Of a DNA stretch of 47,008 bases, positions 1 through 47,008 are shown piece by piece (within the stretch, counting starts at the first letter, position 1; the number at the start of each line of letters is the position of its first letter). A model generated the notes under the pieces. It saw only the letters and a program-made list of their open reading frames with translations. It was not told where the DNA came from and did not search any database. The DNA comes from Chlorobiota bacterium (GTDB taxonomy: Bacteria; Bacteroidota; Bacteroidia; Bacteroidales; Marinilabiliaceae), in NCBI GenBank assembly GCA_013153405.1, contig JAADEM010000097.1, positions 1 to 47,008 on the forward strand, read 5' to 3'. A program made the position numbers and the translations under genes.

Positions 1-524
1 CACAGAATGCCTCCAAAGGGTTAAAAGAGACAAATGAGCTTTCTAAAGTTGCGGCCAAGTATCTCGAAGAAATAACATCTAAGGTGTCGGTAATAGGCGA
101 TATCGCATTTCAGACTAATCTGCTGGCTCTGAATGCAGCTGTGGAGGCAGCCAGAGCAGGACAGGAAGGACGGGGGTTTGCAGTAGTGGCTTCCGAGGTG
201 CGAAAACTGGCCGAAAGAAGTCAGCAGGCAGCTGCTGAAATCAATAAAGTTTCGTCTCATACGCTGGAGTCTTCCGAGGTGTCTGTGGAAAAACTCGGAC
301 AAATATCTCCTGAGATTGAGAAAACTGCAGAACTTGTTCAGGAAATAAGTGTTGCATCAATGGAGCAGTTGTCGGGAGTGGAACAGATTAATAATGCATT
401 ACAGCAATTGAACAATGTAACTCAGCGAAATGCCGCAAATTCTGAGGAGATATTGCAGGCTGTGAGAGTATTAGAGAATTTATCAGACAGATTGAGCAAG
501 GCAATCTCCGTATTTAAAAAATAA
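1..524 (+). CDS. Methyl-accepting chemotaxis protein, C-terminal part (5' truncated by window edge)
   Basis: The reading frame is open from base 3 to the TAA at 522-524, so this is the end of a gene that starts outside the window. It encodes the cytoplasmic signalling half of a chemoreceptor, which controls the CheA kinase through CheW. The highly conserved hairpin tip is visible ([20 protein letters not shown], then [16 protein letters not shown]), followed by a methylation-type helix with [13 protein letters not shown]. Membrane and sensor parts are not in view, so the ligand is unknown. The signalling domain closely resembles that of the receptor at 18821-19939. No other che genes lie in this window. 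Confidence 0.93.
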
Positions 525-542
525 AAGCTATAAGGGGCACAG

Positions 543-611
543 AACAGGCTGAATTAATGTGAATATTGTCAGGTAGTTGCCATATCTGATGAAGTAAAGT
601 CAGCCTGTTTT
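543..611 (+). terminator. Possible terminator hairpin after the truncated chemoreceptor gene
   Basis: A perfect 10-bp inverted repeat (AACAGGCTGA at 543-552, TCAGCCTGTT at 600-609) begins 19 bases after the stop codon and is followed by TTTT starting at 608. The 47-base loop is long for an intrinsic terminator, so this is tentative. Confidence 0.35.
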
Positions 612-739
612 ACACACGTTTCTGGGATGTTGCCAAGTTCCTGCTGCTTACACTAATACCAATTGCGGAATTTTCTAAAATGCTGAATTTAAATAGATAT
701 TAATCGTTATTCCAAATCCTGATTTACGATATGAAGCTT

Positions 740-768
740 GCCAGCCTGTGTTGATCAGGCGGGCTTTT
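740..768 (+). terminator. Putative rho-independent terminator
   Basis: A 9-bp stem with one mismatch (740-748 with 756-764), a 7-base loop and a following TTTT run. It lies in the 391-base gap between the chemoreceptor end and the convergent gene ending at 916. Apart from the two hairpins I see no gene in 525-915. Confidence 0.4.
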
Positions 769-915
769 CTGAATGGATTTCCCAGGCAGGGTTTTTCTCC
801 GAAATAATCGGGGCAGGTTGCCCGCGGTTATTGCGAAGGCGCTGATATTCCGTTGTTTACTCATTGTGTTCCGAGTTGAGTTGAATTTTGTATTGTGGGT
901 TTTTATAGCCATTTT

Positions 916-3090
916 TTATTTATTTTCCTTACTCTTCTCTTTCGATTCTTTCTTTTTTTTCTTTTTTAGTTTTGGATAAGCAATTCTGGCATGGTAGATG
1001 TTTTTCAGTTTATTTTTAAATACCTCTTTTGCCTGGGTTATCTCTTTAAATGTTATGGGTGCATTAACAAACTGACCTTCTTTTAATTGTGTGTCAATTA
1101 TGTTTTCAACCAATTTGTCAATGTCTTCGTCTGTGTAGCTTTTCATGCTTTTTGATGCAGCCTCAATAGAATCAGCCATCATTAATATGGCAGTTTCCTT
1201 GGTGAAAGGTGTAGGGCCGGGATAAGTAAACATTGCACTTGGATCTTCCTCTTCAGGATTTTCATTTACATATGAGTTGAAAAAGAACTTGGTTTTGGTA
1301 GTGCCGTGATGGGTTCTGATAAAGTCAATTATCTGTTCAGGCAATTTCTCCTTACGGGCAAGCTGTACGCCTTTCTCGACATGGCCTATTATTATTTTTG
1401 CACTCTCTTCAAAATCCATTTCTGTATGAGGATTGAATCCGGCAGCCTGATTTTCAGTAAAAAATATTGGAGATTCTGTTTTACCAATATCATGATACAT
1501 GGCACCGGCTCTGATTAACATCGGATTAGCATTGGTTTTATACGCTACCTCCTGGGCCAGATTGGCTACCTGTATTGAATGTTGGAAAGTACCTGGCGCT
1601 TTTTCTGCAAGCATCCTTAAAAGAGGATGATTGGTATCTGAGAGCTCCATTAGTGTTACATCGGAAAGGAAGCGGAAAGTACGTTCGAATATGTCAATTA
1701 AAGGATAAGCCAGTAATATCAAAGCTGCATTTATGGCAAATTGTCCGAAAACCATAAAGTTGATCTTATTGATATCACCTTCCTGCCATAGCGAGATTGC
1801 TGCATAAAATAATGAATATGTCAGAAAAATAAAGAATGCAGTTCTTACAAGCTGACTTCTTCTTACCATTCTGAACAGGCTGATAATAGCTATCAATCCG
1901 GCCGGAATCTGCAATAAAACAAAGAGGAAACTATTATCGGCAAAGAAGGCTGAAATAAGTATTGTTATGATAAATAGAAAGAATGCAAGGCGGGAGTCAA
2001 AGAATATTCTGATAATTATGGGTAATATTGTAAATGGGATTATAAAAAGAGGCAGCTTGCTGAACGTTTGTATGCTAGCAGCGAGTGATACCATAAAAAC
2101 AACCATCATTAACGTGAAAGAGATAGAAAGAAGACTTTCGTATACATCTTTTCTGAAATAGTAAAGGAATAAGAATATTATTATAAAAAACAGTGTGATA
2201 ATCAGGGTCTGGGCCAGAATTATAAGATAATACCCCGTTGTGGAGCCAAGACGTGCTTCATATTCCTTCTTTAATGAGTCAAGTATTTTTTCTGTATTAG
2301 CATCAATAATCTCACCGGTGTCAATTATTTTTTGTCCGGCAAGAACTTTTCCGCTTGTTAATGAAATATTCTTTAGCAGATTTTGTTTTTCAAATTCAGT
2401 TCTTTCTGTATCTATTGTAATGTTGGGTTTTATGAATCTGTTTAACTGAAGATCAGAAAGAAATGTTTGAGCTTCTTTAAAAAGGCTGGCATTCAGGTTT
2501 CCCAGGTTATTAAGCGTGTTAATCGTAACGGCCTGGTAAGCTTCTTTTTGCGTGTAAAACTCAGTTAAGCCGTAAGGTTCTGCCAGATTTCCTTTTATGA
2601 GGTACAGCTCGAATGTAGGAGGTACATTCTGATATTCTTCAGGAAGAGATATAATTCCGGTATTGTATACCTTCTTTAGATTTTCTGTTATGCTTTCTTT
2701 AATTATGTCGGAGTAATATTTATTGTTGTATCTTTTTCTGTAAAGTGTAGGAAACTGATCCTGTAAACTTTCGAGTGAACGGTCAAAAGCTTCGGAAAAA
2801 CTGTTAATCTCTTTTTCCTGAATTGTAGTGTCGAGGACAAAATATGGCCTGAATGAATTTAATAGGCTATCCTTCTCTTTTACCAGTTCTGCCTGGCTTT
2901 TGTAAATGGGGAAATCAAAAGGAGCAATCAGTGGTGCATGCATCCAGGGACGGCCTTTCGTATACTCGTACTGAAACTTGCCTGTTTTGGGCAAAAGATA
3001 TGTTACAATCGTTATTGCGACAATAAAAATCAGTATTCGATAAGTTGCGGTGTAATATTTTTTCCACGATTTTAAAAACCAGTCTGCCAT
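916..3090 (-). CDS. pgpH: 7TM-HD family membrane phosphohydrolase (PgpH-type cyclic di-AMP phosphodiesterase)
   Basis: 724 aa. Layout in order: one N-terminal membrane helix (about 15-35), a large extracytoplasmic 7TMR-HDED-type domain (about 40-280), a block of hydrophobic helices (about 285-480), and a cytoplasmic HD domain with the metal-binding HD pair at H533-D534 (YHDIGKTESP) and a downstream THHGT motif. This order matches the PgpH/YqfF family, whose studied members hydrolyse c-di-AMP. The C-terminal tail is strongly lysine-rich, which explains the T-rich tract at about 920-970. The gene stands alone, divergent from the NlpC/P60 gene at 3225. c-di-AMP as substrate is inferred from the family, not from the sequence itself. 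Confidence 0.9.
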   Translation of the reverse strand: MADWFLKSWKKYYTATYRILIFIVAITIVTYLLPKTGKFQYEYTKGRPWMHAPLIAPFDFPIYKSQAELVKEKDSLLNSFRPYFVLDTTIQEKEINSFSEAFDRSLESLQDQFPTLYRKRYNNKYYSDIIKESITENLKKVYNTGIISLPEEYQNVPPTFELYLIKGNLAEPYGLTEFYTQKEAYQAVTINTLNNLGNLNASLFKEAQTFLSDLQLNRFIKPNITIDTERTEFEKQNLLKNISLTSGKVLAGQKIIDTGEIIDANTEKILDSLKKEYEARLGSTTGYYLIILAQTLIITLFFIIIFLFLYYFRKDVYESLLSISFTLMMVVFMVSLAASIQTFSKLPLFIIPFTILPIIIRIFFDSRLAFFLFIITILISAFFADNSFLFVLLQIPAGLIAIISLFRMVRRSQLVRTAFFIFLTYSLFYAAISLWQEGDINKINFMVFGQFAINAALILLAYPLIDIFERTFRFLSDVTLMELSDTNHPLLRMLAEKAPGTFQHSIQVANLAQEVAYKTNANPMLIRAGAMYHDIGKTESPIFFTENQAAGFNPHTEMDFEESAKIIIGHVEKGVQLARKEKLPEQIIDFIRTHHGTTKTKFFFNSYVNENPEEEDPSAMFTYPGPTPFTKETAILMMADSIEAASKSMKSYTDEDIDKLVENIIDTQLKEGQFVNAPITFKEITQAKEVFKNKLKNIYHARIAYPKLKKKKKKESKEKSKENK

Positions 3091-3224
3091 AGTTTTGTGC
3101 TTATATGAAAATGTTTCAAGGAACTAAATTAATATAAAGAGCCGTATTTTTTCAATATTTTTAGTAGTTACTTTAGTTTTCTTACAAACAAATGTTATAA
3201 ATTGCGGGCGAAAACAGATAGATT

Positions 3225-4004
3225 ATGGCCGCGTCAGTTTGTACATATACTTTAATTCCTATTCGTGTTGAGCCATCTGAGCGATCAGAAATGGTAAGCC
3301 AGTTGCTTTTTGGCGATTCATATGAGATTTTATCGGAAGAGGGGAACTGGCTTCAGATAAAGTGTGATCTTGACGGTTATACCGGTTGGATTGATAAGAA
3401 GCTTTATGTTGTGTTATCTGACACAGAGGTTGAGCTATGGCGCAAAAGTGATAAATGGATTGTGCCCGGTCCTTATGCCGAGATTGTCAGGGAACCGGAA
3501 AAACAAAAACAGATTATACCGGGTGGTAGTGCAGTGGTTTTTAACGGAGAAGATATGAACTCTTTTGTTATAGGAAAAAATGAGTTTTATCTTGCTTCAG
3601 GTTACAATCCTGCAAACAATAAAAAACAATCTTTTGATGATATTGCAATGGCCTATATCAATGCTCCGTATTTATGGGGCGGTAAGACTTTCATGGGTAT
3701 TGATTGTTCTGGTTTTACGCAGGTCGTTCACCGTATAGCAGGAAATGATTTGCCTCGTGATGCGTCTCAGCAGGTTGAACTTGGTATTACCGTAAGTTTT
3801 GTAGAGGAAGCTTCTGCCGGAGATTTGGCATTCTTTGATAATGACGAAGGAGAGATAACTCATGTGGGAATATGTCTAGGAGGTGGAAAGATAATTCATG
3901 CTTCAGGTTCGGTACGTATCGATAAACTCGATCATATCGGGATTTTCAATATGGAGAAAAATACTTATTCTCATAAGCTCAGGGTTATTAGAAGAATAGA
4001 ATAA
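3225..4004 (+). CDS. SH3-NlpC/P60 peptidase (gamma-D-glutamyl-L-diamino acid endopeptidase type)
   Basis: 259 aa. An N-terminal bacterial SH3-like region (about 5-65) and a linker domain precede a C-terminal NlpC/P60 (C40) cysteine peptidase domain. The catalytic set is visible: C161 in MGIDCSGFTQ, H213 in ITHVGICLGGG and H225 in IIHASGS. This is the arrangement of YkfC / dipeptidyl-peptidase VI enzymes, which cut gamma-D-Glu-diamino acid bonds in murein peptides. No signal peptide is evident, which would suit cytoplasmic recycling of imported muropeptides. The start codon follows an AT-rich leader without a clear Shine-Dalgarno, normal for this phylum. Confidence 0.9.
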   Translation: MAASVCTYTLIPIRVEPSERSEMVSQLLFGDSYEILSEEGNWLQIKCDLDGYTGWIDKKLYVVLSDTEVELWRKSDKWIVPGPYAEIVREPEKQKQIIPGGSAVVFNGEDMNSFVIGKNEFYLASGYNPANNKKQSFDDIAMAYINAPYLWGGKTFMGIDCSGFTQVVHRIAGNDLPRDASQQVELGITVSFVEEASAGDLAFFDNDEGEITHVGICLGGGKIIHASGSVRIDKLDHIGIFNMEKNTYSHKLRVIRRIE

Positions 4005-4068
4005 CAGAACCTGCCTTGTATTTCCGGTAATTACCGGTACTCTAAGAATAAATTTTCTGGATAAAAAT

Positions 4069-4500
4069 ATGTACACCTATAAATATCCCCGACCCGCCGT
4101 GACAACTGATGCAGTTGTGTTTGCTAAAGAAGATGATAACCTTTATGTTTTGCTGATAAAACGCGGCAGGCCTCCTTTTCAGGGGATGTGGGCTTTGCCT
4201 GGCGGATTCCTGGATATTGATGAGGAGCTGGATGATGGAGTGAAGAGGGAGTTACAGGAGGAAACCGGATTAACAGATGTGGAACTAAAACAGTTTCATA
4301 CATACGGTGCAATTGGACGAGACCCGCGCCACCGGACGATAAGTGTTGCTTTTGTCGGGATGATTGACGGACTAAAAAACGTTAAGGGGGCTGATGATGC
4401 AACTGATGCGAGATGGTTCCCGGTTAACGATCTGCCACCTCTGGCTTTTGATCACAGCAATATAATCAATGATGCATTGAAGTACATTAAAAAACACTAA
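4069..4500 (+). CDS. Nudix hydrolase (ADP-ribose pyrophosphatase-like)
   Basis: 143 aa, a single Nudix domain. The Nudix box is complete: ALPGGFLDIDEELDDG followed by VKRELQEETGL, matching G-x5-E-x7-REU-x-EE-x-GU. The opening (RPAVTTDAVVF) and the GRDPRHRTISVAF segment are typical of the ADP-ribose pyrophosphatase-like clade, including the catalytic domain of NrtR-like proteins, but no DNA-binding domain is attached here. Substrate cannot be fixed from sequence. The gene lies 64 bases after the NlpC/P60 gene on the same strand, and its stop overlaps the stop of the converging WbqC gene by 4 bases. Confidence 0.9.
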   Translation: MYTYKYPRPAVTTDAVVFAKEDDNLYVLLIKRGRPPFQGMWALPGGFLDIDEELDDGVKRELQEETGLTDVELKQFHTYGAIGRDPRHRTISVAFVGMIDGLKNVKGADDATDARWFPVNDLPPLAFDHSNIINDALKYIKKH

Positions 4501-5132
4501 GGAATACTTTCTAAATAAGAGTACGATTCAGGTCCTTTATTGAATATAAGATCAAGGATACTCATATTGGGAACAAAATTCATGTTTTCAGAAAACACCT
4601 GTTTGTATGGAGGAAGTTTATTTAGAAAATCAGATTCTTTTTTGTTTTTTGATGGATATATAATATCCCGGAGGTCAGTATCTTCATCAATAGTCTTATC
4701 AATATAATTTTCTGAATATTCTACATTAATATCCACCTCAAGCATTTCAAGCACAAGTGTTAATAGGTTTTTATTTAGACCGGCAAGGTGTTCCCATTTA
4801 TTGTTATAAACAGGCTCAAGGTCAAACTTGTAATATTCGAAAAAAGGTGAATTATTGTATGCCGATTCTATAGATTTCCAGTGATTTTTCTGCCAGTTAA
4901 TGTCATAACTTATTTTTATTTCTTTTGTCTTTGTTTTTCCTTTAGGTTTAATAACAGGTATAGTGAGGTCCATTGGACCGTGAGCAGCAAGTATCGTTGT
5001 TCGGTTACGATAAGTTCGCCTTGAATAGTGATCGTTTATCTCAATGATAGCTTTTTCAGCTTTTATTAGATGTGCATATGCCTGAACAGGACCATAGTAC
5101 AGGCTGGGTAAAACAACCGTTGAATTGCTCAT
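4497..5132 (-). CDS. WbqC family protein
   Basis: 211 aa. The N-terminus (VVLPSLYYGPVQAYAHLIKA) and the following RRTYRNRTTILAAHGPMDLT segment are the signature of the WbqC-like family, members of which occur in O-antigen or sugar-modification loci and in the Bacteroidota lepB-dapB neighbourhood. Biochemical function is not established for most members. Its ATG overlaps the TGA of the upstream 72-aa gene (ATGA at 5129-5132), which suggests translational coupling and membership of the dapB-lepB operon. The 3' end overlaps the converging Nudix gene. Confidence 0.88.
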   Translation of the reverse strand: MSNSTVVLPSLYYGPVQAYAHLIKAEKAIIEINDHYSRRTYRNRTTILAAHGPMDLTIPVIKPKGKTKTKEIKISYDINWQKNHWKSIESAYNNSPFFEYYKFDLEPVYNNKWEHLAGLNKNLLTLVLEMLEVDINVEYSENYIDKTIDEDTDLRDIIYPSKNKKESDFLNKLPPYKQVFSENMNFVPNMSILDLIFNKGPESYSYLESIP

Positions 5133-5347
5133 TGTTTTTTATTGTCAGATTCTTTCTTCTCACTGATATTTTGGGCTCTCTTTAATGCTGTGATATTGGC
5201 ATACGACATTGCTGCTCCAAAGAATACGGCCTGAAGTATCTGTTTCCAGACAATTACTTCTCCTTTATCATAGTACTCCCATCCCGACATTAAAAGGCCG
5301 AAGATTATTGCATATGATAAAAAAACTTTTAAGTATATCTTCCACAT
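5129..5347 (-). CDS. Small two-helix membrane protein, unknown function
   Basis: 72 aa. Two hydrophobic segments are visible (about 5-22 and 36-55) with a charged lysine-rich C-terminus. I do not recognise the family. It sits between the LapA-like gene (20-base gap) and WbqC (ATGA overlap), so it is probably co-transcribed and co-translated with them. The compact overlap and plausible membrane topology argue that it is a real gene rather than a chance reading frame. Confidence 0.7.
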   Translation of the reverse strand: MWKIYLKVFLSYAIIFGLLMSGWEYYDKGEVIVWKQILQAVFFGAAMSYANITALKRAQNISEKKESDNKKQ

Positions 5348-5367
5348 CAGTAGTGTCTTATGTCTTT

Positions 5368-5643
5368 TTACTCTGATTTGACAGAAACTTCTTCGTCTTC
5401 TTGTGCAGTTGTTTCCACGGATTCTTTCTCTTGTTCTTTACCTGCTTTGGCAGGTTTACGACTGAAATAACCATACAGGGCACCAGTGACCAGACCTATG
5501 AGAAATGTGGCAATTATCAATACGGCTTTTGATATTTGTACTGTCCACATAAGAAAACTTATCTCTGTGGCTGATGAGTTTTGTACTGAGAATGTTACAA
5601 GTAATACGGCAACAATTATAAAAAACCAGAATGAAGTTTTCAT
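5368..5643 (-). CDS. LapA (DUF1049) domain membrane protein
   Basis: 91 aa. Two hydrophobic helices (about 4-20 and 37-58) flank the family signature FSVQNSSATEISFLMWTVQI, which matches lipopolysaccharide assembly protein A (DUF1049) domains. The last 30 residues are highly acidic (QEDEEVSVKSE). In Enterobacteria LapA controls LpxC turnover together with LapB; whether that role extends to this short Bacteroidota version is unknown. It lies in the minus-strand lepB operon, 87 bases after the second signal peptidase gene. Confidence 0.8.
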   Translation of the reverse strand: MKTSFWFFIIVAVLLVTFSVQNSSATEISFLMWTVQISKAVLIIATFLIGLVTGALYGYFSRKPAKAGKEQEKESVETTAQEDEEVSVKSE

Positions 5644-5730
5644 AGTATTTAATTTTTAGAATACTAATTACACTATTTATACTGAATTATGCAAGTAAAA
5701 TATTATTGCATATATGTAGATAAAATGAAC

Positions 5731-6915
5731 TTAATTGCTATTATAAAGTTTTTTATCCACGATGCCTATTATATGGTTGTCGGGGACAAACCCCCAGTAT
5801 CTGCTGTCGAAGGAGTGAGGCCGGTTGTCACCCATTACCCAATAGTAATTCATTTTAAAAGTGTATGTTCCGGCCTGCTTTCCGTTTATGAATATTTTAT
5901 TATCTTTTATTTCAAGTTTGTTTTCTTCGTAGGCGGAAATAATTCTGGAATAGAGAGGCAGGTTCGACAAAGTCAGTTTCACTGTCTGGCCTTTTACAGG
6001 AATGACAATAGGGCCAAAGTTGTCTTTATTCCAGAAAAATGACAACGAAAAGGGGAAAATATTCTGATCAGGCAGATTCAAAGGCAAAACATCTTTTTTT
6101 ATCAGGTTTGAAAATCCGTTTTTTTCAATGTCTTGTCTGCTTAATTCTACAATTATACGGCCGTTCTTCGAAAACTGATCTCTTGCGTAATTCAGTATTA
6201 CTTCTCTTTTACCCTGACTGATGTCTTTTTTTATAATGTATCTTTGTAACTCTGTGGGTAAGGGAGGAAGGTCTTTTCCGTTTACCACACCTTCTCCTTC
6301 TCTGAAAATAAGAGTATCGCCCGGAAGAGCTATAAGCCGCTTAATGTATCTGGTTCTTTTCGATACCGGCTTAAAAACAACATCTTTAAATTCATCGTTA
6401 TTGATGAATGACTTATTGCGATATTGTCTTTTCAGGTAGTAATAATTGTCTTTTGTTCGGTTTTTAAGAACCGTATCACCTTCGGGAAAATGAAAAACAA
6501 TGACATCATATCTTTTTAACTCACCGAAGCCTTTTAGTCGTCTGAATCTGTTTACATCGTTTATATGTACTGATGGCCCGGCTCTCAGTTTATCGACCAA
6601 AACCACATCTCCTGTCTTGTATTCTGGTTGCATTGATATTGATTTTACTTTGTAAAATCCTGCTATATATGTGTTAAAAGTGATTGTTAAAAGAGTGCCT
6701 GCTACTACAGCAATAAACCATTCTGTATAATTTTTTGTTTTATCAGATTGTTTTGATATATGGTTTTTTATAGTAAAGTATGTTTTATCAATATAAAAAA
6801 CCGACAGAATTGCCGTAAGAAAAATAAAGCTGTATATGTTTTTGCTCCATACAGAAAAGGCAATAACTGTTAAGAGTAAAACGGTTATAATATATTGTCG
6901 GATACCGGAAGGCAT
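5731..6915 (-). CDS. lepB: Signal peptidase I (second, divergent copy)
   Basis: 394 aa. Two N-terminal membrane segments (about 8-42) and a third just before the catalytic domain (about 66-88). The S26 signal peptidase boxes are present: nucleophile S94 in KSISMQPEYKTGD, general base K192 in RYIKRLIALPGD, and the C-terminal GDNRPHSFDSRYWGFVP. It should cut signal peptides from exported proteins at the outer face of the inner membrane. The protein is longer than E. coli LepB (324 aa) because of inserted segments between the boxes, shared with its neighbour. It is a clear paralogue of the gene at 7038-8489, but with a standard S-M motif and a much shorter insert before the catalytic lysine. Confidence 0.93.
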   Translation of the reverse strand: MPSGIRQYIITVLLLTVIAFSVWSKNIYSFIFLTAILSVFYIDKTYFTIKNHISKQSDKTKNYTEWFIAVVAGTLLTITFNTYIAGFYKVKSISMQPEYKTGDVVLVDKLRAGPSVHINDVNRFRRLKGFGELKRYDVIVFHFPEGDTVLKNRTKDNYYYLKRQYRNKSFINNDEFKDVVFKPVSKRTRYIKRLIALPGDTLIFREGEGVVNGKDLPPLPTELQRYIIKKDISQGKREVILNYARDQFSKNGRIIVELSRQDIEKNGFSNLIKKDVLPLNLPDQNIFPFSLSFFWNKDNFGPIVIPVKGQTVKLTLSNLPLYSRIISAYEENKLEIKDNKIFINGKQAGTYTFKMNYYWVMGDNRPHSFDSRYWGFVPDNHIIGIVDKKLYNSN

Positions 6916-6929
6916 AAAACAAATTTTAA

Positions 6930-7020
6930 GAGGATGCTCAGAAAGCCCTTATCCCGTAGGCCTGTCATTCAGATGCAGTTCCTTGAAATGCCATGACATT
7001 AATCCTTTCTGAACATCCTC
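6930..7020. repeat. MITE-like 91-bp palindromic element between the two lepB genes
   Basis: Outer arms of 16 bases (6930-6945 and 7005-7020) are complementary except for one position, which becomes a G-U pair in minus-strand RNA. Nested inside are TGTCAT (6963-6968) and ATGACA (6992-6997). The arms can extend a few bases further into the AT-rich flanks (TTTTAA on one side, ATTAAA on the other). It encodes no protein and fills almost the whole 122-base gap between two co-oriented genes. It resembles a non-autonomous inverted-repeat element or a large structured operon spacer. No second copy is in the window. Confidence 0.6.
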
Positions 7021-7037
7021 ATTAAATATCTCTATGT

Positions 7038-8489
7038 TTAATTTCTGTCTACTATTTTAAAGAACCTGTTCCATCTTATACTTTTAAGGAAGCTTTTGTC
7101 CTTATCCAGAGAGAGCCATACAAGTATAGGCTTACCAACAATATGATCTTCAGGGACAAAGCCCCAGTATCGGGAGTCTGCCGATTTGTGACGGTTATCA
7201 CCCAGCATAAAGTAATAGTTCATTTTAAATGTGTACTTGCCTGTTTTTTTACCGTTGATGTATATGTCATTACCTTTAACCTCAAGCTTGTTTCCTTCGT
7301 ATGCAGTGATAATGCGATCGTACAGAACAAGGTTTTTAATATTCAGGTTAATTGTTTCTCCTTTTTTCGGGATTTTCAGAGGACCGTAATTGTCACGGCT
7401 CCAGGGATAATCGGCACTGTACGGGAATACAGAGTTGCCGGTTGAGTCTGCCGGAATATCCTGAATTGTAATTTGCTTGATAAAGCTGTATGTCTTTATC
7501 CTTGCAAGTTGCTCTTTTGTTAAAGGAAGAGCATAATACGGAGGCATACTTCCGGACCTTTTGTCGTCATCAGAAATGCCTAACTTCTCAAAGAAACGAT
7601 CATTCAGTACCGTTCCGTCAGTCTGTATGTGGTAAACGAACTGTATTTTTTCAGGGTTATTGCCTTTTTTGCCGTTTATGTATACCTGGTTGTGTTTTAC
7701 TTCAAATATGTCTCCCGGCAATGCTATACAGCGCTTTACATAATTATCTCTTCTGTCTACAGGGCGATAAACTATATCACCGAAAATGTCTTTCCGGCTT
7801 TTTACAATTTCACGGCCTTTATTCATTATGTACTGGTTTTTGCTCCATTGTGAGGTGGCATATTTAGCCGGAACCTCCGGGCGTACCATGCCTGCAAAAT
7901 CAAAGGCATTGTTGAGGATGATATTATAATAGTCCGGATTTGTTACTCTAAGGCATACAGTATCACCGGCAGGAAAGTTGAATACCACGATGTCATTTCT
8001 CTGTACATCACCAAAACCTTTTAAGCGGTGATATCCCCAGTGAGGCCAGTCAAGGTATGATTTTACATTAATGACCGGAAATGTGTTCTGGACAAGAGGA
8101 AACGCAAGTGGTGTGTTGGGCATTCTGGGGCCGTAGCTTACTTTACTGACAAAAAGATGATCGCCTACAAGCAAAGTTTTCTCAAGTGAACTGGTTGGGA
8201 TTTTATAATTCTGAAACAGAAAGATGTTGATTAAATAAACAGCAACCAAAGCAAAAAACAGAGCATCGATCCATTCTGTGACTTTTTTATGTTTTTGTGC
8301 CAGTTTTGTATCTTTCCATGCTCCCCATTTTATGAACTTGAATGTGTAACTGTCAAAAATAAAAGGGTATATAAGCAGCAACCAGAAATTTCCTATCCAG
8401 ATTACCCAAAGTATGTATAGTATTGTAACTATCGACAACTTTATCCAGGTGGATTTTGATACGTCTTTTAAACTTTGTGATGCTTTCAT
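7038..8489 (-). CDS. lepB: Signal peptidase I (long form, variant nucleophile motif)
   Basis: 483 aa, unusually long. Hydrophobic segments at about 17-45 and 74-93 precede the S26 domain. The nucleophile is S101 in IPTSSLEKTLLVGD, where the usual Ser-Met is Ser-Leu and the usual Pro is Lys. The lysine base is K252 in NYVKRCIALPGD, and the GDNRHKSADSRYWGFVP box is intact. About 150 residues separate Ser from Lys (98 in the neighbouring copy). Such long forms next to dapB and a second lepB are a common Bacteroidota arrangement. It lies 79 bases after dapB on the same strand. Confidence 0.93.
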   Translation of the reverse strand: MKASQSLKDVSKSTWIKLSIVTILYILWVIWIGNFWLLLIYPFIFDSYTFKFIKWGAWKDTKLAQKHKKVTEWIDALFFALVAVYLINIFLFQNYKIPTSSLEKTLLVGDHLFVSKVSYGPRMPNTPLAFPLVQNTFPVINVKSYLDWPHWGYHRLKGFGDVQRNDIVVFNFPAGDTVCLRVTNPDYYNIILNNAFDFAGMVRPEVPAKYATSQWSKNQYIMNKGREIVKSRKDIFGDIVYRPVDRRDNYVKRCIALPGDIFEVKHNQVYINGKKGNNPEKIQFVYHIQTDGTVLNDRFFEKLGISDDDKRSGSMPPYYALPLTKEQLARIKTYSFIKQITIQDIPADSTGNSVFPYSADYPWSRDNYGPLKIPKKGETINLNIKNLVLYDRIITAYEGNKLEVKGNDIYINGKKTGKYTFKMNYYFMLGDNRHKSADSRYWGFVPEDHIVGKPILVWLSLDKDKSFLKSIRWNRFFKIVDRN

Positions 8490-8568
8490 TGTTTTCTATG
8501 TTTAATTTAAACACATAGCCACTTCAGAGTTTAATGTGTTTTTATTTGTAATGGAATGGTTTTGACAG

Positions 8569-9285
8569 TTAAAATTTTAAAAGATCCTGCATTCCGAGGA
8601 AACCTTTATTGTTTTTAGCGAATTCGGCAGCAAGAACTGCTCCAAGTGCGAAACCTTTGCGTGATTTGGCACTGTGATGAATAATAATCTCATCAACTTC
8701 AGAATCATACTTAACAGTGTGAATTCCAGGTACTGTTCCTTCTCTTTTTGAAATAATTGAAAGTTCTTCCGGACTTTTTGCCGGCTGGTTTATCCATTTC
8801 GTTTTTCTGTCAATATTTTCAATTATGTCTTCAGCAAGAGTAATGGCTGTTCCGCTGGGAGAATCAAGTTTTTGAGTATGGTGAACTTCTTCCATTGATA
8901 CATCATAATCGCCAATTTTATTCATAATCCGGGCCAGTTGTCTGTTTATTTCAAAAAAAATGTTTACGCCCACACTGAAGTTTGAGGCATAAAAGAATGT
9001 TTGTCCTTCTTTGTCACATTTTTGTTTTATTGAGTCAAGTTTATCCAGCCAGCCAGTGGTTCCGGAAACTACGGGAATGTTATTCTCAAAACACTTCAGA
9101 TAATTATTGTATGCTGATTCAGGCATGGTGAACTCAATGGCAACATCGGCATTTTTAAAATTTTCGTCAGAAAAACTATCATTGGTGTGAAGGTCGATGC
9201 GACTTACAATCTCGTGTCCACGTTCAATGGCAACCTTTTCTATCTCTTTGCCCATTTTGCCGTATCCTATTAATGCTATTTTCAT
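8569..9285 (-). CDS. dapB: 4-hydroxy-tetrahydrodipicolinate reductase
   Basis: 238 aa, close to the short-form family length. The N-terminus shows the nucleotide-binding loop (IGYGKMGKEI), followed by FTMPESAYNNY, the GTTGWLD loop, and the active-site segment EEVHHTQKLDSPSGTA with the catalytic HH pair and lysine. It makes tetrahydrodipicolinate with NAD(P)H in the lysine/diaminopimelate pathway. It is the first gene of the minus-strand run dapB-lepB-lepB-lapA-like-72 aa-wbqC. A long 5' gap (9286-9707) precedes it. Confidence 0.95.
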   Translation of the reverse strand: MKIALIGYGKMGKEIEKVAIERGHEIVSRIDLHTNDSFSDENFKNADVAIEFTMPESAYNNYLKCFENNIPVVSGTTGWLDKLDSIKQKCDKEGQTFFYASNFSVGVNIFFEINRQLARIMNKIGDYDVSMEEVHHTQKLDSPSGTAITLAEDIIENIDRKTKWINQPAKSPEELSIISKREGTVPGIHTVKYDSEVDEIIIHHSAKSRKGFALGAVLAAEFAKNNKGFLGMQDLLKF

Positions 9286-9707
9286 ATCTTGAATCTTTTA
9301 ATAATATTGCTTGTCCTGAGCGTTTTGTTTATTGGTTTTTGTCCTGATTTAATAATTTGTTGTTATTGAAATAGTTGAATTGCAGACTTAAATTCTGAGT
9401 TTAATAAAAAGAGCTGTGTCCTGTAATGTTCTCCGGAATAGTTCATTGTTTGTGAAATATAAGATTCATATACTGTCTTTCGTTCTGTAAATGTCATATC
9501 TCCGACGAGAAAATATCAACATGTACGTAGCCTGTTCTTAAGCTCATTTATAGCTTCATGATGGCCAATCCGGATTTAAATGTTAAATCTAAAAACAACA
9601 GTTGCAAAAATAAGCAGAATTTCCTTTAATCCTATGTTACAAACACACTAATCTAGTTTTAAAGTGCTAAATCATGTAACCGAAAAAGTACTGAAGAATA
9701 AGGAAAT
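9286..9707. other. Intergenic region upstream of dapB
   Basis: About 420 AT-rich bases without a convincing reading frame on either strand. A candidate minus-strand -7 element (TATTTTTG, plus-strand CAAAAATA at 9605-9612) would imply a leader of about 300 bases for dapB. I do not recognise a lysine riboswitch or any known RNA in it. Confidence 0.5.
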
Positions 9708-9736
9708 AAAAAAGGGAAGCATTACACTTCCCTTTT
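9708..9736 (-). terminator. Terminator of the thrS-infC-rpmI-rplT operon
   Basis: Perfect 6-bp stem (GGGAAG at 9714-9719, CTTCCC at 9727-9732), 7-base loop, and on the minus strand a run of six T after the stem (A run at 9708-9713). It lies about 20 bases after the rplT stop. Confidence 0.85.
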
Positions 9737-9755
9737 CAGATTATACTTTTAACTT

Positions 9756-10106
9756 TTATTTTCCCATTGCTTTTTTTACAACAGCTTTAAAAGCTTCCGG
9801 ATGATTCATGGCGAGGTCGGCCAGAACCTTACGGTTGATTTCAATGTTCTGCTTATGCAACTGTCCCATTAACTGGCTGTATGATACTCCTTCGAGACGT
9901 GCAGCAGCATTGATTCTTTGAATCCACAATGCTCTGAAATTACTCTTTTTCTTCTTTCTGTCACGGTAAGCATACTGTAATCCTTTTTCGTATGCATTTT
10001 TGGCTACCGTCCATACATTCTTTCTTCTTCCAAAGTAACCTTTGGTGTGCTTTAGCACTCTTCTGCGTCTTTCCCTTGACGCTACTGCGTTTACTGATCT
10101 TGGCAT
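9756..10106 (-). CDS. rplT: 50S ribosomal protein L20
   Basis: 116 aa, the normal family length. The N-terminus ([20 protein letters not shown]) and the core [12 protein letters not shown] are diagnostic of bL20, an early-binding 23S rRNA protein required for 50S assembly. It is the last gene of the thrS-infC-rpmI-rplT operon, 84 bases after rpmI, with a terminator directly downstream. In other bacteria L20 represses its own operon by binding the mRNA; a candidate structure lies just ahead of this gene. Confidence 0.98.
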
Positions 10107-10127
10107 TTTTTTACTTTTTACGAATGG

Positions 10128-10162
10128 TTAGCGCCCTGTCTCTACAGGATCTTTGCGGCTAA
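10128..10162 (-). promoter_or_regulatory. Irregular hairpin in the rpmI-rplT spacer, possible L20 autoregulatory site
   Basis: In minus-strand RNA the ends TTAGC/GCTAA pair, extended past a bulged C by GC/GC. An asymmetric 6-base bulge (AAAGAT) follows, then CCTGT/ACAGG with an AGAG tetraloop. It ends about 20 bases before the rplT ATG. L20 is known to bind irregular, bulged stems that mimic its 23S site. That this hairpin is such a site is inference. Confidence 0.35.
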
Positions 10163-10190
10163 TTCATTCAGGTTTTACATTAATTTTTTC

Positions 10191-10388
10191 TTACTTCATG
10201 TTAAGCAACAGCTTGATGTTTTTTTCATCCGCTTTGCTTACTGTTGTGAAGTAAGTTAGGTTACGCTTTTGCTTTTTAGTTTTTTTAGTCAGAATGTGAC
10301 TCTTAAAAGCGTGCTTCCTCTTAATCTTTCCACTTCCGGTGATGGTAAACCTCTTTTTGGCACCGGAATTCGTTTTCATCTTTGGCAT
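10191..10388 (-). CDS. rpmI: 50S ribosomal protein L35
   Basis: 65 aa, the usual length. The N-terminus [20 protein letters not shown] and the basic [14 protein letters not shown] segment are diagnostic of bL35. It sits 33 bases after infC and before rplT, the near-universal infC-rpmI-rplT order. The protein is very rich in lysine, as expected for a small rRNA-binding protein. Confidence 0.98.
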
Positions 10389-10421
10389 TGTATATATATT
10401 AAGTTAAAATTAAAAAATCCG

Positions 10422-10985
10422 TTATGTCGATTTTTTAGTTGTTTTAGGGGCAAGAAACATAATCATCCTTTTCCCTTCCATTTTAGGCAACTGTTCAACT
10501 TTTCCAACCTCTTCAAGGTCCTGAGCAAATCTCAGTAGCAATATCTCGCCTTTTTCCTTGAACAGTATGGTTCGTCCTTTAAAGAAAACATAGGCCTTAA
10601 CCTTGGCTCCGTCTTTTAGAAATTTCTCTGCATGACGCAGCTTAAACTGATAATCGTGGTCGTCTGTGTTAGGTCCGAAACGGATTTCCTTAACTACCAC
10701 TTTAACTGATTTCTGCTTAAGTTCCTTTTGTTTTTTCTTTTGTTGATACAGGAACTTTTGATAATCAATTATTTTACATACCGGTGGATCTGCATTGGGA
10801 GAAATCTCAACCAGGTCAAGATCCATGCTATCAGCCAGTTTTAGTGCTTCTGCTGTCGGTACTATACCGGGATTTTCAATGTTGTCTCCAACCAGTCGCA
10901 CTTTAGGTACACGGATTTTTTCGTTAATCCTGTGACTTGGCTCTTGCTTTGTGACCCTCATGGGTCGTCTGCTAGGTTTTCTTAT
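10422..10985 (-). CDS. infC: Translation initiation factor IF-3, probable AUA start
   Basis: IF-3 binds the 30S subunit and proofreads start-codon selection. The two-domain protein is complete: [17 protein letters not shown] and [19 protein letters not shown] in the N-terminal domain, the [17 protein letters not shown] linker, and KAYVFFKGR and [12 protein letters not shown] in the C-terminal domain. The first ATG is at 10961 (179 aa) but has no Shine-Dalgarno. A perfect AAGGAGG (minus strand, about 10994-11000) lies 8 bases ahead of an in-frame ATA at 10985. Starting there adds the basic leader MRKPSRRP and gives 187 aa. infC of E. coli uses the rare AUU codon for autoregulation, so AUA is biologically plausible. 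I chose 10985; 10961 is the conservative alternative. Confidence 0.93.
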
Positions 10986-11020
10986 TGTTAAGTCCTCCTT
11001 AATTTAGTTAATATTTATTT

Positions 11021-12967
11021 TTATTTAATCTCGGATAGTGATTTTTCCACTTCCTCGTTTACAAAGTTAACAAATTCCTGCAAAGACATAACTCCTTTAT
11101 CGCCTTCGCCTTGTTTGCGTACCGCAACTTGTTCTGCCTCAGCCTCTTTTTCTCCTACTATCAAAAGAAACGGAATTCGTTTTAACTCGTTATCCCTTAT
11201 CTTTTTACCTATTTTTTCGTTACGGTCATCTAAGACGGCGCGAATATCGGAATTATTCAGGAAATTTAAAACTTTTTTTGCGTAATCGTTATATTTTTTA
11301 CTAATCGGAAGAATCACGGCCTGGTTAGGGGTCAGCCACAGCGGAAACTTTCCGGCAGTATGTTCAATTAATACAGCAACAAAACGTTCCATGCTTCCGA
11401 ATGGGGCACGATGAATCATAACCGGACGGTGTTTCTGATCGTCGGCACCAATATATTCGAGGTCGAAACGTTCGGGAAGATTGTAATCAACCTGAATTGT
11501 TCCGAGTTGCCATTTTCGTCCCAGGGCGTCTTTTATCATGAAATCAAGTTTGGGACCGTAAAATGCAGCTTCCCCGTACTCTATCACCGTATTTAGTCCT
11601 TTTTCTTCACATGCCTCAATAATAGCCTGTTCAGCTTTATCCCAGTTTTCTTCCGATCCGATATATTTGGAGTGATCCTCCTGATCCCTTAAAGAAATCT
11701 GTGCTGTGTAGTCGTTGAAATTAAGCGTTTTGAATATGTAAAAAATTATATCTATTACTTTTTTGAATTCATCTTTAAGCTGGTCGGGGCGGCAGAAGAT
11801 ATGTGCATCGTCCTGAGTGAATCCGCGTACTCTTGTTAATCCGTGAAGTTCTCCGCTCTGTTCGTAACGATATACAGTTCCGAATTCAGCCAGCCGGACA
11901 GGAAGGTCTTTGTATGATCGTGGCTTGAATCTGTAAATCTCACAGTGATGTGGACAATTCATAGGTTTCAGCAGGAATTCTTCGCCTTCGGCAGGTGTGT
12001 GTATCGGCTGGAACGAATCTTGACCATACTTGGCATAGTGACCTGAAGTTACATACAACTCTTTGTTTCCGATATGTGGTGTGATTACAGGTTCGTAACC
12101 ATATTTAACCTGAACTTTTTTCAGAAAATTCTCAAGGCGTTCGCGTAACCTGGCACCCTGTGGCAGCCATAGTGGAAGTCCTTGTCCTACTTTTTGTGAA
12201 AAAGTGAACAGTTCAAGTTCTTTGCCTATTTTACGGTGATCACGTTTTTTTGCTTCTTCAAGTAGCACAAGGTACTCTTCAAGCATCTTTTGTTTAGGGA
12301 ATGAAATACCGTAAATACGTGTAAGCTGTTTGCGTGTCTCATCTCCTCGCCAGTATGCTCCGGCAACATTAAGAAGCTTAACTGCTTTTATGGGAGCAGT
12401 GGACGGCAGGTGGGGGCCGCGGCAGAGGTCGGTGAAATTACCCTGCTCGTAAAGTGTGATTGTCCCGTCTTCAAGGTCGTTTATAAGTTCGAGTTTGTAT
12501 TCGTCGTTTTTTTGTTTGAAAAAATTCAGAGCATCAGCTTTAGAGATGTCTTTTCTTATATACTCGTTTTTCTGAGAAGCCAGCTCTTTCATCTTTTTCT
12601 CTATCTTAGGTAAATCGCTGTCCTTTATGACGACACCTTCGGGAGGCTCAACATCGTAATAAAAACCGTTTTCAATAGCAGGTCCTATACCAAACTTAAT
12701 TCCGGGATAAAGTGCTTCTAAAGCTTCGGCCAAAAGGTGTGCCGAGGAGTGCCAGAATGCATGTTTGCCTTCTTCATCATCCCATTTGTGAAGTTTAATC
12801 GATGCATCTTCGTTAATGGGACGCATAATGTCCCAAAGTTCATCATTTACGGTAACTGACAATACTTCTTTTGCCAGTCGCGGACTAATGCTTTTTGCTA
12901 TATCGTATCCTGTTACCCCTTTTTCATACTCACGTACAGAACCGTCGGGGAATGTAATTTTTATCAT
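11021..12967 (-). CDS. thrS: Threonyl-tRNA synthetase
   Basis: 648 aa from the chosen start, the normal family length. Order: TGS domain ([20 protein letters not shown]), the editing domain with [12 protein letters not shown], the class II catalytic core with [14 protein letters not shown] and motif 2 ([20 protein letters not shown]), and motif 3 ([12 protein letters not shown]), then the anticodon-binding domain. It charges tRNA-Thr. The frame stays open upstream to 13141, but those extra 58 residues match nothing in the family. A -7 element at 12996-13003 (TATCTTTG) lies inside that extension and points to a transcript beginning just ahead of 12967. It heads the thrS-infC-rpmI-rplT operon. 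Confidence 0.97.
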
Positions 12968-12995
12968 TTGCTTTTTTTCTTGAATTTCAGAAGTG

Positions 12996-13003
12996 CAAAG
13001 ATA
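12996..13003 (-). promoter_or_regulatory. Bacteroidota-type -7 promoter element for thrS
   Basis: Minus-strand TATCTTTG matches TAnnTTTG and ends 29 bases before the chosen ATG. No clear -33 TTTG is visible. It supports the start at 12967. Confidence 0.5.
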
Positions 13004-13322
13004 AGGAAAAGAGATTAAATAGGTGATAATGTGTGGGGAAAATCGGTATTGTTTTTTAGTAACATACATCTGCCGGTATTTTACCTTTAAATAATAAATA
13101 AAAGATATGGTATGAAGTGTGATTTCAGATGTTTTAAACATATGTGGAATCTTATTTACAAATGTATGTATAAGTTGTACTTTTACTGTATCGGTAAATG
13201 TTTAATAAATGCTTTTATTTGCATGGGTAAATTGTCAAATATTAAAGTTGGATGTTTTCTGGTAAAAAAAATTAAACGTCACTTGTATTAATTACATCTT
13301 CTGAAAAGCAGAATAAAAATGT

Positions 13323-13330
13323 TAGTTTTG
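13323..13330 (+). promoter_or_regulatory. Bacteroidota-type -7 promoter element for the DPP-IV gene
   Basis: TAGTTTTG matches TAnnTTTG and ends 28 bases before the ATG at 13359. The -33 region is weak. Confidence 0.4.
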
Positions 13331-13358
13331 AAATAAAATAATTTAAAATAAGTAATAA

Positions 13359-15551
13359 ATGAATCGTAAAGTTTTAGTCTTTTTATTGGTGGTTTTCCCT
13401 TTTGCAGGTTTAGCACAGGAAAACAAAAAGAATATATCGTTCGATGATATCTTTCGTAATTACAGCTTCTTTTCAAAAGGAGTTAACGGTTTGAAATCAA
13501 TGAACGACGGATTGCATTACACAACACTTGAGAATGGCTCGAGAATTGTGAAATATGAATATGCCACAGGTAAGGAAACCGGAACCATAGTTGATCTTGA
13601 AGAGTTAAAAGAGTGTCCGATAGAAAGTATTCAGGGATATGAATTCAATAATGGCGAAACGATGGTGCTGGTATATACAAACCGCAAAGGTATTTACCGC
13701 CACTCGTTCACTGCCGACTATTATGTGATAGATATTGCCAGGAAAGAGATATCGGAATTAATGGAAGGAGGAGGACAGATGGTGGCAAGCTTTTCTCCCG
13801 ACGGAGATAAGGTGGCTTTTGTGAAAAACAACAATATATATCTTAAGAAACTTCGTTTTAACACTGTAAGTGCAATTACAAAAGACGGGAAAAAAAATAA
13901 AATATTGAACGGAATCCCGGACTGGGTTTATGAAGAAGAATTCAGTTTTAATAAAGCCTACGAATGGTCGCCTGACAGTAAAGAAATTGCATATATTAAA
14001 TTTGATGAATCGAAAGTAAAGGAGTATTCATTTCCTCTTTACGAGGCATCGCATCCTAAAATGACTGAATATTCGTTGTATCCCGGACAATACAAGTATA
14101 AATACCCGAAAGCAGGTGAAGACAATTCGGCGGTCAGTGTTCATGTTTTCAATGTGAAAAACCGTACTACAAAAAAAATGGATACGGGAAACGAGACCGA
14201 TATCTATATTCCGCGAATAAGGTGGGCCATGCAACCGGAACGTCTGGGTATCATTAAACTTAACCGTCATCAGAATCAGTTGGATCTGATTGTGGCAAAT
14301 ACGGCATCAACGGTTTGCAGGACAGTATTTACCGACAGGAATGAGTATTATGTAGATGAAAGTGTACTTGACAACCTGCAATTTACAGCCGATGGAAAAT
14401 ATTTTATATACGTGGGTGAAATGGACGGATGGAATCACATTTATCTGTATACAATGGCAGGTAAAAAGGTAGCACAGGTAACAAAGGGCAACTGGGATGT
14501 GACCGATTTTTATGGTTATGAGCCTAAAAAGAAGATGTTCTATTATCAAAGTGCAGAAACGTCACCATTGCGGAGAAATGTGTATTCGATAAGTGTCGAT
14601 GGTAAAAAGAAGAAACGTCTGACACCAGAAAACGGAACTAACAGTGCATCTTTCAGCAAAGGGTTTAAATATTTTATAAACAGCTTTTCGAATACAACCA
14701 CGCCTAAGGTGGTAGCGCTATACAAAAATGACGGTAAGCAAATAAGAGTGCTTGAGGATAATGCAAAACTAAAAGAACGTGTAAAGCAATATCGTATCAG
14801 CCCGAAAGAGTTCTTTACTTTTAAAACTTCAGAAGGAACCGAACTTAATGGCTGGATGGTAAAACCTCTTGATTTTGACCCGTCTAAAAAATATCCGGTG
14901 CTTATTACTCAATATTCCGGGCCTAACTCACAAACGGTAAGAGACAGCTGGAATGTGGGCTGGGAGCAGTTACTTGCCGAAAAAGGTTATGTGGTTGTAA
15001 GTGTGGATCCGAGAGGTACGGGAGCCCGGGGAGAAGAATTCAGAAAATGTACTTATATGAAACTCGGAAAGTATGAGTCGGATGATATGATTGAGGCTGC
15101 AAAATATCTTGGATCGCTTGATTATGTTGATGCATCACGTATTGGTATTTACGGATGGAGTTTCGGAGGTTTCATGTCGGCTCTTTGCCTTAGCAAATCG
15201 GATGTGTTCAAGATTGGTATTGCTGTAGCTCCTGTTACCAATTGGAGGTATTACGATACCGTTTATACCGAGAGGTATATGCGGAAACCTCAGGAAAATC
15301 CGAAAGGATATGATGAAAACAGCCCTCTTGATCTGGCTGAAAACCTTCATGGCAGACTTTTCCTTATACATGGTACTGCTGATGATAATGTTCATTTTCA
15401 GAATAGTGCTGAATATATCGACAGACTGGTTCAGGCCGGAAAGCAGTTCGATCTGTTTGTATATCCTAACCGTAATCACAGTATATATGGCGGAAATACC
15501 AGAGCCCATCTTTTCAGGATGAAACTGGATTTTATTTTCAGTAATCTTTAA
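13359..15551 (+). CDS. Dipeptidyl-peptidase IV (S9B prolyl oligopeptidase family), exported
   Basis: 730 aa. A signal peptide (VLVFLLVVFPFAGLAQ) is followed by an eight-bladed beta-propeller region (about 40-480) and an alpha/beta hydrolase domain. The catalytic triad is visible: S601 in GWSFGG, Asp in HGTADDNVHF (675/676) and H707 in NRNHSIYGG. The propeller carries the DWVYEEEF motif, whose Glu pair holds the substrate N-terminus in DPP-IV enzymes. It should release X-Pro or X-Ala dipeptides from peptide N-termini in the periplasm or outside. The next gene starts only 20 bases downstream, so the two are likely co-transcribed. Confidence 0.95.
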   Translation: MNRKVLVFLLVVFPFAGLAQENKKNISFDDIFRNYSFFSKGVNGLKSMNDGLHYTTLENGSRIVKYEYATGKETGTIVDLEELKECPIESIQGYEFNNGETMVLVYTNRKGIYRHSFTADYYVIDIARKEISELMEGGGQMVASFSPDGDKVAFVKNNNIYLKKLRFNTVSAITKDGKKNKILNGIPDWVYEEEFSFNKAYEWSPDSKEIAYIKFDESKVKEYSFPLYEASHPKMTEYSLYPGQYKYKYPKAGEDNSAVSVHVFNVKNRTTKKMDTGNETDIYIPRIRWAMQPERLGIIKLNRHQNQLDLIVANTASTVCRTVFTDRNEYYVDESVLDNLQFTADGKYFIYVGEMDGWNHIYLYTMAGKKVAQVTKGNWDVTDFYGYEPKKKMFYYQSAETSPLRRNVYSISVDGKKKKRLTPENGTNSASFSKGFKYFINSFSNTTTPKVVALYKNDGKQIRVLEDNAKLKERVKQYRISPKEFFTFKTSEGTELNGWMVKPLDFDPSKKYPVLITQYSGPNSQTVRDSWNVGWEQLLAEKGYVVVSVDPRGTGARGEEFRKCTYMKLGKYESDDMIEAAKYLGSLDYVDASRIGIYGWSFGGFMSALCLSKSDVFKIGIAVAPVTNWRYYDTVYTERYMRKPQENPKGYDENSPLDLAENLHGRLFLIHGTADDNVHFQNSAEYIDRLVQAGKQFDLFVYPNRNHSIYGGNTRAHLFRMKLDFIFSNL

Positions 15552-15571
15552 ATCATATTTTAAAAATAATA

Positions 15572-17725
15572 ATGATGAGTTTTTTTGCATTTGGAAGGAT
15601 ACGCCGTTGTTGGGTTTTAATTTTTACTGCTTTATTAGTAGTATCATGTACGGAAGAAAAAAGTCAGCTTAAGTTTTCCGGAGTGAATGAGAAAGAAGTA
15701 TTGGCGTATGCCATGTCTGAAATTGAAGGCTTTTTGAGTGAAGATTATCTGAAAGGTGCCGGCAGAGAGGGAATTCATACTGTAAGTGTTGAGTTTTTTG
15801 TTGATACTGCTATGCCAGAAGCGGCATTTAGTATTGAGTCGAAACTTGACGGTGATGAATTGAATGTCGCTCTTACCGGACAAACACCTTCCGATGCTTT
15901 ATATGCAGCATATACTTTTCTTGAAAAAGGCGGATATCTGTTTGATATAACCGGTCCGCTTGCTCCGCGGAGATTTGACTGGAAAGCAGTTTGTGATTAT
16001 GAGGAAGAGATAATACCTGCTGTGAAAAAGCGGGGAATACGGCAACATATTAATTTTCCGATGGATCTTTCGGCCTGGTCTCTGAACGATGCGAAGAAAT
16101 ATATACGTAATCTGTCAAGGATGCGTTTTAACTATATGGTTTTTCACAGTTATCCCGGACAGTGGTATGAGGTAAAAAGGAAAGACACAATAGAATATGC
16201 CGGACACTTTTTTTACGGTGATGTTCATCCCGTACCCGATTACAAGCCGATAAAAGATATTGCTGTAAATAAGAAGTATTACTGTATTCCTGAAATAGAA
16301 CCATATTTTGAAGATATTCCCAAACGCAGTAAAATGGCAGTAAAGTGGCTTGAAAATGTTATTAAAGAGGCAAAAAAAACAGGCATGAAAGTTCAGTTCT
16401 CTTTTGAGCCCAGGAATATGACAACCGACCTGAGCCGGTCAGTTGAAACGGTGAAAGCTGTGCTTAAAGAGTATCCGATGATAGATGCCCTCGAATTTAT
16501 TACCGAAGAAGCAGGAGGCTGGGGACCGCGTACAACCCGTTCAAATACTGAGAAAGTAATTTCAGAACATTTCGGTAAAGATTATCTGAAAGACACAATA
16601 GTAATTAAACCGGTAAAAGACGAACAGGGTGATCTGGCATATATTTACGGTCAGGTAGGTCATACTGTTGAGTTGATAAAGTATTTGAAAAAAGAAAATA
16701 TAGTTCCGGATAATATTTCGCTTAAAGTCGGGATTTATGTGGTAATACCTGAGTATGCAAAACCTGCATTTTATCTGGCTCGTAAAATGCTTCCTGAAAC
16801 AGAAGTGTCTTTGATGCCTGGGCATCATAGCGACAGAGTGCGGAAAAATACCGCATTGTCTGTAATAACACCCGAAGACTGGTCTCATTCAATGATATAT
16901 TCATGGATTGAGTTTGACGGAATGATGTTTCTTCAGCAGAACGGCATAAGCGGGATACAAAGCATTGTAAAACAGGCAATGGAGAAAACTCCAGGAGGAA
17001 GGGCCAATGCAATATTATATAATCATTGGCGTACGGCCGAAAATAAAGTTACAGCACGGTATGCCGCAGAGTCGGCATTGTTTGGTCCGGTTAATCCTGT
17101 TCGGTTTTACAAAAAATATGCATCCGTATATGGTATCGGGGATCACGCCGCATTTGCTTCCGCAATGGTTGCTCTTAATGATGCCGACCTGCTGTCGATG
17201 AAAAAGGTGAGTGGAATAGGTTTCTGCTGGGTTGGCAGATGGCGTAACGGAAATACTGTTGCCCGATATGATGCCGACCGTCTAAGGGAAACGATAAACG
17301 GTTACGTGAAAGTTCGCGATGATTTTAAACGTTGCGTAAATACCATAGAAAGAGATGAGGGCAAAGAGCTTGTTGCATTTCTCGATAACAGGGTAAGTAC
17401 TACCATACTTTATCTGAAAGCTTTTATAAAAGCAAGGGAGCTTAAACAGTTTGATGTAAAGAATGGGCTTACTGATGCCGTGCAGAAAGATTACGTGCGT
17501 ATCTCAAATGAGGCTCTGGCAATTCTTGAACAATACATCGATCTTTATGCTTCGATGAATGCTGACAGGGGATGTTCAGGTAACCTTGTCAGTTTGTGGT
17601 ATGGTCCGGTAAAAGCGCTTAAGTTTCTTCGTGAGAAAAACGGAGGGGTGCCGTTTCATGATGAGGTGCCTGAAAATACAGCTGTTGATGCTCCGCCTTT
17701 ACCGGTTATAAACCCAAATAAATAA
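15572..17725 (+). CDS. Lipoprotein, putative glycoside hydrolase (GH20/GH67-like fold, family not assigned)
   Basis: 717 aa. A lipoprotein signal is clear (FTALLVVSC, Cys at about 26). Residues about 70-130 look like the alpha/beta domain found before the TIM barrel in GH20 and GH67 enzymes (PSDALYAAYTFLEKGGYLFD). The region from about 150 reads as a barrel: KRGIRQHINFPMD, MRFNYMVFHSYPGQW, IPEIEPYF, and FITEEAGGWGPRTTRSN, where the Glu pair could be catalytic. Proteins of this kind usually act on glycans at the cell surface. It lies 20 bases after DPP-IV and 27 bases before the 3-keto-disaccharide hydrolase, suggesting one transcript. I cannot name the substrate; the hydrolase call rests on fold-like motifs. 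Confidence 0.65.
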   Translation: MMSFFAFGRIRRCWVLIFTALLVVSCTEEKSQLKFSGVNEKEVLAYAMSEIEGFLSEDYLKGAGREGIHTVSVEFFVDTAMPEAAFSIESKLDGDELNVALTGQTPSDALYAAYTFLEKGGYLFDITGPLAPRRFDWKAVCDYEEEIIPAVKKRGIRQHINFPMDLSAWSLNDAKKYIRNLSRMRFNYMVFHSYPGQWYEVKRKDTIEYAGHFFYGDVHPVPDYKPIKDIAVNKKYYCIPEIEPYFEDIPKRSKMAVKWLENVIKEAKKTGMKVQFSFEPRNMTTDLSRSVETVKAVLKEYPMIDALEFITEEAGGWGPRTTRSNTEKVISEHFGKDYLKDTIVIKPVKDEQGDLAYIYGQVGHTVELIKYLKKENIVPDNISLKVGIYVVIPEYAKPAFYLARKMLPETEVSLMPGHHSDRVRKNTALSVITPEDWSHSMIYSWIEFDGMMFLQQNGISGIQSIVKQAMEKTPGGRANAILYNHWRTAENKVTARYAAESALFGPVNPVRFYKKYASVYGIGDHAAFASAMVALNDADLLSMKKVSGIGFCWVGRWRNGNTVARYDADRLRETINGYVKVRDDFKRCVNTIERDEGKELVAFLDNRVSTTILYLKAFIKARELKQFDVKNGLTDAVQKDYVRISNEALAILEQYIDLYASMNADRGCSGNLVSLWYGPVKALKFLREKNGGVPFHDEVPENTAVDAPPLPVINPNK

Positions 17726-17752
17726 ATTTTAGAATTATAATCCTATTATAAA

Positions 17753-18457
17753 ATGAGAAAATTCACACTTTCTTTAATCACAGTTTTATTTACGACATTT
17801 GCAGCCGGTTCACAAAATCTTAATACCCTGACAAAAAAAGAGAAAGATGAAGGCTGGATTCTTCTTTTTAACGGTATCAATCTTGATGGCTGGAAAAAGT
17901 ATAATGGTGCAGAGGTTACAGGATGGAGCGTTAAGGATGGTGTGTTGAGGAATTCCGGTGTGGGTAGTGACCATGGTGGCGATATAATTACTAAACGCCA
18001 GGATTTTAAGGATTTTGAACTTTATTTGGAATGGAAGATAAACCCCAAAAGTAACAGCGGAATTTTTTATCATGCAAAAGACGGGGTAGCTGACCGCATT
18101 TACAAATCGGGAATAGAGTATCAGCTTATCGACGGAGAAGGATGGCCGGGTAAATTACATGAATATCAGTATTCGGGGGCGCTCTACGGAATGTATCCTC
18201 CGGCAATTCATGCCGTAAAACCGGTTGGTGAGTGGAATGTGACCAGAATTATTGTTAAAGGTAATCATATAGAACACTGGCTTAATGGTAAAAAAGTTGT
18301 TGATTGTGAAATGAACAGTGCAGACTGGAAAGAACGCAGAGCTAAAAGCAAATGGAAAGGTGTTGATACCTGGGCTGCTTCAGAAGATGGAGGCATAGGA
18401 CTTCAGGATCATGGCGGACTTACGCAGTTCCGGAATATTAAAATCCGGGAATTATAG
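17753..18457 (+). CDS. 3-keto-disaccharide hydrolase (DUF1080) family, exported
   Basis: 234 aa. A signal peptide (about 1-20, ending AAGSQ) precedes one DUF1080 domain: DEGWILLFNGINLDGWKKYN at the start, WSVKDGVLRNSG, a lectin-like beta-sandwich core with NSGIFYHAKD, WNVTRIIVKGNHIEHWLNGK, and a closing LQDHGGLTQFRNIKI. Characterised members hydrolyse glycosides whose sugar was first oxidised at C3, and many Bacteroidota carry several copies. It follows the putative glycosidase by 27 bases. The Gfo/Idh/MocA oxidoreductase at 21266 is of a family able to make or use 3-keto sugars; a shared pathway is inference. Confidence 0.9.
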   Translation: MRKFTLSLITVLFTTFAAGSQNLNTLTKKEKDEGWILLFNGINLDGWKKYNGAEVTGWSVKDGVLRNSGVGSDHGGDIITKRQDFKDFELYLEWKINPKSNSGIFYHAKDGVADRIYKSGIEYQLIDGEGWPGKLHEYQYSGALYGMYPPAIHAVKPVGEWNVTRIIVKGNHIEHWLNGKKVVDCEMNSADWKERRAKSKWKGVDTWAASEDGGIGLQDHGGLTQFRNIKIREL

Positions 18458-18620
18458 ATATTGTAGAAAAGTACTATTGCAATGTAACGTGTATGTGGCT
18501 GGTTTTTAATTGATGTTTTCTGTATATGTCATACGGTGATTGTGTTTTTATGGGAGTTGCAGCATGTCGTAACATAAAATGATATTAATTTTACACAAGC
18601 AGCTTTTTTGTTTTTTTTGA

Positions 18621-18650
18621 TTTGCGAAACAGTATAAATTATTATATTTG
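18621..18650 (+). promoter_or_regulatory. Bacteroidota-type promoter of tRNA-Leu
   Basis: TTTG at 18621-18624 and TATATTTG at 18643-18650, 18 bases apart, match the -33 TTTG / -7 TAnnTTTG consensus. The tRNA begins 27 bases after the -7 element. This is the clearest promoter in the window. Confidence 0.75.
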
Positions 18651-18676
18651 CACACGCAATTGGAAATTGCTCTGAA

Positions 18677-18760
18677 GCCCGGATGGCGAAATTGGTAGAC
18701 GCGCTGGTTTCAGGGACCAGTGTCAGCAATGACGTGCAGGTTCGAGTCCTGTTCCGGGCA
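18677..18760 (+). tRNA. tRNA-Leu (anticodon CAG)
   Basis: An 84-base class II tRNA. The acceptor arms GCCCGGA (18677-18683) and TCCGGGC (18753-18759) pair fully, with discriminator A at 18760. The D-arm has GAAATTGGTAGACGC, the anticodon stem CTGGT/ACCAG encloses loop TTCAGGG with anticodon CAG at 18711-18713, a long variable arm follows, and the T-arm carries GGTTCGAGTCC. The 3' CCA is not encoded. It reads CUG codons. A promoter precedes it and a strong terminator follows directly. Confidence 0.97.
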
Positions 18761-18763
18761 CAG

Positions 18764-18804
18764 AAAATCCCGTCGGATAAAATATCCAGACGGGATTTTT
18801 TATT
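18764..18804 (+). terminator. Terminator of tRNA-Leu, possibly bidirectional
   Basis: An 11-base stem (AAAATCCCGTC at 18764-18774 with GACGGGATTTT at 18789-18799), 14-base loop and a T-rich tail. It begins 4 bases after the tRNA and ends 17 bases before the converging chemoreceptor stop, so it may serve both. Confidence 0.85.
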
Positions 18805-18820
18805 ATTCCAGTCCGGCTTT

Positions 18821-19939
18821 TCAGTTTTTATCCACTTTGAATGTTGAAATTATGTTGTTCATTTCCTGAGCCCTGGTTGCCAGCTCTTCTGATGTGGCCG
18901 ACATTTCTTCAGCAGAAACAGAATTTTGATTTGTTACCTGAGTTAGTTGCTGTATGGCACTGTTGATTAATTCCGCACCACTTAACTGTTCACTGCTTGC
19001 TTCAGCTATATCTTTAACAAGCTCTGCACTTTTTAAAATGCCAGGAACTGTATTTTTGAATTTATCTTCTGCAATATGAGAGACCTCAAGGCTTGAGTTT
19101 GTAATCTTTTCAATTGACGATAAGGCTTGTTTACTGTTATCGGCCAGTTTTTTCACTTCGTTAGCAACAACAGCAAAACCTTTTCCTTCATGTCCGGCCC
19201 GGGCAGCTTCAACAGCCGCATTAAGTGCAAGCATGTTGGTTTTCTGACTTATGTCTGCAATTATTTTAACCTTGCCTGCAATTTCATTTATCGATAAAAT
19301 AGTTTTCTTGAAAATCTCATAAGCATCATTAACCATTTGGGCCGATTTCGAGGAAAGTTCATTTGTATGGCGCGCTTTATCTGTGTTTGACTCAATTGTT
19401 GCTATAAGTTCTTCTATGGATGAAGAAATTTCTTCAGTGGTGCTGGCCTGCTCTGTTGCTCCTTGGGAAATCTGCTGAGATGCCGACGATAACTGCTCAC
19501 TGGTGTAAGACAATTGTTTTGAGTTTATTTGAATTTTGTGCACTATGCCTTTTAGTTTTGTTGCCATTTTGTGTAATGATGAAGCCAGAAGCCCGAATTC
19601 ATCTTTGCGTTTCAGGTATTCATCATTGACTTTCACCGAGAGGTCGAAATCAGCAATCTCCTGTAATGAGTTACTGATGTCCTTTAAAATTTTAATCTCA
19701 TTTTTTAGCGTATATAGCGCAGCTATGATAACTGTAATTCTGATAGGTATGCCTATTGCTTTATGCCATCCCAGATGCTCTATTGTGGATGTTGCAAGTG
19801 TTGCTAATATAACAGCGGTAACCATTATATAACCTATTCGGGCCAGAATTGACTTTTTAAATATGATTCTGATTATTAAAAGAAATGATGGATATATAAT
19901 TAATATCGATCTTGCGTAAAACCATAGCATTTCCTCCAT
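18821..19939 (-). CDS. Methyl-accepting chemotaxis protein without a periplasmic sensor domain
   Basis: 372 aa, short for the family. The first 80 residues hold about three closely spaced membrane helices (about 8-27, 32-50, 64-78) with no room for an external ligand-binding domain. A HAMP-like stretch with DEFGLLASSLHKM follows, then a full signalling domain: methylation helix (QISQGATEQASTTEEISSS), hairpin tip ([20 protein letters not shown]) and return helix (EQLSGAELINSAI). It probably senses a signal within the membrane or cytoplasm. Its signalling half closely resembles the truncated receptor at the start of the window. It is monocistronic, converging on the tRNA-Leu terminator. Confidence 0.93.
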   Translation of the reverse strand: MEEMLWFYARSILIIYPSFLLIIRIIFKKSILARIGYIMVTAVILATLATSTIEHLGWHKAIGIPIRITVIIAALYTLKNEIKILKDISNSLQEIADFDLSVKVNDEYLKRKDEFGLLASSLHKMATKLKGIVHKIQINSKQLSYTSEQLSSASQQISQGATEQASTTEEISSSIEELIATIESNTDKARHTNELSSKSAQMVNDAYEIFKKTILSINEIAGKVKIIADISQKTNMLALNAAVEAARAGHEGKGFAVVANEVKKLADNSKQALSSIEKITNSSLEVSHIAEDKFKNTVPGILKSAELVKDIAEASSEQLSGAELINSAIQQLTQVTNQNSVSAEEMSATSEELATRAQEMNNIISTFKVDKN

Positions 19940-20160
19940 ACTCCACTATTTTTTTATGGTTTTCCTTTTTACTACGCATGTGAAATCTTATTTGTTTCAT
20001 TTTTGTTTTAATATTTTTCAGCACCAATATGTGTAAAATACGAGTGTTTGCAAATATAGAGTATTGATGTATTCAGTGGGTGTTTTGATGTTGGAAGAAA
20101 TATGCTGCATAAGTGTGTGAAAATGATGATAATTGTAACGTTTTAGCTTTAAAGAAAACA

Positions 20161-20168
20161 TATTTTTG
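20161..20168 (+). promoter_or_regulatory. -7 promoter element for the glycosylasparaginase gene
   Basis: TATTTTTG matches TAnnTTTG. It overlaps the upstream in-frame ATG at 20166, so translation is better placed at the ATG at 20217. The -33 region is weak. Confidence 0.45.
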
Positions 20169-20216
20169 TTATCTTTCAGATTCATACCTGAAAAGTATAA
20201 TCATAAAAATAAAATT

Positions 20217-21200
20217 ATGTCATCAAGAAGAGATTTTTTGAAAATAACTGGACTTGCTTCAGTCGGTGCATTTACAGCATCTTCATGTAAATTGCAAACA
20301 CAGGATAAAGCAAAAAGTGTTAAAACAGTCAGGCCTATCGTTGTTTCAACATGGAAAAACGGATTACATGCTAATAAAAAAGCCTGGGAGATATTAAGCA
20401 GCGGAGGCCGGGCTATAGATGCTGTGGAGAAGGGGGTAATGGTAGTGGAAGCTGATCCGGATGATATTACTGTAGGATATGGTGGATTACCAGATCGTGA
20501 TGGTTTTGTTACACTCGATGCAAGCATAATGGATGAAAAAGGGAATGCCGGTTCCGTATGTGCGCTTCAGAATATTATGCATCCTGTTTCGGTTGCACGA
20601 AAGGTTATGGAAAAGACACCACATGTCATGCTTGCCGGTGAAGGAGCGCTGCAATTTGCCGTTGAACAGGGGTTTAAGGAGATGAATCTTCTGACGGAAA
20701 AGGCAAAAAAAGCGTGGGAGAAATGGAAAGAGACATCGAAATATGAACCGGTAATAAATATTGAGAATCATGATACCATCGGTATGCTTGCTATCGACTC
20801 GGCGGGAAATATCTCAGGTTCATGCACTACAAGTGGACTGGCTTTTAAAATGCATGGCAGGGTAGGCGATTCTCCTATAATTGGTGCAGGAATGTACTGT
20901 GATAATGAAGTGGGAGGTGCTGTTGCAACCGGAATGGGAGAGCTTGTTATGAAAACGCTAGGTTCTTTTCTTGTTGTTGAGTTGATGCGGCAGGGCAAAA
21001 GTCCTCAGGAAGCTGTGGAAGAGGCAATACTCAGGATAGTGAAGAAAATACCGGAATACAAAAAATATCAGATAGGATATCTGGCTCTCGATAAAAATGG
21101 TAATGTTGGTGCATATTGCCTGCATAAAGGATTTAATTATGCCAGATATGCCGATAATAAAAGTGAGCTGATAGATGCCGACTATTATATAAAAGGATAG
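20217..21200 (+). CDS. N4-(beta-N-acetylglucosaminyl)-L-asparaginase (glycosylasparaginase), Tat-exported
   Basis: 327 aa. An Ntn hydrolase that releases the glycan-asparagine linkage left after protein breakdown. The N-terminus is a twin-arginine signal (SSRRDFLKITGLAS) ending in TASSCK, possibly also lipidated. The maturation and catalytic threonine is T187 in NHDTIGMLAID, where the precursor self-cleaves into alpha and beta chains; downstream SGSCTTSGLAFK and GDSPIIGAGMYCDNEVGG are the family's ligand-binding loops. The start was chosen at 20217 because it opens the Tat signal and because the earlier ATG at 20166 lies in a promoter element. The oxidoreductase gene follows 65 bases later. 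Confidence 0.93.
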   Translation: MSSRRDFLKITGLASVGAFTASSCKLQTQDKAKSVKTVRPIVVSTWKNGLHANKKAWEILSSGGRAIDAVEKGVMVVEADPDDITVGYGGLPDRDGFVTLDASIMDEKGNAGSVCALQNIMHPVSVARKVMEKTPHVMLAGEGALQFAVEQGFKEMNLLTEKAKKAWEKWKETSKYEPVINIENHDTIGMLAIDSAGNISGSCTTSGLAFKMHGRVGDSPIIGAGMYCDNEVGGAVATGMGELVMKTLGSFLVVELMRQGKSPQEAVEEAILRIVKKIPEYKKYQIGYLALDKNGNVGAYCLHKGFNYARYADNKSELIDADYYIKG

Positions 21201-21265
21201 TTTATTTTTGTGCCTGTCTTTTTTTAGACAAAACGTTTATCCGTTTTCCGGATTTAAATATTATT

Positions 21266-22246
21266 ATGAGATTAAAAAAAGTAAACTGGGGAATTATAGG
21301 GTGTGGTAATGTAACCGAATTGAAAAGCGGTCCTGCTTTTAATAAGATTGAAAACAGTAAGCTTGTTTCTGTAATGAGGAGGGATGCTGAAAAAGTTAAG
21401 AATTATGCCTTCAGGCATGGAGTGCCAAAATGGACTACCAGCGCATCGGAACTGATTAATGACCCTGAAATAAATGCCGTATATATAGCCACACCTCCGT
21501 CTGCTCACGCTAAATATGCAATTGAGGCAATGAGAGCCGGCAAGCCTGTTTATGTTGAAAAGCCGATGGCTGCAACGTATCAGGAGTGCCTGGAGATGAA
21601 TAAAGTAAGTGAGGAGACAGGGATGCCTTTATATGTGGCGTATTATAGAAGAACATTGCCGGGATTTCTGAAAGCAAAGGAGATTGTAGATAATGGAACA
21701 TTGGGAACATTGCTTTTTGTTTCTGTCCGTTTGACACGTCCGGCAAATCAGGATGAAAAAGAGAATGTGGCATGGAGAGTTAATCCTGAAATAGCAGGAG
21801 GAGGAATATTTTATGATCTGGCATCACACCAGCTTGATTATCTTGATTTTTTACTGGGACCGGTTACCGGACTTTCAGGCTTCGCATACAACAAGACAGG
21901 ATATTACAATGCTGAAGATACTGTAGTGGCCTCATTAATCCATAAAAACGGAGTTGCGGTTTCTGGTGAATGGTCTTTTGTTACCTCTGAAGATTCAAAA
22001 AAGGATATTATTGAGATAGTGGGTACAGAAGGGCGTCTGGAATTTTCATGTTTTGGTCACACACCATTGTTGTTACATAAGGACGGGGATACAAAAGAAA
22101 TATCTTACAAAGTACCGGAGAATATCCAGTTTTATCTTATAAAAGCTATAGTTGAAGAGCTGACAACAGGGGAAAAGCTTGTGCCAAGTACCGGAGTTTC
22201 CGCAGCCAGAACAAACCGGATTATGGAAATGATTGTGAAAAAGTAA
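21266..22246 (+). CDS. Gfo/Idh/MocA family NAD(P)-dependent oxidoreductase
   Basis: 326 aa, typical length. The N-terminal Rossmann fold begins NWGIIGCGNVTE, followed by AVYIATPPSAHAKYAIEA and the signature EKPMA with the conserved lysine. The C-terminal half carries GGGIFYDLASHQLDYLDFLLG, with the aspartate-histidine region used in sugar oxidation by this family. No signal peptide is present, so it acts in the cytoplasm. Members oxidise sugars, often at C3, or reduce 3-keto sugars. The neighbourhood suggests a glycan-derived substrate, but it cannot be named from sequence. Confidence 0.92.
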   Translation: MRLKKVNWGIIGCGNVTELKSGPAFNKIENSKLVSVMRRDAEKVKNYAFRHGVPKWTTSASELINDPEINAVYIATPPSAHAKYAIEAMRAGKPVYVEKPMAATYQECLEMNKVSEETGMPLYVAYYRRTLPGFLKAKEIVDNGTLGTLLFVSVRLTRPANQDEKENVAWRVNPEIAGGGIFYDLASHQLDYLDFLLGPVTGLSGFAYNKTGYYNAEDTVVASLIHKNGVAVSGEWSFVTSEDSKKDIIEIVGTEGRLEFSCFGHTPLLLHKDGDTKEISYKVPENIQFYLIKAIVEELTTGEKLVPSTGVSAARTNRIMEMIVKK

Positions 22247-22251
22247 GAAAA

Positions 22252-22286
22252 TGCCCCGCTCTGAAGGAATGATCTTGAACGGGGCA
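22252..22286 (+). terminator. GC-rich hairpin after the oxidoreductase gene
   Basis: TGCCCCG (22252-22258) pairs with CGGGGCA (22280-22286) around a 21-base loop, beginning 6 bases after the stop. It lacks a T run, so termination is uncertain. Confidence 0.3.
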
Positions 22287-22463
22287 AGGGGAAAACAACC
22301 TGTTTGGAAAGTTTAAGCTAAGTTACTTCTTATATTGAAATTATTTAACAGTGAATTTGTTATATATGGTGAAAGGTTGCTTTTTTTACATTAAGCATTG
22401 TAATTTTATGACTAACGCTATGGGCTTATTGATAAGATTGTTAAGAAATAATGGTTAAAGCTT

Positions 22464-22709
22464 ATGAAATGCCGTGAATTATGTGGTGCATGTTGCATTG
22501 CACCGTCAATTTCTGCTAAAATACCGGGAATGGAGAACGGAAAACCTGCCGGTGTAAGATGTATTCATCTTACTGATGATTATAAATGTGATATATTTGA
22601 TTCGCCTGACAGGCCCGATGTGTGTGACGGTTTTATACCGGAACCTGAATTTTGTGGAAATACCAGAGAAGAGGCAATGAAAATATTGACTGACCTTGAG
22701 AATTTGTAG
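22464..22709 (+). CDS. YkgJ-type cysteine cluster protein
   Basis: 81 aa. The N-terminus CRELCGACCIAPSIS with further cysteines in GVRCIHLTDDYKCDIF and RPDVCDGF matches the YkgJ / UPF0153 family, predicted to bind zinc or an iron-sulfur cluster. Function is not known. It lies 72 bases before the acyltransferase gene on the same strand. Confidence 0.85.
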   Translation: MKCRELCGACCIAPSISAKIPGMENGKPAGVRCIHLTDDYKCDIFDSPDRPDVCDGFIPEPEFCGNTREEAMKILTDLENL

Positions 22710-22781
22710 CTCTTTAATATTAATTTTGTATGCTGGGAAATACCGGGAGATTTCCTTAAAAAAAGAGAGGTGGTTTAAAAT

Positions 22782-23507
22782 ATGAAGAAACTGGGATATA
22801 TACTTTATCAGCCGTATAAATGGCTTATTTACGTTCCGTTTATGGTTGCCAGTACTGTTTTTTTCTCTTTTATGGCTGCTTTTACTGCAATTATTGTATC
22901 TCCTGAAATGGGCAGTTTTTTCGGTAAACTTTGGGCAAAGTCAAGTGCTTTGTTTACTCCCATGTTTGTAAAAGTGGAAGGGAAAGAGAATATAAAAAAA
23001 AATCAATCATATGTTATAGTTGCGAACCATCAGAGTCAGTATGATATTTTTGTGCTTTACGGCTGGTTGGGAATTGATTTTAGATGGATTATGAAAAAAG
23101 AACTGAGAAATGCTCCATTCATAGGGTACGCCAGTGCTAAGGTTGGCCATATATTTATTGATCGTTCCTCTCCTGTTGCAGCAATGAAATCTATCGAGGA
23201 AGCAAAAAAACAACTGATAAACGGAGTTTCGGTTGTGATTTTTCCAGAGGGAACACGCAGCCGCGATGGCAAAATGAGAAGATTTAAAAAAGGTGCGTTT
23301 AAAATAGCACATCAGCTTGAATTGCCAATACTTCCTGTAACTTTGGTTGGAACTAATAAAATAATGGGTTCCGGATTTTTAAATGTTATGCCAGGTAAGG
23401 TCAAACTCAGAATTCATCCGCCTATTGATGTCAGGGAATATGCCGATAAACAGGATGAACTTATGGAAAAGACAAGGAGTGTTATTGAGCAGGGGCTGAA
23501 GGATTAA
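22782..23507 (+). CDS. plsC: 1-acyl-sn-glycerol-3-phosphate acyltransferase
   Basis: 241 aa. One or two N-terminal hydrophobic segments (about 12-40) anchor it in the inner membrane. The acyltransferase signatures are present: H83 and D88 in NHQSQYD (HX4D), the GHIFIDRS motif, and the phosphate-binding FPEGTRSRDGKM, followed by LPVTLVGTNK. It converts lysophosphatidic acid to phosphatidic acid in phospholipid synthesis. A purine-rich AGAGGTGG sequence lies about 10 bases ahead of the ATG. Some close relatives acylate other lipids. Confidence 0.92.
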   Translation: MKKLGYILYQPYKWLIYVPFMVASTVFFSFMAAFTAIIVSPEMGSFFGKLWAKSSALFTPMFVKVEGKENIKKNQSYVIVANHQSQYDIFVLYGWLGIDFRWIMKKELRNAPFIGYASAKVGHIFIDRSSPVAAMKSIEEAKKQLINGVSVVIFPEGTRSRDGKMRRFKKGAFKIAHQLELPILPVTLVGTNKIMGSGFLNVMPGKVKLRIHPPIDVREYADKQDELMEKTRSVIEQGLKD

Positions 23508-23665
23508 TTAACCTCTTTAATGTCATATTGATATTATTTTATTGAACTTTCTTTTTTAATTGTTCACACAGAAATATCACGGGTAAAATAACCAAATCAT
23601 TAAATTAACGTATCAGTATCAGACTTGTGATTTTTTTATGCTAAAGCTATTAACCGAATGTAATT

Positions 23666-25627
23666 ATGTTGAAATATATTATATCCTTTTTACTGTTGTT
23701 GTCTGTTTTTGAGATAGCGGATGCTCAGAAGCTTAATACCAAATCGAAAAGAGCGATGGATTTATATCGGCAGGGAGGAAATGCCTTTGTTGAAAATGAT
23801 TATGAAAAAGCAATAAAACTGCTTCAGGAGGCTGTAAAAAAAGATAAAAAATTTAAAGAGGCTTATCTGTTACTTGCCGACATTTATTTTACGCGCAAAG
23901 ATTACCGGAGTGAGCTGGAAATGCTTAAACGTGCTGTTGAAATTGATTCTACTTTTTTTCTTTCGGCTTATTACAATATGGGAGTTGCAAATTTTTATCT
24001 TGGTAACAGGGATAAGACTGTGTACTGGATGAAAAAATATAAAGAAAAAACAGAAGGTAAAAAAAGCCGTCTTGATGCCGACAGGTGGATAGAACAGGCT
24101 CAGTTTGCCGAACAGGCAGAAAAGAATCCGGTTGCATTTGATCCGGTAAATTTAGGCCCTTCGGTAAATAGTGATTATGATGAGTACTGGCCCAGTATTA
24201 CAGCCGATGAGGAGGTTTTGGTTTTTACTGTTCTTGTGCCTCGTGATTCAATGAAATTTTTAATGGAAGATATGCCTAAAATACCTGCAAATTTTCAGGA
24301 AGATTTTTATGTGTCGAAAAAGATTGGAGGTGATTGGTGCAACAGAGTACCCGTTAAAGGTCTGAATACTGCTCACAATGAAGGAGCCCAATGTCTCTCG
24401 GTTGACGGACAATGGATGTTTTTTACTGCTTGCGGTAAAAAGGGAGGAAGAGGAAGTTGTGATATATGGTTTTCGTATAAAACGGCTGATGGCTGGTCGG
24501 AGCCGGCAAATTTAGGACCTCCGGTTAATACTCCTTATTGGGAGTCACAGCCCAGTTTTTCATCTGATGGGCGAACTTTGTATTTTGCTAGTAACAGGAA
24601 AGGGGGTAAAGGAGGAAGAGATTTGTGGAAAGCAACTTTAATAGGTTTTAACAAGAATAACGTTCCGGTGTTTTCTAAAGCCGAGAACCTTGGAGATAAA
24701 ATAAATACTCCGGGTGAAGAAAGCTCTCCGTTTATTCATCCCGACAACCGATCTCTTTATTTTGCATCTGACGGCTGGCCCGGAATGGGTAACAGGGATC
24801 TGTTTGTAAGCAGACGGGATAAAAACGGAGAATGGGGAATTGCTGAGAATCTGGGATATCCTATAAATACATCAAAAGATGAAATGGGACTGATAATTAA
24901 TGCCAAAGGTTCAACTGCATATTTTTCATCCGACGGTATTCCATCAGAAACGGCAGGTAAGGATCTGTATATGTTTAAAATGCCAGAAAAACTCAGGCCG
25001 AATCCTGTAACTTATGTGAAAGGAAATGTTTATGATAAAAATACAGGTGATCCTTTGCAGGCAGCTTTCGTACTGAAAGAGCTTGAATCCGATATTGTTC
25101 AGGTAAGCTCGTTGTCCGATAAATATGACGGAAGTTTTCTTGTATGTTTACCTGTGGGACATAGTTATGCATTAAGTGTGAAAAAACCGGGTTATCTGTT
25201 TTATTCTGATAATTTCGACCTTGAAGGTGTTAAAGATGTAGACAATCCTCAGAAACTTACGGTTTATCTAAGTCCAATAAAGCCTGGAGAAAAGATTATT
25301 CTGAAAAATATATTTTTTGCAACAGATTCGTTTGAGCTGAAAAAGGAGTCTTTCCCCGAGTTGAATACTCTTGTGGATTTGTTAAGCCAGAATCCGGATC
25401 TTAAAGTTGAAATAGGTGGCCATACTGATAATGTTGGTAGTGAACAATACAATAAAGTTTTATCAGAGAACCGGGCACGGTCGGTATATAATTATCTGAT
25501 AAGTAAAGGTATTGATAAAAAACGGCTTACTTATAAAGGTTACGGATATTCACAACCTATAGCCGATAATAATACAGAAGAAGGCAGAGCCAAGAACAGA
25601 AGGACTGAGATTAAAGTTATGCCATAA
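23666..25627 (+). CDS. OmpA family protein with TPR, PD40 propeller and carboxypeptidase-regulatory-like domains (PorE-like)
   Basis: 653 aa. Signal peptide (about 1-20, ending IADAQ); TPR repeats (about 28-130: AFVENDYEKAIKLLQEAVKK, EAYLLLADIYFTRKDY); a PD40/WD40-type propeller (about 140-430) with repeats such as QPSFSSDGRTLYFASNRKGG; a carboxypeptidase-regulatory-like domain (about 450-540, VKGNVYDKNTGDPLQAAF); and a C-terminal OmpA peptidoglycan-binding domain (about 548-653, IGGHTDNVGSEQYNKVLSE). This exact order is that of PorE, a type IX secretion component of Porphyromonas gingivalis, and of many Bacteroidota paralogues. It should be periplasmic or outer-membrane-bound and attached to murein. 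A T9SS role is possible but unproven. Confidence 0.9.
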   Translation: MLKYIISFLLLLSVFEIADAQKLNTKSKRAMDLYRQGGNAFVENDYEKAIKLLQEAVKKDKKFKEAYLLLADIYFTRKDYRSELEMLKRAVEIDSTFFLSAYYNMGVANFYLGNRDKTVYWMKKYKEKTEGKKSRLDADRWIEQAQFAEQAEKNPVAFDPVNLGPSVNSDYDEYWPSITADEEVLVFTVLVPRDSMKFLMEDMPKIPANFQEDFYVSKKIGGDWCNRVPVKGLNTAHNEGAQCLSVDGQWMFFTACGKKGGRGSCDIWFSYKTADGWSEPANLGPPVNTPYWESQPSFSSDGRTLYFASNRKGGKGGRDLWKATLIGFNKNNVPVFSKAENLGDKINTPGEESSPFIHPDNRSLYFASDGWPGMGNRDLFVSRRDKNGEWGIAENLGYPINTSKDEMGLIINAKGSTAYFSSDGIPSETAGKDLYMFKMPEKLRPNPVTYVKGNVYDKNTGDPLQAAFVLKELESDIVQVSSLSDKYDGSFLVCLPVGHSYALSVKKPGYLFYSDNFDLEGVKDVDNPQKLTVYLSPIKPGEKIILKNIFFATDSFELKKESFPELNTLVDLLSQNPDLKVEIGGHTDNVGSEQYNKVLSENRARSVYNYLISKGIDKKRLTYKGYGYSQPIADNNTEEGRAKNRRTEIKVMP

Positions 25628-25655
25628 AAAAAACTGCCATATGGCAGTTTTTTTT
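25626..25655. terminator. Bidirectional terminator
   Basis: A perfect palindrome centred on CTGCCATATGGCAG, with A runs before and T runs after. It overlaps the last base or two of both converging stop codons (25627 and 25654) and can terminate both strands. Confidence 0.88.
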
Positions 25656-26061
25656 ATGTATTAAGAAATTTAGATAAAGTGTCCATTAATATTTGCAGCC
25701 TTATAGGTTTAGCCAGATAATCATCACAGCCTGCTTCTAAACATTTTTCCCTTTCACCCGACATGACATGAGCTGTTTGTGCGATTACAGGCACATCCGG
25801 GTTTATTTTTTTTATTTCGCGGGTAGCAGTGTATCCGTCCATTATCGGAAGCTGAAGATCCATTAAAACCAAATCAACATCATTTTGTTTAAACATCTCA
25901 ATGGCTTCTTTCCCGTCAATAGCCCAAAGTATTTTCGCCTTGGTTTTTCGCAAAGCAGCATCGAAAAATATTTTATTGGTATCAATATCCTCAACAACCA
26001 GAATAACCTTGTTTTCCCAGTTCTGAGTGAGCATATTATTTAAAGTACCGTTGTCAGTCAT
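25654..26061 (-). CDS. Stand-alone response regulator receiver (REC) protein
   Basis: 135 aa, a single receiver domain with no output domain. The acidic pocket (VVEDIDTNKIF), phosphorylation aspartate in LVLMDLQLPIMDGYTA, the T in AQTAHVM and the K in DDYLAKPIR are all present. The sequence style resembles receivers fused to hybrid histidine kinases. No kinase gene is adjacent, so its partner is unknown. A second in-frame methionine (MLTQNW) 9 codons in is a possible alternative start. Confidence 0.92.
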   Translation of the reverse strand: MTDNGTLNNMLTQNWENKVILVVEDIDTNKIFFDAALRKTKAKILWAIDGKEAIEMFKQNDVDLVLMDLQLPIMDGYTATREIKKINPDVPVIAQTAHVMSGEREKCLEAGCDDYLAKPIRLQILMDTLSKFLNT

Positions 26062-26214
26062 AAAAATAAATTTGGTTGATTTGTAATCTTTAAAAATAAA
26101 GCAACTTTATGTATTTTCCAAAATGAGGAGGAAATTATTACCGGTGAAATTGCTTATTCTGTACAAAAACGAAAATGTTAAAAGTTTATTTTATACGTTA
26201 TAAAAATATAGCTG

Positions 26215-27396
26215 CTATTTAATACTTTGTTTGTAAATGGCATCTAAAAGACCATTGTTTGTCCGATCAAGAGTAAGTTGCCAGAACATAATGCCGCCAA
26301 GGTTGTTTTTTCTGGCAAACAAGGTCTTTGATTTTACGGATGTAGTATCATCATATGTTATGAAAATGCTGTCTGTTCTATTGTATAAAAATGGTGCTTT
26401 TGCTATAGAATCACGGTATTTTAAGTAGCCGTTTTTGTTTTCAAAATTTTTGCTTAATAAATAGTAAGCTATGGTAGCCTTGTCTCCCGGACCTTTGTTA
26501 TGCTGATAAAGACCTTTATTTTCCGGCGGTACACCTTTCCACGTTTTACCGTAAAAGGCAGCACCTATAATAATTTTTCCGGGAGCTATGCCTTTGTTTA
26601 TAATGAAGTTTATTGTTTTTTCAGAAGAACGGGGAGTGTCTTTTATATGATATTTAAAATATTCATAAGCCGGAGTTTTCTCTAAATCGCAATAATTAAT
26701 AATTCCCAGATTAGTGTGATGTGAAGTAAACGGAGTATTTCCTCCTGCAAAATCATATGTCATTATATTTATATAATCGACATAGTTCATTACTTTTTCC
26801 AGTTCAATGTGGTCAAAATATTTTTTCCAGCCAGCTGCTGCAAAAGTGAGCACGTAATCTTTGCCGGTTTTGTCCATCTCGTTACGCAGTTCCTGCATTA
26901 AAAATGTGAAGTTTTCTTTGTCTTCAGGTTTGTATGGATTCCCTATTCCGGGTAGTCCGGGGTATTCCCAGTCTATATCGATCCCATCAAGGTCATAATT
27001 GTTCAGGAAATTTAATACACTTTTAATGAAAATGCTCCTGCTTTTTTTTGTTGATGCCATATCTGAAAAACCACCGGAACCGTCCCAGCCTCCACAGGCT
27101 ATCATAATTTTGATATCCGGGTTTTTATCCCTGTACTTCAGAAGTTCAATCAGATTGTTGTGATCAACCGGGTTGTTAAACTGCATTTTATTGTCGATAA
27201 CCTTGGTGAATGAATATATAATGTGTGTGAGTTTTTTAAACTTAACTGATTCGGGTGGCATTACAGCTGAAGGGACATAATATGCCATAACTGCAAATTT
27301 TTGTGGAGACTCCTGTTTATTGTTGCAGCCTGTAATTTGATAAAACAGAAGTGTTGTCAGAATAAGAATAGTAACTGTATATGTATATTTTCTCAT
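26215..27396 (-). CDS. GH18 glycoside hydrolase (chitinase-like) lipoprotein
   Basis: 393 aa. The start at 27396 opens a lipoprotein signal (MRKYTYTVTILILTT, lipobox around QITGC). The earlier in-frame ATG at 27423 overlaps a promoter element at 27421-27428, so it is unlikely. The GH18 barrel shows MIACGGWDGSGGFSD and the catalytic motif LDGIDIDWEYPG, with acid/base E144 (numbering from 27396), then YDFAGG, GAAFYGKTWKG and a C-terminal GGIMFWQLTLD. It should hydrolyse beta-1,4 GlcNAc-containing substrates: chitin, or the chitobiose core of N-glycans as in endo-beta-N-acetylglucosaminidases. The insertion domain spacing looks chitinase-like, but substrate is open. Confidence 0.92.
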   Translation of the reverse strand: MRKYTYTVTILILTTLLFYQITGCNNKQESPQKFAVMAYYVPSAVMPPESVKFKKLTHIIYSFTKVIDNKMQFNNPVDHNNLIELLKYRDKNPDIKIMIACGGWDGSGGFSDMASTKKSRSIFIKSVLNFLNNYDLDGIDIDWEYPGLPGIGNPYKPEDKENFTFLMQELRNEMDKTGKDYVLTFAAAGWKKYFDHIELEKVMNYVDYINIMTYDFAGGNTPFTSHHTNLGIINYCDLEKTPAYEYFKYHIKDTPRSSEKTINFIINKGIAPGKIIIGAAFYGKTWKGVPPENKGLYQHNKGPGDKATIAYYLLSKNFENKNGYLKYRDSIAKAPFLYNRTDSIFITYDDTTSVKSKTLFARKNNLGGIMFWQLTLDRTNNGLLDAIYKQSIK

Positions 27397-27420
27397 TTCT
27401 GTTTTTGTTGGTTTTATTTT

Positions 27421-27428
27421 CAAATATA
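27421..27428 (-). promoter_or_regulatory. -7 promoter element for the GH18 gene
   Basis: Minus-strand TATATTTG, 25 bases ahead of the ATG at 27396. It supports that start. Confidence 0.5.
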
Positions 27429-27523
27429 CGTTAAAGCCATATTATATTGACAAGTGAAAATATTTTTATATGTTTGAGAATATATATAATTATAATAAAA
27501 TACTAACCTAAACCCTGTATGTT

Positions 27524-28453
27524 ATGAATCATCTGGAATGTGCATTTAAAGGTAAGAATAATTGGTGGCGATACCTCGTAATGTTCTTTATCGTGTTTTT
27601 TGCCGCAAACACTTTCGGTGCATTGCCGTTTTTTATTTATGCTGCTTATAAAGTCGGAGTTTCTGGTGCTGGATTTTCTGCCGAAAGTTTTGATATTCAA
27701 TCGTTATCATCTATGGGGGTGGATAAGAATGTTATGTTGCTGCTCTTAATGCTGCCTTTTGTAGTTAGCTTAATAACTTTTATAATTCTTATAAAGCCTC
27801 TTAACGGCAGGACGTTTTACGAAGTTGTAAACGGAACATCAGGTATCAGATGGAACAGGTTTGTTTCCGGTTTTATATCCTGGGGAATAATAATGGCACT
27901 TTACCTTGCTTTTGATTATTTTATGCATCCTGAAAATTTTGAAATCGAATTTTCGGTTGAAAGGTTTATCCCGCTTGTGTTAATATCGGTTATTCTTATT
28001 CCTGTACAAACATCATTTGAGGAAACAATGTTCAGAGGATATCTTACACAGGGTGTTGCAGTATGGACCCGTAACCGTATAGCTGCGTTGGTGATACCTG
28101 CTTTTCTTTTTGGTTTAATGCATATTGCCAATCCGGAAATTAAGGAATACGGGTTCTGGCTTACTATGCCTCAGTATATTATTTTCGGTCTTGTATTCGG
28201 TTTTACTACAATTCTCGATGATGGTATAGAGCTTGCAATGGGGGCACACGCAGCAAATAATATCTTTCTGAGTATATTTGTTACTTTCAAAGCATCTGCA
28301 TTACCAACTTATGCTTTGTTTGTTCAGAAAGAACTGGATCCGAAGAAAGAGTTGATTTCAATGTTTATTATTTCTGTTCTGTTTGTAATCTTTATGTACC
28401 GACGGTATAACTGGGATTTTAGAACTCTATTAAAACCACTTCCCAAGCCTTAA
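27524..28453 (+). CDS. CPBP family intramembrane glutamic endopeptidase
   Basis: 309 aa with about eight hydrophobic segments. The Abi/CPBP motifs are in order: EE-x3-R in TSFEETMFRGYL, the histidine in FLFGLMHIAN, and the HAANN motif in MGAHAANNIF. Relatives include Rce1-type proteases and bacterial enzymes linked to bacteriocin self-immunity or membrane signalling. Substrate is unknown. It is divergent from the GH18 gene and converges within 10 bases on the gene ending at 28463. Confidence 0.9.
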   Translation: MNHLECAFKGKNNWWRYLVMFFIVFFAANTFGALPFFIYAAYKVGVSGAGFSAESFDIQSLSSMGVDKNVMLLLLMLPFVVSLITFIILIKPLNGRTFYEVVNGTSGIRWNRFVSGFISWGIIMALYLAFDYFMHPENFEIEFSVERFIPLVLISVILIPVQTSFEETMFRGYLTQGVAVWTRNRIAALVIPAFLFGLMHIANPEIKEYGFWLTMPQYIIFGLVFGFTTILDDGIELAMGAHAANNIFLSIFVTFKASALPTYALFVQKELDPKKELISMFIISVLFVIFMYRRYNWDFRTLLKPLPKP

Positions 28454-28462
28454 TACATGTTG

Positions 28463-29719
28463 CTAAAACTCAATATTGAACCAGTTGCTGTTTTTGCCGG
28501 AGTATGAAAAGAAAAATTTTATGTAAAGCCACGGAATCATAGGAACCAGAAAGTTTAGGCTTGTTCCTGCGGCAAAAAGCGGGGAGGTTGTGAATATTTT
28601 TGGGTAAATGTCTTTTCCGTTGCCCCAATTAATGTAAACAGTATGTTCAAGGGCAAACCATTTTTTGTTGATGTAGGTAAATCCACCACCTATATAAGTT
28701 GTGTAATAGGCTTTCCCTGAAATTTCTCCCTGAAGAATACCTTTAACGTCATGTGAGCCAAGATTGTATTTCAGTGATGGTGTTTCGCTGGTTGTGTAGG
28801 CTGTTCGAAACAGGGCACTTATCTGGATTACTGAGTTAAATAGTTTATGATATGATGCGGATAATCCGAATGACTGGAAATATGGACTTTCATTGTCGAG
28901 CCCTATGCCGAAACCTGTATTTACTGAAATATTGTACCCGTCTTCCTGATGACGGATATGTGTTATGGTACCTGTAGATTCGCTGATTCCTATCGAAAAA
29001 TAATTGACCGTGTAATCATTTGGTGTTGGTATTCCGGATGTGGCAAGAGTTGTATCGGTTTTGTGCTGAAACAGGTTAAAGCTCAGATTGGGAGAAAAGG
29101 TGTACTTGAAATCGGTATGCCAGGGATTGCCAATATTTATGGAAAAACTTTTTAGCCTGTAGCCAACAGAGGATATTTGTTCTCTGTCAGCATCATACTT
29201 GTTATGCACTCCGTAGCCGTACGAAACATATCCAGACAAGTTCATGTTTTTATACAATAACTGGCGCGGGATGTTTGTTCCGAAGTGAAATGTCTTTCCG
29301 TTGGTTCCGGTAGAAAACATAATGCTTAGATTGATGTTTCTTCCTAAAAAGTTCTGATCGTTAATTCCCATTGTCAGATGAAAATCTTTTTTGTTTCCTC
29401 TGAACGACAAAACAGGAACTATTGTGAATGCATCTTTTGCCGTTAAAATAAGAGTTGTTTTATCATCAATGGTGTCGATAACAAAACTCACATCGGCAAA
29501 ATTTTTCATGTTCCATATTTTTTTTATTGATTCATCTAGCATTTGCTGAGTTACTGTTTGTCCGGCTCTGAATTCAAGTTCCCGTTTTATTATTTTGTCT
29601 TTGGTTCGCCAGTTCTTTTTAATTACAATGGAATCTATTTGTAAAGGCCCGGATATATTTTGCCCTGATATGTTTATTGCGGAAATAAGTGCTGTGAAGA
29701 TGATAAGAATCCGATACAT
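28463..29719 (-). CDS. Outer-membrane protein with POTRA-like domain and beta-barrel (BamA/surface-antigen superfamily)
   Basis: 418 aa. Signal peptide (about 1-19, ISGQ). A single POTRA-like domain (about 25-95) shows IDSIVIKKNWRTKDKIIKRE, then LDESIKKIWNMKNFADVSF, and TTLILTAKD. The rest alternates hydrophobic and polar residues as in a beta-barrel, contains GRNINLSIMFSTGTNGK, and ends in an aromatic residue (WFNIEF), the usual barrel-insertion signal. It is far shorter than BamA (about 800 aa), so it is a minor member rather than the essential insertase. Its cargo or partner is unknown. The gene stands alone. Confidence 0.82.
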   Translation of the reverse strand: MYRILIIFTALISAINISGQNISGPLQIDSIVIKKNWRTKDKIIKRELEFRAGQTVTQQMLDESIKKIWNMKNFADVSFVIDTIDDKTTLILTAKDAFTIVPVLSFRGNKKDFHLTMGINDQNFLGRNINLSIMFSTGTNGKTFHFGTNIPRQLLYKNMNLSGYVSYGYGVHNKYDADREQISSVGYRLKSFSINIGNPWHTDFKYTFSPNLSFNLFQHKTDTTLATSGIPTPNDYTVNYFSIGISESTGTITHIRHQEDGYNISVNTGFGIGLDNESPYFQSFGLSASYHKLFNSVIQISALFRTAYTTSETPSLKYNLGSHDVKGILQGEISGKAYYTTYIGGGFTYINKKWFALEHTVYINWGNGKDIYPKIFTTSPLFAAGTSLNFLVPMIPWLYIKFFFSYSGKNSNWFNIEF

Positions 29720-30071
29720 TCCGGTTGTTTTTTAATCTAAATTACGGATGAAAATGCTGTTTGATAATCTTAGTCTGTTTTAAGGGTTAAAAACACGTTA
29801 TTGGGTGTTTTTCAGGATGCTGAGATTTCTGTTTTTGGGGTGAAATGACGGTATGGGGGATAAGATGAACAAAAGTTAATATTATACTGATGGAAATATT
29901 TATAGTTAATAAAATGGAAACTATAAGTATGAGAGGGGCGGATTATTCAGGTTTTGCCAGAGATGACATTAAAAGGTGTAATTACGTTTATTTTTAGAGC
30001 CTGTTGTTCAAAGTGCATGGAAATATTCTCTTCGTACTGTATATTTATTCAGGTCAAAGTTCTATTGATAT
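29720..30071. other. Intergenic region without a clear gene
   Basis: 352 bases between divergent genes. The only possible coding stretch is a 27-codon frame at 29914-29997 on the plus strand (MRGADYSGFARDDI), which has coding-like composition but no recognisable match. No clear hairpin or promoter was identified. Confidence 0.4.
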
Positions 30072-31139
30072 ATGAAAAGGCGTGATTTTATAAAAATTGC
30101 AGCAATAACCAGTTTGTATGCCTGTGCCGGCCAGTCGTGCAGCCCTGAAAAGAAAAAGTTGAAAAACTGGATGTGGTTACGAGGAGGACAAAACCTTTCT
30201 GATGCAGAGTTGAGAGAGTTTTATCGGAAACTGAAAGATGACGGTGTTCATGGAGTTCTTCCGGATGGCAGTAACGAATTTTACGAGAGGGTGGGGCATA
30301 TTTGTAAACAGATTGGACTGGAATTTCATGCCTGGCGATGGACAATGATTAGGCCCGGATATATGAAGGTGCATCCTGAGTGGTACGCTGTGAATCGCAA
30401 TGGTGAGTCCGTGGTCAAACATCCTCCGTATGTGAATTATTACAGATGGTTATGTCCGTCGAAGAAAGAGGTTGAGGAACTTCTAATAAATGATTATACC
30501 AGCCTTTGTAATATTGAAGGACTTAACGGAGTGCATCTTGATTATGTGCGTTATTGCGATGTGATACTGCCTGTTGCACTTCAGCCAAAGTACAATCTGG
30601 TGCAGAATCATGAAATGCCTCAGTTCGACTATTGTTATTGTGATACCTGCCGGAGTAAATATAAAGCGGAATATGGTTACGATCCAATGAAGTTAAAAGA
30701 CAGAGCTGAAGATGATGAACAGTGGAGGCAGTGGCGGCTTGATCAGTTGGTTGTGCTTGTAAATAAAATAGCCGAATCTGTTCACAAAACAGGGAAACAG
30801 ATTTCGGCAGCGGTATTCCCAACACCAGAGATTGCCAGAGAACTTGTACGACAGGATTGGGAGAGGTTTAATCTGGATGCATTTATGCCGATGGCATATT
30901 TTAATGATTACAATGGTGATCTGAAATGGCTTGCGGATGTTGTAAAAAGAGATGCTGCCCTGCTTAAGGGGAAAGCCGGTTTTTATCCCGGGCTTAATCT
31001 GGGGCATGTACGTAAATATGGAATTGAGAAAGTAATTAATGTATGTCTGGCCAACGGAGCTCAGGGCGTTACATTCTTTCCTGGAAATGAGTTTTCTGAT
31101 GAGGATTGGTTGGAATTTAAAAAGATAGCTTATAAATAA
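30072..31139 (+). CDS. Tat-exported putative glycosidase (GHL10-like TIM barrel)
   Basis: 355 aa. The N-terminus is a twin-arginine signal (MKRRDFIKIAAITSLYACAG), ending near a cysteine that may be lipidated. The body looks like a TIM barrel of the kind found in GHL10/COG1649-type hydrolases: GVHGVLPDGSNEFYERVGH, FHAWRWTM, WLCPSKKEVEELLINDYTSL, then GLNGVHLDYVRYCD, where the Asp is the likely active-site residue, AVFPTPEIARELVRQDW, FMPMAYFNDY and GVTFFPGNEFS. A cysteine-rich insert (FDYCYCDTCRSKYKAEYGYD) may bind metal. Substrate unknown. The two Tat signals in this window (this and 20217) both belong to glycan-type enzymes. Confidence 0.7.
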   Translation: MKRRDFIKIAAITSLYACAGQSCSPEKKKLKNWMWLRGGQNLSDAELREFYRKLKDDGVHGVLPDGSNEFYERVGHICKQIGLEFHAWRWTMIRPGYMKVHPEWYAVNRNGESVVKHPPYVNYYRWLCPSKKEVEELLINDYTSLCNIEGLNGVHLDYVRYCDVILPVALQPKYNLVQNHEMPQFDYCYCDTCRSKYKAEYGYDPMKLKDRAEDDEQWRQWRLDQLVVLVNKIAESVHKTGKQISAAVFPTPEIARELVRQDWERFNLDAFMPMAYFNDYNGDLKWLADVVKRDAALLKGKAGFYPGLNLGHVRKYGIEKVINVCLANGAQGVTFFPGNEFSDEDWLEFKKIAYK

Positions 31140-31277
31140 TAGTTGTATTTCTGTTTTCATAGATTTAGTTAGATTAATTTTGAAGAGTCGTTGTGTAACA
31201 GCGGCTCTTTTTTATTGATTGAATCTGTAAATGCTAATGAAAAAGATTATTTTAGCTTTTGATAAATTTAATGCCTG

Positions 31278-31892
31278 ATGCCTGGTACAGATACTTATAA
31301 AACGATAAAGGAACCATCTGAAGGAATTTATAAAGAGAAGGGAAGTAAGTTTCTGGCTTTTGCGTATCCTGTTTTTAATGAGGATGAAATAAAAAAGTAT
31401 ATATCTGAATTGAAAAAGGAATATCATGATGCACGTCATCATTGTTATAGCTGGAAACTTGGTATGGATGATAATCATTACCGGATGAATGATGACGGTG
31501 AACCCTCGGGGACAGCAGGAAAACCAATTTATGGGCAGATACTATCATACGGACTTACCAATGTGCTTGTTGTTGTGGTTCGCTATTTTGGCGGAACAAA
31601 ATTGGGAACCAGTGGATTGATACATGCTTACAAAACAGCAACAAAAGATGCGTTTGAAAATGCCGAAGTTGTGGAAAAAACAGTGAACGATATTATAACT
31701 GTTTCATTTGATTATGGTGTTATGAATGATGTGATGAGAATTGTTAAGGATGAAGAGCCTGAGGTTGTTTCCCAGGATTTTAATCTTGATTGCAGAATGG
31801 TTTTGTCTGTACGCCAGAGCCATTCTCCTATGGTGGTGAAAAAGCTTAAAAAGCTGGAATCGGTAAAGGTTGAGGTAAATGACAATGATTAG
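31278..31892 (+). CDS. YigZ/IMPACT family protein
   Basis: 204 aa, the usual family length. The signature block is intact: KGSKFLAFAYPV, HDARHHCYSWKLG, DDGEPSGTAGKPIYGQI and VVVRYFGGTKLGTSGLIHAY. Eukaryotic IMPACT regulates Gcn2; the bacterial role is unclear but may involve ribosomes or nucleotide-like ligands. It is followed within 25 bases by the reductive-dehalogenase-like gene, so the two are probably co-transcribed. Confidence 0.93.
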   Translation: MPGTDTYKTIKEPSEGIYKEKGSKFLAFAYPVFNEDEIKKYISELKKEYHDARHHCYSWKLGMDDNHYRMNDDGEPSGTAGKPIYGQILSYGLTNVLVVVVRYFGGTKLGTSGLIHAYKTATKDAFENAEVVEKTVNDIITVSFDYGVMNDVMRIVKDEEPEVVSQDFNLDCRMVLSVRQSHSPMVVKKLKKLESVKVEVNDND

Positions 31893-31916
31893 CTTAACAG
31901 TATATTCCATGTGGAT

Positions 31917-33272
31917 ATGGTTATAGAAACTATTAATGTTATTGCATTAGGTGTTTTAGTTGCGTTTGCACTTCTTATGCTGGTAGCGTATTTTGTGTTC
32001 AGGAGCGAAAAGGAGAAAAGGGCTGCCGGAATATCTTTTATAGGTTTCGTTTTCTTTGTATTGGCAGTAGTGCCGGTTTATCTGTGGAGTGATGTGGCTG
32101 TTTTTTTTACAATACCCCTGCTTGTAGTTTTGATAGTAATTTCAATGGTGCTTTTTATTCCGGCATCTTTTTTCAGAAAAGAAGCAGAACCGGTTCCTGC
32201 AGGCCGGATAGATGAGCGAAATACAATGTTTTCGAGGAACGAGCTTCAGCCGGGTAAAAAGAGGTTTGATAAATATTACGAAGAATTTTCAGATCACCGG
32301 GCAAGAGATGATGTGTTCCGAAGTAATCCGGGCTTGCTGGATAAAAGATCCCTGTTTTTCAATCCCCTTGCTTTCCCAATGGCAGATGCAGGGTTTGAGA
32401 CTGTTGCTGCTTTTCATAAGCTTGTGAAAGGAGAGCCGAAAGAAACGATTGCCTATGTTGATAAGGAACGGCTTGACAGGTTTGTACGTGAATGGCTGAG
32501 ACGCGAAGGTGTTGTTTCGTCCGGAGTAACAGCTATGAAAGATTATCATTTTTACAGTATTGGTGGCAGGGGTGACCGTTATGGTAAACAGATAGGGAGG
32601 AAGCTTCCCCTGGGTATTGCTTTTACTGTAGAGATGGCAGCTGAAATGGTAGCTGCAGCGCCCCGTTCATCTATTGTTATGGAATCGTCAAGGCAGTATC
32701 TGAATGCCGGTAAAATTGCGGTACAACTTGCCATCTTTTTGCGTAATCTCGGATATGAAGCTCGTGCTCATATTGATGGTAATTATGAGGTTGTATGCCC
32801 TTTGGTGGCAAGGGATGCCGGGTTAGGAGAGATAGGGCGTATGGGATTGCTGATGACTCCAGAGCTTGGTCCCAGGGTAAGGATAGCCGTAGTTACAACA
32901 AACGCGCCTTTGAAACTTGACGACAGGAACTATGATCCGTCGGTTGAGGACTTTTGCAGTAAATGCCTGAAGTGTGCCGATGCCTGTCCTGTATCAGCAA
33001 TCCCTAAAGATGAAAAAAAGGAGATAAAAGGAGTAAAGCGCTGGCAAATAGATCAGGAAAAATGTTTTACCTACTGGAGCTATGCCGGTACCGATTGCGG
33101 ACGCTGTATCAGTGTTTGTCCATACTCACATCCCGATAATTTTTTGCATAACACTATTCGTTTTCTTATCAGGAATTTCCCTAATTTCAGAAAACCTGCA
33201 GTAATGCTCGATGACTTCTTCTATGGACGCAAGCCCAAACCACACAAAGTTCCGGAGTGGATGGATATTTGA
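31917..33272 (+). CDS. Reductive-dehalogenase-like iron-sulfur protein with N-terminal membrane anchor
   Basis: 451 aa. Three hydrophobic helices occupy about 5-85. The soluble part matches the RdhA-type catalytic region: GGRGDRYGKQIGR, then the strongly conserved AGLGEIGRMGLLMTPELGPR, and two 4Fe-4S motifs, CSKCLKCADACP from C347 (C-x2-C-x2-C-x3-CP) and, from C383, C-x10-C-x2-C-x3-CP ending CGRCISVCPYSHP. RdhA enzymes use a cobamide to remove halogens. Here there is no Tat signal; the fused membrane helices replace the usual separate RdhB anchor. It might be a catabolic or non-dehalogenating relative (compare QueG). I started at ATG 31917; a GTG at 31911 is also possible. Confidence 0.78.
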   Translation: MVIETINVIALGVLVAFALLMLVAYFVFRSEKEKRAAGISFIGFVFFVLAVVPVYLWSDVAVFFTIPLLVVLIVISMVLFIPASFFRKEAEPVPAGRIDERNTMFSRNELQPGKKRFDKYYEEFSDHRARDDVFRSNPGLLDKRSLFFNPLAFPMADAGFETVAAFHKLVKGEPKETIAYVDKERLDRFVREWLRREGVVSSGVTAMKDYHFYSIGGRGDRYGKQIGRKLPLGIAFTVEMAAEMVAAAPRSSIVMESSRQYLNAGKIAVQLAIFLRNLGYEARAHIDGNYEVVCPLVARDAGLGEIGRMGLLMTPELGPRVRIAVVTTNAPLKLDDRNYDPSVEDFCSKCLKCADACPVSAIPKDEKKEIKGVKRWQIDQEKCFTYWSYAGTDCGRCISVCPYSHPDNFLHNTIRFLIRNFPNFRKPAVMLDDFFYGRKPKPHKVPEWMDI

Positions 33273-33325
33273 TATGATGAGGAATTGATGAATCGGGTAG
33301 CTGAGGAATTGATGATTTAATATTG

Positions 33326-33660
33326 CGGTGCTCTGCACCTTTGGGCAGGTTGGAACAAAGAACTAATTAGTCCTGCAACAATGTAACACTTTAATCATTA
33401 ATCCAATGTCGAATGTCCAACGCTGAATGATGAATAACGAATTAACCGGTGCTCTGCATCTTTGGCGAAGGAAACCAAAAACCAATTAGCCCTGTAATAA
33501 TGTAACACTTTAACCATTAATCCAATGTTGAATGTCCAACGCTGAATGATGAATGACGAATTAACCGGTGCTCTGTACCTTTTGGCAGGTAGGAACCAAG
33601 AACTAACAAACCATAAACCCAATAGCCCTGTAGCCATTTAACCATAGAACCCTAGAATCA
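33326..33660. repeat. Tandem repeat, about 120-bp unit, roughly 2.5 copies
   Basis: Units begin with CGGTGCTCTG at 33326, 33447 and 33566 (periods 121 and 119). Each of the first two contains CCTGYAAYAATGTAACACTT, a TTAATCCAATG segment, and ends CGAATTAAC. The third unit diverges after about 40 bases into a string of short related phrases. Just upstream (33284-33316) a shorter GAGGAATTGATGA motif occurs twice. It fills the 393-base gap between converging genes. A 79-codon minus-strand frame across it is a by-product of the repeat. Confidence 0.85.
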
Positions 33661-33665
33661 TAGAG

Positions 33666-34940
33666 TCATTCTTTCCCCCAAAGCTTATCCAACCTTTCCT
33701 TAATTTTGGCTTCGGCCGGGTTTGATTGCGGAGTGTACAGCTTTTTATTTTTTACTTTATCAGGCAGATAATCCTGAACTACAAAATTCCCGGGATAACT
33801 GTGGGCATATTTGTATTCTTTGCCATAATCCATATCCTTCATTAGCTTGGTAGGGGCATTACGCAGGTGTAAGGGAACAGGAAGGTTGCCCGTCTTCTTT
33901 ACAAGCTCCTGAGCATCGTTTATGGCCATATAGGCAGAGTTGCTTTTGGGACTTGTGGCAAGGTAGATAGTAGTTTCGGACAGGATTATCCTTGCTTCGG
34001 GCCAGCCGACGGTGTTGATGGCATTGAAACAGTTGTTGGCTAGCAAAAGTGCATTTGGGTTTGCCAGACCTATATCTTCGGCAGCAGATATGATCAATCG
34101 GCGTGCTATGAACTTTGGGTCTTCACCGCCTTCGACCATACGGGCAAGCCAGTATACAGCTGCATCCGGGTCACTTCCGCGAATGGATTTGATGAAGGCG
34201 GAGATGATATCGTAATGCATTTCCCCGTTCTTGTCGTACTGGGCAGGATTTTGCTGCAGGTTAGCCGTTACGTTATCGTTTGTTATTTCAATAATATCAC
34301 TATCACCTGCAGCATTTGCCAGAAGCTCTATTATGTTAAGGAATTTACGGGCATCACCACCGGAGTACTGCAATAGTGCTTCATCCTCTTTAAGTTCTAT
34401 TTTTTTCTTTCTCAGAACCGGATCATCCTTTCTTACTTTCTCAAGCAGTTCAAGAAGGTCTTCTTTTTCAAGAGGTTTAAGAACATAAACCTGACAGCGG
34501 GATAGCAGGGGAGAGATAACTTCGAATGACGGATTCTCGGTTGTGGCTCCTATCAATGTAACCACTCCCTCTTCAACGGCCCCGAGCAGACTGTCCTGCT
34601 GAGACTTGCTGAAACGGTGTATTTCATCAATAAACAGTATTGGCGATGCAGTGTTGAAAAAACGTGCTTTGCGTGCCTTTTCAATGGCTTCACGCACATC
34701 TTTAACTCCGGAGCTTACTGCCGAAAGCACATAGAACGGTCTTTGTAATTGATTGGCAATGATTTTGGCAAGAGTCGTTTTCCCAACACCCGGTGGTCCC
34801 CACAGAATGATGGATGAGATATTGCCCGAATCTATCATCTTCCTTAACACAGCACCTTCGCCTACAAGGTGTTTCTGACCAATGTAGTCTTCAAGAGTTT
34901 TCGGACGCATTCGTTCTGCCAATGGAGGATAGCCGTTCAT
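33666..34940 (-). CDS. rarA: Replication-associated recombination protein A (MgsA/WRNIP1 family AAA+ ATPase)
   Basis: 424 aa. An AAA+ clamp-loader-like ATPase that acts at stalled replication forks. The N-terminus PLAERMRPKTLEDYIGQKHL is the family signature; Walker A is GPPGVGKTT (48-56), Walker B is LFIDEIHRFSK, sensor 1 is LIGATTENPSFEV, and the C-terminal tetramerisation part carries RGSDPDAAVYWLARMVEGGE and LHLRNAPTKLMK. The start at 34940 fits the family length. A -7 element (TACATTTG, 34960-34967 on the minus strand) lies just ahead. It is divergent from msrA. Confidence 0.96.
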   Translation of the reverse strand: MNGYPPLAERMRPKTLEDYIGQKHLVGEGAVLRKMIDSGNISSIILWGPPGVGKTTLAKIIANQLQRPFYVLSAVSSGVKDVREAIEKARKARFFNTASPILFIDEIHRFSKSQQDSLLGAVEEGVVTLIGATTENPSFEVISPLLSRCQVYVLKPLEKEDLLELLEKVRKDDPVLRKKKIELKEDEALLQYSGGDARKFLNIIELLANAAGDSDIIEITNDNVTANLQQNPAQYDKNGEMHYDIISAFIKSIRGSDPDAAVYWLARMVEGGEDPKFIARRLIISAAEDIGLANPNALLLANNCFNAINTVGWPEARIILSETTIYLATSPKSNSAYMAINDAQELVKKTGNLPVPLHLRNAPTKLMKDMDYGKEYKYAHSYPGNFVVQDYLPDKVKNKKLYTPQSNPAEAKIKERLDKLWGKE

Positions 34941-34959
34941 ATTGATAATATTTATTGTT

Positions 34960-34967
34960 CAAATGTA
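34960..34967 (-). promoter_or_regulatory. -7 promoter element for rarA
   Basis: Minus-strand TACATTTG, 20 bases ahead of the rarA ATG. No clear -33 element. Confidence 0.4.
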
Positions 34968-35018
34968 CAAAAACAGATTTATTATTTATCTTGCAGGGTA
35001 TCCAAATTGATAGTTTTT

Positions 35019-35621
35019 ATGAGATACCTTTTGTTGAATATCATAATTGTGTTTTTTATGGCAACCGGTAATTTATCAGGACAACCCAAAACAGAAACCA
35101 TAACATTCGGAGCAGGATGCTTCTGGTGCGTGGAAGCTGCATTTCAGAGAATAAAAGGAGTGACAGAAGTTGAGTCCGGTTATATGGGCGGGACAAAGGA
35201 AAATCCTACTTACAAAGAGGTTTGTACAGGAGAAACAGGCCACGCTGAAGTGGTTAAAATAACTTACTATCCCGATTCTGTCTCATTCGGCGAGTTGTTG
35301 CGTGTGTTTTTTACCGTTCACGATCCTACAACACTGAACCGTCAGGGGAATGATGTGGGAACACAATACCGTTCAGCAATATTTTATTATACCGATACAC
35401 AGAAAAAAGAGGCGGAGGAAACAATTAAAAAGCTTAACAACTCTGGTATTTATGATTCACCAATAGTAACAGAGGTGACAAAAGCCGGAGAGTTTTATCC
35501 TGCTGAGGATTACCATCACGATTACTACAACAATAACAGCGATCAGCCATATTGCCGTATTGTGATAACACCTAAACTGCGGAAGGTTGAAAAGGAACTT
35601 AAAGAATTATTAAGGAAATAG
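35019..35621 (+). CDS. msrA: Peptide-methionine (S)-S-oxide reductase, exported form
   Basis: 200 aa from ATG 35019. Repairs oxidised methionine in proteins. The catalytic cysteine is C34 in GAGCFWCVEAAF, followed by VESGYMGG, TGHAEVVKI, FTVHDPTTLNRQGNDVGTQY and EDYHHDYY. Residues 1-21 form a signal peptide (LLLNIIIVFFMATGNLSGQ), so the enzyme works outside the cytoplasm. No MsrB domain is fused. The frame is open back to 34869, but that extension runs over the rarA start and promoter and has no family match, so I rejected it. Confidence 0.95.
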   Translation: MRYLLLNIIIVFFMATGNLSGQPKTETITFGAGCFWCVEAAFQRIKGVTEVESGYMGGTKENPTYKEVCTGETGHAEVVKITYYPDSVSFGELLRVFFTVHDPTTLNRQGNDVGTQYRSAIFYYTDTQKKEAEETIKKLNNSGIYDSPIVTEVTKAGEFYPAEDYHHDYYNNNSDQPYCRIVITPKLRKVEKELKELLRK

Positions 35622-35624
35622 ATT

Positions 35625-35652
35625 GCAGGAACAGACGGCCATCTGTCCCTGC
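35625..35652. terminator. Hairpin between converging msrA and hldD
   Basis: GCAGGAACAGA pairs with TCTGTCCCTGC except at one position, with a 6-base loop, 3 bases after the msrA stop. The T run is weak, so termination is likely but not certain. Confidence 0.4.
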
Positions 35653-35671
35653 TGAGTAATCGTTTTATGCA

Positions 35672-36610
35672 TTAAAAATACCCGTTATTCTCTTTCAGTC
35701 TCTTCAGGTATTTTTCCATACCTTTTTCAAGAGAGGTGAATTCCCCATTAAACCCTGCTTTGCGGAGGTTTGTAACATCCGCTTTAGTAAATGCCTGGTA
35801 TTTACCTTTCAGGTGGTCAGGGAACGGGATGGTGTTTATTTTACAATTACCATAAAGATTTACAAATATTTCAGCCATATCCATAAATGAACGCTCCTGT
35901 CCGGTTCCGCAGTTGTAAATTCCGCTTTTACCGCTTTCAATAAAGAAATTAACAACGCGGGCAACATCTTCAACAAAAATAAAATCGCGAAGAAAATTTT
36001 CGCTGCCTTCAAATACCTTTATTTCACCAGTCTCTTTCGCCTGATTGAAAAAGTGGAACGGCACTGATGCCATACTGCCTTTATGATTTTCCTGATAGCC
36101 GTATACATTAAAGTATCTCAGACCTGTTACCTGGCTCTTGTATTTTTCAGGTGAATAAACTTTTCGGACATAATTGTCGAAAATGAATTTTGAGAAGGCA
36201 TATCCGTTCAGAGGATATTCACACTCCGGATTCTCCATGAAACCGTTATCTCCATTGCCGTAAACCGATGCGCTAGAGGCATAGATAAAATCAGTTTCGT
36301 TATCGATACAGTAATGTAACAGTGTTTTAGAGTACTCGTAATTGTTTTTCATCAGGTAGTTTACATCAGTCTGAGTTGTTGATGAACATGCACCCTGATG
36401 TAAAATAAGATCTGTTTTTCCAAGCTTGTCTATTTTATCGAGGAATGTGTTTTTATCTATAAAATCTTTGAACCTGAGTTTGTTCAGATTTAGGAATTTT
36501 AGTGAGCTTCCGAGGTTGTCAACAATGATGATATTATCGATACCTTGTTCGTTAAGCATTTTTACAAGATTGCTTCCAATGAAACCTGCTCCGCCTGTAA
36601 CTACTATCAT
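35672..36610 (-). CDS. hldD: ADP-L-glycero-D-manno-heptose 6-epimerase
   Basis: 312 aa, typical length (E. coli HldD 310). An extended SDR enzyme that makes the ADP-L-glycero-beta-D-manno-heptose used in lipopolysaccharide inner core. The NADP-binding loop is VTGGAGFIGSN, the family signature ILHQGACSSTTQTD is present, and the catalytic Y137-x3-K141 is in GYAFSKFIFD, followed by GLRYFNVYG. No other heptose genes are nearby. A -7 element (TATCTTTG, 36637-36644 minus) lies 27 bases upstream of the ATG. Confidence 0.95.
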   Translation of the reverse strand: MIVVTGGAGFIGSNLVKMLNEQGIDNIIIVDNLGSSLKFLNLNKLRFKDFIDKNTFLDKIDKLGKTDLILHQGACSSTTQTDVNYLMKNNYEYSKTLLHYCIDNETDFIYASSASVYGNGDNGFMENPECEYPLNGYAFSKFIFDNYVRKVYSPEKYKSQVTGLRYFNVYGYQENHKGSMASVPFHFFNQAKETGEIKVFEGSENFLRDFIFVEDVARVVNFFIESGKSGIYNCGTGQERSFMDMAEIFVNLYGNCKINTIPFPDHLKGKYQAFTKADVTNLRKAGFNGEFTSLEKGMEKYLKRLKENNGYF

Positions 36611-36636
36611 ATCTTTGTTCTTTTATAATCGATTTC

Positions 36637-36644
36637 AAAGATAA
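36637..36644 (-). promoter_or_regulatory. -7 promoter element for hldD
   Basis: Minus-strand TATCTTTG, 27 bases ahead of the hldD ATG. Confidence 0.45.
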
Positions 36645-36705
36645 AGTATTTTTTATCGTCTCAGAAATTAAGGTTCAATATTCAAAAATATATGTGGTTA
36701 AGAAA

Positions 36706-36744
36706 ATAAAAAAACCACACTCCCTAAAAAAAAGGAGCATGGTT
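36706..36744 (-). terminator. Terminator of the small secreted-protein gene
   Basis: On the minus strand an 11-bp stem with two G-U pairs (36744-36734 with 36723-36713), a 10-base T-rich loop and a following run of T. It begins 24 bases after the stop at 36769. Confidence 0.8.
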
Positions 36745-36768
36745 CCCAATCCTAATCCCCAATAAAAA

Positions 36769-37143
36769 TTACTTTTTCCTGGTAAGTGTTACAGGAATAT
36801 TTCCTTGAACGGTCTCAACAATTCCGGTCATTTTATTTTCTTTGTAATCGAGTTTTGCAGTACATAGTTCATATTCCACTTCAAACTCAAACGTTATTTT
36901 GTTCCCTTCAACTTTAAGATTTTCACCCATGATTACATCATAAGTTGTGCTGATTTTGATTTTATCCTGTCCGTCCTCTTTATAGAACTTTATTACTCCT
37001 TCCTGATAATCGTAAGGTGCGTCAGGGGCATCAACCTTCCACTCTCCGTAAATTTTATTTTTTATGTCTTTGTCAGGATTTGCCGCACCTGCTAAAAGTG
37101 AAAATGACATAATCAAAACAGCAATGCTGAAGAATGTTTTCAT
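36769..37143 (-). CDS. Small secreted protein, unknown function (lipocalin-like beta-strand pattern)
   Basis: 124 aa. A signal peptide (FFSIAVLIMSFSLLAGAANP) is clear. The mature part begins with YGEWKVDAPDAPYDYQEG and then alternates strand-like segments (VIKFYKEDG, KIKISTTYDVI, NKITFEFEVEY, KMTGIVETVQG), which resembles small lipocalin-like or fatty-acid-binding barrels. I do not recognise a named family. It has its own -7 element (TACATTTG, 37203-37210 minus) and a strong terminator, so it is monocistronic and probably well expressed. Confidence 0.75.
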   Translation of the reverse strand: MKTFFSIAVLIMSFSLLAGAANPDKDIKNKIYGEWKVDAPDAPYDYQEGVIKFYKEDGQDKIKISTTYDVIMGENLKVEGNKITFEFEVEYELCTAKLDYKENKMTGIVETVQGNIPVTLTRKK

Positions 37144-37202
37144 ATTGTTTTATGTTAATATCTTATTAGTTGATTTTAGATTTTTTCTACAAAAGAGCAA
37201 TG

Positions 37203-37210
37203 CAAATGTA
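37203..37210 (-). promoter_or_regulatory. -7 promoter element for the small secreted-protein gene
   Basis: Minus-strand TACATTTG, about 60 bases ahead of the ATG at 37143. Confidence 0.4.
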
Positions 37211-37273
37211 TTTCTTCCTGGTTAAGGTTGAAAATATGTGGTGCAAAAGTTCGTTTATGGGGATAAACGGGTG

Positions 37274-38089
37274 TCAGGAATGCAGCAGGGATTTGAATTG
37301 TGGGATGTAACTGCGCGAAACGGGGATGAATGATTCAATCTCTCTGATTTTTAAAACAAAGTTTCTTCCCTCTTTTTTCATCCATTCCACGTTTTCAAGA
37401 TTTACGATAAAACTTCGATGACAACGTAATAATTTTGTTGAGAGTTCAGACTCCTCAACTCGTTTCAATGAAGTCCGGATCATATGTTTGCTAACCTTAC
37501 CTCCGTTGGAGAAAAATACAGTTATGTAATTGTCGGTGGATTCTATGTAAAGGATGTCTTTTCTTTTGACACTGAATTTTACCTGGTCTCTTTCATCTTT
37601 AAAACTAATAAGGTCAATATCCTTTGAAGTAATCTTGTTTTTTGTGTTTTTTTCTTTGTTTACCTGTATCAGCACAATTATCAATATTGCAAATGAGTAA
37701 ATAATTATGGCTAAAAGAGCGGTGTATTTGAATGTTGTTTGAAAATCTTTGAAAAAACTGTATTCCGAGTCATCGTCATACATTATTGCCATTAAGATAG
37801 TTAGGGCAATAACCTCGGCGGCAAACCATAGCAGGAAATGTTTAACCTTAAATGTTTTTATCCGAATCAAAGGACGTATAACAAGCTGGGAGATTGCAAT
37901 AGGAACAGTTCCGAGTAAGCCCATGGCAACAAGTCCAAGCCATTTAAGTTTCAGCATCGATGAGATGGTGAACGGATCGAATGTAACCATGAAAAATACG
38001 CTGTAAACCATTATTATTAAGACGAGGACAATTCTGTACCGCAACTCATCCAGAAAAGGAAATGTCTTGTCCAGAAAAGAATTTTTCAT
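37274..38089 (-). CDS. Membrane-bound LytTR-type transcription regulator
   Basis: 271 aa. About four membrane helices (15-35, 48-68, 82-102, 120-142) are followed by a LytTR DNA-binding domain (about 165-270): RKDILYIESTDNYITVFFS, LLRCHRSFIVNLENVEWMKK and ESFIPVSRSYIPQFKSLL. There is no receiver domain and no adjacent kinase, so the membrane part itself is probably the sensor. Such membrane LytTR proteins are frequent in Bacteroidota, with unknown signals. A -7 element (TACATTTG, 38136-38143 minus) lies upstream. Confidence 0.9.
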   Translation of the reverse strand: MKNSFLDKTFPFLDELRYRIVLVLIIMVYSVFFMVTFDPFTISSMLKLKWLGLVAMGLLGTVPIAISQLVIRPLIRIKTFKVKHFLLWFAAEVIALTILMAIMYDDDSEYSFFKDFQTTFKYTALLAIIIYSFAILIIVLIQVNKEKNTKNKITSKDIDLISFKDERDQVKFSVKRKDILYIESTDNYITVFFSNGGKVSKHMIRTSLKRVEESELSTKLLRCHRSFIVNLENVEWMKKEGRNFVLKIREIESFIPVSRSYIPQFKSLLHS

Positions 38090-38135
38090 GGTCTTATTAA
38101 TTTCTTACTAAATTAACTGGTTTAATCTGATAATA

Positions 38136-38143
38136 CAAATGTA
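38136..38143 (-). promoter_or_regulatory. -7 promoter element for the LytTR gene
   Basis: Minus-strand TACATTTG, about 46 bases ahead of the ATG at 38089. The same octamer serves rarA and the small secreted protein. Confidence 0.4.
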
Positions 38144-38161
38144 AAACAAGCAGGAATAAAT

Positions 38162-38208
38162 AAACCGGGAATGCCGATACAGTTTCAATCGTATATCGGT
38201 CCCGGTTT
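38162..38208 (-). terminator. Terminator of the YebC gene
   Basis: Outer stem AAACCGGGA/TCCCGGTTT (38162-38170 with 38200-38208) and inner stem CCGATA/TATCGG. On the minus strand it is followed by an AT-rich TTTATTTATT tail. It lies 18 bases after the yebC stop. Confidence 0.65.
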
Positions 38209-38226
38209 TTATTTTTTGTAAATGTT

Positions 38227-38946
38227 TTATGCCTCTTCTTCCATGTTGTGGAAGACATTAGTCACATCATCATCTTCTTCTAATTTGGCCAGAAGTTTAT
38301 CTATTTGTTCCTTTTGTTCCGCATCAAGTTTTTTTGTGTCGGTGGGAATTCTTTCAAATTCCGAGCTTACAATTTCAAAACCGTTCTCTTCCAGGTATTT
38401 CTGAAGGTTACCGTATGACTCAAAATCACCGTAAATTATAATGTGGTCATCTTCTTCAAAAACCTCACTTAATCCATGGTCAATGAGTTCCAGCTCCAGC
38501 TCTTCAAGATCAATACCCTCTTTTTTCTTTACTTTGAAATGGCATTTGTGCTCAAACATGAAAGATACACTGCCAGATGTACCCAGTGAACCACCTGACT
38601 TGTTGAAATAACTTCTTACATTGGCCACAGTACGGGTAGTATTGTTTGTTGCAGTTTCAACAAGAACTGCTATGCCGAAAGGTCCGTAGCCTTCGTAAAC
38701 AACCTCCTTATAATCTGACTGGTCTTTTTCGGTAGCTCTTTTAATTGCCCGTTCAACGTTTTCTTTAGGCATGTTGGCTGCCTTGGCATTCTGGATAAGC
38801 ATCCTTAACCGTGGGTTTGCTTCGGGATCTGGTCCGCCCTCTTTGGCAGCAATAGTTATTTCACGTCCAAGTTTGGTGAAAGTCTTGGCCATGTTTCCCC
38901 AACGTTTCAGTTTTCTGGCCTTTCTGTATTCAAATGCTCTTCCCAT
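38227..38946 (-). CDS. yebC: YebC/PmpR family translation/transcription regulator
   Basis: 239 aa, the normal length. The signature GRAFEYRKARKLKRWGNMAK, the N-terminal GREITIAAKEGGPDPEANPR, MPKENVERAIKRA and YEGYGPFGIAVLVETATNN with the NRTVANVR-type block are all present. Members were described as transcription regulators; recent work links YebC proteins to relief of ribosome stalling. The acidic C-terminus (KLEEDDDVTNVFHNMEEEA) is typical. It has its own promoter element and terminator. Confidence 0.96.
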   Translation of the reverse strand: MGRAFEYRKARKLKRWGNMAKTFTKLGREITIAAKEGGPDPEANPRLRMLIQNAKAANMPKENVERAIKRATEKDQSDYKEVVYEGYGPFGIAVLVETATNNTTRTVANVRSYFNKSGGSLGTSGSVSFMFEHKCHFKVKKKEGIDLEELELELIDHGLSEVFEEDDHIIIYGDFESYGNLQKYLEENGFEIVSSEFERIPTDTKKLDAEQKEQIDKLLAKLEEDDDVTNVFHNMEEEA

Positions 38947-38972
38947 AAAGTCAATTGTTTTTATTACTGATG

Positions 38973-38980
38973 CAAAACTA
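38973..38980 (-). promoter_or_regulatory. -7 promoter element for yebC
   Basis: Minus-strand TAGTTTTG, 27 bases ahead of the yebC ATG. Confidence 0.45.
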
Positions 38981-39106
38981 ACAATCCTTTGCAGAAAACT
39001 TAACAGATTCTGATAAAAATTGATTTGAAATAGGTATTTACATCATTTTGATTATCTGCTCTGAATATATGTATGGTTTACGACATTTTTGTCATCGTTT
39101 AAATAC

Positions 39107-39442
39107 ATGAGCCGGTTCAGGCAGGGAAGGAGGGATAAAGAGGTTGATGCAGTGGATCGATCCATACTGTTTATGAAAAATAACATAAACAAAAGGCTTT
39201 CTATATCTGAGATGGCAAAGGAAGCAGGGGCATAATCATATTTTTTATTATCGTTCAGAAAAAAGACAGATTGTTCACCAATGGATTGCTTTATACATTT
39301 TCGAATTCAGTAAGCATGTCAATTTCTTGATTTTACCTTGGAATATCTTTATTATTTCTACGAAACATTAAGAAAAGTTATGAAAATTTCGCCTGCTAAA
39401 TACTATCAGGGGTTTAAAGGACAGGTGTTTTGCCTCGAATAA
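39107..39442 (+). pseudogene. Decayed AraC-family regulator (DNA-binding domain only, two in-frame stops)
   Basis: Read in one frame from ATG 39107, the translation gives a recognisable AraC-type double helix-turn-helix: DKEVDAVDRSILFMKNNINK and LSISEMAKEAGA, then TAA at 39233-39235; SYFLLSFRKKTDCSPMDCFI and HFRIQ, then TAA at 39311-39313; ACQFLDFT and finally LRKVMKISPAKYYQGFKG, ending at TAA 39440-39442. The second helix-turn-helix lacks about 10-12 residues between ACQFLDFT and the YYF segment, and the sensor domain usually found ahead is absent. The stops are consistent with point changes (for example AAA to TAA in RIQ-K-ACQ). It is a relic within a 600-base gap that otherwise holds no gene. 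Confidence 0.75.
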
Positions 39443-39547
39443 TATTATAATAGAAATCTAATTTATTTTACATGTGATTTAATATTTTACAGTGATAAAA
39501 TATATGGAATTAAAGTATTAACTTCGCAGAGCTAAAATCGGAAAACT

Positions 39548-40672
39548 ATGTCTGTAGAAATTAAAGAAGTAAATAATAAAAAAACATTAAAAGACTTTGT
39601 TGATTTACCATACCGGCTTTATAAAGATAATAAATATTGGGTTCCTCCGATTAAAAAAGGAGAGATAGAAGCATTACTGCCGGAAAAAAATCCGGCTTTT
39701 GAATATAGTAAAGCAAAGTTCTGGGTTGCGTATAAAAACGGGAAATGTGTAGGTCGTATAGGCGGAATAATAATCAGACCTTGGATAGAAAAAGAGGGTG
39801 AACGGAAAGGAAGGATTACGCGTACAGAATTTATTGATGATAAAGAAGTTTCTTCACTTTTATTCAAAACAGCTGAGAACTGGTTGAAAACTGAAGGTAT
39901 GGAGTCTGTTCACGGACCGCTGGGATTCTCTAATCTCGATCATCAGGGAGTTCTTATTGAAGGACAAAAATGGTTGCCTTCTGTTTTTTCTGATTATCAT
40001 TTCGAATATTATCATAAACATTTTGAAGATTTAGGATACCGTAAAGAGGTTGATTGGCTTGAGTTCAGGATTACTTTTCCGGAGAAACTTCCGGAAAAGT
40101 CGATAAAAGTGGCAAACATGATTATTAAAAGATATGGCTTGAAAATAGTTCTTTTCAATAATAAAAAAGAACTTGAGCCATATAAGAAAAAAATAATGGA
40201 TCTGTTTGATGATGCCTTTGCAGAACTGTTTGGCACATATCCTTTAACAAAGGAGATGAAGCAGTTTTATATTGAGAAGTATTTTCCTATTCTGAATCCG
40301 AGGTTTGTAAAGGTTATTCTTGGAAAGGATGATGAGGTTTACGGCTTTATTATCGCTATGCCATCTTTGTCAAAAGCAATGCAGAAAGCAGGCGGGAAGT
40401 TGTTTCCGTTTGGCTGGTTACATATAATGCAGGCCTTGAAACATCCGCAGGAAATGGACCTTGTGCTTACGGGGGTTAAACCGGAGTATCAAAAACTCGG
40501 AATAGCATCACTTCTTACCAATGAATTGTGGAAAACAGCAAATAATGCAGGTATACAGTTTGTTGAAACCACCGGTATGCTGGAGAATAATCATGTGGCG
40601 ATTCAGATGTGGAAATCATATGAACATATTCAGCATAAGCGTAAGCGTTGTTACATGAAAGATTTGAAATAG
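39548..40672 (+). CDS. GNAT-like acyltransferase-fold protein
   Basis: 374 aa. The N-terminal half (FVDLPYRLYKDNKYWVPPIK, WVAYKNGKCVGRIGGIIIRP, MESVHGPLGFSNLDHQGVLI) and the C-terminal half (EVYGFIIAMPSLSKAMQKAG, LTGVKPEYQKLGIASLLTNE) look like tandem GNAT-type folds; the last contains the acyl-CoA-binding-like pattern Q-x-L-G-I-A. Close homologues are common in Bacteroidota and usually left without a function. No catalytic role can be assigned. A -7-like element (TAACTTCG, 39519-39526) lies just upstream. The YitT gene follows after 28 bases. Confidence 0.8.
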   Translation: MSVEIKEVNNKKTLKDFVDLPYRLYKDNKYWVPPIKKGEIEALLPEKNPAFEYSKAKFWVAYKNGKCVGRIGGIIIRPWIEKEGERKGRITRTEFIDDKEVSSLLFKTAENWLKTEGMESVHGPLGFSNLDHQGVLIEGQKWLPSVFSDYHFEYYHKHFEDLGYRKEVDWLEFRITFPEKLPEKSIKVANMIIKRYGLKIVLFNNKKELEPYKKKIMDLFDDAFAELFGTYPLTKEMKQFYIEKYFPILNPRFVKVILGKDDEVYGFIIAMPSLSKAMQKAGGKLFPFGWLHIMQALKHPQEMDLVLTGVKPEYQKLGIASLLTNELWKTANNAGIQFVETTGMLENNHVAIQMWKSYEHIQHKRKRCYMKDLK

Positions 40673-40700
40673 CAGTTTTCCCATTTTAATTTCCGGATTA

Positions 40701-41594
40701 ATGCTCTCATTAAAAAAACAGAATGTTCTGAAAGAAATTCGCAGTTATACTGTGATTACGTTCAGTTTATTTATTGCTGCCATTGGATGGAGCGGTTTTA
40801 TAATTCCTTCTGATATTGTGGGGGGCGGTATAATAGGCATTGCATCAATAGTATATTATACCTTAAATATTCCGGTAGGACCAGTTAATCTGTTGCTGAA
40901 TGTCATATTAGTAGTGGTGGCAATAAAAATATTAGGGAAAAGTTTTGGCGTAAAAACAATTTATTCCATTGTTGTGTTTTCTGCTCTTATTGCATTTTTT
41001 CAGGTTTATTTCAAAGAACCTATAGTTTCCGATAAGTTTATGGCAGCCATTATAGGTGGCGGCCTTGCAGGAGCAAGCATCGGCATATTGTTTATGAATG
41101 GTGCCAGTACCGGAGGAACAGAGATTATTGCTATGTTGGTGAACAAATACCGCAATGTAAGTCCTGGCAGGGTAATGATGTTTTGTGATATTGTTATAAT
41201 CGGTTCTTCATATATCATTTTCCGGTCTCTCGAAACTGTAGTGTACGGATATGTCGTAATGGGAGTGATGTCGTATGTGGCAGATATGATTCTTACCGGT
41301 TCGAGGCAATCAGTGCAGATATTTATTGTTTCTTCAAACCCAGAACAGGTTGCAGATGCCATATCGCAACGATTAAACCGGGGATTATCATTAATTGACG
41401 GGAAAGGATATTATTCAAGGGTAAAAAAAGAGTTTATAGTAATTATAGTGAGAAAATCAGAGTCTCATATCGTTTTACAGACAATAAAAAAGGTAGATCC
41501 TGATGCTTTCGTCTCGATTGGTAATGTCATGGCTGTTTATGGTCATGGTTTTGATTCGTACCGGCCTCCTATCGGGAAAGGGAAAGAAGAATAA
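40701..41594 (+). CDS. YitT family membrane protein (DUF161/DUF2179)
   Basis: 297 aa. Five or six membrane helices (about 15-205) carry the family features SGFIIPSDIVGGGIIGIASI, GASTGGTEIIAMLVNKY and SYVADMILTGSRQSVQIFI; the C-terminal DUF2179 domain (about 210-290) has RGLSLIDGKGYYSR and FVSIGNVMAVYGHGF. The function is unknown, although a transporter role is often proposed. It is downstream of the GNAT-like gene, probably in the same transcript, and converges on the Nudix gene ending at 41613. Confidence 0.93.
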   Translation: MLSLKKQNVLKEIRSYTVITFSLFIAAIGWSGFIIPSDIVGGGIIGIASIVYYTLNIPVGPVNLLLNVILVVVAIKILGKSFGVKTIYSIVVFSALIAFFQVYFKEPIVSDKFMAAIIGGGLAGASIGILFMNGASTGGTEIIAMLVNKYRNVSPGRVMMFCDIVIIGSSYIIFRSLETVVYGYVVMGVMSYVADMILTGSRQSVQIFIVSSNPEQVADAISQRLNRGLSLIDGKGYYSRVKKEFIVIIVRKSESHIVLQTIKKVDPDAFVSIGNVMAVYGHGFDSYRPPIGKGKEE

Positions 41595-41612
41595 AAAACA
41601 TCTTACAATTAA

Positions 41613-42137
41613 TTATGTTTTTGAAATGTAGTATTTAAGAATATTTTTTATTGATTTTAATCCAATCTTCTTATATTCAATATCTTTGGGGTGGATGAAC
41701 TGATATCCGGCTACGTCATCGTCAACTTCAAGTTTTGATAAGTCCTTGACTGTACACAGAAATGCGATATCAAGAGTGTAAACTGAAAACCCGGAAAATA
41801 TATATTCATTTGGGAAAGATGTCAGGTATACAAATTCTGTTATCTGAAGATTAAGCTCCTCTTTTATTTCTCTTTTCAGAGCCTCTTCAGCTGTTTCTCC
41901 CGGATCGACAAAGCCTCCCGGCAGATCAAGCAGGCCTTTTTGCGGATCTTTAGCCCTAAGTGTAAACAATATCTCATTTTCTTCATTTTGAATAATTGCA
42001 ACAACTGCTGCAGCAGAGTTTATAAAGAAGTGAAAATCACAACTTTCACACTTGAATGATTTGTCGTCATCCTGATAGTTAAACTGGCTTGAACCGCATC
42101 GCGGACAATACTTTATTACATCACTCGGCTTAGTCAT
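41613..42137 (-). CDS. Nudix hydrolase with N-terminal zinc ribbon
   Basis: 174 aa. A four-cysteine zinc ribbon (KYCPRCGSSQFNY, FKCESCDFHFF; residues about 10-42) precedes a Nudix domain with DLPGGFVDPGETAEEALKRE and then IKEELNL. The box fits G-x5-E-x7-REU-x-EE, with Asn in place of the usual Gly. The arrangement resembles the second half of NADH pyrophosphatase NudC, but the NudC C-terminal SQPWPFP motif is absent. Substrate is unknown. It is divergent from the coiled-coil gene at 42235. Confidence 0.9.
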   Translation of the reverse strand: MTKPSDVIKYCPRCGSSQFNYQDDDKSFKCESCDFHFFINSAAAVVAIIQNEENEILFTLRAKDPQKGLLDLPGGFVDPGETAEEALKREIKEELNLQITEFVYLTSFPNEYIFSGFSVYTLDIAFLCTVKDLSKLEVDDDVAGYQFIHPKDIEYKKIGLKSIKNILKYYISKT

Positions 42138-42234
42138 ACTCCTTTTATCTTTTTTATAAAAATACTAAATTTATGCTATTAACAAATATTTTACAGTACT
42201 TTGATTTTGTGATTTTAAATTTAAAAATTCGTAA

Positions 42235-42798
42235 ATGCCTGCTAATAAAAGAAAAGAAAAACTAAGAACTGCATATGAAGAAATTGCTGATATATTAGAA
42301 ATGCAAAAAGCAGAGGGAGAAAAAAATATTTATATAAGTAAAGAGACAAATAAAAGGTTTAAGCTTACGGTATACGGCTTTGAACCTGAAAACAACTATA
42401 ATAAAAGACTTGAAATATTTAAATTGGAAAAACAGTTGGCGGTTCTTAAAAAGCAAAATGACGAACTTTCCGAAATTAATGAAACATTAATAAAAAGGAA
42501 AGAGGGATTAAAGAAACAACTTGAAAAGTGTTATGAATATTCAGGTGGACTGAAAAAGAAGAAAGGTTTTATAAATAAGTTACTTAAAGAGGTGCTGGAT
42601 AAAAATGTTTCTTTGGAAAAAAAGTACACTAAACTCCGGAAACAAAACGAAAACATTACAAAACAAATGGATAACCTTAAGGAGACTAAAGCTAACCTGT
42701 TAAAACAATTTGAAGATGTTGTAGAAAAGGGCAGGCAACAGAAAAGACAAATCAGAGAACTACAGGAGGCCCTTACTGCTAAAAAACGTGATAGTTAA
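42235..42798 (+). CDS. Coiled-coil protein of unknown function
   Basis: 187 aa. I recognise no family. Residues about 65-180 show heptad-like repeats rich in Lys, Glu, Leu and Asn (KLEKQLAVLKKQNDELSEIN, LKKQLEKCYEY, ENITKQMDNLKETKANLLKQ), predicting a long coiled coil with a short break near 110. There is no signal peptide or membrane segment. The N-terminal 60 residues (KRKEKLRTAYEEIADILEMQ) look globular and charged. Codon use and length argue for a real gene. It is followed by a 170-base gap. Confidence 0.72.
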   Translation: MPANKRKEKLRTAYEEIADILEMQKAEGEKNIYISKETNKRFKLTVYGFEPENNYNKRLEIFKLEKQLAVLKKQNDELSEINETLIKRKEGLKKQLEKCYEYSGGLKKKKGFINKLLKEVLDKNVSLEKKYTKLRKQNENITKQMDNLKETKANLLKQFEDVVEKGRQQKRQIRELQEALTAKKRDS

Positions 42799-42967
42799 TG
42801 TAATTTAACTTAACTCGTGTAATGTGTTGTATATGTTAGTAATTTAATAAGCACTAAAAACAAATGGTAACTGTAAAATGTTATCTGTATGTATGTCAAA
42901 TTGTTGATTGTTGCAGTTTGGCATATGATTTGAAGATGTTAATAATGAAATTAAAAAATAACTAGTC

Positions 42968-43531
42968 ATGAAAAGAACAATATTATTTATGATGCTTCTG
43001 ACTCTTGTCTTTTCTGTTCAGTCATTTGGACAGGAACAGAAGCTGACAAGAAAAGAAAGAAGAGCTTTGGAGAAACAAAGACAGGCTGAAATGGACTCTA
43101 TACTGGCTATACAGGTTAAACAGGCTATTAATGAAAAGAAATGGGTGCTTGAGGCTGACAGATTGTCAAACAAGATGGGGCAGACAATAAATGTGAACTC
43201 TAACTTGAATTTTGTTGCTATTGAAGGAGATGAGGCATATGTTCAGCTGGGAAGAGACTCAGGTTTGGGACCAAACGGAGTTGGTGGTGTTACAGTTCGT
43301 GCCAATGTTACAAAGTATGAGGTTAATCCAAATGAAAAAAAAGGTACGTATTACATTCATGTATTCCTGACATCAGCATTAGGTAGTTTTGACATCAGAA
43401 TTGATACTAATAATACCGGCCAGATGGCTTCAGCTACTGTTCAGGGTAACTCATCAAGGCGTGTAACCTACAGCGGAAGACTGGTGCCGCTTAGTCAATC
43501 GACCGTGTATAAAGGAACACCACTGTTCTAA
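42968..43531 (+). CDS. DUF4251 domain secreted protein
   Basis: 187 aa. Signal peptide (FMMLLTLVFSVQSFGQ) followed by a charged linker with LTRKERRALEKQRQ and a DUF4251 domain (about 45-187): KKWVLEADRLSNKMGQTINV, NSNLNFVAIEGDEAYVQLG, GGVTVRANVTKYEV and YSGRLVPLSQSTVYKG. The family is almost confined to Bacteroidota, and its function is unknown. A possible promoter (TTG near 42904 and TATGATTTG at 42924-42932) lies upstream, and a strong terminator follows. Confidence 0.9.
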   Translation: MKRTILFMMLLTLVFSVQSFGQEQKLTRKERRALEKQRQAEMDSILAIQVKQAINEKKWVLEADRLSNKMGQTINVNSNLNFVAIEGDEAYVQLGRDSGLGPNGVGGVTVRANVTKYEVNPNEKKGTYYIHVFLTSALGSFDIRIDTNNTGQMASATVQGNSSRRVTYSGRLVPLSQSTVYKGTPLF

Positions 43532-43551
43532 GCACGTTATGACGCAAAAAC

Positions 43552-43585
43552 AAAAAGGATGCCCGGTTTGAGGCATCCTTTTTTT
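43552..43585. terminator. Bidirectional terminator between the DUF4251 gene and the beta-galactosidase gene
   Basis: AAAAAGGATGCC (43552-43563) pairs with GGCATCCTTTTT, around an 8-base loop, with T runs in both directions. It begins 20 bases after the DUF4251 stop and lies 17 bases beyond the converging lacZ stop. Confidence 0.88.
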
Positions 43586-43601
43586 ATAGGTATATTGCCG
43601 G

Positions 43602-46920
<3,319 letters not shown>

Positions 46921-46945
46921 AAAAAAGCCGGAGTATGTCTCCGGC
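46921..46945 (-). terminator. Terminator of the minus-strand gene at the window end
   Basis: GCCGGAG (46927-46933) pairs with CTCCGGC (46939-46945), with a 5-base loop and, on the minus strand, a TTTTTT tail. It indicates a gene ending just to its right. Confidence 0.75.
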
Positions 46946-46962
46946 CGTATTTAGTGTTGAAA

Positions 46963-47008
46963 TTACCATTCAGGAGGCCATTTCGATAAACCTTTGAAAA
47001 ACATCAGG
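46963..47008 (-). CDS. C-terminal fragment of an unidentified minus-strand gene
   Basis: A minus-strand frame is open from the window edge to TAA at 46963-46965 and would end FFKGLSKWPPEW. Another frame ends at TGA 46970-46972 (RFIEMAS). The terminator immediately downstream shows that a gene ends here, but which frame is used and what it encodes cannot be told from 15 codons. Confidence 0.3.
   Translation of the reverse strand, partial: LMFFKGLSKWPPEW

Follow-up and report, generated by a model that had tools for sequence, protein, structure and literature searches.

A putative hybrid reductive dehalogenase from Bacteroidota with an RdhB-like membrane anchor and a catalytic domain predicted to face the cytoplasm

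Introduction

Among the systems nearest to the protein described here is the menaquinol:organohalide oxidoreductase of Desulfitobacterium hafniense TCE1. In PceA, H495, R499, D515 and Y520 lie around the menaquinone while Y337 and R396 are catalytic (PMC10624902), and the same account mentions that conservation of some pocket residues extends to organisms lacking quinones. A different architecture was described by Atashgahi 2019 under the name 'hybrid putative reductive dehalogenases' (PMC6797604). These proteins have three N-terminal helices, lack a Tat signal and an rdhB gene, carry an ExE motif in the loop between helices 1 and 2 as well as the motifs FeS1 and FeS2, and have many members in Bacteroidota, with others listed from several further phyla.

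In the portions of the open-access literature accessible to us, including PMC10624902 and PMC9303371, no activity is reported for the hybrid class. A study that cites the class describes Bacteroidota reductive dehalogenase (RDase) genes with an incomplete or missing Tat signal that are transcribed during tetrachloroethene dechlorination, their class membership not being evident from the sections at hand (PMC12090745). Dibromophenol induces an RDase gene of Marinifilaceae, but that gene has a Tat signal and an rdhB (PMC12908670). PMC6737245, as far as available, concerns Asgard archaeal RDases, and the accessible part of PMC7284496 holds nothing bearing on the hybrid class.

Here, we analysed such a gene from a Bacteroidota genome (GenBank assembly GCA_013153405.1) in its window, which is the whole 47,008-nucleotide stretch of contig JAADEM010000097.1. 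We propose, with a probability of about one half, that its product is a single-chain, inward-facing menaquinol:organohalide-type reductase of the hybrid class.

Results

The gene for the membrane-fused, reductive-dehalogenase-like protein occupies 31917..33272 on the forward (+) strand, to which all coordinates of the window refer. Its open reading frame (31911..33272) is intact and begins with an alternative GTG start; together with the in-frame ATG at 31917 this gives a product of 453 or 451 amino acids. Residues are numbered from the ATG. The NCBIfam RDH model (TIGR02486) matched residues 220-435, well past the 4Fe-4S part, with an E-value of 6.7e-43 and 147.7 bits, and Pfam Dehalogenase (PF13486) scored 15.8. 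Since both scores are below threshold (160.35 and 24.3, respectively), the protein would be left unnamed by either model at these cut-offs; the relatives L025 and L026 score similarly with RDH (153.4 and 145.8 bits). In a single-sequence search of the PDB the nearest structures were NpRdhA, DhPceA and SmPceA (E 1.8e-37 for NpRdhA and 2.6e-30 for PceA). A profile of 17 relatives gave 4.6e-59 for NpRdhA, 1.3e-56 for SmPceA, 2.9e-48 for DhPceA and 1.8e-8 for QueG, and profile-profile comparison reached 1.7e-62 over 347 columns with eight classical RdhA versus 1.3e-13 over 99 columns with three QueG. Judged by these scores, membership in the RdhA family is far from chance, and the profile resembles RDases much more closely than QueG.

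An initial annotation of this DNA had recognised an RdhA-like protein with an RdhA-type segment and two 4Fe-4S motifs. The RDH match and the phylogeny bear out the former, and all of the latter are present in the sequence: the RdhA-type AGLGEIGRMGLLMTPELGPR segment at 32817..32876, identified in the sequence and by its match to PDB sequences, the FeS1 motif CxxCxxCxxxCP at residues 347-358 (C347-C350-C353-C357-P, 32955..32990) and the FeS2 motif CxxCxxxCP at residues 394-402 (C394-C397-C401-P, plus C383; 33096..33122).

We considered whether the protein might be a QueG-type epoxyqueuosine reductase or a simple ferredoxin-like protein, since Pfam Fer4_7, Fer4_16 and Fer4 exceeded their cut-offs and the QueG model TIGR00276 gave a partial match (E 3.8e-10). 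However, this match (39.3 bits) stays far under the QueG cut-off of 200, and the same genome encodes its own QueG, which scores 345 bits and falls inside a separate starred QueG branch. A simple ferredoxin, which the initial annotation had named as an outcome that would overturn it, is contradicted by the PDB profile search and by an RDH match extending well beyond the 4Fe-4S region, and we ruled it out. QueG proteins are not known to have membrane helices. This alternative is hardly credible.

Phylogenetic placement agreed. In the first tree (61 rows, 235 columns, with anchor and pocket columns left out) the hybrid protein grouped with other anchored rows, 16 in all, in a starred clade (100/98); a larger starred clade of 23 adds L078 and six anchor-less relatives. 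The separate starred branch mentioned above was made up of five QueG rows, three over the QueG cut-off and two just below. In a second tree the 16-row clade reappeared (100/98), here as part of a starred clade of 25 rows (99/96), 17 of them anchored and 8 anchor-less; L076, L111, L110a and L110b fell outside this larger clade with weak support. In both trees the protein is placed outside QueG, which disposes of the QueG placement that the initial annotation had wanted checked, and outside Tat-type RdhA. The rows L110a, L110b, L111, L107 and L109 were used solely in the second tree and in the residue count. Genes of G052, G067 and G130 that are split, truncated or internally deleted (L016, L018-L021, L023) were left out, as were L024 and L035 (run of N) and L075 (stop); L059 and L069 are absent from the trees, and L064 was grouped with the Tat rows though its ORF shows no Tat start. 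These three genomes hold the gene either split in two or with an in-frame gap inside it, through assembly error or decay (L018/L020 in G052, L016/L021 in G067 and L019/L023 in G130).

At E <= 1e-30, 18 of the 149 genomes of the order carry the gene, the genome of the window included; at the same threshold it was not found in the two listed genomes of the same family. Across the phylum, the RDH model at E <= 1e-25 matched 7 of 395 genomes, and the six rows besides the window's own represent a different, anchor-less branch. Scanning viral contigs revealed no relative, while a scan of genome contigs gave 4 loci. Several further arrangements were seen on the way. A separate anchor-less RDH-like group from six Bacteroidota genomes (L088-L093) forms one starred branch (100/100); its members measure 316 to 413 amino acids as extracted, with unsure starts, and carry F at the position of W387. 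Genome G407 has at least seven RDH matches over the cut-off, two of them (L060, L085) with a Tat start, and holds two tandem anchor-less relatives with K replacing the catalytic Arg (L110, 260-2592). In G131, which belongs to the same order, a hybrid member (L017) occurs alongside a Tat-type RdhA with a GEGEP-carrying RdhB (L022).

Hydropathy alone predicted three transmembrane helices at residues 10-28, 38-56 and 65-83 as numbered from the GTG, corresponding to 31938..31994, 32022..32078 and 32103..32159. The first loop contains an ExE motif (EKE, within RSEKEKRAAG; 32007..32015). Inspection of the N-terminus revealed no RR pair, and hence no twin-arginine signal, so that three fused N-terminal helices without Tat signal, as initially annotated, stand. 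We then counted K and R in 15 of the 18 anchored rows; L076, L014 and L015 were left out because they have fewer than three helices by that prediction. For L076, two helices were predicted at the threshold used for the charge count and three in another prediction, and it was classed as anchored, as was L078; in L014 and L015 just one helix is predicted and the ExE hairpin is missing. The totals were 7 at the N-terminus, 48 in loop 1, 6 in loop 2 and 58 in the C-terminal flank, which amounts to a bias of 106 to 13 for the inward orientation, with the same direction in 15/15 sequences. As a control, nine RdhB proteins gave 6 at the N-terminus, 29 in loop 1, 8 in the ExE loop and 39 in the C-terminal flank. 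Charge thus places the RdhB ExE loop outside, in agreement with the cryo-EM structure of PceAB, where the ExE loop of PceB is on the periplasmic side (PMC10624902), and the rule works on relatives.

Taken together, the inward charge bias and the missing Tat signal make a cytoplasmic catalytic domain likely, in line with the cytoplasm-facing, membrane-tethered protein originally annotated. The ExE loop of the hybrid protein, for its part, is predicted on the opposite side of the membrane from that of RdhB. A periplasmic catalytic domain, as in classical RDases, would match the position of the PceB loop and also the published TMHMM table, in which we counted an exoplasmic C-terminus for 36 of 69 hybrid members (PMC6797604). 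But all 15 sequences point the other way, and a Tat signal by which a folded Fe-S/cobamide domain could be exported is missing; we therefore hold a periplasmic orientation to be very unlikely. The uniform inward charge bias goes beyond the mixed topology predictions in the published material compared here.

The anchor was also compared with RdhB at the profile level. Using hhalign, 15 hybrid N-termini matched nine RdhB with a probability of 89.7, a score of 38.2 and an E-value of 1.9e-6 over 60 columns, although the match joins two short hydrophobic profiles. Thirty local column shuffles (blocks of eight) scored at most 24.2 and the reversed profile 10.3. The RdhB set came from 14 loci of classical rdhA genes, five of which had no match by the small-ORF filter; matches without ExE were not taken as RdhB (extras in L022 and L065, and those in L067, L081, L094 and L095). 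In the alignment, TM1-ExE-TM2 of the hybrid protein pairs with TM2-ExE-TM3 of RdhB. Because the match includes the ExE motif, an RdhB-like hairpin appears to have been fused in, shifted by one helix. TM3 lies outside the RdhB match; it would then be an addition that returns the catalytic domain to the side of the ExE loop. This one-helix shift is not stated in the related literature as far as we compared it. It also qualifies the initial annotation, which had set the protein outside the usual rdhAB context: an RdhB-like element, ExE motif included, is recognisable in the anchor itself.

In the catalytic domain, alignments identified Y261 (32697..32699) as the equivalent of the catalytic Tyr (SmPceA Y246, DhPceA Y337) and R322 (32880..32882) as that of the catalytic Arg (SmPceA R305, DhPceA R396). 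With an offset of 48 between the DhPceA chain and the numbering of the paper, Y337 and R396 fall on Tyr and Arg. Both equivalents occur in 18/18 anchored rows in the residue count of the second tree; over all rows, Y261 is found in 29/29 and R322 in 26/29 (K in L110a and L110b, A in L111). The same position holds F or N instead of Arg in five QueG rows and K in NpRdhA. Some relatives that lack the anchor share these catalytic residues (L036, L037, L080-L083, L107, L109).

A second feature is a clade-conserved H-x-D-x-N segment at residues 285-289 (32769..32783). H285 and D287 are both present in 17/18 anchored rows and 8/8 near anchor-less rows, versus 0/16 classical RdhA rows. Since both anchored and anchor-less members keep the HxD, they seem to have a common active site and a different electron supply. 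The segment preceding AGLGE is two residues longer than in PceA and classical RdhA in most alignments, with an insertion site that differs between them. The active-site Asn of PceA (N272) corresponds to N289 by the second-tree, profile and DhPceA-pair alignments and to D287 by the first residue alignment and the SmPceA pair. The idea that D287 is the catalytic Asp of QueG was dropped, as the alignments disagree and the QueG profile alignment stops short of that site.

The HxD might reflect a different chemistry. Conserved before the active-site Asn region and lacking in classical RdhA, it could mark a cobamide-dependent member of the RdhA superfamily that reduces something other than an organohalide, and the want of a reported activity for the class in the open-access literature accessible to us agrees with this. 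On the other hand, the catalytic Tyr and Arg of PceA are in place, the clade profile lies much closer to RDases than to QueG, and Bacteroidota RDase genes with incomplete or missing Tat signals are transcribed during tetrachloroethene dechlorination, though their class membership is not evident from the accessible text (PMC12090745). We regard a non-halogenated substrate as a real possibility, somewhat short of even odds.

Equivalents of the menaquinone pocket were found in a C-terminal stretch (33147..33224). By alignment, H411, R415 and D432 correspond to H495, R499 and D515 of DhPceA, and Y436 falls near Y520. H411 and R415 occur together in 18/18 anchored versus 0/11 anchor-less rows, L014 and L015 keeping both despite their one predicted helix; within the starred 25-row clade the counts are 17/17 versus 0/8. 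These single-helix rows, and the occurrence of some pocket residues in organisms that lack quinones (PMC10624902), tell against too strict a reading of this pattern. In the starred sister pair of L078 and L083, the anchored member has H and the anchor-less member Q. Three independent tree contrasts of H411/R415 against the anchor all had the same direction, and because there are only three, the association falls short of significance (sign test, p 0.25). Classical RdhA have H in 16/16 rows and R, K, A, Q or E at the second pocket position. NpRdhA, which has a C-terminal reductase part and no membrane anchor, shows G and A at the positions of the pocket H and R. We did not find a tie between pocket residues and anchor stated in the related literature, in so far as it was accessible.

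These residues help to weigh another explanation, in which the same enzyme has the same inward topology but the helices merely tether it, and a soluble ferredoxin or flavodoxin is the donor, as presumably in the anchor-less relatives. The existence of such relatives with the same catalytic residues fits this, as do the single-helix proteins L014 and L015. Yet a mere tether would need neither H411 and R415 nor the ExE hairpin, and the distribution of the former and the RdhB match of the latter speak against it. We consider a soluble donor unlikely.

The host genome encodes menA (273.7 bits, over the cut-off), MetH, methylmalonyl-CoA mutase and one corrinoid protein, and contains two cobalamin riboswitches, one followed by a TonB receptor gene; menaquinone and cobamide should thus be at hand. 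Elsewhere in the same genome (L029, 2-1708, on C35), a cobalamin riboswitch precedes the gene of an anaerobic ribonucleotide reductase (NrdD). A quinone-pathway marker was detected in 15/18 carriers versus 109/130 other genomes of the order, a tally from a later sample of 148 genomes (149 in the first) in which the 18 carriers are taken to be included. Co-occurrence does not discriminate within the order, and we rejected it as proof of the donor. Three carriers (G014, G050, G130) had neither marker over the cut-off, which again would suit a soluble donor. In the first anchor-less group (G151, G152, G361, G403, G386), 0/5 genomes matched either marker at E 1e-5. A Fisher test on the markers was set aside, as it pools phyla and counts G433 and G409, which have matches below the cut-off, as lacking.

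Turning to the surroundings, the gene at 31278..31892 (+) ends 18 bases before the GTG. Its product scored 155.8 bits against a YigZ cut-off of 167.95 and well above the cut-off of Pfam UPF0029, which agrees with the YigZ/IMPACT protein named by the initial annotation. A consensus scan found a terminator-like stem upstream of yigZ (31182-31210); given this and the 18-base spacing, the two genes may be co-transcribed. Whether this neighbour is conserved had been left for checking, and it is not: none of the 18 other loci, which span 3.3 to 17 kb, had a yigZ homologue by blastp at E < 1e-10 and half coverage; L006 offered only 3.3 kb, and L024, which contains a run of N, gave no ORF. We therefore rejected yigZ as a functional partner; its presence says nothing on function. 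Besides the protein itself, no gene family was common to more than two of the 18 loci. Shared families are limited to pairs of loci, and neighbours were rejected as a guide to the substrate. Adjacent genes elsewhere encode a CitMHS transporter (L045), a DUF4294 protein (L025) and a DNA-polymerase-Y-like protein (L047). In two species of one genus (L045:6058-9086, L044:4115-7188) we observed a short-anchor form with one predicted helix and no ExE hairpin, whose gene overlaps that of a CitMHS-type transporter by 4 bases. The transporter is named by Pfam in L045 and belongs to the same BLAST family in L044, and the order is common to both.

Pfam and NCBIfam named no cobamide or halogen gene among the six neighbouring ORFs. 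Across the whole window, ExExxA was present in 0/9 small hydrophobic ORFs, screened with the filter that found RdhB elsewhere. The initial statement that no rdhB, cobamide or halogen-related gene is adjacent therefore holds, and both the lack of a halogen-linked gene among the scanned neighbours and the lack of a neighbour family common across loci are compatible with a non-halogenated substrate. Upstream of yigZ, the protein encoded at 30072-31139 has weak glycosyl-hydrolase-like Pfam matches and has an RRDFIK start as well as a cysteine of the type found in lipoprotein signals.

Structure models were of low confidence: the full-length model (5 rows) had a mean pLDDT of 41.4, and the model of the soluble part a pLDDT of 45.9 and a pTM of 0.43. 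A PDB fold search with this weak soluble-part model returned RdhA chains at ranks 1-36, at an rmsd >10 A and a TM-score near 0.4 and partly via sequence, and is supporting at most.

Discussion

From the family, motifs, catalytic and pocket-equivalent residues, charge bias and anchor-RdhB match present in the sequence, we infer a quinol donor, a bound cobamide, an organohalide substrate and the energetics of the reaction. In the proposed enzyme, a single chain would combine an RdhA-type catalytic domain with a quinone-site hairpin resembling that of RdhB, plus one further helix. The chain would insert N-out/C-in; with the catalytic domain facing the cytoplasm, no Tat export would be needed. The site of menaquinol oxidation would be a pocket bounded by the TM1-ExE-TM2 hairpin on one side and the C-terminal helices (H411, R415, D432) on the other. 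Electrons would pass via the two 4Fe-4S clusters to the cobamide, and Y261 and R322 would help to cleave an organohalide, or a substrate like it, reductively. As the cytoplasmic side would host both half-reactions, no membrane potential would arise from this step, and the enzyme would serve as an electron sink or in detoxification, not in respiration that conserves energy.

More tentatively, and at less than even odds, the protein might be an inverted module: the quinone-to-cobamide unit of PceAB rebuilt as one chain by a register shift of RdhB and an added helix, and placed as a whole on the cytoplasmic face. Such a module would be quinol-fed and non-energy-conserving, with a clade-specific HxD close to the active site and possibly a non-halogenated substrate. 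If the enzyme is indeed inward-facing and quinol-fed, such genes in metagenomes would be wrongly counted as evidence of organohalide respiration and would rather encode electron sinks or detoxification enzymes. In addition, our comparisons make the orientation and the electron donor of the class, left open in the related literature accessible to us, directly testable.

How does the protein compare with known systems? QueG shares a glycine-rich segment and the 4Fe-4S region (99 profile columns) but belongs to a separate clade. The catabolic, cytoplasmic NpRdhA (4ras), the best PDB sequence match, has the RdhA core without membrane passage and differs by its missing anchor, by G/A at the pocket H/R positions and by K at that of R322. 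With respiratory RdhA (TIGR02486/PF13486) the hybrid protein has the catalytic Tyr and Arg in common, whereas the Tat signal RRxFxK and the partner rdhB are lacking and the scores stay below the curated cut-offs. PceA2B2 (8q4h; PMC10624902) shares, as far as its description is accessible, the catalytic Tyr/Arg and two 4Fe-4S motifs, and likewise the pocket H, R and D at equivalent positions and the ExE hairpin. Unlike PceA2B2, the hybrid protein is one chain instead of two, has no Tat signal and is predicted to face inward; its TM1-TM2 aligns with the TM2-TM3 hairpin of RdhB, and its HxD is not found in PceA.

By its sequence, the protein is a member of the hybrid class described in 2019, with an architecture that is not new and an activity that is putative. 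Every feature of that class is found here, including the length of about 450 amino acids, and there is no defining difference. The class was delimited by its clustering apart from the known RDase groups, as is also the case here, identity with the cluster of Atashgahi 2019 resting on architecture and taxon. What goes beyond that description is the uniform inward charge bias, the one-helix shift relative to RdhB and the anchor-linked pocket residues.
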